Below are positions 1-64,000 of a stretch of DNA of 64,000 nucleotides, piece after piece. The stretch lies in the NCBI GenBank assembly GCA_001600875.1, contig BCLD01000018.1, forward strand, positions 684,689-748,688, read 5' to 3'. Every line of letters begins with the position of its first letter. Position 1 is the first letter of the stretch. Source of the stretch: Solicoccozyma terricola. Its lineage: Eukaryota; Basidiomycota; Tremellomycetes; Filobasidiales; Piskurozymaceae. The notes under the pieces are model-generated. The model did no database searches and had not been told where the DNA came from. It worked only from the letters and a program-made list of their open reading frames with translations. The position numbers were made by a program, and so were the translations under genes.

Positions 1-119
1 ATATACCTGATGCATTCTCATCACTATTATCATTCTCTATTCCTTCTGTCAGTGGGAATTCCAATCCCACAACAACAACAGCAACAACATCTACCTCCTC
101 CTCCTCCTCATTCACAAAC

Positions 120-2955
120 ATGTCTTCTACATCTACATTCAATAAATCGCAACATCTCTCCATGGCGGAACAAGCGATGATAAAACAGACAAAGGAGAAG
201 GAGCGAGAGGAGAAGGAGAGGTTCATGTTTGATTTTGGACAATTAGGTGGGATAGGTGACGGTGGTGGGGTGGGAGAATCGTCGGTGACGTCGGGGAAGG
301 TAGGAGGAGGAGGTGGAGTACCGGGTCCGATATCGGATTTGAAAGTCAATAGTGACTTGGTCAGATCTAAAGGCGATTATGGAATACCATCTACCTCAAT
401 TCCCAATCCAACCAATACGAATATTCTCGAATCGAATCAAATAAATAATGCTAGATCGAAACGATTAGAAGATTTTCAAGATGTTTGGGAAACTCCAATT
501 CGACTTGATCCTCCTTTGGTGATTTCGTCAAATGTAACTACAACCTCATCATCATCATTACAACGTGGTACCGATACGAATTCTGATAAAAGGGGTAAAG
601 ATCCTTGGGACTTTGATGAGTTGAATTCTTCTGTTCGCGATGATGCGAGTGGCAGTGGTAGTGGTAGTGGTGGTGGTGGTATTGGGATATTTCAAGGAGA
701 TGAAGATGTTCTGGGAATGTTAAGTCGACCTGTTGATCATTTCGTTAACAAGGATTCGGAATCACGTCCTGTGGTTACGGAAGTAAAGGATAGGAAGGAA
801 TGGAAGTCGAATTCTCAATCATTGGAAGAACGAGAACGAAGGGTTCAACCATCATCATCATCCTCCTCCTCATCATCATCATTATCACTTCCCAATCCCA
901 GACCATCTTCTTCAACTCGGAACACTCAGAAACGCACATCTCCACCTCCTCATGTTCTAGGACGGATAGTTGAAATGGGATTCTCCGTCGATCAAGCTAA
1001 ACGGGCGTTGGCGTCTACGGAGGGAGGGTTGAATGTAGAAGCTGCGATTGAGATCCTATTATCGAGTGATGGTGATTCGGGACAGATTGACACGACGACG
1101 GCGACGACGGGAGATCGGGATATAGACAGGGAAAGAGAAGCTGAGATGAAACGACGACGAAGAAGAAATGGACCGACTAGAGAATCAATATCCGCTGATG
1201 GATCTGGAACGAACTCGCCTTTAGGGATAGATGCTGATAGGTTGTTGAATCAAGCTACGGAGATTGGGAAGGGCTTTTTAGGGAAAGCGAGTGGGTTGTG
1301 GAGTGTTGGTAAGGAGAGGGCGATGAAGGTTTACGAGGAGAGGACGGCTGCGTCTGTTGTTGCGGCGGCGGCGGGAGGGGGAACAGGTAGAGAAGGGAAT
1401 GGAAGACCGAAATGGATGGTTGATTCTCCTGTCGATGAGGATCAAGGCAGGTTTGGTGGAGATGATGGGAGAAGTAGGTCGAGGGTGGATGAAGAGGAAT
1501 ATAAAGAAGGGAGATGGGATGATGATGCTATTCTCAGTGGTGGGAAATCAACACCACGTTCTAATGGCACCCCATTACAACGGGAATCGATTAGAGCCTC
1601 ATCTCGATCCACGCCTGTCGTGGATCGCACGTCGACTCCCACGACCTCTTTAGACATGTCAGTCAAGGAAAAAACGACGGCGCTGTTCAACGACGCTTCA
1701 CCCGTCTATCGATCTGCAGCTCGTCGAAAACCGGTATCTGGCCGAGAAACGCCTCGATCTTCAACCCCGTCGGTGGCACCGACTCCTATCCGACCACCCT
1801 CTCCACTTCGAGTCCGACCAATCATCTCCATCGCACCTTCTCAAACTACCAACTCGGCCAAACACAAGACCCTCGGAAACGATCATTTCAAACTAGGGAA
1901 ATTCGCCGAGGCTGTGATCGCGTATTCGAAAGCGATCGATGCGTTACCTGATGGTCATCTCCTCAATATTCCCTTGCGCAATAATCGAGCGACTGCGTAT
2001 TTGAAATCTGGAGGTCATAACGAGGCTATTCAAGATTGCACCATTGTCATCGAAGTGATTGGGCTTGAATATCTCCCTGCAAAGGAACAAGCGCTGCCTG
2101 TTGAGATGAAAGAGGTGAAATTAGCGGATTCGCTGGTCAAAGCGTTGAATAAAAGAGCGACGGGTCATGAGATGGCTGAGAAATGGGATCTTGCCAAGGG
2201 GGATTGGGAGACGTTATTACGTGTCTTGAGTGGTGGAGTAGGTGCGGAAGTAGGTGCGGAGAGAGTGGTCAAGGAGAAAGCTCAGGCGATGGAGGGTTTG
2301 GGAAGGTGTAAGAAGATGGAAGACGTGCTGAAGGGAACCGTCAAACCCGTCGTATCAACTGGACAAAGGACGAAACCACCAACAAGAAGCTCAACACCTG
2401 CGAATCCAGACTCATCAGCTGCTGTTTCTCGACTACGTCTTGCTGCCGAAGTTCAAGACAAGGAAGATAATCTTCGACTCGCGTTGAAGGATACGACGGA
2501 TGCTAGATTACTCGCTTGGTCTTCTGGCAAGGAAACGAATCTTCGTGCGCTGTTGAGCTCATTGGATGGTGTTCTGGGAGGAGACGAGGGTTGGAAAGCG
2601 CTAGGAATCAAGAAGCTAGGAATGGCGGATCTCATTACGGATAAACAGGTCAAGTTGGGGTACATGAAGGTTATTGGCAAGGTTCATCCTGATAAGGTGG
2701 GTTGTTGGGGGGGTTTCTGTCGGGGTTTCTGTATGGGTGCGGGCGTGGGCATGGTAGCTGATGAACGGACGGCGAATTGCAGCTGAACACGACGACGACG
2801 ACGCTCGAGCAGAGGATGATAGCGAATGGAGTGTTCGGGACATTGAATGAGGCGTGAGTGTGGGAGTGTGAAGATCGCTGGTTGGTTACAACGACCTGAC
2901 GTGCTGTTGGATGTGCGTGTGCCTCTCCGCCAGATGGCATGCCTTCCAGGGGTAG
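120..2955 (+). CDS. Auxilin-like clathrin-uncoating J protein (UBA-TPR-J domain, Swa2-like)
   Basis: Auxilin-type cochaperone that brings Hsp70 to clathrin-coated vesicles for uncoating. Exons join as 120-2696, 2783-2853 and 2934-2955, giving 889 residues with consistent phase. Seen: a disordered Ser/Gly-rich N-terminus, a UBA domain near residues 278-318 (VEMGFSVDQAKRAL), three TPR-like helices pairs near 580-700 (LGNDHFKLGKFAEAVIAYSK), and a C-terminal J domain carrying the HPD motif (KVHPDK) exactly at the end of exon 1. Exon 2 supplies the last J helix (LEQRMIANGVFGTLNEA) and the 22-nt exon 3 ends in AWHAFQG, the usual auxilin terminus. UBA-TPR-J order is that of yeast Swa2/Aux1. The start is the first in-frame ATG after a CAACAA-rich leader. 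Reading exon 1 through its stop would destroy the J domain, so the two small introns are needed. Confidence 0.88.
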
Positions 2956-3195
2956 CTGTGAGACGATGGGGGCCCAGCTGGAGGATGTGGTGGTCGTTGT
3001 ACATGGAGTCCTCCTCGCCACCCTGACCATGATTCGCCACCGCGCTTCCCTCACGCGCTTCCATCCGCGTCCCGGTGGTTGTTGACTTAAGCGCACAAAA
3101 AAGTATCCAGAGCGCTCAGTCCATTGTTGGTGGTCACAGGCAGTAGTTGGTCGACGTCGAGCTGCTGCCACATATTCCATCGCACATTCGCAGTC

Positions 3196-5093
3196 ATGGC
3201 TTCTTTCGTACTACCACCTCTGCACGACAATCAGGACGGGTCATGGGGTCCCAGCACTTCCTCCACTCCGTCTCATTTCAAGGAGTATGTTTCGGCGCAG
3301 GCCCCCCCCCCCCCCCCCTTACTCCCACCTATCCTGACGAACACTCACAACTGACACCCACCATCACCATCCCCCTCTCCCACACAGCATTCCTTACGTC
3401 CCATACTCCAAATCTGACAAAATCACCCACGTCGCCGACTGGTCCGAGGCCGCCTCAGCCGCTGAAGCTGCCTCTCGCGCTCGTGGACCTACACGAGGTC
3501 GTCGAGAAGCATACGGTGCTTCTTCTTCCGCAGCAGCAGCTTTCGGATACGTTCACGATGAAGATGAGAAGAGTTTCTCGTTGGTTGATTCGGGTAGGGC
3601 TGCTGCTCAGATGTCAGCGAGGGGACGAGGTGGTGGATTGTTGGGTGGAAGAGGTAGAGGTAGAGGAGGGTTTGCGGCTAGAGGAGCGGTTAGAGGTGGT
3701 AGAGGAGGATTGGGAAATTCTGGAAGGGGCAGTGATAGGGGTGGTTACGGCGGTGCTTATAGAGGAGGTAGAGGGAGGGGTGGTTATAATTCATGGGATA
3801 AGGTGAGTTGGTGGAGGGGAGTCGAATGCATTCCAACTCAAATTCAAGTGGTAGTTTCAATCTGACCCATGGTTTGTCCCCATTCATCGTTGCGGAAACT
3901 TTCTCCCCTCCCATCAGCCACAACGAATCCGCGACTCCTCAGTCACCATCGGACCAGAGTGGCAAATGCTCGATGAGATCACTTTCACCCGTCTTCAAAA
4001 ACTGTCTCTCCCGGTTCAAGAACCAGTGGATCTGTGAGTTTTTGCCTTTTTTTCCTTTTCTTCGCCTCGCCTCCACGAAACATACCTGTTCACATGACTG
4101 ATATGAGATGGTGTGGCTTGATAGATCCCTGCATGGTACGATCTACTCTTATGACAAGTCGTTCGATGCTGTCAACACCAAGAACGAGAAACCATTGCAA
4201 ACTATTGATATGGTCAAATACAACACAACTACAAGCGAAGATCCTGTCATCTTGGAGGTGAGCATGGTTTTCTGTTATAATCATGTGCAAGTGGTGCTTG
4301 TTTATTGATTTGATGATACCCCCGAACCCACAGCACGCAAGCAAGAACGACGCACAGGTATTCGCTACCGATGCGATTCTTTCAGTTCTCATGGTCGCTC
4401 CGCGAAGTGTGAATTCTTGGGATATCGTGATTGGAAAGGAGAATGGCAAGATATATCTTGATAAGCGAGAGGGAGGCGCTTTCGGTGATTAGCTTCTCCG
4501 GTATGTGGTATTTCCAAAAGAATCATTTTGGCTGACGTTGGTGGGCATTTTTCTTCCTTCGAAATGGTAGATTTCCTCACCGTCAACGAGAACGCTGCGG
4601 ATCCACCGGCCGATACCGAAAAACCAGAAGATATCAACTCACCTGGATCCCTATCTCTCGAAGCTACCTACATCAACGCCAATTTCGCTTGTCAAGTCGT
4701 CGATGATACCAAACGCAAGGCGTTCAAAAACCCGAATCCGTTCTATTCGACTGACGAGACTGAGCCATTGGCGTCTTGTGCGTATAGGTACAGGAAGTTC
4801 GATCTGTCGCTGCCGTCCGAGGAAGAGGAGCTCAGCATGATTGTTAGGACCGAGGTCACCGCTTACCAAGGGAAGAGGGATCAATACATCACTGTAAAGG
4901 CGTTGAATGAGTTTGATAGTAAAGCTCAGGGAAGTGGAAAAGCTCCGGATTGGAGGACAAAGCTCGATGCGCAGAGAGGTGCGGTAGTCGCCACTGAGAT
5001 GAAGAACAATTCGGCCAAGTTGGCAAGATGGGCGACCCAGAGTTTGTTGGCTGGTGCGGAAATGATGAAGGTTGGGTGAGTCACGGTGGCGCT

Positions 5094-5129
<36 letters not shown>

Positions 5130-5560
5130 GGAAGGGAGTGGACGGGAGTGTCGGATTCTGAAACTGTTTGAACTGATGTTTGGGATTTCCACGTTGCGAA
5201 ATCAGATTCGTCTCTCGAGCCAACCCGAAAGACGCACAACGTCATATCATCGTTGGCGTTCAATCCTTCAAGCCAAAGGAGTTTGCTCAATCTATGAACA
5301 TCTCTTTGAACAATGGATGGGGTATTGTTCGTATGATTGTTGATTTGGTCAACAAGCAGCCAGACGGTCGATATGTATTGGTCAAGGACCCAAACAATGT
5401 GAGTTTGCTATGGCCACACTGTGCTTGCCTCGGGACGATGCTGACGACTCGACCAACCCCCGCGCAGCCCTTTGTCCGCCTATACGCTGTCCCATCCAAC
5501 GCGTTCGACCCTGTTGAGGAGGAGGGCGAGGAGGAGGAGGAGGGAGAGGAGGAGGAGTAG
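3196..5560 (+). CDS. Translation initiation factor eIF3 subunit D (eIF3d, Moe1 homologue)
   Basis: Subunit of the eIF3 complex, known in other eukaryotes to bind the mRNA cap on selected transcripts. Eight exons (3196-3284, 3388-3802, 3918-4033, 4125-4257, 4334-4484, 4571-5075, 5206-5398, 5468-5560) give 564 residues, the usual family length. Seen: the N-terminal eIF3d block (IPYVPYSKSDK, VADWSEAA), an Arg-Gly-rich stretch near residues 105-165, then the conserved core: RIRDSSVTIGPEW, YDKSFDAVNTKNEKPL, FLTVNENAADPP, WGIVRMIVDLVNKQPDG, KDPNNPFVRLYAVP. The tail is acidic (EEEGEEEEEGEEEE). Saccharomyces cerevisiae lacks this subunit, so it argues against a budding yeast. Intron 1 holds a poly-C run and intron 6 a 35-base poly-G run; neither affects coding. 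Confidence 0.95.
5094..5128 (+). repeat. Poly-G tract of 35 in eIF3d intron 6
   Basis: Uninterrupted run of 35 G on the sense strand, 19 nt after the GTGAGT donor. It lies wholly inside the intron 5076-5205. Its exact length may not be reliable, because homopolymers of this kind sit at most gaps in this assembly. Confidence 0.9.
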
Positions 5561-5726
5561 AGCTGATGGGATTTGTAGTAGTTGGTTCGAGGGGTTGCCA
5601 CTATAAATTACATAAGTCACGTGGACATCGACCCTTCGCTTTTGTAACCGGGCAAGTGGTCCATCTACAACTAACAACTACAACGACAACTACGACAACT
5701 CATACATACCACTACATCACATCACA

Positions 5727-6685
5727 ATGTCTGCTGCTATCCCAACTGCCACCAACGTTTCCGAATCGGCCGTCATCACCGCTGTGGGTATTCGTTGGGG
5801 GATTGCAACAATTGGGAATCTTCTCGTTCTGACGGAATCCAACAACTCTTCATCCTTCAATTCAGCCCCTTACCGAAGTATGGCACTTGATCAAGTTGCA
5901 CTGTAAGCATCCTCAACCAGATATTGCCTTCAAATGTCTCGCTGACTAGACTCAAGGGCCATTCTAGCTTTCGCTGATTGGTGGACCAAGCTCAAGTCCG
6001 CTGAGAAAGTCAAGGGAGTCAGCGATGAGACTGATATCGTCAAGTGGACTTTCAAGGTTAGTTCATTCTCTCTCTCTATAGCACCGCACACCGATCACTT
6101 ATTGAATCTTTGGGGGACGGATATAGGACGGTACGGTTCAAGAAGTCAAGATGGAAGAACACAGCGTATGTTCATTCCCTCCGAGTCTACACCATACCCA
6201 ATCTCCCCATCCTGAATCAAATCATCACGCTCCTTTGATATTACCAGACTCTCGACCATAAGATTACATACAGTATCATCACCTCTTCTCCAGCTCTCAC
6301 TTACACCTCGGCTTTGAGCACCATCACTTGTTACGCTGGTATGTCGAACTCTGCATAGATCAATTCTTACCGTCCTTTTAGCAAGCCGAGACGAGTACTG
6401 AGATGGATTGCACCTCACCTATTTGATGACCATCATTAGTCACTTCTGGTCCAGAGGAAGGATCTACTTTCGTTCAATGGAACTCGTGGTTCTCTTCTGA
6501 TGCTGATGCCGGTACGTTCTTGGTCTAAACGCAAAAGAGGTATTTTGAAACGAAAACCAAAACTGACGTGAGATGGTTATGGGCGGGGGGATGGATGTGA
6601 TTGTTGAATAGGTGTCGTTCAAGATGCAAAGTTCAAGAGGAGGGATGCGTTGGCTGATTTGGCCAAGGCTGTTTCGAAGAAGTAA
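5727..6685 (+). CDS. Small SRPBCC/Bet v1-like (START-fold) protein
   Basis: Predicted 152-residue soluble protein of the SRPBCC superfamily (polyketide cyclase/Bet v1-like hydrophobic-ligand fold); ligand and role unknown. Seven small exons: 5727-5783, 5866-5902, 5968-6056, 6127-6165, 6248-6338, 6440-6511, 6612-6685, all phases consistent. The N-terminal strand and first helix read SAVITAPLTEVWHLIKLHSF, followed by ADWWTKLKSAEKVKGVSDE, then alternating beta strands (IVKWTFKDGTVQEVKMEEHS, KITYSIITSSPALTYTSALS) and a final long helix (RRDALADLAKAVSKK), which is the expected topology. No signal peptide or membrane segment. Family assignment rests on this pattern, not on a search. The acceptor at 5865 and the one at 5967 were chosen because they restore the helix-strand register. 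Confidence 0.72.
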
Positions 6686-6963
6686 TATGATCTGGGAAAC
6701 AGATATCGGATATGCAAATCGATGAGGAGTGATATGAAAGGGGGACGGACGAAAGAGTCGTAACTCGGAAGTTTCAGGGGGTTGTCTGTGTTTGAAAGGA
6801 TTTTTTTTCCTTTTCTTTTCCTGTATCGTAAACTTGGGTTCAAATGCGTGTGAGACAAGTCTGGGAAATTAATCAGAATATATATCGAAAATAATCAATC
6901 GTCATATGTCGTCTAGATCTTCATTCCCGTCCTATGCGCACTCTCCCTCCATAAAGACATCGT

Positions 6964-8523
6964 CTATATTCCCTCACACCAACTCTCAATCTCCCTTTCC
7001 CATTTCTTCTCTTCCTCACTAAGCATAGTTCTCATCATCTCAAACGAAGTCATATTCTTCATATCGAAGAGAATCGTCCGTATTCGGGTTTTCATCCGGT
7101 TGTTATCGATCTTATTTGATGGATTGATTGGATTCGTGGTTTGGAAGTGGTGCAAGGTGTACAAGATTGAAGCTAGAAGATCAGGTTCGAGTAATGGAGA
7201 AATGAGATTGAAAAGATGGGATGAAGAAGTTGTCTATTTTTTTGAGAAAACCCCAAAGAAGAAGGAAAATAAATCGAGAGTCAATCTACGACTGGAAAAG
7301 AAACCTAGGAAAGGAAAAACTTGGGAGAAAGAAAAACCGTCCAAAAACTCACCACCAACAATTCCAATCTAGACTCCTCATTTCCTCTTTCCCAATCTAA
7401 TATCCACTCCAACCCGGAATTCCATATTCTCAATTCTCTTTCCTCTTGATACACAGTAGTATCACCCGATATAGCAGACGATTTAACAGGGACATCAGCA
7501 TCAACGTAATTTCGTTTCTTCGTTGATCGGGTTTCTTTAAGCGATGAGAACGATTCGATTCGAGGTTGAGAAGGTGTGGGTGAGGTACTTGATCCTGCGA
7601 TTGCGTTGATTGGGATGATATTGGAGGTGGTGCTGCCGGAGGAGGTCGTGTTGGTTGTCGTTGAGGGAGCAGTGGGAAGGGTGGAAAATCGATCTACGAT
7701 ACGTATTGGGATGGATATCGGTTTGGTTGATGATTGGGAAGCTGTTGTTGTTGAGGAGTCGATGACTGTAGATGGTGATTTTTGGATTGTGGTCGAGTTT
7801 GGTTTTGAAGCTGATCCACCACCGATTGGGAGAGAAGGAAGGGACTCTAGTTCTTCTTTAGCTGCTGTATTCATCGGTTCAATTGATAAGATCCTTTCCA
7901 GATCTTTTCCATTAACATGTCCAAAATCCCCGATCAGTTGTGCGAAAAGGTGGTGTGTTGCACCACAACGAGAAGAAAGAAGCAACTCACCTTGTCGAGC
8001 ACCAACTACATCCCCTATTTCCTTCCTCCCAGTCGCTCGTCTGAACAACGCCTTGACATTCTTTTGATTACCTGGGATTGAGAGAACGGAGGTACAATCT
8101 CTGATTGCGTCTGACCATCTGATCAGTGGGTGGGTGGGGTGGGGGGAAGAGATAGCAGAGTCATTGTTGATGGGCTGGAACGAGCTGGGACATGTGAACC
8201 AAATGCTCTCACTTCTCGAGTTTAAGATACGCTTGGGATCGGTTAAGAAGCGGTGCTGGATCTGAGGGATTGAGGACAGATGACGTTGTATAATGGCCTG
8301 AGTGGATGTCCCCCCAGCGTCAGTCCCGGTAGACATCGACGATGTAACCCGATGCCATACCGATTGCTTCTACCCATTTCCCTTTCTTGTAGGACGCGTT
8401 GCCCTGATGATGGTGCGGACCGATGAGCTGGACGATGACGATCTAGATGATGGTGGGCAGGAGAGAGGAGCTCACCTGGTCCTTTGCGTGGGCTGCTGCG
8501 ACGGTGTCGACGGTGTGTGCCAT
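6964..8523 (-). CDS. RPAP3-like TPR cochaperone (R2TP/Hsp90-associated)
   Basis: TPR protein resembling RPAP3/SPAG1-type R2TP cochaperones. Six exons on the minus strand: 8476-8523, 8361-8403, 8213-8297, 7991-8118, 7353-7903, 6964-7233; phases agree. Seen: three TPR helix pairs near residues 17-100 (GNASYKKGKWVEAIGHYTTS, LLNRSQAYLKLEKWSDAIRD, KNVKALFRRATGRKEIG), a Ser/Thr-rich linker, and a C-terminal helical domain (FNLISPLLEPDLLASILYTL, ending KWEREIESWCEGI) resembling the RPAP3 C-terminal domain that binds RUVBL1/2. The first ATG lies 146 bp from the divergent SAM-carrier start, so the two probably share a promoter. The linker exon would be misread as a separate ORF starting near 8336; the TPR register shows the real upstream exons. 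Confidence 0.8.
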
Positions 8524-8669
8524 GCTGGGTATGGGTGTATGTGGACGGTGCCGCTGTCCGTCGTCGCTATTCCTTCCCGACTTGGAAAGCCTCGCTCGTG
8601 ACATCGCCATCCCACTCCGACCTTGGTTCGACTCAACATCCCCAGCAGTCGCAACCACTCACTCAGACG
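8524..8669. promoter_or_regulatory. Short bidirectional promoter, RPAP3-like / SAM carrier
   Basis: Only 146 bp separate the two divergent start codons, so both promoters and both 5' leaders must sit here or overlap the first exons. I see no clear TATA box. Confidence 0.5.
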
Positions 8670-9990
8670 ATGGAATACGAGGAAGCTATCGAGGTTTATC
8701 GGTCCATCCCTTTCAACCATGCATTACCAGTACGTCACTCTCTCTCCCTCCTCGCCATCCCTTGCCCCAAGTAACCCCCACCCCAACGCTGATCACGTCG
8801 ACAACGTAGTCAGGCGCAATAGCAGGACTATCCGTAGATTTACTCTTCTTTCCTCTCGATACGGTCAAGACGAGATTACAATCATCGAAAGGGTTTTGGA
8901 ATGCAGGAGGGTTCAAGGGGATATATAGGGGAGTAGGTTCAGTGGGTGTCGGTGGTGCTCCTGGAGGTGAGTCAAGCTTTGAAAACAAAAGTATATGGGG
9001 AAGAGGGTGAGCGAGCTGATCGTCGTACAACAATTTGTGATATGCAGCCGCGGCGTTCTTCACGACTTATGAAACGTTGAAAGAACGATTACCTCAATGG
9101 TCGAGTACTTTGAGGGAATCATCAGCATTAACTCATATGACAGCCGCATCTGGTGGTGAACTCGTACGTCGTTCATTTTCGTTTCCCCTTTTTTTTCCCC
9201 CAACTCCCATCGACAAGGATAGAAAACTGATGAGCAGTCTCACCCACCATTCCTCGTTCTCTCTCCAGGTCGCTTGCTTGATCAGAGTTCCAACTGAAGT
9301 AGTCAAATCTTTGACTCAAACATCTGCATATGGTCTTGCACCGAATAAAACATCGAGTTTAGAGAGTGCTAAAGTATTATTGAGGAGTGAAGGGATACGA
9401 GGGTTTTATCGTGGATTCGGAATCACCGTTACTCGAGAGGTTAGTTCATTTTCCTCGTCGTCTTTCATCCCTACTATAAGAAGCTGACGAGCTTAACAAC
9501 TGGTTCGTGCAATTTAGATTCCATTCACATCAATCCAATTCCCATTATACGAATACCTCAAATCTACTCTATCACGTAGATATCTACCAAATGGTAGAAA
9601 ACCTCTGCCACATGAAGCAGCAGGATGTGGGATGATAGCTGGTGGTGTAGGCGCCGCACTGACGACGCCGTTGGATGTAGTCAAGACGAGGGTCATGTTG
9701 GAAGTTAAGGTACGTCTTTATCACGCCTGCGTTTGAGCTTACCGTGGGATAATACTGAGCCGTGGTGGTGGTGGCTGGTGGTGGTACAGGACGCATCTGG
9801 GAAAAGATCATCTGGAATGTCAACATCTTTCCTATCGATTCCATCAAGGTTAATCTCGATCGCATCGAATGAAGGTGTTGGAGCGTTGTTTTCAGGGGTT
9901 ATTCCGAGGACGATATGGATTTCTTTGGGTGGAGCTGTGTTTTTAGGGGTTTATGAGGGTGCAGTGGACGTTTTCGCAGGGAGAATATGA
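8670..9990 (+). CDS. Mitochondrial S-adenosylmethionine carrier (Pet8/SLC25A26 type)
   Basis: Inner-membrane carrier that by family imports S-adenosylmethionine into mitochondria. Six exons (8670-8729, 8810-8966, 9048-9163, 9269-9439, 9518-9709, 9790-9990) give 298 residues, close to the family norm. Seen: three mitochondrial-carrier repeats with signatures PLDTVKTRLQ, PTEVVKSLTQ and PLDVVKTRVM, each following a SGAIAGL/ASGGELV/GMIAGGVG helix, and the partner motifs GIYRGVG, GFYRGFG and ALFSGVIPR. The odd-numbered helix starts SGAIAGLSVDLLFFPLDTVK and AAFFTTYETLK are typical of the SAM branch. Substrate is inferred from resemblance to Pet8/SAMC. It converges on the kelch gene. Confidence 0.9.
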
Positions 9991-10174
9991 AAACCTCCAG
10001 TCATCTGCTGTTGGACCAGGACGAGATTAGAAGGGGGATCGGGAAAATCAGTTGTTATAGAATACGTAAGAAGAATCATAGCATCATAGCATTTGTTTCC
10101 TGCATTACAATTATATAAATATATTCACTACCCTTTTGATTTGGAAAGGCTAAGCGGACTCGTCAACAAGGCAC

Positions 10175-13100
10175 TCAGTCATCAATATCGTTGTTTTGAA
10201 ACGTTTCGTCAATCTCGAACGCGGTCTGACAGGGGGGGGGTTACGAAGTGTAGAGATCAGCAACGCGACGTCTCCAATAAGAAATAACCAACCCCCTACT
10301 AACCACTTGAGGTAAATACGCAGAAGCTGCCAATTCGAGACACCAAATGTCATCAAACACTGTGGTGCCGTTGTATCCACCCATCACGAAGAGGCGGGAG
10401 TCATGGGTGATGGATGTGTGATAGCCGCGACCGGATGGGAATTGACCGAATACCGCCTTCTTTTCCCAGGACAAGGTGACTGTGCGATTCCAGGAGCATG
10501 AGCTTGGAGGGCCATTAGCTATGTGGCAAGCAATTGATGCTCACCGAGATTGAGAAGAAGCATCTCTTGTGCGTACTTTTGACCTGAAGAGGATGTCAGG
10601 GTAGTCAGTGAGATGAAAACCGAATCAACCAGTACATGCGACTGACCGTCATGCCCACCAATCACGAACAGGTAGGACCCGACCTGCGTTGCTGTGTGAG
10701 ACAGCCTAGCGTGCTTGACTTCCGTTCTAACAAGAGTCCAGACCATGGATTCTGCGCAGGGTGAGACTGTCAGCAATGTGCCAACTCCCCGGAACTCCAA
10801 GACACACTCACTCAAATCCAATACGTGAACGTCAGAAAAACTCGCATGGCCGTCACTTCCTCCATATATCACCATCTTGTGCCCAACTAGGTTTGCCGTA
10901 TGATAACCCTTACTCGGCGGCACATCTCCCTTCGCCTCCCATTTCGACCACGACAAGCTTCGTGGGTCGCTGACGTCCAGTGCCCATACGTCATTCAAAG
11001 CCGCCTGACCGTTACCACCACCGAAGATGACGAGATAGTGAAGGTAGAGAACGGTACTATGTGCTCGCCGGGTAGGTGGCCACCCCGAACGGGCGGTCGA
11101 TATGTTGGGTTTACACCATTTGTTGGTGGCTGGGAGGAAAGTAGCGGTTGGAGATTCGTAAGCGTTGGCTTCTCCCCTCTCTTCAATTCGGTGCAGCCCA
11201 CTCACTGGTGTCGAATGCCCACACTTCGTTACTGTATTGCGCCCCGTCCCCTCCTCCAAAGACATACAGAAGCTTTCCGACAAGGGTGGTGGAATGCGCG
11301 CGTAGTCTGGGCAGCTTCTCACCCGATGCCTTGACTACAGACCAACCGAGAGTTTCTGCCGGTAAAAAAAGGGACAGACGTTATGAACGACCAGAGGACG
11401 TGGTCCAGCCACTGCTGCTCACCTGTGTCAAACTTCGCTACACCCGCCCAGCATCGTCTGATGTCCGTTCCACCTATCACGTATATCTTTTGGCCTACCA
11501 GGGTAGCCGTATGGGCACGAAGGGGTTGAGGAGGCGGCATGCCGTGGTATGGCATCTGATAAAAGTACATGGCTGCAAAAAAGAAAGCAAGTCAAACCCG
11601 CATTTAGGACAGGGAGCCAAGCGACCAATACTCACCTGACTTTGGGGCTCGTACAACCTTTGCATTCGGCAAGGACATCTCGACGGGTGCCCGCGCACTG
11701 GAGGGACTACCTGGCTCTTTGTCTCGTAACGCATGCCGCTTCGAGTGTCGTGGCAACGTGCTGCCGTCCTTACGAGGCGGACTGGCCCGACCGCTGTTTC
11801 CCAGCGATGGCTTCTCGTGTGCATCCCGAGCATTCGATGCCTTCCGACGTTGCCGCCACTCATCGCGCTCCTGATCAGCATCTCCCGACGTCTTGCTCAT
11901 CACAGTATCCTGGGTGGATTTTGTGTCCATGACTGTAGGATTCGAGCCATGTTCATGAGGCTCTCTGTGTTCTGGACGAGGAGGACCGCCGTGGTTTTCC
12001 AACCTTGTTACGTCCCTGCGAGATCGGCTAGATCGGCGACCGAGCGTTCCTCGTCGAGTCGGATCTTCGGATAGCGCCTCACCGCTGGACGAAGCGGTAG
12101 CATCTAGCGCGTCCGCCGTCCCAGCAGGTTCCGGTTCGGAACGATGACCGCGTGTTGGTGCAGCCATACCCAATGTGGATGCACGACGTCGTAGTCGACT
12201 TCGAGTACTACTTTTTCGACGCACGGCCTGTGCGGTATCGCCTTCGTTGGGTGGTGGGAGAGGGAAACGAGATGGGTCTGTGATCACGTTGGTATGTGAC
12301 GCCGACAACGACGCGGCTGTCGCCAGATCGCGAGTCGAAATCCTAGGAATAGGCATCCCCAATTTGTATGAAGACCGACGATTTTGCCCCCTAGTAATCG
12401 GAGCTATATTGGAGGAAGGTGCCATATTCTGATCTTCTTGCGCAGCTCCCTCAGCAGAAGCGTAAAATTCACTTTTGCGATTTTTCAACCTCGTTGCCAT
12501 TTTAACTTCAGCTGACGATTGAAACGGACTCTGGTCTTCTTCCTCGTCGACCGGGACTGCATGAAAAGCAGCTCGTACGGTGGTAGTTGGAGATGTAGAA
12601 ATCGTTGTCGATGAAATATTATTCTTGGTCTTCGGCAAATCATGGTCCTCGTGGCTGCGAGCACCGGACCGGGCGGATCCTGTATAACGACCAGCGGTTG
12701 TAGGTGTTGGAGGGGTAAGCGCTATCGCCGTATCCATTGATTCTAAATCCCGATGATCTTGAGACTGCCCGTTTGTAGGGAACGAGAACCCAAACGGATT
12801 AATAGTCTCTTTCGTTGGTGTTTTACCGTCATCAAAGGATGACTTGCCCGAATGTCTTAACACCGGACCAAGCGTTGCGAATGTTCTACTCGTTGGAAAT
12901 CCAATATCAACAACTACCTCTGCGTCTTCGTCTGTATATTCACGAGATTCACTCCCACTTATCCCTCCTGAATTTGTTCCGTCTTTACTGGAAGACCTAG
13001 ACCTGGAACGTGCGATTGATGTTGTATGAGACTGAAGTCGGGAACCAGAAGGAGACGTTGACGCTGTTGAACGATCGTTTGATTCTCTTCCACCTGTCAA

Positions 13101-13632
13101 AAGAGATGTTTTATGACCATGTCCTCCGTGAGAGTGAGAAGAACCAAGGCCAAGACCGCCTAGTAACGATGAAATGCCTGAACCACTCGTTGACCCGTTC
13201 CAACCGCTCGCGGATGTTGGAGTCCCAAAAACGTGTTGTGGACGATGTTGAATGTTACTCCCACTCCCACCACCTGGTGATGATGGAGCAGGAGAACTTG
13301 TACTAGTAGGAAGATTTGATGGTGTAGTGTATGAGCCGGAAGCTGGAGAATGATTGGAAGAAGGTGAAGGTGCAGTTGAACGTTTGAATGGTGATCTACC
13401 TTTTCCTAATCCGGGAAGAGCAGGTAGTCTTCGAAATGCGGATGATGAGGATGATGAGGATGAGGAGGGTGGAGGTGTTGAACCGCGAGGTGAGGAGGAG
13501 GATGTTGGAGCGTTGGAAGACCGGGAAGCGCCTTGACAGAATCAGAAGAGGGCAGAAATGGAGGTCAGCTGAATCATCCGTTGGGAAGGATGTCATAAAT
13601 TTCTGTGGGGTCTCACCATTCAAGTCCATCAT
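10175..13632 (-). CDS. Kelch-repeat protein with long disordered N-terminus
   Basis: 966-residue protein of nine exons: 13617-13632, 11636-13531, 11423-11572, 11206-11355, 10812-11129, 10647-10751, 10583 to 10545, 10304-10479, 10175-10225; every junction keeps phase. Residues 1 to about 635 are Ser/Pro/Arg-rich and disordered. Residues 640-950 hold six kelch blades: RAHTATLVGQKIYVIGGTD, RAHSTTLVGKLLYVFGGGDG, RAHSTVLYLHYLVIFGGGNG, GYHTANLVGHKMVIYGGSDG, LSHTATQVGSYLFVIGGHDG, GYHTSITHDSRLFVMGGYNG. It ends YLPQVTAFEIDETFQNNDID. Kelch plus a long tail recalls fungal cell-end proteins such as Kel1/Tea1, but order is reversed (tail first) and no coiled coil is seen, so I leave function open. The first exon has only 16 nt; it is the only ATG that enters the large exon in frame. 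Confidence 0.85.
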
Positions 13633-14571
13633 CCTTCAGCGATCCTAACCGCTCAATGAGCTGATTGTATTGGCTGTGGGATCGGCGATGATTGTCGTCT
13701 GAGGTGTTCACTCCTACCTCCTTGGAATAGAGCTGATAAGCTGATGCCTTTCGATGACTGGTGGTAAGGGATTTGAAAGACGGAGTATGAGATATTTGCA
13801 GGTCGAAGCCTGTGTTTGTGTTCGTACGTGTGCGTGTGACCAACGATGTTCCGACGTACGACGTCCGCTCCTCAAGTCCTAGCGATGGAGTTATTGCAGA
13901 TCAACTATTCCTCGACTGGTATCCTTCCTGTGCAGCCTGGCCTTCCAAACGAGCTAGCTACTGATTCCTTGCCTATCAGAGATGAACGAAATCGGATGAG
14001 TAGGGATAGGTTGTTATCCCTGCCACCGGTTGCTCATGTTCATGGAAGTCCGCCGTCTAGTCCTGCAGTCGTTGCTATTTGATCTAGGCCGCGCGGTGAC
14101 GCCGAATGGACCAGCGAACAGTGACCACACAGACACTCGTGGAGTCGAGTCGAGGATGGATTGTATGATACTCCTGATGAAGCTGAATGTATGTGATTGT
14201 TCGCGTCGCGTTGTTCCTAGCAGCTGGGGTTGAGGTGGATGATATCACCAAGATGCAACGCAACGATCCACAACGACGAGGGCCTCGGTCTGGCTGGCGG
14301 CAAGGAGGATATCACAAAGACCTAGACCCAGGTACTTCCCTGCCATGTCCCCCTCCAGCTCAGCACCACTCACCAACCCCCTCCCAGGACCCCATCCGTG
14401 GTGATATTCCGCACAGGGGGCGTCATAATGAGGTGGGAATAATGTTTTCAGATTTAATAATCATATGAAGCCCCCAGGCCGTCGTCCCTCATCGATCTCA
14501 AACGTATTCAACACCCCACCCGTATCATCTTCAACCCCCCGTTCCTCCCACTTCAAGTAGATCTCTTCGTC
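13633..14571. other. Divergent intergenic region, kelch / NDUFA1
   Basis: 939 bp between two divergent starts. It holds several short ORFs on both strands with no recognisable protein and no good splice context. It must contain both promoters and leaders. No tRNA-like or repeat structure stood out. Confidence 0.5.
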
Positions 14572-15358
14572 ATGCCTGTTCCATGGGAAGCTCTCATTCC
14601 ATTCGGTAAGTGTGATCATATCTCTCCGCCGGGTGGGTCGAAACTAAATCTTGCGCGAACGAATCAGGTCTTATGACTGTCATGTTTGGAGCTACTGGGA
14701 CGTTGTTCAGCGTAGCAAAGAGGGCGACAAATGATGGAAAGGTGAGGTCCTTGGTTTGGGAATAGAGGAGAGAAAAGCACGTGGAGAGTTATGGATGGTA
14801 GTGCGGAAGAAGGAAGTTAGAGATAGGGATTGGAATGGGTTGAACGAGGGCCTTCTCTTCTCCTTTCATCTTTGGAAGACAGGCGAAAGTCATATAAGAA
14901 TGTTAGCTTTTGAATCGGGAACCTTTGCTGATAATCTCTCCTCCTTGCATCTTCATCAACGACAACGACGACACAATCGACAACTTTTCCCCTCTCCCTG
15001 CACCGTTCAACCGAATCGTCCAAATCTATCCTCCATCTCCGCGTGGCCATCATCCAACACGCACATATCTCTGGTCCCTCCATATCCCCATATCCACAGC
15101 CACCACGTTACAACATAGATGCATGGGAACACATGATGATGAAGCGAGATGAGAGGTTGACAGGATCATGGCGAGGACAAAGTGTAAGTTCCTATTTTCT
15201 TCATTTCAAATCGCTTTTGCTCCGTATCCCATCAACGACATATGGGACTTGATGTAACCCTCGTATTGATGGTTCTTTTGTGACTCGTTTAGTCTGAACC
15301 AGTCGCACCGGAAACATTCGCGACTAATTCAGTATGGGAAACTGAGAAAATCAATTAG
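14572..15358 (+). CDS. NADH:ubiquinone oxidoreductase subunit NDUFA1 (MWFE)
   Basis: Small membrane subunit of respiratory complex I, needed for assembly of the membrane arm. Four exons (14572-14605, 14668-14741, 15100-15183, 15293-15358) give 85 residues. Seen: the start MPVPWEALIPFGLMTVMFGA with a single membrane helix (about residues 6-27), then NDGKPPRYNIDAWEHMMMKR and DERLTGSWRGQS, matching the MERDRRLTG-type motif of fungal MWFE proteins. Intron 2 is long for this window (358 nt) and contains unrelated ORFs. It converges on VPS17. Confidence 0.87.
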
Positions 15359-15535
15359 AAGTTTGACGAAGGGAACGGAATTTAGGGTATTGTGTAACGA
15401 ATGAGCAATGTTATGCTTTTTAACCGATCTTGCGTGCACGCATGCATCCTTTTATTCAAAGTTGAAAACCTCTAACGCAAGACAGCCATGATATACAACG
15501 GAGGAAAAAAGTGAAAAGCAGTCCGAGGGACCTTA

Positions 15536-18400
15536 TCAAAACATGTTGGCTAAACTTCGAGCAGCAGCTTTATCGTCCAATTTCCTTCGTTGAGTAGAGT
15601 ATACTGGTGAAGGTCGTTGTTGTTGAGACGATGAAGAGATGAACATGGATTGAGCCATTGGATGAACGTTTGGATTGGGGGGAGGTTGATAATTCTGTGG
15701 AGGAAGTTGTTGATACGCGACCGGGACCTGTTGCGGAGGGAGCGGTGGTAGCGCAGCCGATTGGCCGTGTTGGTATGGTATTTGAGGGTTGTGCATTTGA
15801 CCTTGTGTTTGGCTTCCAGGCTGATGTGGCGGTTGGTATCGAGGTTGAGGATAAGATGGTTGTGGCGATTGACCAGGAAGGTAAAGCGATTGAGTCATTG
15901 TGGAGTGAGGTTGAGCGGCGGGAGTCGATTGAGGTATAGGTGGTGCAGACCACGTAGTAGCCATGGAAGCGGAAGTCGCTGACGTAGCAGTAGGCACCGC
16001 CGCTGCCGAGTAACTTTCCCTCCTACGCTCATCACCAGTCGTCATCCCAACCTGTTGTCTACCAATTGCCATCTTGCCACCCTCAATTTTCCTGCCCACA
16101 CTCTTCAAATCTGGACGTAACGCTTCCAACTCCTTCAACGTCTGTCGTTCGTACATGATCTTTGTACGAACAAATTCAAGCAAGACTGAGGCGGCGTCTT
16201 CGTGAGCTTGACGAGAGTGGGTTTGAAGAGCCGTTCGAAGGTGATTGGAGATTGCTTGTACACGTTGAGCGAGGATGGAATCGAGTTCTTGAGCCTGTGA
16301 GGGTAAACGCATCCGTCAGGTGGTGGTTCCGCGATCCGACGATTTCTTTCCACCGCGGACTCACATCTTGCATCTCTGCAATCGCATCATCGACTTTTTG
16401 AGAGCTAATGTTGGAACTTCCCTTGAGTCGTTCTACAGTCCGGCGTTTGTTGATAGCTACCTTGGAAGCACTTTGAGCGTCTTCAAGGACTTGAATACGA
16501 TTGAGAAGTGTTTCCTTGAAATTTTCCCGGGTGTCAGATAGATCAGTGACAACACTCTTGGACAAATCATCAACGTATTCATTTCACCTTTGCTGCTCTA
16601 GCATTCAACGCTTGATATCCCAACGGATCACTTAGGACGATGTTATCACTCACAGCCTGGATAGATGTAGTAACGACCAAGAACCAAAGCATCAGTATAA
16701 AACGACAATGCGTACAACCAATCATTCTCCTCACCTGAGCTTGAGCGACCCCAGCCAAACTCTCGAAACCTCTCCCGACTTTCCTAATCGCGTTGGATAA
16801 TTCAGGTGATGGTTCAACCGTCGCCAACGAGATCAATTTTGCGCCTGTATCCGCTTCTGCTACTGCGATAGCTATTCCATCCAAATCCCATAAGCATGAA
16901 TCTCTCCACCTCCCTTCCTTTTCAAGGCTTTAAAAACAGGGCGAGGAGTATTCGTACTCACCACGTCGAGCTGAACCAACTTTCCCAACACTAACAGCTA
17001 ATCCACCCCATTTCTCTTCTAATTTTTCAATCTCTCCCTTCGCAGCAGCTAAATCATCATCCTCATCCGGTGGTCCTCTTTTAAATACCCTAGTGAACGC
17101 TGAGGGTAGTGTTACTGAGGGAATCGAAACTCCTACTCGGGAAGTAGATGTACGAGAGGAAGACGATGAGAATGGGGTGGAACCATTACCATGTCGAGGA
17201 GTTGGTTGATACTGCATGGATTTGTTTTGGGGTTCAGTGTGATGTTTTTGTTTTTTTGTTTTTAGATGAATGTGTTTAGGAAGTGACGGTCGACTTACAC
17301 CGAAATCACTCTCCAAGAACGCTCGTAATTCATCATCTTTCTGTAATACTGGATCTTCGCATACTCTAGATAACCATCTTTGTAACGAATTCCTTACAAG
17401 TCTATCATCTATTCAAACCCAAACCAAAAAAAAGGGAATGTATCAGTCCCGTTCGAGGCGTTCATTCACCATTATCCGCCATTAACGAAGGGAAGCAAAC
17501 GAACCTTCTTCATCTGTCACTGCCGAGGTATTCGGTAATGGTAAAGCCGGTACAATAGCTGTGTATTACTCAACGATCAGTCTAACCCCTTCCAATTTTC
17601 ATAATCTATTTGAAACCCTTCAAGGAAAACGGTCTATTGAACTTACTATGAGGATTGGTATACGCCATTTGTTCGGCAAACGATTGAAATTCAGTATAAG
17701 ACCTTTGCATGTTCTTGTACAGCGTTGTTCTGAAATTAGGTAAATTGGTCTATGAGAGAGGTTGGTGGGGGGGGGGGGGGGGGGNNNNNNNNNNNNNNNN
17801 NNNNNNNNNNNNNNNNNNNNNNNNNNNNNNNNNNNNNNNNNNNNNNNNNNNNNNNNNNNNNNNNNNNNNNNNNNNNNNNNNNNNNNNNNNNNNNNNNNNN
17901 NNNNNNNNNNNNNNNNNNNNGTGTGTATTGTAGGCTAAGAGGTACGACATGAGACAAGGGGGGGGGGGGGGGGGGGGGGGGGGGAGGAAAGTTTCAAATA
18001 GGTAAGTATTGTTTCTTTTGAAATAACCTATCGATTAGGGGAGAAAAGGACGGGAAAGACGTACACCTGCATCGAATCGAATCAATACATCTTTCCGATT
18101 CCTTTCCAATCCACTTATCCTAACTTTCAAATACGGATTAATTGAACGTGAACCACTTGATACCCCATTAGTCGTCCCGGTACTATCTCCTTGTCCTTGA
18201 ACATTATCAACGACATTATGCGGTGGTGGTGGTGGTGGAGGAGAAGATAAACTAGGACTTGGCATTCCGAATATCTTGGGATCTTTAGTGAATGATGTAG
18301 TGGTGGAGGTGGTGGTGGTGGTGGTAGGAGTGGGATTATTGATTGAAAACGGTGAAGCTGGGGAATTGGACCATGCGTCTCTTGTAAGATGGTTGGACAT
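15536..18400 (-). CDS. Vps17-like sorting nexin (PX-BAR), retromer subunit
   Basis: Retromer-associated sorting nexin that by family pairs with Vps5 on endosomes. Exon 1 (18065-18400) encodes MSNHLTRDAW through a PX start (NPYLKVRISGLERNRKDVLI). Exon 2 begins at 17749 with TNLPNFRTTLYKNMQRSYTE and continues EFQSFAEQMAYTNP. Later exons give IVPALPLP, DEEDDRLVRNSLQRWLSRV, EDPVLQKDDELRAFLESDFG, then a BAR-type helical region (IRKVGRGFESLAGVAQAQ; LLNRIQVLEDAQSASKVAIN; LLEFVRTKIMYERQTLKEL). The C-terminal 130 residues are Gln/Pro-rich and unstructured. Intron 1 (17750-18064) contains a 136-base N gap and poly-G; the donor GTACGT after GATGCAGGT keeps frame. An in-frame ATG further upstream (18505) exists but the 18400 start gives the usual short leader. 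Confidence 0.84.
17764..17984. other. Assembly gap with flanking poly-G and a misplaced 35-nt fragment
   Basis: N run at 17785-17920 inside VPS17 intron 1, with poly-G on its left and another poly-G (about 26) from 17958. The fragment between them, 17921-17955, is the exact reverse complement of 25739-25773 in AKR1. In AKR1 the sequence is functional (acceptor plus coding start of exon 2); here it has no role, so it is probably an assembly error. Confidence 0.8.
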
Positions 18401-18817
18401 GGTGTGTTGTGGGTGTGGATGGGGGACGGGGGTGGGAGGATGTATGGATGTATGTCGGTTGATGGGTTGTGAGCTGGAATGGAACTCGAGTCGCGGGCTT
18501 GACATCCCCGTCCGGGTGGCAATTTACTGTTGGGGAGGGGGAGGGAAGGTATCTCTGTATCGTGTATTGGTACAGGGTAGAGGGGAGAGGGGAGAGGACA
18601 GAGGAGGATACCTGTGATTACTGGGACACATACCTCTCACAACTATATTGCACAGCAGCGTCTTTGATTGTAATGTCACAGACTTCTACCAGGATACAGG
18701 TCCGTAGGGTTCAGCCGAATATCAGGTGTAACAGTTCTGATGTAAGCGCTCTTGTGGACTATGGTCCAGTATTTTGAGCATTGTAGATTGAGCATGGGAG
18801 TGGAAGGGATCCAAAAA

Positions 18818-18970
18818 TGTAGTGATTCACAGTCACTACACTACATTTCAGCTAACAGTGTAGTGAAGTGTAGTGATCTCTGGAGTGTAGTGTAGTGATG
18901 GTCAACCACACTATAAAATCACTACATTACACTACACTACACACCCACAGTGTAGTGTAGTTTGTGGATC
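18818..18970. repeat. TGTAGTG fold-back repeat block
   Basis: About 150 bp built from TGTAGTG/CACTACA units in both orientations. Example: an 8-bp perfect arm TGTAGTGA at 18818-18825 pairs with TCACTACA at 18833-18840. A larger pair is formed by the GTGTAGTGTAGTGAT block near 18881-18899 and the ATCACTACATTACACTACAC block from about 18917. The units are not in the flanking sequence. Confidence 0.7.
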
Positions 18971-19466
18971 GTAGAACAGTTGGTACGACACCAAAACTAT
19001 ACTTCGATATAGATCTCTTGGCATTAGAGTGATCCCCCCAGCAGCAGCAGCAGCAACAACCAACAGACATGACCCGGAGAGGATGATTTGATCTTCATCT
19101 GCTCGTGGTGGATGTTACCAAAACGAATCGTGAAACCTGAAGATACTATATTAGGGATCGATGATGATTCATTTTACTCGGCGAAGTCGCAGAATAGTGC
19201 TCGTGGAAGACATTAATTGAATGTAGATTGATGAACCCCTTCCATGCTCCAACAACCACTCTCACCATCATCCCTATCCCTATCCACCCATGCACGCCAT
19301 CCCCCTCCCCCTCCCTCCACCCGTCGGTGATGTCGCCACCCATTACATAATCACGTCCCGCCCTCTAAAAATCCCCCGACTCGAACCAGCTGGCAAGCTA
19401 ATCCCATCGTCGATCTAATCAGTCAACCCCCAAGTTGATATCTACCACATCGTATTTGTTTATCTT

Positions 19467-19566
19467 GTGAGTGTCTCGCTGGTGATGAAAGGATAGGGGA
19501 GAAATGAATGGGAATTGACCTTTGTTTTTTCTCGTTCAACTTGTTATTTTCTCCCCCTCCACACAG
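19467..19566 (+). other. 5'-UTR intron of the Barentsz-like gene
   Basis: GTGAGT donor at 19467 and a CACACAG acceptor ending at 19566, just upstream of ATG 19610. Splicing it removes an in-frame upstream ATG at 19508 that would otherwise add 34 hydrophobic residues. Confidence 0.65.
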
Positions 19567-19609
19567 TTTATCATTTGTTTTGGTTGCTTTTTCTTTCCCC
19601 CCCTCGATA

Positions 19610-22351
19610 ATGGCTCAACCCGATTCAGTCATTCCTGCTACAGAACATACCTCCGTATCATCAGACCTTCCTCCTCCTCCTCCCACTACTACTACTACCG
19701 GCACTGCCGCTGACACGTCGGGTGTACCGGTTGCGGAATCGTCTACTTCAAAGAAGAAATCACGTCGGTTGAAACGAAGAGTTAGAGGTCGACGTGATGG
19801 GATCAAAGATGAAGTAGATGGGGAAGGAGGTGCTGATGGTGGTGGTGGTGGTGGTGGTGGTGGTGGTGATGATGAAGGATCAAACACGAGTGAAAGTGAA
19901 AGTGAACCATCGTCTTCTGGATCCGAGGACGACGACGAAGAAGATGAAGAAGAAGAAGAAGAAGAAGAGAAAGAGGAATCACCAAAGGATGAGATTGAAA
20001 ATAAATCGGGAAATTCAATAACAACCAATGATACGAATGGGAAATTCAAATCGACAGCAGCTTGGGCTGATGTTACAGATGCTTTGGATGATGGTGATGA
20101 GGGTATACCAGTCGTTGGGATCGATGAATTTAATCGAAACGGATTGGAAGCAGGAGCAGTAGCAGCAGCAGCAGCAGCAGAAACAACAACAACCACGACG
20201 GCGACGACGGCGACGACTACGAACAAAGGTGGTGAAGCAAATAGTAAGAAAACTTCAACTCGACCAGAACAAACGGAAGAACAGAAACGATCCAGAGCGT
20301 TATTGAAAAAAGAGAAATCAAAAGCAAAGCGATTGGCTGCGAAGATTGCCAAAAAGCCGGATGGTGGGAAGGACGTGATTGAACCTAGGGTTGCTTCGTC
20401 TTCAAAGGCCAATGTAAAGGATGAAAAGGTTGGAGTTTCAGTGGAGCAAGATGTCATCACAGATACGACAGCTGTACCGCCACCTACACAACAACAACCT
20501 CCTCGAGTATCCAATCGTCAAGCCTACCTAGCAAAAATCTCATCCGATCCATCATTCGTACCTCGCGTTGGTCGCTTTTGGACACACGATGAGCGTCATT
20601 ACGCTGCTGGTAAATTTGGACAGGGTGATTCGGAATACAGTGGGTTGAGGGAGATGTCGGATTATTGGAGGGGGAGAGGGTTTAGAGGGAGACCGAGAGG
20701 GTTTCCTATGAGGGGGATGGCGATCAGAGGGAGAGGTGGAGTGATGGGGGTGGCAGCTGGGGCTGGACATCTTGGTTCGGTATCACCAGCGGCGGCGACG
20801 GCGGCGACGGCGACGGCGTCAACTTCGACTTCGACCTCGACAGTCGTTCAGCCAGTAACGGGAGGAAACGCCGAGGAACCATCGCAAACTTCTCAACCTG
20901 AACCTTCAAACGCCACGACAATCACCTCCAATATCCCCGTCAACGTCGGCATGCCTACTTTCGGTAAAGGCAGATGGGGAACTGGAACCAACCAAGCGGT
21001 GGAGAGGGACTGGAACCACGATGGGTACCTCCAACTTGCCAAAGAGGACGACAGGCGTGCTGCTCAACGCGCTCGAGGTAGAGGACGAGGGTACATTCAG
21101 CAACCCCGCGGTGCCGCTTTCCAGGCTAGAGGTGGGCGAGGTGGGAGGTTTGTACCTCCGCCACCTCCTGTCGCAACGGGTGTGACGGAATCTGAGCGTA
21201 ATTTGGTCGATGGAACTTTGGCGACAACCTCCGTCGTCGTCAAGCTACCACTTCCTGCCACAACAATTGCGGAAGATGTCTCGCAAGCGCAAACAGCGGA
21301 GACGTCTCTCGAGATCCCTGAAGCGTCGGCGGATGTACCAGCCGTTTCGGAGACCGTTCCTTCACACGGTCTTCCCGCCGAACCGATCTCAGACTACTCT
21401 CATCTATCTGCTCCACCACTCGCCATCACCGCCGACATATCCTCGCTTCAACTTCAAGCTGAATATGCCGCCCTTCGTCAACAACAGGAACTCATGCGAC
21501 AAAAGGAGATCCGGTTGCAGGATGAAATGCGCCGCTTGGAAATCGAACAACAGAGGCTGCGAAGTGGGCTTGGGCCGGCTGTCATTTATGCTGGTAGTGA
21601 AAACGGTTCGATAGGAAGTGGTAGTGCGTCCGCCATGGCTCCTCCACAAGTCAATCTATCCAGCAGCGGCACGATGCTACCACCCGGCGTGGCCATGACC
21701 GAAAATGGCTCGTTCTACGAGATCTCGACTGGTCAACCGGTCGTCTTCGTACCCACACCTTCCCCAGGTCCGAGCGGTTCCGTCAACGGTTACGAGCAGG
21801 GCTATCGAGCACCTCCAGTATCTCAACGGGCTCCTTACTACCCTCAGCAGAATGCCGCGCCGTACTATCAATCACCCATGACTCCGGATTATGCGTCACC
21901 GCGTGGCGTTCCACAGCAGCAACATCGCCAGTCATCTGGTAGTGGATCTTACTACCCACCTGGCGCCTCGTCGATGCCACAGATGGGTGGTCGTGAGTCA
22001 CCTTACCAACCGGCTCCCGGACCAGGATATTTTGCGCTCCCCCGCCAGAACTCGAGGATTCAGATCCGCGCTCCCAATGCTTCTGGATCGCCAACCGAGG
22101 ACATGGCCTCGTCGGTGTTGAAAAAGCATGAGCGCAAGTCATCGCTCTCCACCTCGTACCGACCCGACCAAGACATGCAGGCTAATGGCATGGCATACCC
22201 CGGTGGCCTCGAATACGGCTATGCTGGACAGCAGCAGCAGGATCAGTCAAGGTATTATCAACAGCAACCACAATACCCCGCTCAACCTCAACAATACCCT
22301 ACCGGCGCTTACGGAGAATACGGTTATAATGCGCAGTACGGACAGTACTGA
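19610..22351 (+). CDS. CASC3/Barentsz-like exon-junction-complex protein (Btz domain)
   Basis: Intronless coding region of 913 residues. By family the Btz/SELOR domain binds eIF4AIII in the exon junction complex and marks spliced mRNA. Seen: an acidic and poly-Gly/poly-Glu N-terminus, a Lys-rich helix near 225-260, then the Btz-like block near residues 305-375: SDPSFVPRVGRFWTHDERHY followed by RGRGFRGRPRGFPMRG. Next come RGG-type stretches, a short predicted coiled coil near 625-660 (QLQAEYAALRQQQELMRQKE), and a C-terminal Gln/Tyr/Pro-rich low-complexity tail ending in GYNAQYGQY. The start at 19610 is preferred because the 5'-UTR intron removes the upstream ATG. Converges on the dynein gene with 202 bp between stops. 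Confidence 0.83.
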   Translation: MAQPDSVIPATEHTSVSSDLPPPPPTTTTTGTAADTSGVPVAESSTSKKKSRRLKRRVRGRRDGIKDEVDGEGGADGGGGGGGGGGDDEGSNTSESESEPSSSGSEDDDEEDEEEEEEEEKEESPKDEIENKSGNSITTNDTNGKFKSTAAWADVTDALDDGDEGIPVVGIDEFNRNGLEAGAVAAAAAAETTTTTTATTATTTNKGGEANSKKTSTRPEQTEEQKRSRALLKKEKSKAKRLAAKIAKKPDGGKDVIEPRVASSSKANVKDEKVGVSVEQDVITDTTAVPPPTQQQPPRVSNRQAYLAKISSDPSFVPRVGRFWTHDERHYAAGKFGQGDSEYSGLREMSDYWRGRGFRGRPRGFPMRGMAIRGRGGVMGVAAGAGHLGSVSPAAATAATATASTSTSTSTVVQPVTGGNAEEPSQTSQPEPSNATTITSNIPVNVGMPTFGKGRWGTGTNQAVERDWNHDGYLQLAKEDDRRAAQRARGRGRGYIQQPRGAAFQARGGRGGRFVPPPPPVATGVTESERNLVDGTLATTSVVVKLPLPATTIAEDVSQAQTAETSLEIPEASADVPAVSETVPSHGLPAEPISDYSHLSAPPLAITADISSLQLQAEYAALRQQQELMRQKEIRLQDEMRRLEIEQQRLRSGLGPAVIYAGSENGSIGSGSASAMAPPQVNLSSSGTMLPPGVAMTENGSFYEISTGQPVVFVPTPSPGPSGSVNGYEQGYRAPPVSQRAPYYPQQNAAPYYQSPMTPDYASPRGVPQQQHRQSSGSGSYYPPGASSMPQMGGRESPYQPAPGPGYFALPRQNSRIQIRAPNASGSPTEDMASSVLKKHERKSSLSTSYRPDQDMQANGMAYPGGLEYGYAGQQQQDQSRYYQQQPQYPAQPQQYPTGAYGEYGYNAQYGQY

Positions 22352-22553
22352 CCATAGCGAGAGAAAAGGGGAATCGTTGTATTTTGCCTTTAGTGTACGG
22401 TGTAGCCTTTGGAAACCCGCAAAAAAGCATATTCATGGGTAGCAAAGATCATTAAATGTGCATGGGTCGTCGTTAGCCTACGTACAGCATCAGTCAGAGC
22501 GGCGAGTCGTGACATGTTCAGGAAAAGGACCGTGGAAAAGAGGGGGAACCTTG

Positions 22554-25241
22554 TTACTTTGCCGCTGAAGGAGTGCCGGTAGCTGGCGCCCGTCGTCCAG
22601 CGATCAGGCCTTGAAACTGTTCGGGCCGAGCAAGGTAAATATGGTGAACCTGAGAAGCCGTTATGACATTCCCCGACTCACAAAGTTGGAAAGCACCTCC
22701 GCTGAAGAACCTTCTCCAGTAGGGGAGGTAACCTCTCGGCCAGGCGTCTGTTTGTGACCGTATAGTCAGCATCAGCATCAAGCGACTGGTACGACATGAC
22801 TCACTCTCTTCACAGCCTGCTCTTGTCCACCCTCCATCTCCCTCATCGCTATTTCCACGCTCGGCATTGTCAACCCGACTCCCGCCATGGGACCTACGAC
22901 GCCTACGCCTCTGCCAGCACCCAATCCATCGTCGACTACACGGGATGACGATTGACCAGACGCGCTGCGAAACGCTTTACGTGGATCCCGATGAGGGTCT
23001 CGCATGAGGATATCTAATTGTCTCGATAGGAATTCTTGTTCTGGTTCTGCCCGAGTGATTTTTTCTTGTGGGTGATCGATCTATTAGAGGGGGGGGGGGG
23101 GGGATTTTAGCTTAATGGAAAAAAATGGACAAGGTTTTTGCGAAACTGAGACTCACCCTCATCCCGTTTTCCAGATCAGGAATCACTCCACTCCAAATCT
23201 CCTCGACGCCTTGCTCTTCGTCATCCATCACCACACCCTCTTCTCTCCGCGGACGCAATCTCTCCAAACTATTATCCCAATACTCGCCTACTTTTCTCGG
23301 CTCAAAGCCATCTCTGACCACATTAATCTTACCCCATGAATCCCACCCGGTAGGAACCATCACCGCGTTTCTATCAATGACATTCGCGCGGAATGGGAAA
23401 GTGAATCGAGATCCTGTACCGGAAGGTGAAACACGAGGAGGTTCTTTATTTATGCTTGATGTGGGTGTTTGAGTTGATTCCTCGACGGCATGAAGAGGAG
23501 GTGGAATTGAGTAGAGGCGATGGAGGATATATGAGCGAAGATGAGTGTATGTTTCTAGTCTGCTTTGTGAAGTATAGAACAACGCTGCTCCATCTATTCC
23601 CCCGGGAAATTCGCTCTCAATCAGCTTACTCCCTTCATTGTCCACTCCATTATCAAATCCAGCAGGCCGACAAAGAAAAAGGGGAAAAAGAAAAAAAAAA
23701 AAAAAAAAGCCTCACATTTCATTCCGACGCATCTTAACATTTGTTGAATCCAATCAACACGTTCATCCCAAACCCAAGCTCTTTCTCCACTTCCACTACG
23801 TTTCCCAGTAAGAAGACCACGAGATGATAATTGATCTCCTATTGAGTCGATTAGATCTGATTTCGTACAGACTATGATTATAGGTACACCTGCTCTGTTT
23901 GGAGGTGGTTTTACTACGTTTAGTTGCGCGAAGTACGCGGATGGAAGGCGGGAGGTGGATGGATAAGGGACGTATGGAAACATACTTGTTATGTGTCAAT
24001 ACACCATCTCCAAGAGGTAATGGTTCACCACCAAGTCCATATGCGCTTGCGCTGAACGAATTCATCTGAGTTGATTGTCCATCCGATGTGGGAGTTGGTT
24101 CGATATAGTATTGAATAAACGATTGGACTTTTTTTTTCAAGCCATTCCAAAGCGTAAAAAAAGTCAGTAAGCTGGGAAAGGACATATGAAGGAAGACGGG
24201 AAAGAACATACGACGATCATGACCTTCTTCAACTTGTTGAACTGAAGACGAGGAGGATGTCCATTTATCAATCCATGATAACCATCTTAACAATTCTTCC
24301 ATCTACGATAATGAGGGAAACCCCAATGATTTCCTCGGGCATACTTCAGCTAGGTTTCCATTGTAAGGGAAGGTTTTTTGGTGGGCTTACCATCAAGTGT
24401 GGTTTTGTCCAATCTAGTACTACGATGATAGCGGTATCCTGTTTCAAATGAGAAAAAATGAAAACCCCGCGTGGTCGGTATATGATTAGAAGGGATGGAG
24501 CGTTTTCTTTGTACGAATTTGGGAAATTCCCCCCTGACACTCACGGTAATTCTTTGATCACCGACTACGAGCGGTATTAAACCCCTCGCTGATTCTTCAG
24601 ATGATGCTACAGAGTAAATCGATAGTGGTGGTGTTGTTTCTACGAATGGACGAACAAAAGTAACGGAAATACCAAATGTCAGACCCCGGGGGAGGAGAGG
24701 AGGAAACGACGGACTGACCCATATCACCGTCTTCTGAAATATCAACCCATTCATATCCTACAGGTTGGATTGATCTCTTTGCGCTTTCATCATCTTCTCT
24801 ATTATCTTTCCGACGTGGATTAATCCGCTCTGCGACGGAGGAGGGACGAGAAGTTGTTGGGATATCAAGAGATGATCGTGGTTGTTTACCATTTTGAGAG
24901 GTTGTCGATCGGATGAGGGATTCTACTAGTGTTCGTTTACCATGATGAGGTTCACCTGATCGGACCGTGAATATCCGTGTATGAGTGATCGATGATCGTG
25001 GTCCTCTGTGGGTGGGTGGGTGGGGCGGGGAAGAGGGACAAACGATGGGACACTCACCGAGAACGACTACTTGTTTTCGAGGTAATCGTTGACCTCGTCG
25101 ACTTGCGGATTCGAGGATTTCCGACCAGAGGTTGGTGGTGTTTGTGGTTGTGGTGTTTGTGGTTGTTGCTGTTGCTGTAGTATGGTGGGTGGTAGTGGTC
25201 GGTGAGTGGAGTGGAGTGGTGGGTGAGAGTGCTGTGGACAT
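22554..25241 (-). CDS. Cytoplasmic dynein light intermediate chain (DLIC)
   Basis: Dynein light intermediate chain, a GTPase-like subunit that links dynein to cargo adaptors. Multi-exon gene reading from MSTALSPTTP at 25241. Seen: LWSEILESASRRGQRLPRKQ then VVVLGE, a degenerate P-loop (GEPHHGKRTLVESL), YEWVDIS, TAIIVVLDWTKPHLM, PIIIVCTKSDLID (G4-type NKxD relative), FYTSQSRLETYTHLRSYILH, and NAVMVPTGWDSWGKINVV, all in family order. The C-terminal exons give TPGREVTSPTGEGSSAEV and, after a short intron with acceptor CCCGAACAG, LSNFFQGLIAGRRAP, which matches the helix that binds adaptors. A poly-G run (23091-23103) lies in one intron. Divergent start is 163 bp from AKR1. Confidence 0.88.
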
Positions 25242-25404
25242 GGTGAGGTTGATGTTGGTTGCAGTGAGGGATGTGCTGTGAGGGATGTTGAGACGCGTCT
25301 CTTGTCCGAGCAGCAGCTGATGACGAACAGCCTCAACCACCACCACTCCATCCACATCCACAGCCACACCCACACCGCAGCTTGTCCGTACACCACACCA
25401 CACC
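25242..25404. promoter_or_regulatory. Short bidirectional promoter, DLIC / AKR1
   Basis: 163 bp between divergent ATGs. CA-rich (CCACACCAC repeats) next to the AKR1 start; no TATA box seen. Confidence 0.5.
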
Positions 25405-28400
25405 ATGGCAGCCGCAGCCGCACATCCTACTGCACGCCCATCATCATCATCTCCCCCTCTCGTCGTCTCTCCAAAGGCAGGACCCACAAGCGGCACCACA
25501 GTTGACATAGACCATGTCGAGGATCACCATGTTCGACATGACGTCCGTACAGAGGATAACGTTGGAATGCAGACAGTGAGAGAATTAGAGGATCAACCAA
25601 TTGTGAGAGTCGTCATCATGGAACGAATCATACACTTGACAACCACAAAAAAGCCAGTCACTCATCGTTTCGAAATTTCCTCATCATCGGTCCCATATGT
25701 CCTCCTTCAACCCCCCCCCCCCCCCCCCCCCCCCCCNNGTCTCATGTCGTACCTCTTAGCCTACAATACACACCTTGGCACAAGCAGGCGATGTAACAGG
25801 TCTACAACGTCTTTACACAGAATCAGATGGAAAGATAGATTTGAATTCTAGAGATGAATCAAACGTCACAGCATTACATTGGGCTGCTATAAATGCTCAT
25901 GTTTCTACATGCCAGTGAGTTTTTTTTTTTTTTGGCCTGTTACTTTAACTTTTCCTTGCTCTTTGTGTGCATGGGAGTGGTGAAAAAAAAAACCCCCCAC
26001 TCAATCCATTACTTACCTTTTCCCTGCGATTTATTAGGTGGTTACTTGAACATGGAGCAGATGTTGATCCAATAGGTGGTGATCTAAAAGCTACTCCATT
26101 ACAATGGGCAGCTAGATCAGGACATCTTTACATCCTACATCTACTTCTCAGATATAACGCAGATCCTTCAATATTGGATACACAAGGCTTTAATACTTTA
26201 CATTTAGTAACTCATTCGAGCGTCGTGATGGCTTTGTTGTATATGTTACATCAACCAGTGGCGGTTGATGAAAAGGATGGAGATGGACATACCGCTTTGA
26301 TGTGGGCTGCATGGCAAGGTGAGTTGGGGGGAGCGCAACGATCAAAGGACAATTGGTGCGTGAATAATTCCTTGCTGATGAGAGTTCCTCAGGTGACGCA
26401 ATATCAATCGACCTCCTCCTTCGACACGGAGCATCCGTTTCTTCCACAGATTCAACTCTCCTCACTCCTTTACATTGGGCAGCGGTGAAAGGTTCTCGAG
26501 CATGTATCAAACGACTGGTAGAAGCAGGTGCGAATCTAGAATCAAAGGAAGAAAATGGGAAAACACCGAGAGATTTGGCAGATGAATTAAAAGCGTTGGA
26601 ACCTTGGGTAGCAGGATTGAAAGATGCAGGAATGGATGAAGGAGGGAGAAGAATTGGGAAAATGATGGGCGAGGTGGGTCCAATACGATGGAAGAGGAGA
26701 GAATGGAAAATGGGAAACGGGGGCGAGCGGGATGTCATTTTACTGATTTATTTCTTCCCATGCGGTACCTGTTTGTGTCGCAGAGAGCAACAAAGTATAC
26801 AGTCATGTTTGGTCCGACGATTTTCCTATTTCTCATCTTTTGTGCGATGAAATTACCTGCGTATTCGGGTATCCCTCTAGCTATTGGACTGTTCTTTGGA
26901 ATGCATCATGTGAGTGGCCGCGGGGGGATAAAACTCTAGTCCGCTTCTGACTTCCCCCCCCCCCGGGGGGGCCGGCTGCAGCTCCTTACCCGCGTCGTCC
27001 TCGGATCAAAAGGAATTGGCGATGAAGTCGCTAGATCGCCCTACTTTGCTGCAATCATCGGAGCGAGTCAGTTCTGGGTTGGATATTGCTGGATAACGCG
27101 ATTGATACTAGGTGAGAGCAAACACCTACGTCGAGTTTCCGGGTGACGCTACATGACTGAAAGATGTATTTGATCCCCCCCCCCCCCAACCCCCAGGTAC
27201 TCCCGGTCATCTCATGTTGAATGCAATTTTCGTAGTATCCTTCATCGCGTGCTGTGTGAGCTTTTATAGATCGATCGTGTTGGATCCAGGGTGGTCAACG
27301 AAGATAGAGAATGATGAAGAGTTGAAGGAGGTGAGTGTTTTCGTCGGTGGAGGGAGGGTTAAGATCCATTACGAGGATATTTTGCATCTGACTTACTAGC
27401 GCGTGTTGATATCAGGTCATTGAGGATTTGACATCAAGTGGAAGATTGAATGGCACGGTGTTTTGTATTAGTTGCATGGTGAGCAGGATTTGGGCGCTCT
27501 GAAAAATTCCCCAACCTACAGTCGCTGATTATAGTGTACTTTGATGGAACGGTCCAGGCTAAGAAACCACTTCGAGCTAAACACTGTAGGATGTGTAATC
27601 GATGTACGGCGAGGTTCGATCAGTGAGTTGGGGAGGGGGGGTGGATGGGAGTTTTTTGGGTTCGATCAAAGTAGTAATTGCCGTTTCCATTTTCCTTCTC
27701 ATCAGCCACTGTCCTTGGATATGGAACTGTGGTGAGTGTGTGTGTGTGTGAGGGGGGGGGGGGGGGGTCAACGTCCTGTACATCGTCGGTCAAACTGACA
27801 TTTGGATTGTTCCACGCTCCCCGCCCCCCCCCCCCACCCCACCCTCTCTCAAGTCGGTTTCAATAATCATCGCGAATTCCTAATTTTCGTTGGAACGCTC
27901 GTGGTCGGTGTCTCTACGTTCACTATTCTGACCGTACATTGTGAGTGATCGCCGTGTAACGAGGTGTACCAGTATTTAACCTCCCCCCCCCCTTCTTCCC
28001 CCCCTTCAGACTTTTCTCAAAACATACCGGAAGACGTATACCCATCTCCATCCGATTCATCCCTCCCATCCGCCTATCCAACAATCTGCAACATCACTCC
28101 ATCTCTATGCGCTGCCTCACATTACGACTCTTTCCTCCTATCCACCACCACATGGTCCGCTCTTCAATTAACATGGACGATTTTACTCCTTGTTTCTCAA
28201 ATATGGCAAGTTTGTAGACAGATGACGACGTTGGAGGTTTCTAATGTTGGGAGATACGGTTGGATGGGTGGACAAGGAGGGACGAGTTTGAGGGAACAAA
28301 GTGGAGCGTTGGCGAAAGCGATGTCGGGGAAGGGTGGTGGAGGTGGTGGTGGTGTTGCAGGAACGAGTGTGTTTGCTCAACGTGGTGATGGTGGCGGCGG

Positions 28401-29198
28401 TGGGGATAGGAGTGCTGTTGGGAGTTTAACAGCTTTGGGTGCTGGGTTTGGTCCTGAAGGGGTAGATGAAGAAGGTGGGATGTTGCTCGATGACGATGAT
28501 GAGAATACACCTGCTATTGGTGTTAGGTCACCGATGAGGAATGGAGGACATTCACATCATGGTCATGGTCATGGGCGACGACATTCACATCGTTTTGGAT
28601 TTGTAGGGAAGATATGCAAGACTGCTTCGTTGGCTATGGGTGGACCGATGGGTCAGTTGTTGGGTTTGGATAGGTTTACAAAGGGGAAAGCAGTCAAGGG
28701 TTTGACTAGTAGTGGTGGGAATCCATTTGATTTGGGTGTTGTTGGAGTAAGTGGAGCCGCGGGGTGGCCCCCGGGGGGGGGGGGGGGGGAAAGGTTTCGC
28801 GAGGACTGACATGATTTTCTTCCCCGATGTTTTTTTTCTCTCTCTCAGAATTGTCAAGATTTTTGGACAAAGGGTGGTACACTCGATGTAGACTATCGAA
28901 CACTCTACGAGATACCTTCTGAAGGTGAGCTTGTGTTCTATCCCATGGACCCGTCTTGTGTAGTCTATTAACCCCCAACCCCCCCAACCGCCCCCGCCCC
29001 CGCCACCGCCACTGCCACGTCATTACAGGATTCCGTGCCCGTCGTCGGAACCGACAAATGAGACGGACGACGATGGCATCTGGGATTGGACTAGGTGTGA
29101 ATGGGTTGACGAGTTTGTTGCCTGTGCATGTGGATAGGGGCGGTGATGGGTATGAGCTTGTGGGAGGGAGGGAGGGAGGGGGTGGGGGAGTGATGTGA
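25405..29198 (+). CDS. AKR1: AKR1-type palmitoyltransferase (ankyrin repeats + DHHC)
   Basis: Protein S-acyltransferase of the ankyrin/DHHC class, acting in Golgi or endosomal membranes. Exon 1 (25405 to about 25602) encodes a disordered N-terminus. Exon 2 begins after TCTTAG at 25759 with [20 protein letters not shown]. Seen in order: five to six ankyrin repeats ([72 protein letters not shown]), two pairs of membrane helices ([38 protein letters not shown]), a Cys-rich DHHC domain ([20 protein letters not shown], active DHHC spanning a splice junction at 27620/27707), two more helices ([38 protein letters not shown]) and a Gly-rich tail. The motif is canonical DHHC, unlike the DHYC of yeast Akr1. 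Several introns contain poly-C or poly-G, one with two N at 25737-25738. Confidence 0.92.
25711..25738 (+). repeat. Poly-C tract with two unresolved bases in AKR1 intron 1
   Basis: 26 C followed by NN, then GTCTCATGTC... leading to the acceptor at 25759. Comparison with 17956-17957 suggests the unresolved bases are TT. Confidence 0.8.
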
Positions 29199-30586
29199 CC
29201 GGTGACTCCCCTCCCCACCCCTCCCTTCCCCCCCATGGTCGCTTAAATCCATATTAAATGTGAATAATAATAATCAATCTAATCACTGTGTTTTCCCTGA
29301 TATAACCACGTCCCCCCCGTACCGCCCCCCCATCCCCCCCGTCTCAACAACAAATAAACAAATCAACAAGGTGACATTCCCCGCACACACAGTACATCCT
29401 CCGTACACACACACATCCACCACCCCACCCCGTCTCCACACCATCCACCACCCCCCCACACCACACACACAACACACACCACCACACCGCCCACTCCCTC
29501 CACCATCACTCCGGGCAGCAAGTCGCGTTGACCAACCCAAACCCATCGACGCCACACTGGACGGAAGCTTGTTCGGCGTTATCTCTCTCCGTCTCAACAC
29601 ATCCCTCTCCCACTCCCACTCCCATTCCCACTCCTACTCCCACTCCCACCTCCCACCTCCCACCTCCTTGCTTCCGACGTGCCATCCCCCGCGATAATAT
29701 CAAAAGATACAATCTAGTCGTCGTCGTCGCCATCGAATCGAAACGAAAACAAAAAACGGGTCGAGTCGGATCTTTTTTTTCCTCCTTTCTTCCCACATAC
29801 CACCCACCCACACACACACCCACTCACACACACCACGGCGAGGAGGAAGCGTTGGTGATCATTTGCATTGGATAGAACGGACAGAGTGTCTCGTATTGGG
29901 TTCGCGTTTCGCATCAATCAAAAGTCCATCCGATATCGAGTCCGTCCCCTCCCCTCTTCCCATCACCACACCACACCACCCCACACCACCACACCACATC
30001 ACCATCACCATCACCATAACCACCACCACACCATTCACTTCACTCGCCGTCGCGATTACCACATGAGACCACCCTCATCCACTGGCGTGGCCATTTGTGA
30101 TTCGGATATCAACGAATCATCATTCGGGTGGTATTGATTTTTTCTATTTCTCTATTTTCGTGGGGAATAATAACAACATACAACAACAACATACAAACAA
30201 CAACAACAAACAAATAAACAAATAAATAAAATAAAATCCAAACCCCTTTTCCGAAGGTTTTCGATCGGAAGTTGGGATAGAGGACGAGGTGGGTTTATTT
30301 TTGTTTCCTTTTTTAAACCTTTGGTTGGGTGTGGAATACATCAGTTCGGTGGGGAAGGAGAGATGTTGATGTCTTTGGTTTATATTACCGTCCCCCCCAC
30401 CCCACCCCACCCCTACTCTTCATTCTACAGCAACCCGTATAGATCATTCCAGAAATTCAAAACCTCGAATCACTTTCCCATCCTCCTTTTCCCAAGAAAT
30501 ACATCCCCCCCTCCTCCCCCCCTCCCCCTTCTTCTCTCTTCTCTCTCCACCTCTGCGCCACTACTACCACCACTACGACCAACACA
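29199..30586. other. Intergenic region and pyrimidine-rich leader between AKR1 and the Whi3-like gene
   Basis: 1.4 kb without a supportable gene. Contains CA/AC microsatellites (29380-29500), a (CACTCC) minisatellite at about 29610-29668, CCACCA/CATCAC repeats (29960-30040) and an AAC/AAAT-rich patch (30170-30235). The last 120 bp before ATG 30587 are a CT-rich leader. ORFs here are low-complexity shadows. Confidence 0.6.
29610..29668 (+). repeat. (CACTCC)n minisatellite
   Basis: About nine hexamer-like units CACTCC/CATTCC/CACCTC in tandem with minor variation. Confidence 0.7.
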
Positions 30587-33500
30587 ATGTCAGGACAGAT
30601 GGGTTATGGTGGATTGATAGGACAGAATCAAGAACAAGACCAAGAACAAGGACAAGAACAAGAACAAGAACGAGGACAGGAACGAGGAAAAGGGGGTAGA
30701 TCATCACCGTATCCTGATACGACGAGTTCGTTGTTATCACCTACTAATACTGGTAATGGAGGTGGTAGAACCTATGGTGGTGGTGCGGGTGAACGGGGTG
30801 AACCAATGATGAGTGGAAATGCAAGCATGAGTGGGTATGAACATCAACATTTGTCTCAGGTCCAGTCGAGGAGTTCAGAGGATTTTGGTCGATCGTGGCA
30901 GCAGCAGCAGCAGCAACGGCAACGGCAAGACCACCACCAGCAGCAGCAGCAAGACCACCAGCAACAACAACAGCAACACCATCAACAGCAACAACAACAA
31001 CAACAACAACAACAACAGGAAGGCAGTTGGAGGAATCAACAAGACATCGAGGGATATGGATACGAATCCCATCCGCCACTCGGAGGACTAAGTTCAAACG
31101 TACCGGAATTCATACCGACTTACTCGAATCAACAACGATTGACTGAATTACCATCCTCATCGTCCTCGTCTTCTTCCAACTATTATGCATCGGCACCAGG
31201 GTCGGTTTCTGGTTCTGGGTCTATACGTCCGAATGGTGGAATAGGTGCATTTACACCATATCATTCTCAACCTCAACAACCAATGAATCAGGGGTATATG
31301 TCGAACGAACGGGTTCAAGGGAACGGTATCGGTGAAACGAGGGAGGTAGATTCGGAGGAACACGCAAGAGGGTTTACAAGTGGTGGGAATGCAATGGGTC
31401 TCGCTGGACTTTCACAAAATCAATCATTCAGATCATTTCAATCCCAATCAAACGCTTCAACTGCTCCTCCTCATCAACAACAAGGATATTACTCGGGCGG
31501 AATCGGTTCATATCAACCTCAGATGTATCAGCAACAACAACAACAACAAAGTGAATCATCGGGTGGTCAGGGCGCGGGTTACTACCCGTCTGGACATCCG
31601 GATGCCACACCTCTTGTTTCATCGGCTTCAGTGGCCAGCAGCGCAGGATACGGTCCATCCGTACTCGGGATGAGAGGATTACCGCCTCTTGCAACATCAT
31701 CGGGATTGGGAATGTCTGGTCAGCCGTCGCAGCACTCTATCAATGCTCCTCCCTCGACAATGATGAATCGGTTGAGTATGAATGCCGGTGGTAGTGCAAG
31801 AAGCGGGGATGAAGACATGGGATTCGAAAGAGTAGGGAGAGATGGAGAAAGGAGAAGAGGTGGGAGAAGAGGTGAAAGGGAGAGGTTGGGTGCGCAAGAG
31901 AGGGAGAGAGATAAAATCGAGGAAGAAATCAGTACCATCTTTGTCGTTGGGTTTCCCGAGGACATGACGGTGAGTTCTTCCTCATCTTTCGTGTCTCCGT
32001 TCAAAGGAGTGCGAAGACGCTGATTGCGCCCCGCGCCCGTTACCTCCCTTCCCAGGAACGAGAATTCCAGAACATGTTTACATTCGCAGCGGGTTTCGAG
32101 GCAGCTATGCTCAAGGTCCCTCACGCGGTCGCCGCCGAGCGTCGAGAAAAGGAGCTCGCACTGGCCGCAGCGTCCCAGGACGGCCTTACGTCCATCCCTA
32201 TCTCACTTCAACAACAAATTGCTGCTCGTCAATCCAATCCAGCGTCCATGCTAGCAGAGCTTCAAAGCCTTCACGATCATTTCAATAGAGGCTCACATTC
32301 CGCGACCACGTCGTCGGAAGACTCTGGTACGCCTGGACTTCCCGATGATGCTTTCGCCACTCAACTACACCGTCTGTCTTCAGATGGAGGTAAATCTCGA
32401 GGTGATCGATCTCGCGATCCACCCGCTACCGTCGCAGCTTCCATATCAACACGTCGACAAACCATCGGCTTTGCTCGTTTCAGATCTCGTACAGAAGCTC
32501 TCGTTGCCCGCGACATCCTTCAAGGCCGTAAAATCGACATCTTCCCTGGTTCGGTGCTCAAGGCGGAGATGGCGAAAAAGAACCTACATACGAAGCGTGG
32601 TATTGCAGGCGAGGAGATCGTCGGCATGCTCGTAAGAAGCGGTCGTCTTCCCGGTCTACTCGCCGGAATGGGAGTGGGAGGCATGTCCAGCAACGCCAGC
32701 GTTACCGGTATGACCTCGGGCACTAGCACTCCAAGCGGTCAGGCCATGAGCTCGTCAGTCATGCCATCAGGTCTTCCGTTGCCCAGCGCTGGGAGCCGTC
32801 CCACAACCGCTACCGCTGATCTATCCTCGCGTGGAGACTTTGGCGCTTCTCGGACCGCCTTGGCACCATCCGAATCCGGTCAAGGTGACTGGCGAGAGCC
32901 TTCGAATGCGATTGATCCGCAAAATAAGCCAAACTGGGCTCGCTGGGCAGAGACTCGCGGTGAAGAGGAAGGAGATCGAACGATTTTGTCGAGCGATCAA
33001 GCTCAATCTCAGCAACGTCCTGGTGCGCCAGAGCATCGACGATCGGAAGACCTCATGCGCTCGCCACTCCCTCCACCGACGGACGAAGAGTCTCGCCGGT
33101 TCGAGCAAGGTGCCAGACGACCTGCTGACTCAGGAGTCGGCTTCGCGTTGTCCGACCCGTCACCCGAGTCGAGTGCCGCCTCCCCTTCGGACAAGCCGAA
33201 AGACTCAAAGGCGTTACTGGCGCTCGCTGAAGAAGCGGACGATTTGGAGATGTGGCGGGTCGGCGGTATGGATCAGCTGGGACAGTTCGATGGAGAATCT
33301 CGGACAGGCACGCCGAATCACCAGACGATCATCATGGGCGATTCGGCCGTTCCCACGACACAGTACCGCGAACGCCAGTCCGTTCCGAGTACATATCCTG
33401 GAGACGCCCGTGAATCTATCCTTGTTGGCGAGTCCCAGGGGTCGAGACAGTTCATGAGTTTGGGGAGCGGACTCATACCGACCACGAAGCCAGCTGATCA

Positions 33501-34388
33501 GAACCCACCGGTGAGTACTTCCTTGGCACAGTGGGATATGGGCCCGCGTGTCGCTGATCTATCTCTACATCTTTCTTAGATCAATACTTTATATGTCGGC
33601 AACCTTCCCGCTGCGCCATCTCCCTCACACCCTCCTAACCTGCTTGAAGACTCGCTGCGTCACCTCTTTGGACAATGTGTTGGCTTCAAGAGGTTGAGTT
33701 ACAGACAAAAGTTGACGCCGCAGTGCTTTGTCGAGGTGAGTTGCGGAGGTTTTTGCGATGCTGTGGCCTTGTGATTCACCTCCATCCTTCCCTAGTTCGT
33801 CGACATTCCTTCGGCTACCCGTGCGATGCGAGAGCTCTACGGTCACACACTGGTAAGTTTACGTGGCATTGTGCGATCGTGACTTCCGCACGCTGATCCC
33901 CAATGTTGCCATTCCAGAACGGCCTCGTACGCGGTGGCATTCGTATCGCTTACTCCCGTAACCCTCTCGGTCAACGTGGATCCAACTTCTCACCTCCGAC
34001 TCGAACGGTCCCAACTCCTTATGCCTCTTCGATCGGCGCTCCTGGGCCTTACATCCCAATACCTCTTAGTCCTTCAGCAGCTTCAAGCAATGGTCTTCCA
34101 TTCGCCATGCAGTATCAATCAACGACGACATCCGGTCCATCAAGCACATTCCGCCGCCCGAGCGAGTCTACCCCGCTCTCGCCGCAAGCACCTCCATTCT
34201 CAGTCTCCAGTTTACACTCGATCAGTGGGGCGACGTCTCCGAGGTTCACTCAAAATGGGCTTCATTCGCCTCGCGAGTACGCGCCGGTGTCGCCGCCTGC
34301 GCCTTCTTCGACCACGCCGTGGCCGACCGGTCCTTCGACTGCGCCATCGTTTTCTGCGTTTGACGCTCCTAGAGGTCGAGCCAACTGA
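30587..34388 (+). CDS. Whi3/Scw1-type RNA-binding protein with two RRMs and Gln-rich N-terminus
   Basis: RNA-binding protein of the Whi3 (S. cerevisiae)/Scw1 (S. pombe) group, known to bind mRNAs for cell-cycle and cell-wall control. Exons 30587-31969, 32056-33510, 33580-33735, 33796-33852 and 33918-34388 give 1173 residues with perfect phase. Seen: N-terminal Gln tracts (two dense blocks encoded around 30899-31018 and 31531-31550); a first RRM starting STIFVVGFPEDMTEREFQNM, interrupted after AAGFEAAMLKVPH by about 100 residues and resumed at RQTIGFARFRSRTEALVARD; a long disordered middle; and a C-terminal RRM (INTLYVGNLPA, FGQCVGFKRLSYRQKL, PQCFVEFVDIPSATRAMREL, YGHTLNG, IRIAYSRNPLGQR) that is diagnostic for the family. 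A Pro/Ser tail follows. Confidence 0.88.
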
Positions 34389-34992
34389 ATAGTATCCGCA
34401 ATATAACTCCCAACTTCCATTTTGTTTCCACTTTCATGGCGACTTTTTCGCTCTTTACAATCTTCAACATACTGCATCAATCATAATCATGCCGGCCGAT
34501 CACTAGGATGATCAAACATCTGAGATATAGGATGGCCTCGCTACATAGAGTTATACACTTTCTTCCCCCTTCGCGCGTTTCTTCTCTTCTTGTTGCATCG
34601 CATCATGGGCACATTCGACGAAACGGGTTTCTCTTCCACGTCTTATCGCCGTTTGGGTCTATCGTCGTTTGAATATCTTTATCGACTGTATAAATATCGT
34701 AATTTATCATTGCTTGTTATTTGCATTTTCTTCGTGCGTTGTGACGGACGATATTTTCCTTTTCATTTACAATATGTCATATTTAGTTTCGACTACAACA
34801 GGAGGTGCACTCGGACTAGTCGATGCAGGGTTTGGGATTTGCAGTCCAAATTAGAGGCTAACGGTCACGTTGCTAACCTCGGTAAAGGCCAATACCATGC
34901 CGAAGCCCGGTGGCGGTGGCGGACTGGAGAAAAAGGGGGGGGGGAATATCAGCCTCGGATTTCCTTTGAAAATACTGGACGTCACTAGCAAC
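34389..34992. other. Convergent intergenic region
   Basis: 604 bp between the stop codons of the Whi3-like and adhesin-like genes. Only 3' UTR-like AT-rich sequence; no RNA gene or repeat noticed. Confidence 0.5.
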
Positions 34993-37254
34993 TCACTGAT
35001 GAGGTCCATGTGGACCGCGAGGGCCCTTGGGTCCACCTGGACCACCGGGAGGTGGTGGTCCGTGGTGACGACCACCATGACGACCGTGTCGTTCGTGAGG
35101 TGGATGGCTGTTGAAGATGGAGTCAAGTCAGCGACAGTTTTCAGGCGCCTTCGCAAAGACGACTCACCCATGCGGTCCTTGGGGTCCACGGTGGTGGTGT
35201 CCTGGGGGGCCTGGTGGGCCGCGGTGAGGTGGACTGTATAGCAGGCAATTCAAGTCAGTGTCGTGCCAAAGTTGTATGAGTACGTTTCGTCGCACTGACC
35301 CATGAGGTCCCTCAAACTTCCTAATCACGTCAAACCACGTAGCCTCGACGTCGTCTACCTCGTCGATCTCGTTCAGTGGCATGGTGGTGAAGTTGCTAGA
35401 ATGCTTGGAAACGAAACCTTCGATGAAAGCACCGTGAGGGCTCTTAATCTCCTTGTCGATGGTGACATTCTTGTCGAACCTGTTGGCGACGACGACGCTG
35501 CCGACCCTGGTTCCTACTCTGAACTTGCCTTGGTATTCTTCAGCGAGGGTGACATCGACGGATCCGGTCTTTGAGAAGGTCTTGCTGATCAATGAGACGT
35601 TGGCGGGGTGGGATACGTATCTGACCTTGACAGATCCGGTGATGGAGGTGATGTCGACGACAACGGGAGGAGGTCCACGACGGCCGGGACAACCTGGGCC
35701 ACCTGGCCAATGGGGAGGGCCATGGGGAGGGCGGTGAGGTCGACGTCCTGGACCACCTGGCGGCGATGGTGGGTGACCACCATGTGGTGGTGGTGGTGGT
35801 GGCGGCGAAGGGATAGATTTTTCAACCTCCGTCTCCTTCTCCTCACCTTCAAACTCCTCCTGTTGTATAATTTCAAACTCTTGTTCATCCGATTCCTGCT
35901 CGATGGTCATATCGTATGTGAACGCGGAGGAACGTGAGATGTTTTCTTCATCATCATCATCGACTTGACCGAAGCTGAACCATCGTTTGCGAATGCTACG
36001 ATCGAGTTTCTCCTCCTCGTGTTTCCCGCTGTCATGTCCCTCGTGCTTGCCGTGTTTCCCATGCTTGTGTGGTGGACCGCCGTGGTGGTGGTGGTGGTGG
36101 TGATGGTGGCCATGTCCACGATGTGGCGGTGGATGTGGGAACGATTCATTCCCACGATGATGAGGAGGTCTTGTCTCTGGTTTGATGATTGAAATATCAA
36201 CATCGATCGAACCAGTAACTGTCCTCAATTCTAAATTCCTCGAAACGTTGTATTCTCCTTTAATATCCCCAGTCTCTGATGATAAAGAGATGAATTCCGC
36301 AGAGATTGGAATGGATTGACGGCCGAGTGTGATATCACCTGTTGATGTTTTCACGTCGATCATGTTGAATTCTAGAGATTGAGCTGATTCATCGATGGAG
36401 AATGATACATCTTGACCTTGGACTGTGATTCGAGGAGGTGGGACGACACCTGCGACGCCACTTGGTAGGTAGAGTACGACGTTGTGAGAAGACGAAGACG
36501 AAGGGAGTGTGATTTCAACGGCATAAGATGTAGTTGAGATCTTGGTTTCTGGACCTACAAACTCGTCGTTGTATATCGATTCGACGACGAATGAAGGACC
36601 AACAGTGTTGGTGTGTTCAGAAGAGACGACGTTGAACACACCACTAGCACCGTCTGCGAATCGCACGACAAGGTGTCGAGTTAGATCGATTGGGATAGAA
36701 GCGGTGGCGAATAACGAGTTTAGACCGTCATCGAGGGATGAAGGAGTGGTGTATGTGGCGGAGGTGATGATGGGCTGGGAGTGGTGGTGGTGGTGGTGGT
36801 GGTGGTGGTGGGGGTGGTGGGGGTGACGGCGTCGATGGTGGAGATGAGCATACGGGTGGAATCTCCAACGTCTCGTACCCTCACTCACCTCTTCCAAAGT
36901 CCAAAATTCCTCAAACGATGATCGTTCACAATCATCGCCGCGATCGAATCCATGATGTCCATGACCATGTCTTCCACCACCACCAAACACCCTTGTACCG
37001 AGATGTACCATCTTCCCAACGAGATGAATACCAAAGATTGTGATGAAGAAAACAATCAATGCTCGTTTCAACACTGAAACCCCTGTCCACCTTTCTTTAA
37101 CTTTTGCAAATCGAGTAAGACGAGTACAATATGTTTGTGGTTGATTTGATAAAGTCGGGAAAGGTTGTTCAACAATCTTCTCGTCGGTGTATGTAGGAAG
37201 AAGTGGTGACGTTGGTCTTGAGATATCGATCGAGTCTTTAGGAAGGGATACCAT
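34993..37254 (-). CDS. Histidine-rich type II membrane protein with adhesin-like (DUF4097-type) beta domain and Gly-Pro tail
   Basis: 711 residues from three exons (35300-37254, 35168-35233, 34993-35107). Seen: a cytosolic N-terminus with basic patch (KVKERWTG), one membrane helix near 61-81 (VLKRALIVFFITIFGIHLVG), then an outside part by the positive-inside rule. That part has His clusters (runs up to 10 His), a repetitive beta domain with SSETGDIKGEYNVSRNLELR, VTGSIDVDISI, ITSITGSVKVRYVSH and SKTGSVDVTLAEEYQGKF patterns typical of DUF4097 adhesin-like beta-helices, an acidic linker, and a C-terminal Gly-Pro-Pro/His stretch (HRGPPGPPGHHHRGPQGPHG and onward). No catalytic motif is visible; function unknown. 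The start at 37254 is the first ATG; the upstream in-frame codon at 37290 is TTG. Confidence 0.75.
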
Positions 37255-38668
37255 GATGCGGATGTCGGGAATAACGGGGGTAGGTAACAAGGAGAGAAAT
37301 CAGGAAGTGTTAACTGTCCTTCTATATAGGACGTCTTTGTACCAAGAGTGGCGAGAGGAATAAGGCCGGGTGCTGTGTGATATACCCAAAAAATCAAAAT
37401 CAAAAGGAATTGCCCAGTTACACAGTTATCTCGCAGACAATCGTAAGGTATAACAGGAACTAAAGATGAGTGGACTGGGGGTGGTTCAGGGACGCGGGGG
37501 GGCGGGAGGGGACGTGGAGGTTCGGGGTATCGGTATAAAGTGCGTAGTAGCGAAAACCAAAAAGGATCCGCAGGAATATGTCGACTGTGGGTTGTGGACT
37601 GTGACGACTGTGAACTGTGCACAAAGTAACTGTGCAAAACTGTGCAAAAGACTGTGCAAAAGAAAATCCACCACCATGGAAAATGCGGATACGGATCCAT
37701 AGTACTCATCCAAACCGCAGCCCGCCCGCCCGCCCTCCCTCCCGCAACCACACCCACACCATGATGCCCAGATACCCAAACGCCCAGATGCGTTTCCGGT
37801 CTGCGGAAAACTGCGAACTGCGCGGAACTGCGAAGTGGCGACCGTGTAAATTTAGATGTTGAACTCTCCCGTTTTGGGTTCTTTTTTATCGTTTAGCCGG
37901 GGGGTTGAGAGAGCTGGCTTGCTGGCTGGCTGGCTGGCACGTAGGCAGGGCAGGTAGGCCGTTCTGTTGTTTTCGTTTGGAAATAAAAGGAAAAAAAAAA
38001 AGAATCCCAAAAAGGTCTGTCTATATAGGATGTTTCGCGGAAATGGCGGAGCCCCGTTAGGGGTATAGCTTGTTCCCCATATTCCTTAAGAGAGACAGGG
38101 GGAGGGTATAGGTATAGGATAGGTATATATTCAAGAGGCAGAATGGTTTTTCGTTTTTCATAACGCGGGTCAAAAAATCGTGTTTTTTGGAGAACAACTC
38201 GGTTGGTTCTTTTACCCCAGTTGACCAATTTACCATCTTTAAACCCTGCCCTTTTAACCCTCCCCTTCGATATCGGGTTATTTCACTCGGGTGGGTCGGT
38301 CGCTTAGGTTCGTTTCCCACCCTCTCAAAGGTAATGTTTAGAAATCATCGCCCACAATCTCATCTGTTCCGCGAAACTTGCGATCAGTGTATATGTGGTG
38401 GAATAAATGAGAAAATGGGACATGGGAGTAACAATATGAAACAACACGTGTGTATGTGTGTGTGGTGTGAGAGAATCAGATGAAAGGGAATGAAAGGAGA
38501 TCTCGGTATGACTGTAGGGTCCCCAAGTGGCTGCAACCCCCACAACCATCCACTGCGGGGGGGGGAGAGAAATCCACTCACACGGACATTCTAACCCATG
38601 TCCGAACCCCCCCCATCGAACCCTTCGGACCGAAAGGTCTTTACCCGGGGTGTTGCACCCTATGTTTG

Positions 38669-38710
38669 TCTCACGGTGGTCATTCTCTTCATTTGGGTGT
38701 CACCGTGAGA
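38669..38710. other. Perfect 10-bp inverted repeat (possible hairpin)
   Basis: TCTCACGGTG at 38669-38678 and its exact reverse complement CACCGTGAGA at 38701-38710, with a 22-nt loop; G-U pairs could extend the stem by two. Not a terminator or tRNA pattern. Confidence 0.6.
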
Positions 38711-38992
38711 AATTCCCTCCCCCCCGGGCCGCCTTCTCCCTCCACTCTGCCCCCCAACCAATCAGCCAATCGCATTTCCCCCCCCGCGCTCTCTCCTTTC
38801 CCCCTTGGTCTTCTCCTTCCTCTCCTCCCTCCCCCTCTTGGCCCCGTCTCTGCTCTTTCACCCTGTTTGCGTCATTTTTATCCCTCTCTCTTTTTTCCCC
38901 GTCTCTTTTTTGCGATTGGGCTGTGGGCCGTGGGCTGTGGGCTGTGGAGACAAAGTACGACAGCAGGACAGCAGGACGGGGGGGAACAGCCT

Positions 38993-39029
<37 letters not shown>

Positions 39030-40035
39030 CGCCCAGACCAACGACTCCACGGCCGATTTGGGATTGGGCGGATTTGGGATTTGGGATTTTATATTTTTTT
39101 CGCCCAACGACCCGTTTTTGGGAAAGGAAGAGGAGGGGAGGGGAGGGGGGAGAAGCCTAGTCACAGGCAAAATCGGGTCTGGGGGGCCGGAGGGGTCGGG
39201 CGAGGGGGGGTGGGGGGGGGGGGTTTCTCCCCTCCTCCCCTATCACAGGCTCATAATCTCATCCCGCTATAGTAGATAGTTCTGCACATCACACATACAC
39301 ATCTCTTAACACACACAATCATTGGTTGTATATATCCCCTCACACCCACACCCACCACCGACCGACCCACCTACCCACCCTCGTCAACCCGACAACCCAT
39401 TCAACTGATCAATCAGTTGATCTCTTTTTCGTTTGCCGCATCTTTCTCATCGTTCACTCGTTGAAATCCCCCCCCCCCACCTTTTTTTCTTTTTCGTTTC
39501 CTTATTTGGTGAGTGAACTTTGTCTTTTTTTTTTTTTTTGGGGGAAGGAAAGCCCGTTGGGTTTAGGAGAGTCCTGGGCGGTTGGAGATGGTGGTGATGG
39601 TGGTCGTGATGGTGGTCGTGGTGGCGATTATGCTAGGGATCAACCCACTATCACCCAACGTATTACATTACCCTCGCTCCTCTCTCGTCACCGTTCATCC
39701 GAAACCCTTCCAACCCCCCCCCCCCCCCCCATCCCCATCCCAACATCCCCGACTTCCACCGTCTGTGCGAATAGGCTTGATCGTTTGATTTCGAGAATTG
39801 AACCTATTCAGCGGATGGGTGGGGGGGTGGGGTTGGGGGGGTGGCGGTGGTTCCGGTGCGGGTGCGGGTGCGGTGCATATCGCGAGATGGACATGGGGAA
39901 AGGTATCATCGTTATGATAAGATTTGATTTTCGAATCCCGGGAGAGTGTGCTTGTGCTGGTCGTTTGGAGAAGAGAGGGGGTGGGATATTGTCGTGTGCA
40001 CCCTTTGGAGGGTTTTTTCGTCGGTAGATACCCAT

Positions 40036-40095
40036 CTCGTCTCGTCTCGTCTCGTCTCGTCTCGTCTCGTCTCGTCTCGTCTCGTCTCGTCTCGT
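40036..40095 (+). repeat. (CTCGT)12 microsatellite
   Basis: Twelve perfect pentanucleotide units, 60 bp, in the region upstream of glutamine synthetase. Confidence 0.95.
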
Positions 40096-40385
40096 CCGAG
40101 CAATCGGGAATCGTAATACAGCGTTGATCCCTTTGGGATAACGAAGAGAGTTGAAAAACTCAAGAACCATAGTGATATTGGAAACCCGAATATCACCCCC
40201 CCTTCCCCCTCTCCCCGCGGAAAAAGGAAGTTTCCCAAGAATCGATTCACTGATATCTCTGTTTTTTTTTTCTCCGCTTTTCTTCCCCTCTCCCCCCTCC
40301 CCTCCTCCCTTCCTATCCCCCCCCCATCCGCTTCTTCCCTTCCTCACTCCGACTTCCCAATCTTGCGTTCCTCATTACCCCCCCC

Positions 40386-40420
40386 NNNNNNNNNNNNNNN
40401 NNNNNNNNNNNNNNNNNNNN
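40386..40420. other. Assembly gap (35 N) within poly-C
   Basis: N run bordered by C on both sides; probably an unresolved poly-C tract. Confidence 0.95.
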
Positions 40421-40907
40421 CCCCCCCCCCCCCCTTTCCCCTATCCGATTTCGGATCGATATATCGTTATCGTTTATCTGGATCAACCCAAAACAAAATT
40501 CACAAACACCAAAACTCCGCTCTTTATCGCGATCAATCATCGGTGATTTTTTTTTTTTGGCAATACCTTCCTTCCTCCTGGTCCCTCCACCTTCCCTTCA
40601 TTCATCCCTTTGTATCATCTCCTCCCCCCCCCCACCCCCACGCCCACCCCTTCATCCACTCCTTATCTTTGATAACAATCTACCTATTCTCCTTTCGTGC
40701 GTCTTTTGCGCTCGTTCTGAATCCGATTTCAACCGGCATTCGTCGTTTTTGGGATTCCGACGATCGTATATATAAACCTCGACCTCCTATTCTTTTTGGC
40801 GATTTTTTTTTTCCCCTTCCAACATAATCAAACGGTCAATATCTTCCCTCGACGTCTTTCTTCCTACTCATCCAAACAGAATAACTCTCAAAGTTCCCAA
40901 TCAAATC

Positions 40908-41210
40908 GTGAGTTTTTGGTTTTCACATGAACAAATAACCCCCCCCCCCCTTCTTTCCATCCATCCATCCTCGTCTTCTCGTCGTCGTTGTCAATAATTC
41001 AAACATCTGACGTTCTTTCATCCTTGTTCCCAATTATCCCATACCCACCGATCCCGACCTCGACCTCGACCACCCGACACCCCCTCAATAATTCAAACAT
41101 CTGACGTTCTTTCATCCTTGTTCCCAATTATCCCATACCCACCGATCCCGACCTCGACCTCCCCCCCCCCCCCCCCCCCCCCCCCCCAAATCTCCCTCTC
41201 AGATCTTCAG
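40908..41210 (+). other. Probable 5'-UTR intron of glutamine synthetase
   Basis: Donor GTGAGT at 40908 and acceptor TCTTCAG ending at 41210, 11 nt before the ATG. An alternative acceptor CTCAG ends at 41202. The intron holds a 76-bp direct duplication and a 27-C tract. Confidence 0.6.
40991..41160 (+). repeat. Perfect 76-bp direct repeat
   Basis: 40991-41066 and 41085-41160 are identical, separated by 18 bp; the second copy runs straight into 27 C (41161-41187). Confidence 0.92.
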
Positions 41211-41221
41211 ATCAAACAACA

Positions 41222-42933
41222 ATGGCAGGAGGTCTTATCCCAACTAAACGTCAAGATTTGTTGGCGCCGTATATGGCATTGCCGCAGGGTAATAAGATAC
41301 AAGCGGAATGTGAGTGATAAGACTACGGGTTTACGGGATTGGGGGTTTGGCCGGGGAGATGCAATTTTGTTGATGGGTTGTGGTTTTTTCTCTTTTTTCC
41401 CCTGCTTGATTTCCCCTTGGGATTCGCCGGCTATTTACTCGTCTCTTCGTTTTCGTTTTCCCCCTGGTGCTGTTTATCCCAAAAAAAAAAAACTTTTTGA
41501 TTACGTCGTCACTCGTCGCTTTTCGCTCGTCGCTTCCGCTCCTTCTCTCCTTTTAGACGTCTGGATCGACGGTACCAACGGTCTTCGTTGTAAGACCATG
41601 ACCCTTGACAAGAAACCAACCGGCGTTCAAGATCTCAAAGAGTGGAACTTTGACGGTTCAAGTACGAAGCAAGCACCTGGTCATGATTCCGATGTCTTCC
41701 TCGTAAGTATTTTGTCCCGGGTCACCGGCTGTGGCAGGTATACAAGATTGCTAAACATCTCTTCCCCCCCTCGCCCTCTTTTTTTTGGTTCTTCATCACA
41801 GAAACCAGCTGCGATCTTCAAAGACCCTTTCCGTGGTGGTGATAACATTCTTGTCCTTTGTGAATGTTACAACAACGATGGATCCCCGAACGCTACCAAC
41901 TACAGGTATCACGCCAAGAAGCTCATGGATCTCGCCGAGGCTGTGAGTGTTCAAATCCCCCCCCCCCCCCCCCNNCCCCCNTTCTCTCGTATTGCAAGGG
42001 AGAACCCCCCGAAAGCTCATGGTGCGCGCCCTTTTTTTCCCGTTTCTGTCAATCAGGAAGAGCCATGGTTCGGTCTAGAACAAGAGTACACTCTCTTTGA
42101 CGCCGATGGGTACCCATACGGTTGGCCAAAGGGTGGTTTCCCAGGTCCTCAAGGCCCTTACTACTGTGGTGTCGGTGCTGGCAAGGTCTTTGCGCGTGAT
42201 TTCGTAGAGGCACATTACCGAGCATGTCTTTACGCGTGAGTTTGAGAAAGCGGGGGTTGCGGGGGAGAGGGTCAGGGTTCACAAAATTGATCCGTCTTTT
42301 CGGGGGGGTTTCTTTTTTCCGGTGCAATCTACAGCGGAGTCAACATCTCCGGTATCAACGCCGAAGTCATGCCTGCTCAGTGGGAGTTCCAGGTCGGTCC
42401 CTGCGCTGGTATCGATCTCGGTGACCACCTCTGGATGGCTAGGTTCTTGTTGTTCAGGATCGGTGAGGAGTGGGGAATTACTGTGAGTTGTCTGTTATGG
42501 AGCGGAATTGTACCTTGTTGCTGATGCAACCTCCCCCCCCCCCCCGACCCAGCCCTCGTTCCACCCCAAGCCCTTCGCGGAGGGTGATTGGAACGGTGCC
42601 GGTTGTCACTCCAACTACTCTACCAAGGATATGCGAACTCCGGGCAAGGGTATGGCCGCTATCGAAGCCGCGATCAAGAAGCTCGAGAAGCAGCACATGA
42701 AGCACATCGCCGTCTACGGAGAGAACAACGAGCTCAGGTTGACCGGGAAACACGAGACCGGTCACATCACCCAGTTCTCCGCTGGTGTTGCTGACCGTGG
42801 TGCGTCTATCCGAATTCCAAGGCACGTCGCTGCTCAGGGTTACGGTTACCTCGAGGACAGGCGTCCAGCTTCCAACATCGACCCGTACCGTGTCACTGGT
42901 ATCATGGTCGAGACCACTCTCATCTCCGAGTAA
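41222..42933 (+). CDS. Glutamine synthetase (eukaryotic GSII)
   Basis: Cytosolic glutamate-ammonia ligase, ATP-dependent synthesis of glutamine. Six exons (41222-41309, 41557-41702, 41802-41942, 42057-42235, 42335-42482, 42553-42933) give 360 residues, the normal GSII length. Seen: the start [53 protein letters not shown], the Glu metal site in [48 protein letters not shown], the ATP-binding block [18 protein letters not shown], and [27 protein letters not shown] with the catalytic region. Intron 3 contains poly-C with three unresolved bases. The strong leader and 5'-UTR intron suggest elaborate regulation, as expected for a nitrogen-controlled gene, but no specific binding site was identified. 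Confidence 0.96.
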
Positions 42934-45339
42934 GGGACCTTTAGGCCAAGCGGATTTGGTGATTTGAGGGCGCGTTGGACGGGGGCGGGTAGTTGATTTC
43001 CGGTTTTTCTTTATACCCTACATTCTCTTTACTCTTCACTTGCACACCTTTCCTCTGCCTCACAATCTTTTTTTTTTTTGTGTGTGTCTGTTTTCTTCTC
43101 CCCTGAAATATCTTGGTGTTCCGTAGGATACGATTGAAAAAGAAAAAGAAAAAATAGCAATATGACATGGTTGCCCGCCCCGCAAAGATGATTATCGTGA
43201 TCCTCCTTCCCCCCCCCCCCCCCACGTCCTCCACCCACACGTCACCCACACATTGGTGTCTGTCGCCGCGCTGGAGTCGAGTCAGTTGAATGCAGAAGTG
43301 GTGGCCAGCCTCTGGATAGTGGAGACAGTTGGGAATTGGGAATCCAAACTGATTGATTGACATTGAAAAGGGTTGTCGGGTGGTGGCAAAAGATCGCGTG
43401 CCTGAGACGTCTCAAAGCCAGCAGAACATTCTGCTTCAGCTGGCGCAGTTGCGGAGTCCCACACCATTGCAACGACGGTCGTCTCCTCCTGTCGCTGGCT
43501 ATGGGGTCGTCCTTGGTCTTTGTCTGGAACGTGCAGATCATCAGAGCTGCATCACCAAGGCACAGCTGCGTTTAACAGCTTGTATATTCAACGTTGCCGC
43601 TATGCACCTCACAGGAAAGCTATGGCTTCGGGAACAACTCACCTCGGGCTCTCGCTCACTTGAACCTGGTATCGACGCTTCTGAAATCGGCCTCTGCAGC
43701 CACATGGACAGCGACGTTGCTCCAAGTCTCGAACGCAACCCACACTCACCTGCACGGCCGCAGCGGCAGGCGCTGGTATGGTAGTGGATCAACTGCCATG
43801 ATCATGTTATTCAATGTTATGACTTAAAGTCGTCATCAGCTCAGCATCGACTCAGGTCGTTGTAATCTCCACTATAGTCGTTTTTACATGTGAGTCTCAG
43901 CGCCGACGAGCGGGACATCGACTCGCTTCACAAACTCCTGCTAGATCTAACATTCATACTTTAATCTCACAGGCTACCAAGAAACAAATCTTTCTGGGCG
44001 AATCACATCGCTATGGCAGGATACTCCGTGTTCATAACCGTTACCGGCATCATCTTCTCCGAAGCTGGGGATACCCCTTTTCAGCGTCGGCTGCGTACCT
44101 CGCCCCGGTCTTCGGAGTCCGTCTGTGCCGTATCCGCTTGGCTTCTCACTTTCTATACAATGCTACGGTATCCTCGACATGACATCCACACGAGGCTCAC
44201 ACCCGCAACTCCCGGGCAATGCTGCTGGATTATTCATCTCCGTGGCATGTTTGTACGGTTATCAGACTGATCTAGCTTTGGGAGAACTCCGCTTTCGAGG
44301 TCAGCATATGGATGGAACTTTGCTGCTGTGTATTTAGGAGAGGAGGTCGGGTGGAAGCGGTGGTTCCCAGGGAACAAACCGAAAAACCGGATAGAAGCTT
44401 CTCTGATGGAGATGCGTGTAGGTTTCAGATTCAGCGTCATCGCCAGCCATTGTCGGGGTGTTTCATGCTTATGTGGGTGGGTGGTCGACCTGGTCTCCAT
44501 CAGTATAATATTATCACCCTGCTTCGTTCCTGAGGATCTGTTCTCAGCTGGATTCTCAGCTTTTGGAGCACACTGTCTCCGCCGCTTGTAATATCGTGAT
44601 CATTTGCGCCGGTGTACGAAGCAAGACGGACGTTGATGGAGCCTATTCCTGTTCTTCGGTATTGTAAGTAGAGGTTGTAGATGTGGGATCGAGGGGATTG
44701 CGCTAAAAATCTAGAAATATTATATAGGGATCATAAATCATGCATGTTGTTATAGGATACATCGATGGGTCGTTATATTTCTCGCCGTTTACTGCCTTGG
44801 TCTTGGTTGATGATGATGCGGATGACTTCCCGGACGTCGATGCTGACTGATATCACTATCCGGGTCTTTGGAAGTCGTGTCCATTCTGGGGTTGTATGAG
44901 ACCTGGTAATAACCGATCGACCACGATCGTGGTGAACATCGATGAATTGTCGTCTTTGGAGTTGCAGGTCTTGTTATTCTCCCGGTTTTCCTGGTTTCTT
45001 TGTGATCCCTCGACACCCACGGTGAATTGAGTATCGGGATAATCGCGGGAACGACCGGCTTCGCGCGTATTTGTCCATGTGAAGCTCCAGATATGAGAGA
45101 AAATGACCAAGCCCTTATTTCAAGTCGAACGCGGTTTCGGGAGGACTCGAATTCTAACAGAGTCTGGCAATCGTGGGAGGTGTTGTTGTAACGAGGTGGC
45201 CAATGTTGTTTTCTCTGTTGTTAGAAATCGAAATCGAAAGCCATCCCCCCCACCCGCGGGGGTTTCATCCTATCATATCATTCCCCTCCCATTCCCCTCG
45301 TCATCTTTGATACCAATCCTTCCCTTTTTTCCTTTCTTT
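42934..45339. other. Convergent region without a supportable gene
   Basis: 2.4 kb between glutamine synthetase and BET1 stops. The first 350 bp is T/C-rich 3' UTR-like sequence with an 11-C run. From 43,350 to 44,600 base composition is balanced like coding DNA and splice-like signals occur, but no frame gives a recognisable protein and every ORF is broken within about 140 codons. Two perfect palindromes occur (43404-43413, 44920-44933). It may be a decayed gene. Confidence 0.45.
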
Positions 45340-46038
45340 TCAAAACCCGAATTTCCTTCCAACCCAAACCATGACGAATATCCAAGCGACTATCACCAAG
45401 AATAACATGAACCAACACCACATTCCCTTTTGCCTTCTTGCCATTTTATTCATGCGTGTGAATGTTCCGGTGAGGAAGGAGCCTGTAGATGAGAATGCGT
45501 CGTTCTGTGGGGATGAAGGAGAATTAAGGGCGGGGGCGGGGGGGGGGGNGGGACGAAGGTTTGGGTTCGTTAGGTAACGGACGGGACAGACGAGGGTTAG
45601 AAAAGGTTGGAACGTACCATTCGACCTAGTTCGAGATTAGAAGACCGTACTTCATCTCCTATCCCGACGGTGATCTAATGACGCGGACACATGATACATG
45701 AACACACCTCAGCTGATGATATCCCCACCACCAGACTCCCTTCCCAACCAACGGTCACTCACATCCTTCAACATCCTAACCTTTCCCATCAACCCTTCTA
45801 GCCGTTCATCATTCTGACCCTCAAGCTCATGAGCTGTGCGGGTATAAGCAGAGGTAGATCCCGAGGGTGTAGGAGTTGCACCACCGTACGGTGACTCGGC
45901 ATAACCGCCATTTGGAGCGGTGTACGGTGTGGCATTTGGGCGTGCGTGTAGGGAGGAGACTGGTTGGCTGGATGTGAAATGAGCCGAGGAGGTGGATGGT
46001 GGACGGGATGGATGTTGTGGGTAGAGGATGTTGGACAT
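45340..46038 (-). CDS. BET1-like ER-Golgi v-SNARE
   Basis: Tail-anchored SNARE for ER-to-Golgi vesicle fusion. Three exons (45763-46038, 45618-45674, 45340-45504), 165 residues. Seen: a disordered N-terminus (MSNILYPQHPSRPP), a SNARE helix starting AHELEGQNDERLEGLMGKVR and continuing LKDITVGIGDEVRSSNLELG, NDAFSSTGSFLTGTFTRMNK, then a C-terminal membrane anchor (MWCWFMLFLVIVAWIFVMVW) and a short tail VGRKFGF. The second intron's sense strand is C-rich with one unresolved base at 45549. Divergent from H2A.Z. Confidence 0.92.
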
Positions 46039-46359
46039 GGTGTGGTGGGGGGTGGGTGGTGGTGGTGGTGTGGTGGTAGGTATATGGATGGGCTCCCCTA
46101 CTGTCCCCTTGCTGACCGGAGCGTCCTTTCTGTCCCCGCCGTCTTGTCCCGTGCTTGCCTTTGGTTTGCTCTTCCGCTTTCCCCCCCCCCCCCCCGGGTT
46201 TGTTTACTTCTCTCTCTTGGGTTTGTTGTGATCCACAGTCGAACATCATCCACAACATCGCAGCATCGCAACATCCACACCAACACCCACACCCACACCC
46301 NCCCACCCCAACCCAACTTCACATCACACAAACACACACGCACACTACCCATTCACATC
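46039..46359. promoter_or_regulatory. Bidirectional promoter, BET1 / H2A.Z
   Basis: 321 bp between the divergent ATGs, containing GGT/CCACC repeats on the BET1 side, an 11-15 C run near 46183, and a CACACCCACACCC leader on the H2A.Z side with one N at 46301. Confidence 0.55.
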
Positions 46360-46978
46360 ATGGCAGCAGACAGCTCTTCAGGTGGAAAAGGCGGGAAATC
46401 AAAGCCAGCAGGCGAGACGAAACAGTTGCAGACTAGGAGTGCAAAGGCGGGATTGCAGGTGAGTTTAACAGGGGGAAACGGGGCCAGTGGAGCGGAAAGA
46501 GTTGGTGATCCTGAGCGCGGTGGAAAGAGTTATGGATGGACAAGGAGGTTGGAAAATCCTCTTTCTGTTCAAAGGTTCAATATAGCTGGGTTGGTTATTC
46601 CTTTTACGAATCTGCTTGATAACAGCGAGGTATCCCATCCCATCTCTATGGATGCGAGTGAAATGGGTAGTGTCGATCTCAGGATATTGCTATTGTGCAA
46701 TGCAATTATGTTTATGGGTTCAGCGCATACGATTTCTGTTGTGGATGGATGATTTCTTCAACGTTGGCTCGCTGATCTGAGAAGATACAACATTACTGAC
46801 ATTTCCCCCTTCCTTCTCTTATGATCCCTTTTCAATCGGTTCATCTCATCACACCCATACTCTACACGATCCATTTCCCCTTCATCCACTCCCGTCAAAA
46901 TATCCCATTAGTTCCCCGTCGGTCGTATACACCGGTCCGTCTCTCCATCTCTCCCAACCCTATATCTAACATCATCGC

Positions 46979-47028
<50 letters not shown>

Positions 47029-47568
47029 GCGTTAACCCCTCTCGCAAACAGTCACATGAAAGCACGAACCGCAAACAACGTCCGTATCGGTGCTAAAGCA
47101 GCCGTTTACGTAGCTGCGATCTTGGAATACCTCACTGCTGAAGTTTTGGAATTGGCTGGTGAGTGTTTGGTTTTGTTGATTTGGACCGGTTATTAAACAC
47201 CCCGATTTTGGGGGGGATTGTTCCTCTGATCATCTGAAACGTCCTTTTTTTTTTCCTCTCTCCGTCACCCCCTTTTCTTCCCTTAGGAAACGCGGCCAAG
47301 GATCTCAAAGTCAAACGTGTCACTCCAAGGCATCTTCAATTGGCTATCCGTGGTGATGAAGAATTAGATATAATGATCAGAGCTACGATTGCAGGTGGTG
47401 GTGTATTGCCTCATATACACAAGGTGGGTTTTTATCGGTGAAGAGAGATCTCATTGGGCCGCGGGGGGTGGCTGATTCGATGGATATCCTTCTTTTGCGC
47501 CGGCGGTTCAGGCTCTCGTTGTTAAGGGTCCGAAACCAATCAAGAAGATTGCAGCTCCGGCTGTTTAA
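46360..47568 (+). CDS. Histone variant H2A.Z
   Basis: Histone H2A.Z, incorporated at promoter-flanking nucleosomes by SWR1-type remodelers. Five exons (46360-46458, 46913-46935, 47052-47158, 47287-47423, 47512-47568) give 140 residues. Seen: a Lys/Gly-rich N-tail ([18 protein letters not shown]), [81 protein letters not shown]. The [16 protein letters not shown] and GDEELD region is the H2A.Z M6/acid-patch signature, not canonical H2A; there is no SQE/SQEL tail as in H2A.X-like fungal H2A. Exon 2 is a 23-nt microexon with a GTCCGT donor, and the following intron carries about 45 C. Confidence 0.94.
46982..47026 (+). repeat. Poly-C tract (about 45) in H2A.Z intron 2
   Basis: Longest homopolymer in the window, between the microexon donor (46936) and the acceptor (47051). 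Length uncertain by nature. Confidence 0.9.
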
Positions 47569-47957
47569 GGAAGATCGGGAAGATCGGATGGGGGAAAGAA
47601 GATTGGTTATCGGCGGCGCGCGGTCATCTCGTTTTTATTTTTTCGAGATACGATCTTACCTGGTGCGGCATTGGTGGGGGGGGGGAGGGGGAGACTCGGG
47701 ATGTGGATTGGATGGAATTCGGGGTTTGCCCTAACAAATTTTTTCGCTTCGCTGTTATTTAACCCCTTTGATATTCTCTGTGTTTTATGCGATTGAGAAA
47801 ATGTGGTTTTTTTTGTTTGGTTTTCCGTTTTCCGTTTTTCCACCGTTTCTTTTGCACCATGGAAATTTGGCATGTTCATTTCAAAGACAAGAATAGGGTA
47901 CAGGGGGGGTTAAGGTTTGACGTGAAAAGTAATGTCAAGTCGTTGTCTCATCCGCGC
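47569..47957. other. Convergent intergenic region
   Basis: About 390 bp between the H2A.Z stop and the inferred end of the large membrane protein. T-rich 3' UTR-like sequence on the plus strand; nothing else seen. Confidence 0.5.
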
Positions 47958-50900
47958 TCAGCGCATTCTCGTCGTCACTGCCGCCTTCTTCGGTGAGCTA
48001 TCAGGGAGGTACATCAACAAGTCAGTATGCGCCCCGCGCCCCAGCGAACGATATCGCCACCAACTCCCAACTCACCATGAGCTCGATATATTCGCACGAC
48101 TAGATTTCCGACTTAAATTCGGCGTCTTCCTTTCCGAAAGATCATTCTCGTCCTGATAGATCGACGAGACGGCTGGGACGGGTATCCTTCGAACTTGACT
48201 TTTGGGAAGTGCAGGTAGATGTGAAGCCTTGTGTTGAGGTTGCGATGTGAGGACTGACGACGAGGGTGGTCGCGATGTGATCGTATCGTCTTCGTTCGCC
48301 CCTTTCACTGACTTCGGTCCCTTGCCAGCACCCACTCGCGTGACCTGTGCGTTCGTACTCACGTCGCCAAGGAGCCTAGGAGGTCGGAGGCCGGAAGCTG
48401 GGTTGCTGGCCAAGGACTCATTCGCGAGACTAAGCCGCGTAGTTGGAGCGTCATGGGCGACACTGGCTAGACGACGCGTGTTGGCCATGCTGGTGAGGAG
48501 AGTCAACCGATCACGCTGCGGATGCATCGGCGATGGACTTGGAGTGGGCATGCTTTCCATCGAACTCGCAGTGGCCGTCGTCGCAGTCGACACAGTTGTC
48601 TTGACCGTGTCCGAGCTCTTCTTGGTGACCAATGAGCGGATATCATCGGTGACTGACGACGTCAATGACGATTTCGAGGGCCTACGGATCAACCACGAAT
48701 CTCCACCATCAATTGACACGGGTCGAGATGACGTTCCATCGATCGACGCCATGTAAGTCTCCACGGTCGGAGAGTCCATACCGAGCATCATCTCCATTTC
48801 CTCAATCACCTCATCGTCGTCTGCCGGCACAGCGGGACCAGCGACGTCCAGCATGTGTTGCGTGCTGATGGACATTTTGACGCGACGGCGGACGGAGCTG
48901 ACCGCGGAGATCTCACCACTGTGTTCTGCGACCGTGGACAGCGAGGATGCAACAACGTGTCCTTGATACGGGAGACTGACGCAAGTGGCCTTTGGAGTCG
49001 TTTGCTCGTCGGCTAGGTGTTGTTCGACCGCAGGAGGGGACGCGCTCAGTGGAGTCACTCGGGACGACCTCCCATACTGCTCGAGGAGCTCATCCAGGTT
49101 GTCGGGCAACGGCGGGAGGTCATGCGTAGATGAAGCTTCGGCAATCATGCTCGAGTTGGCTAGAGACGTGCTCGATGTCTTTTTGAGGATTCCCTTAGCT
49201 GGGCTTTTACGTCGCATGTCTGCAACCTGTAGCTTGGTGAAGTTGCGAACAGGTGTATCTTTGGATCTGCCGTACTCGTCCAATGCCTCGATGATCTCCT
49301 CGACGAGGTTTCCAGCGGGCAGAACAGGCAGACTTCGGTTGCTCTTGTGCCCAGCCCGACGGCGTATGTTGCGCTTTGGCGTCGATTGCTCCGCTTCGCC
49401 AGCATCGAAAGACATGTCCATTGCGAGCTCGATCGACGAGGAGCGACCGTGGCTGAATGGGGGAGCGTAGAGATCCAATGACGGCCGGAAGGGTGGAATG
49501 TCCATGGAGGCGCGAGAGGTCGAGCAGGAAGTGCGTCTTCCAAGAATGGACTCAGCGCTAACGGCAGGGATAGTGGACATTGCACCGTTGAATGAAGCGT
49601 GCTTGCCGATCTTGACGCCGGGAACCAGGCTGTGTGGGTAGAGCTGATTCAACTTATCGCTCGACACCTTGTGACGTCCAAGGCCAACTCACTTTTGAAT
49701 CAATTTCGCGGAGAGCCAATCCATCTCCAACTCCATATCAGTCCCTCTCACTTCCTCCTGGTCCTGTTTCTTGCGCCACATCAACTTTTCAAAGTCAAAC
49801 GTGCGACGACGCTGAGGAGCTTCGTCTCGCTTGCTCTTGCCACCGAAGGATCTAGTGCTGAACCGGCGGATTCCTTCAAGGGCGGCAGTCTCGAGAGGTG
49901 GCGGAGCAAGACCACCAGACAATGATGCGGGATCGATGATTTCTTGTGCCAAGACCGGTTCATCGTCGAGCCTTGTCTGAAGCTCGTTCGTATTCGCAAA
50001 GTAAAAGGTCGGCGACCTGCTGACCTTGGCTCGCATCGCCGTTACAACGCGAGCATTTTTTATGCTCTTCGAATCGGGGTCGGTCTCAAAGCTATGGCCC
50101 CGAAGGCGACGCATTTCAAAGGAGTCCAGGGCTTGCTCGTGTTCGATGGCCGACGGATGAATCCAGCCATACGTGCCGTCGTTTAGAATGCTGGACTCGG
50201 CTTGCGCTGGGCTCGCTGCAAATCTGAACGGAGACTGCTTGGCCTGCTTTGGGGTCTTGTTCACGATGGTAAGTCGGCGAGACGGTCGCGGCGTAGTTTC
50301 AGGGTCATTTTGTTGAGCGTCACATTCTTCTGCGCGGTCCTGTTCGACCGGCAGCACTGACAGCCTTGGATGCGGCGCCATCGTGCTGATGATACGTTCC
50401 AGACGTCCGGAATGCCGTCTTGCCTGTCCGTTCTCGACCCATACATCACTGATCGGCCTTGACATGCGCTTTTGCATCAAGTTTCTCTCCGCTTCGAGTT
50501 CAGGAAGGGGACCGTCCTCCATCGAGGTCGACTTGCGGAATCCGAATTGCGATATAGAAGGCTGAGGGCGAATCATCTGAGACCAGCGTGGTGGTGCCGG
50601 AGAGTCCGATGCACTGAGCAGAGAGCGACTAGGCATCTCCTTGATCCGATCGAGACCTTCACTCGTACGCGGTTGGGATTCAAGGTCCGGCTTATACGCG
50701 GCGGGAACCTTGAGTTGCACTGGGCGTGGTGACTCGACGTTGCGGATGAGTACAGGACGAAGGAAGACGTAGCAGCCACCGAGCAGCGGTGCGTAGATCA
50801 GGAGAGCGACGAGGAACAGGACGGTGGCAGCCAGACCATGTACAGTTGGTAGTTGAGCTGGAATTGAGAAAGCCTGGGAGGTATGAACAGGTTAGAAGAT

Positions 50901-53312
50901 TGTCCCAGACAGCGAAGATTGCACAACTCACCCAGCTCAACCACAAGCCACCTAGAACAGCAATAGATGAGTCTTTCAATCTCCTGTCACTTGCCGTTTC
51001 CTGATGATCGCTCGCTTCTTGAGCGGTCTGCAATAAAGCCTCATCCGTCCTGAACATGAGTTCGTCGACGCTAGCTCCTCGCATTCTGTAATCGCCTGAA
51101 GCAGTGTGGAGCAGAGGAGCGGATCCCACCGGTCCCGCAGAGACGCCGAACATGCGATTGGCGAGAAGAGGATCGGTCGAGTCCTTGTTCCAAGCGGAAG
51201 TCGGGGAGTAGATGGTGGAGCTCGCTCCCGGAGACCTCATACCATCTCCACGAGCAGCAGGAAGGGGTGGCAAGTTCTCCATTACCGGTTGTTGCAGCCG
51301 TTCGGAGAGAGCGAAACTGGACCTGCTCGTGGAGAAGGATGCACGACCGGAAGTTGGGAGAGGTTCGACGGGTGGGTGTCCGAGTGGCGACCTTTTCCTT
51401 TCCATGCTTCGTCCTCGTGCATTATCCCCGTCAATAGCTGATTGTGTAAAATCGCACGACATGTCGTCATCTCCCGATACGCTATGAGGGAAACTCTGAT
51501 CTCCATTTGAGTTCCCGACCGAGTATTGACTGTCCATTCGACGGATGAGGGGCACAGGCGGTACGATTTCGAAACGAGTCAACCTGATTTCGGTACCGTT
51601 TGTCTCACGGTGATATGCCGTTTTGGCAGGTACACTATCTGGAGATGTCATGAAAGACATTTCGAATGGGTTACTGGTTCGGATAATGGAAGGACTATCA
51701 CTATGTCCATCCCATAAACTCTGATGAGGACTCGACGAGCTTGTAAAATGTGAATTCGATCCAGTTCTTTGAAATTCAACCTCTGCTCGAGAAGCGCATC
51801 GTTCCGGTGCAGCGAGACCATCATCCGATCGCACAATATCAACACCTTCCGAAGCGGTGGAGTATCTGGCAGACGGTGTAGATGGAGAAATACCAACAGG
51901 TGGAGTATGCCACGAGTGTGAGGTGTTGATGACTTGCGTAGCAGTGGGTCTACCTCGAGCACGTCTAGGGCCGGCGCTCGATGGAGTGACTGGAGTGATT
52001 GGAGACGGAAGATTTGATGAATAGGAGAATGATGAGAATCTGTCGGTTTCATATGAAGAGTGTCGACCTGGAGTAAGGAAGGGAAACGATTCGGACAACC
52101 GGGAAAAAGGGGGAAAATCGGGGTGAGTCACCCGGAATGCCTGAAAACCGGAACGCGCCGCCGCCACCACTCACTCGGACTTGTTAACCAGCTATCAGAC
52201 CGTTTCGTGATATCGTTCGTAACCACCTCGACACCTTCATCGTCATCCTCTCCTCTTTTAACAACTTGTTTAAGTCCTCCAAGACCATCAGTGCGTATAA
52301 TAACATCCGGTCCTGAATAAAAACTACGTTCTTTTCCCCCTCTTTTGAGAATCCGGTCACCGAGTCCGACTTTCGTACGACGTTGTTCTGTGGAAATCGG
52401 TTTGGTTGAAGTGAGTTGAGTTGGAAGACGGATGTGTTGGAAGTATGATTTGATATGAAGAGGATTGAATGATGAGTTGGTTTCATCGTTTGTTGTTGTT
52501 GATGATAGAATAACAAATGCGGTTGTTATTATCATCGGTGTGGTTGAGCCAACAAGTACGATCCAACCGCTCGCTACTACCCCTAGAACACCCGTGATCG
52601 TCGATAAAACCATACCAGCGCACAATGCGAAACCCCATGTTACCGAACGTTCGAACGCCTCGACCTTGGTCGCCAATCCAATGACACAAAAAAGAGTAGA
52701 CCAAGGAACAACTGATACCGCCAATCCGAGGAGTATACCATTCCATTTATACGATGGAATAGAAAGGTATACAGTCCCAGTGACGAGAGCAATGAGAGAT
52801 GAGAATAAAATGATCGGTAGAATCCATATTGAACGTTCGTTCAGATTCATTTTTCCTCTTTGTTGACTCATTTGGTTGTTATCTTGAAAAGGTAAACCTC
52901 CTTTTATGATTCTGGGTAAACTAGCTGATTCGATACCAGTCGATGTTGAACCCAATTTCCCGAATAAATTGGATAATTTACTACCACTTCGTATCGTTGT
53001 ATTTCCACTTGGTCTCGGTGGAAGGCCATAGAATTCACGTGGGAGTGTGGATTTGTTAGGTTGGAGTTTACTAATAGGAATGAGACGAAGTAGGAGGGGT
53101 TTGAGTTTTGATTGGTGTGGGGTGGTGGTGGTGGTGGGGACCTGGGTGGGGATCGGATTGGGAGTGGGATGGATGGATACCGGGGTAGATGGGATAAAAC
53201 CAGCGTTTCGTTGACGGTATAGGTGATGAAGGAGAGAGAAGATGAAAAGGATGCATGGTATTGTGACGGTGAGGACAGCGGAGAGTGGGATAGAGGTTAG
53301 AGAGGGAATCAT
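47958..53312 (-). CDS. Giant serine-rich multi-TM membrane protein, unknown function
   Basis: Exons 52175-53312, 50932-52067, 49693-50873, 48076-49659 and probably 47958-47997 join in phase. Reading exon 4 to its own stop (48072) gives 1680 residues; a good GTGAGT donor there and a final 40-nt exon (SPKKAAVTTRMR end) give about 1692. Seen: a membrane helix at 9-30, four more near 161-183, 190-212, 224-246 and 249-270, then two near 745-795 (SSIAVLGGLWLSWAFSIPAQ; LAATVLFLVALLIYAPLLGG), so about seven in all. The rest is Ser/Pro/Arg-rich and mostly disordered, with short predicted helices carrying a repeated pattern (NLVEEIIEALDEYGRSKDTP; NLDELLEQYGRSS). No enzyme or transporter motif recognised. 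It could be a fungal-specific plasma-membrane or ER scaffold; that is a guess. Confidence 0.78.
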
Positions 53313-54339
53313 ATCGAGGATCGATAGTTAAAAAGGGGCCCTCGAGGTGAATCAAATCGTTTGTGGTTGAGTTTTGGTCGAGTCGTGGAGGTTGCGTAGA
53401 AAATAATAATCGTGAGAACGTTGGAGAGGTTTCGTTGTGTGACGTTGTAGAGATTCGTTTTGATTGAAGAACGTTCAGCGTGATCCAGCCGCTGTGCGAT
53501 GTGTTGGAAGGAATGAGAAGAGGGGACGTGGATGTGTTGGATCACCCGTGATGGTCCTGTTCGTGAATTTGTTTACGTCGATGTGGATTTGGGATTTGGA
53601 ATGGCAATTGCCTGCCTTTGAGGGAGGATGAGGTAGATGTTCAGTCAACATCCACAATCCACCGATTCACCGATTCGATACTTGCATCCATTGGTGTGCA
53701 CGGGAGGGTGGGGTGGGAGACACCGGAGGGAACGAAGAGCATGTCTGGACCCCGTTGTCTCCTCATATGGGTCACACAAGTTGAACGTCGATAATCATCA
53801 GGCTCACGAGCATCGAGGACAAACACGCGCCATGACCCTGTGAACGACGACTATGCGTTCGTATTACAGTGTATAACAGTTCAAAGTGAGAATACAATGG
53901 ATCGGTGTGGTATGTATGGGACAATGAGCATGCGATGCGATGCGATGGGGTGGAGAGGAAGTGACCATGCCATGCCATGCCATGCCATCCCTCTACGGGC
54001 GGGGGGGTGGCGAATGAGACTGACCACGGACATCATCAATGTCCGCTCACCCCCACCCCGCTTCTCCTACCCAACCATCAGGAACCCATAGGATGGATGC
54101 ATACACCATTCCATTCCATCCTCGGGACCCCATGTCATCTCGCACATTCCATCGGCATCACACAACAAACTCGACAATTATCATACTCTAAACACTTCCA
54201 ACCTCTACGCCGTCGCTCTAAACGGTTCCACCACAACTCCCGTCGTTCTCCGCTCGGCGGGTTTGATACTTTCGGCGTCGGCTATCACCACAGTTCACAA
54301 TCATTCACATACCTACCTACGTGAACACGTTCATCTGAA
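53313..54339. other. Divergent intergenic region with pentamer repeats
   Basis: 1.0 kb between divergent starts. Contains (TGCGA)3 at 53931-53945 and (CATGC)4 at 53966-53985. No supportable ORF or RNA gene. Confidence 0.55.
53931..53985 (+). repeat. Short TGCGA and CATGC pentamer arrays
   Basis: Three perfect TGCGA units then, 20 bp later, four perfect CATGC units, about 360 bp upstream of the poly(A) polymerase ATG. Confidence 0.8.
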
Positions 54340-57830
<3,491 letters not shown>

Positions 57831-58182
57831 GTGGACGAGTGGGTACGAGCAGAGAACCACTCGCCCTCTGGATTTGGTGAGCATTTCCAAATCTCCTTTT
57901 CCCAACATGTATTCTACCCTCATTACAACCGCAAGAGCCTCTGCCGCCTGAGATCAGCGGGCAATTTATGGCCTGTAATTAGTATGAAAGCAAAGAAATG
58001 ACAAGACTTGGTTTCATGGTGGAGGGCGGTCAAGTCCGAATCTCTCTTGACCGAGATTGGAGGCATGCGGGTGGTAGCGAATCGATCGAAATATATAACA
58101 ACTCTTGCCAGTCTCTGCTCTGTGCTCCGATCCACACACTCGCGTCAGTCTCACATACCTACATTAACTAGACCCACTCATC
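57831..58182. other. Intergenic region
   Basis: 352 bp between tandem genes; holds the poly(A) polymerase 3' end and the aldo/keto reductase promoter. Nothing distinctive. Confidence 0.5.
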
Positions 58183-59543
<1,361 letters not shown>

Positions 59544-59796
59544 GGCTGCTTAGATATGTCATAGGAGGGCTGTGTACAAGTTGTGGACTATATTCAGACA
59601 GAGAATAGGTGCCCGAGGATAGGCATGGAATGGGATGTGACTGATGGATATATTTTTCATCCCTGGCTTCCTCCACTTGAGATCGGACACAGCCGAGGAA
59701 TCATCTCGCGTGCCTGATCATAATTACTGAGACAGATCTGGGATAGACCACCGTCTTTCTTCCATCGAGACCATTCATCCACCACCCCCATCCACC

Positions 59797-62616
59797 ATGG
59801 AATCATTCGTCGATATCACAACGACCACCTTCCAGGCTATTCTGGCTGTATGTGTCGTCTTCACAGCAGGATACGCTTTCAACGGCAAGCGTGGAGGGGA
59901 GTTGAGCACGGTGCGGTTCCCAAGACAGAATGGAGTAAGATGCACAACCCTACTGACCTCGTCCGACCGCTCCAGACCCTCGTCTCTGTGGCTAGAAATC
60001 TCCTACTGCCATGTCTCTTACTCACAACGTTCGCTTCGTCGTCGATGCTCACCTGGCGTCGATTGATAAGCTGTAAGTAGACCTGGGTGACGGTCAAAGG
60101 TGTGTGGAGGACTGACAAAATGGATGTCTCGATCAGTTTGGCCCATCCCGGTCATTGCTCTGGTCAGCCATGTGGCCTCGTTGACAGTGTCTCTACTTGT
60201 TTGGCGTTATGGCTCCACCCCGGATTGGATCGTCGAGTCCTTGACATACAACAAGTGAGTACGGCAGAAGTAAACAATCCGTACGTACGTCAAGACATGC
60301 TCATTCGATCGTTGTCTACAGCGTCGCATCATATCCCCTCCTACTGATCCTCGCTCTGTATCGTATATCTCCAACCGATAATGTCGGCGGTCTTTCTCAC
60401 CTCGAGTGGAGGGTAATGGACAGCACGAAAGACGTCATGGAGCGATCGGTCGTGTACACACTCGTCAATCTGGTCGTCGTGGAGTTGTTCCGGTGAGTAT
60501 GAGGATTGGGGCGTTTATTATACTGTCCTCCAGCCGACTAATCTCGCACTCAAACGACAGAACCTTGCTCAACCCTCTCATCGCCAAGGTAATCCCTGCC
60601 GCTCGTCCAGCTATCAAAGATGAAGACACCGACGAGTCTACCGATCTCATCCCTGACACCCCTACATTCCCCGACGAAGCCACTGAACGCACCCCACTCA
60701 TCAACACGTCGCCTCAAAACACTTCTACATCCAGTCCAACCTCCCAAGAAAGACTGGTCGGCGTTTCTCTCATGTCGCCAATCTTCATCTTCTCGCTTGT
60801 AGGATTGCTTATTGGCTTGATCAAGCCAGTTCAGAGAGGTTTTGTGGGTGTTGGTGCCGGTGATTCGGATGGATCTTGGGCTTGGCAGAGTGTTGGATCG
60901 GGGTTGGTACTTCTCGGAGCTGCGTTTGCGGTGATCGAGATGGTAGGTGTGGGCGCTGGGATCAAGGCTGGAGAGAAGAAGGCGTGAGTGTGTGGAGGGC
61001 GTTGAGATGATGAGAATATCACATTATTAAAGTCCTTCTTCCTCAGCTCTCCCGAGGACAAGATTCCGCCAATTATCGGTACGATCCTTCTCATTACCAT
61101 CTTGCGATACGTTGCTTTACCCGCGATCGTGATCTCGATCGTCCATGGATTCCGTAAGATACCTTCGACTACATTGTACTTGCAGGATCCCGCGTTTGTG
61201 AGTGATGTTGCGGCGAGGCGTGGTGATATAGGTTGAACCTTTTTGTTTCGCACCCAGTCCTTCACCTTATGCCTCTCCGTCATCTCCCCACCGGTTCTTC
61301 CACCAAACCTCAATCCTTTCCGATCCTACGTCCTCTTCTTCACCTTTTACCTCACCATCATCACGTCGTTCGCTGTGGCAGCTGCTATTGCCGTCTCGGG
61401 TCGCGGCGTCTCATTCGAGAACAACTTTGATGTCAAGAGAGCACTCAAGGCGGCGGTCGGTGGTGGTCTGGCAGGTGCTGCGGCCATGATCGTTCAAGTT
61501 TTATCCCTGATGCCGTTGAGGACAATCATGAATTATCAGTATAGGTATGGTGGTACTACCAAGAACGCGACCATGACACTTTGGAGAGACGGGGGTTTCA
61601 AACGGTACTACGCCGGACTGGGTGCTGCATTGTGAGTATGCAGTCAGGCTCGTCTAAGACTGATACTGACCCTTTCCCTCGAGCAGGTTCCAAGCCCCTC
61701 TGTCACGCTTCGGTGACACGGCTGCGAATGCCGGTATCTTCGCTCTCCTCGATTCGTTGACCTGGCCAGTCCTAGTCAAGACCGTAGCAGCCTCCCTCTG
61801 CTCGTCCTGGTTCCGCATGACATTGACACCCATCGACACACTCAAGACCACTCAACAGACGCAAGGTCGTGTAGCTGGATTGAAACTCCTCAGGGAGAGG
61901 ATCAAGGAGAAGGGGGTGGGTAGTTTGTGGTACGGTGCGATGGCCACCGCTGTCGCCACTTTTGTTGGACATTGTGAGTGGGAGTGCTTTGTATGAGGTT
62001 GTTGGAGTCTGACCATTTTGTGCCGATCGCAGACCCGTGGTTTGGTGTGAGTCTTTCGGCGATATCCACATTTGTGTCTAGGAGTCGCTAAACTTTGATT
62101 CGCCACGTAGACATATAATTACCTGTCGGATGTGCTCCCCCTGCCTCATTCGGTCTTCCAAAAGCTTGCCGTAAGTGTCTCGATCACGTCGTTCAGACGG
62201 ACTACACACTGATGGTTCGGCTACCTCTAGCGACAAGCTTTCATAGGCTTCGCGGCGTCCGTTGTGTCGGATTCAGTGTCGAATAGTCTACGAGTAGTCA
62301 AGACGTATCGACAGGTTCATGAGGGTTCCGTTAGGTATAGTGAGTGTCTCTTTGTGGATGGTTGCGCGTGGTTCCTGCTGCTGACACTCGCCGCAGTCGA
62401 AGCCGCCAGGAGGATCATCGCCGCTGATGGCATTCTCGGCCTATTTGGTCGTGGGCTCGTAACGAGGTTACTCACTAACGGGCTTCAGGGTCTTCTTTTC
62501 AGTGTCCTGTGGAAGCTATTTACCGAGCTGTGAGTGCGGGGTCAAGCAGTTGAAGACGTATTCCCCTTTGACCCGTTTGTCCGCCTCACAGAATTGCTGG
62601 TAAAGGCAAGGTGTAG
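59797..62616 (+). CDS. AEC/PIN-like transporter fused to a mitochondrial-carrier-type domain
   Basis: Thirteen exons in one continuous frame: 59797-59934, 59976-60072, 60137-60254, 60322-60492, 60561-60983, 61047-61197, 61258-61631, 61687-61973, 62033-62046, 62111-62170, 62231-62339, 62397-62529, 62592-62616; 699 residues. Residues 1 to about 410 look like a fungal auxin-efflux-carrier family (AEC) transporter: paired membrane helices (LAVCVVFTAGYAFNGKRGG; LVSVARNLLLPCLLLTTFAS), NNVASYPLLLILALYRIS, a loop with Asp/Thr/Ser, then IIGTILLITILRYVALPAIV, LYLQDPAFSFTLCLSV and SYVLFFTFYLTIITSFAVAA. Residues 415-699 resemble mitochondrial carriers: AAVGGGLAGAAAMIVQVLSL, FQAPLSRFGDTAANAG, LTPIDTLKTTQQTQGR (PxDxxK), LFGRGLVTRLLTNGLQGLLF. 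The junction is inside exon 7 and the carrier half has no ATG of its own. The last short exon is optional; an alternative stop is at 62531. Confidence 0.74.
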
Positions 62617-63193
62617 CGACGTGCATGCGGTCAGAAAGGGGAACTGATGACTAGGAGTTGTTACCCGTGGACATTCGTCATTGATGGCGTTTTATTAATC
62701 TCTACATCAATTCCATGCGTCTTAGTATATCGAGTCGTACACTATTTCTCGTGTATATCTGGTCTAAAGATCTGGATTCTTACAAAGAGAAACGAGCAGC
62801 CAAACTGGCTGGATTATGTAGACAGAAGCACACCGCAGGACAATGGGCAGGTAACTCTTACGATGGCCTCATTGTTCCACATGTCTGGCAAATTGATCGA
62901 GACCAATGTAACATCTGCCCATTTTCCGCGGCGTCATGGTTACGTGTCCGTGAGTCGAGTCCGTAGCTACCGGTATCCTTACAAATATGGCGGCGCAACG
63001 TTGACAGAGAGAAGCAAGTTTGCGCACTGAAAACTGGAGACGGACGACAGGAGAAAGAGGGTTTAAACTTCCACTTAGACAATAAATCATCACGATGCGC
63101 TGCGTCAAACTCATCTCATTAAACATACCCATGCGCCTCTGAGGGACATCTCTACAGGAAGAAGGCGCACTCCGACTCTCGACGACGACAAGA
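62617..63193. other. Intergenic region
   Basis: About 580 bp between tandem genes with no recognisable ORF or RNA gene; should contain the zinc-finger gene promoter. Confidence 0.45.
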
Positions 63194-63961
63194 ATGGATC
63201 AACGATATGCTGGCATCCCTGTCAAGAATTGCCACGTGGGCTTCGGCGGAGATCAATCCCGTCGCCACCGCAAAACGGATGTCACCGACCAGCAAGCACT
63301 GCCGACAACACCACCACCCCACCCCCACCACCACCACCACCACCACCACCACCGCAAACATACCTCATCTTCACCGTCAAGCATGGATGCACGCAGCCAT
63401 GTGTGCACCGTCTGCAAGGTGCGATTCGTCAAAGCGGAGCATCTCCTTGTAAGCATTCCGCTTGTAGCGCCATTGAGATCCCGATCGGTGACTGAAACAT
63501 CGTAATGTCATGACAGAGACATGAGCGGAGCCGTAAGTGCTACTGAGTGGCATCAGTCACTGTGGTTGCTGATCTCCCGTGGTAACGCTACAGACACCAA
63601 GGCACGTCCATTCTCATGTCCAACATGCAACAAGCAGTTTACTCGCCAGGACTCCCTTTCGCGACACGTCCGGCTACACACCGGCGGCCCCTCGGGACCA
63701 CTTGCCCGCCCTACAAGGACAAGAAATCAGCGATCCGATCAGCGATCCGATCTGATGGATCAGGCAGCCTATTCCACGACCGATTCGCCGAGGCAACTTC
63801 GAGCTAGTAAATCTCTATCCCCGATCACAGTGTCAGACCGCGAGGATGGATCAGAGTTGGAGGTCTCAAATCCCACTGTCTACGATCAGGAAGACCTTGC
63901 TGGAGATGCGATGATCCTCGAGTTAGTGACAACGAGGGCTCGGTGGTCGAGCTGCAATTGA
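63194..63961 (+). CDS. C2H2 zinc-finger protein, possibly truncated by the window edge
   Basis: Probable DNA-binding transcription factor. Exons 63194-63448, 63517-63532 and 63594-63961 give 212 residues. Seen: a His tract encoded at 63326-63356, then two tandem C2H2 fingers: HVCTVCKVRFVKAEHLL with HERSH completed across two introns, and FSCPTCNKQFTRQDSLSRHV with RLH. Both have C-x2-C-x12-H-x3-H spacing. An in-frame ATG at 63383 is an alternative start. Downstream is Ser/Asp-rich. The stop at 63959-63961 may be an intron read-through: a GTTAGT donor sits near 63920, so a larger regulatory domain may lie beyond the window. Confidence 0.7.
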
Positions 63962-64000
63962 TGCCCGTACTCTCTACCTCATGACCTATGTGTCCAATCC

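Follow-up and report, generated by a model that had tools for sequence, protein, structure and literature searches.

In-frame fusion of an AEC/PIN-like transporter half and an atypical SLC25-type carrier half in Tremellomycetes, with a conserved candidate sorting motif

Exon structure of the fusion gene

The window analysed in this work, a stretch of 64,000 nucleotides from contig BCLD01000018.1 of Solicoccozyma terricola, carries on its forward strand (59797..62616) a gene of 13 exons for which full-length orthologues exist. Joining the predicted exons on the raw sequence resulted in 13 exons separated by 12 GT-AG introns and in a 699-codon open frame extending to 62616, which reproduces the in-phase exon chain described in an earlier note on this DNA. 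Intron lengths ranged from 41 to 68 nt in this first model, with values of 55-68 nt for the introns other than intron 1. Eight residues located after ELST were missing from the nine relatives aligned, and the use of a GT donor at 59911 removes these extra residues and extends intron 1 from 41 to 65 nt (59911-59975). Exon 1 probably corresponds to 59797..59910 (forward strand), with a predicted protein of 691 rather than 699 amino acids. In the same window, another SLC25 gene with four PF00153 matches was located around 8798-9975 of the forward strand (C18:693486-694663), and C2H2 zinc-finger-like sequence followed the fusion gene at about 63195-63960 (forward strand), together with a long poly-histidine run.

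The two halves of the protein meet within exon 7 (61258..61631, forward strand), with neither an intron nor an upstream Met at the join. This exon encodes AEC helices 9-10 and, without a break, carrier helices 1-2. Its first Met codon (residue 443) falls within carrier helix 1 and leaves the carrier half without a separate start in this exon, in agreement with the previous description of the join. The AEC/PIN-like half, with ten predicted transmembrane helices, is encoded at 59797..61401 (forward strand, exons 1-6 plus the 5' portion of exon 7), and the SLC25-type half, with three repeats and six predicted helices, at 61432..62613 (forward strand, remainder of exon 7 through exon 13). According to the join alignment and the structural model, a short linker, GRGVSFENNF (61402..61431, forward strand), connects AEC helix 10 to carrier helix 1. 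The join could be aligned across 37 proteins, including that of the window. In addition, the fusion was found on two intron-free contigs, in full for P0029 (713 aa, 2353 bp) and at the join only for P0120 (357 aa, 1120 bp); neither contig has room for introns, which would fit spliced transcripts, the library type not being stated. Altogether, the sequence comparisons, including the full-length orthologues, indicate that the in-frame AEC/PIN-like and SLC25-type fusion first read from this gene is real and corresponds to a single protein.

Features of the AEC/PIN-like and carrier halves

The window protein showed no match to the AEC family profile PF03547 at E<=10 with either gene model. This profile was matched by 16 of the 26 fusion proteins scanned, a set that includes the window protein and fragments, with a best E value of 4.9e-16, and scores above the curated cut-off were obtained for six of ten orthologues scanned singly. 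One of them, P0001, was matched with an E value of 6.3e-12 (residues 12-377 on positions 3-319 of the 343 in the profile), and the assignment of the window protein to the AEC family is made through its 65% full-length identity to this orthologue. The earlier note had named the detection of a single Pfam domain as evidence against a fusion; this is what was found for the window sequence, with PF00153 alone, and not for the orthologues. The predicted structure of P0001 matched the ten-helix PIN-like fold of LYCHOS and PIN8, the closest solved folds to the AEC half being those of LYCHOS/GPR155. The BLAST alignments of several stand-alone carriers begin at residue 382, which raised the possibility that AEC helix 10 corresponds to the N-terminal helix of these carriers; the segment is short, and AEC helix 10 is covered by this fold match (model residues 6-399 against LYCHOS). 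No solved chain matched the AEC profile by sequence at E<=1.

A profile built from ten N-terminal halves recovered 22 proteins, all of them fusions or their fragments, and no stand-alone relative at E<=1e-3 among the 7998 candidates sharing most words that were scored, a selection from which distant AECs may be missing. No second locus close to either half was found in the source genome (five candidates scored, next match with an E value of 0.17), which also contains more distant AEC loci and many SLC25 loci. Another AEC-type locus was clear at C22:214187-214402 (reverse strand, E 2.7e-10), and a possible one gave a weak match at C4:135511-136575 (reverse strand, E 1.1); both were viewed as open frames.

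Regarding the carrier half, PF00153 was matched by the window protein with an E value of 6.5e-20 and by all 26 fusion proteins scanned, and the three Mito_carr repeats and six helices of SLC25 proteins are present. The motifs of the three repeats are PLRTIM, PIDTLK, and SLRVVK, respectively, and the consensus Px[DE]xx[KR] is intact in repeat 2 only, which bears out the degeneracy of repeats 1 and 3 pointed out before. These positions were compared in 227 carrier rows (36 from fusions, 14 from protists, and 177 others, with eight of 235 sequences being too short), in which the labels "fungal" and "protist" were assigned from sequence similarity. Repeat 2 keeps P, D, and K in 227/227 rows, and the acid/base positions are R/M in repeat 1 (H1) and R/K in repeat 3 (H5) in all rows bar one gap. 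The deviations of repeats 1 and 3 do not result from recent decay, since they are fixed across the family members compared. In the bovine ADP/ATP carrier, the matrix pairs link the acid of H1 to the base of H3, H3 to H5, and H5 to H1. Under this pairing, two of the salt bridges are impossible and the H3-H5 one is possible in 227/227 rows; under the opposite pairing, none is possible. As judged from these residues, the carrier half can form at most one of the three canonical matrix salt bridges.

Two other regions of the carrier half were inspected. The acids of the cytoplasmic gate on H4 and H6 appear as N and K, respectively, in a placement made by eye, and SLC25 binding-site contact points, which were also placed by eye, are not counted as evidence. 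Helix 2 is strongly kept, with R498 and D501 present in 227/227 rows and Q493 in 226/227; these residues likely line the cavity, and their near-invariance argues for a conserved function. These comparisons suggest that the carrier half is an SLC25 member at the level of fold, not a canonical mitochondrial carrier.

Distribution, sorting motif, and topology

The search with the whole protein resulted in 119 matches, 28 of them covering at least 99% of the window protein, and both halves were at least partly present in 36 (P0001-P0036). The named holders of the fusion belong to Kwoniella, Cryptococcus, Naematelia, Tremella, Kockovaella, Papiliotrema, Vanrija, Naganishia, Filobasidium, Phaffia, and unplaced Tremellales. 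Taxonomic look-up of four holders placed them in the Tremellomycetes, in four orders (Tremellales, Trichosporonales, Filobasidiales, and Cystofilobasidiales), and we take the remaining named ones to be Tremellomycetes as well. Outside this class, in Agaricomycetes, Ascomycota, and Pucciniomycotina, the carrier was found without the AEC half. A search with the carrier half, in which matches of 154-490 aa were admitted, gave 3711 hits at E<=1e-20, a figure that counts all matches and not the size of the clade of the fusion; among the best 120 of them, no named Tremellomycete stand-alone carrier was present, only fusion fragments. A quick tree inferred from 79 carrier domains placed the 23 fusions sampled in one clade with an SH-aLRT value of 99; this tree was built without bootstrap from hand-chosen rows of the 227, lacks P0036, and has support below 80 in 32 of its 76 inner branches. 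The fusion appears to have arisen once, and the full-length orthologues and the single clade contradict the alternative, raised in the earlier note, that orthologues would always be encoded as two genes. The protein database already displays this architecture through its precomputed Pfam labels. The open-access literature searched contained no paper describing an AEC and SLC25-type fusion, nor one on a vacuolar-membrane SLC25 protein with a dileucine signal.

Some records in this carrier clade deserve separate mention. P0229, recorded from Ceratobasidium sp. 423 (Basidiomycota), falls within the Ascomycota clade, by contamination or transfer. Four divergent relatives (P0103, P0104, P0105, and P0112) share an aligned N-terminal region, Tudor-like by eye, which is followed by a UVR-type domain (PF02151) in P0103, P0105, and P0112; no extra helix is predicted in any of the four, which represent a second, unexplained architecture of the same clade.

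The loop between AEC helices 5 and 6 contains an acidic dileucine-type motif, ERTPLI, at 60685..60702 (forward strand). The form ExT[PS]L[LIV] was conserved in 35/35 fusion rows having the loop, most other loop columns being poorly conserved; P0028 and P0035 start after the loop and lie outside this count. E217, T219, and L221 do not vary, and residue 222 is V in 20 rows, L in 12, and I in 3, so that all 35 rows conform to the acidic dileucine form [DE]xxxL[LI] or to its variant with V as second residue, which lies outside the strict published form. A proline precedes the dileucine in 26 of the 35 rows, and the Cryptococcus version is E-x-T-S-L-L. Stand-alone fungal carriers display a similar motif, ExxPL[LIV], in an N-terminal tail ahead of one extra helix, a layout found in 159/163 rows and consistent with the model of the stand-alone P0037, in which the tail (residues 1-53) has pLDDT values <50 and a helix is predicted at residues 74-99.

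Comparison with shuffled sequences revealed that [ED]xx[PS]L[LIV] is enriched ahead of the carrier, with 35 of 37 fusions (5.9 expected) and 146 of 156 stand-alones (7.0 expected) containing it; among protist relatives the values were 2 of 14 (0.4 expected). The 156 rows correspond to 184 stand-alone rows minus 5 with no anchor, 16 that were over-long or had a late anchor, and 7 with a short N-terminus, and they include as a miss P0120, a fusion fragment counted among the stand-alones here as well as in the set of 163 rows. Inside the carrier core, the same pattern occurred in 0/37 fusions, 3/156 stand-alones, and 3/14 protist rows. When restricted to proline, the motif was present in 26/37 fusions, 146/163 stand-alones, and 0/14 protist relatives. 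Acidic dileucine motifs of this class can be read by more than one adaptor, and carriers usually lack a mitochondrial targeting signal. In yeast, the EQQPLL sequence in a cytosolic loop of Ypq1 is read by AP-3, and a proline ahead of the dileucine has been noted for several cargoes of this (ALP) pathway (PMC4649669). We infer that the conserved motif points to the vacuole rather than to mitochondria as the destination of the fusion, and its presence argues against a location in the mitochondrial inner membrane.

Topology was considered for both layouts. The central AEC loop of fungal proteins has been described as cytoplasmic (PMC9330825), and the motif of the fusion is taken as cytosolic on this basis. 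In LYCHOS, the domain that follows the ten PIN-like helices begins in the lysosomal lumen (PMC11574030). In stand-alone carriers, the mean net charge around the extra helix was +1.1 before and -1.6 after it (155 rows), with no preference when K+R alone were counted (78/155). The carrier loops of P0001 on the proposed cytosolic side contain 14 K+R and 6 D+E per 103 residues, and those on the other side 3 K+R and 4 D+E per 40 residues. In both layouts, ten AEC helices or a cytosolic tail plus one helix, the carrier would begin on the luminal side, and the exchange of one helix for ten would therefore preserve both the orientation and the cytosolic signal.

Proposed role and relation to known systems

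The reading that we favor, with a probability of about 0.6, is that of a single 16-helix protein of the vacuolar or late-endosomal membrane, in which a PIN-like transporter is paired with an atypical SLC25 carrier. The C-terminal six helices belong to an atypical SLC25 clade whose members, in other fungi, are found unfused and preceded by a short tail and a single helix. The chain would be inserted at the ER, an entry expected because it starts with ten AEC helices, and the dileucine-type signal would be read by AP-3, sending the fusion to the vacuole. The ten AEC helices, with both ends luminal, would have taken the place of the one helix found in stand-alone carriers, with retention of carrier orientation and sorting signal. 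Both halves might then move or sense linked solutes across the vacuolar membrane, the carrier half having a presumably weaker matrix-side gate than canonical carriers. The dual transporter suggested in the earlier note is compatible with this scheme; its second suggestion, a bridge at membrane contacts, finds no support, as nothing points to separate membranes for the two halves and the model leaves only approximately 11 residues from one half to the other, and its premise of a mitochondrial SLC25 half is doubtful given the dileucine-type motif in nearly all fungal members sampled.

This interpretation has to be weighed against others. A fusion that resides in the ER, or in the plasma membrane and recycling endosomes, with the motif read by AP-1/AP-2 or used as an endosomal signal and with the carrier half as a passenger, is rather unlikely: descriptions of AEC proteins place them in the ER or plasma membrane, the motif could serve several adaptors, and the Cryptococcus version resembles the DEESLL of Chs3, which the available text of PMC3463608 ties to exomer/AP-1 sorting, but the proline found in most fusion rows resembles that of AP-3 cargoes (PMC4649669). 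A truly mitochondrial carrier half, with the fusion sent to mitochondria or bridging mitochondria-ER contacts, seems improbable in view of the sorting motif in fused and stand-alone fungal members, the ten hydrophobic AEC helices at the N-terminus, the two matrix pairs impossible in 227/227 rows, and the modelled distance between AEC helix 10 and carrier helix 1, which would be too short to span two membranes.

Loss of transport by the carrier half, which would instead serve the AEC half structurally, by lipid scrambling, or as a sensor, in the manner of MTCH1/2 and SLC25A46, is a possibility to which we give somewhat more room, still without expecting it. The matrix charges of repeats 1 and 3 are changed in all members compared, the cytoplasmic-gate residues of H4 and H6 (by eye) point the same way, and the network charges of MTCH1, MTCH2, and SLC25A46 are likewise unconserved in the available portion of PMC7611774. 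On the contrary, the almost invariant residues of helix 2 and the intact repeat 2, with one salt bridge possible in 227/227 rows, look like kept function and not like relaxed decay. An annotation artefact, in which a wrong splice model joins two adjacent genes, is very improbable. Other records do join the carrier to unrelated domains, such as PF20684 in P0049 and P0086 (two Fusarium) or PF16491/PF01435 in P0060, P0092, P0097, and P0102 (Rhizoctonia/Ceratobasidium), probably as merged neighbours, yet recurring in related species. In the fusion, however, the join lies within one open exon with no upstream Met, it is aligned in 37 proteins and present on the intron-free contigs, and the AEC half takes the place of the usual N-terminal tail.

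By default, SLC25 proteins are taken to be mitochondrial, and the fungal clade described here, in its fused and unfused members, has a conserved endolysosomal-type sorting signal. If the vacuolar reading is true, the vacuole possesses an SLC25-type carrier, and many database entries labelled as mitochondrial carriers may be misplaced. A bolder proposal, which we consider speculative and would not at present expect to hold, is that of a fungal clade of vacuolar SLC25-type carriers whose Tremellomycete PIN-like fusion is independently equivalent to LYCHOS; this fusion would be a transporter-sensor of the vacuole, perhaps linking the solute or sterol state of that organelle to signalling.

In comparison with known SLC25 proteins, the fusion differs from UCP1, the ADP/ATP carriers, and the GTP/GDP carrier by its replaced matrix charges (R/M in H1 and R/K in H5), and the fungal members of its clade differ from SLC25 mitochondrial carriers by the dileucine-type motif. 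The available text of PMC7611774 describes MTCH1, MTCH2, and SLC25A46 as SLC25 proteins outside the inner mitochondrial membrane, and SLC25A17 as a peroxisomal member with a weak matrix network; these proteins are located in the outer mitochondrial membrane or the peroxisome, and none is described there as a fusion or as vacuolar. MTCH2 and SLC25A46 were absent from the fold-match lists, an absence that excludes nothing. Non-mitochondrial plant carriers, none of them vacuolar, are mentioned in the available part of PMC7408384. Ypq1, a multi-helix transporter, belongs to the unrelated PQ-loop family and shares with the fusion only its EQQPLL-type sorting signal (PMC4649669).

Among PIN-like proteins, the AEC half is divergent in sequence from the AEC/PIN family, Arabidopsis PIN8 included, and is accompanied by a second transporter-type domain. 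The system most similar in plan is LYCHOS/GPR155, in which a PIN-like transporter of the lysosome is joined to a multi-helix domain and which is present, according to the available text of PMC12716839, in animals and their close unicellular relatives. Its second domain is seven-helix GPCR-like and is accompanied by DEP, in contrast with the SLC25-type domain of the fusion, and no DEP domain was detected in the window protein with Pfam at E<=10. The fungal fusion is apparently independent of LYCHOS. This suggests at least two separate events in which a PIN-like transporter acquired a second multi-helix domain, and AEC domains may therefore work as modules with a partner.
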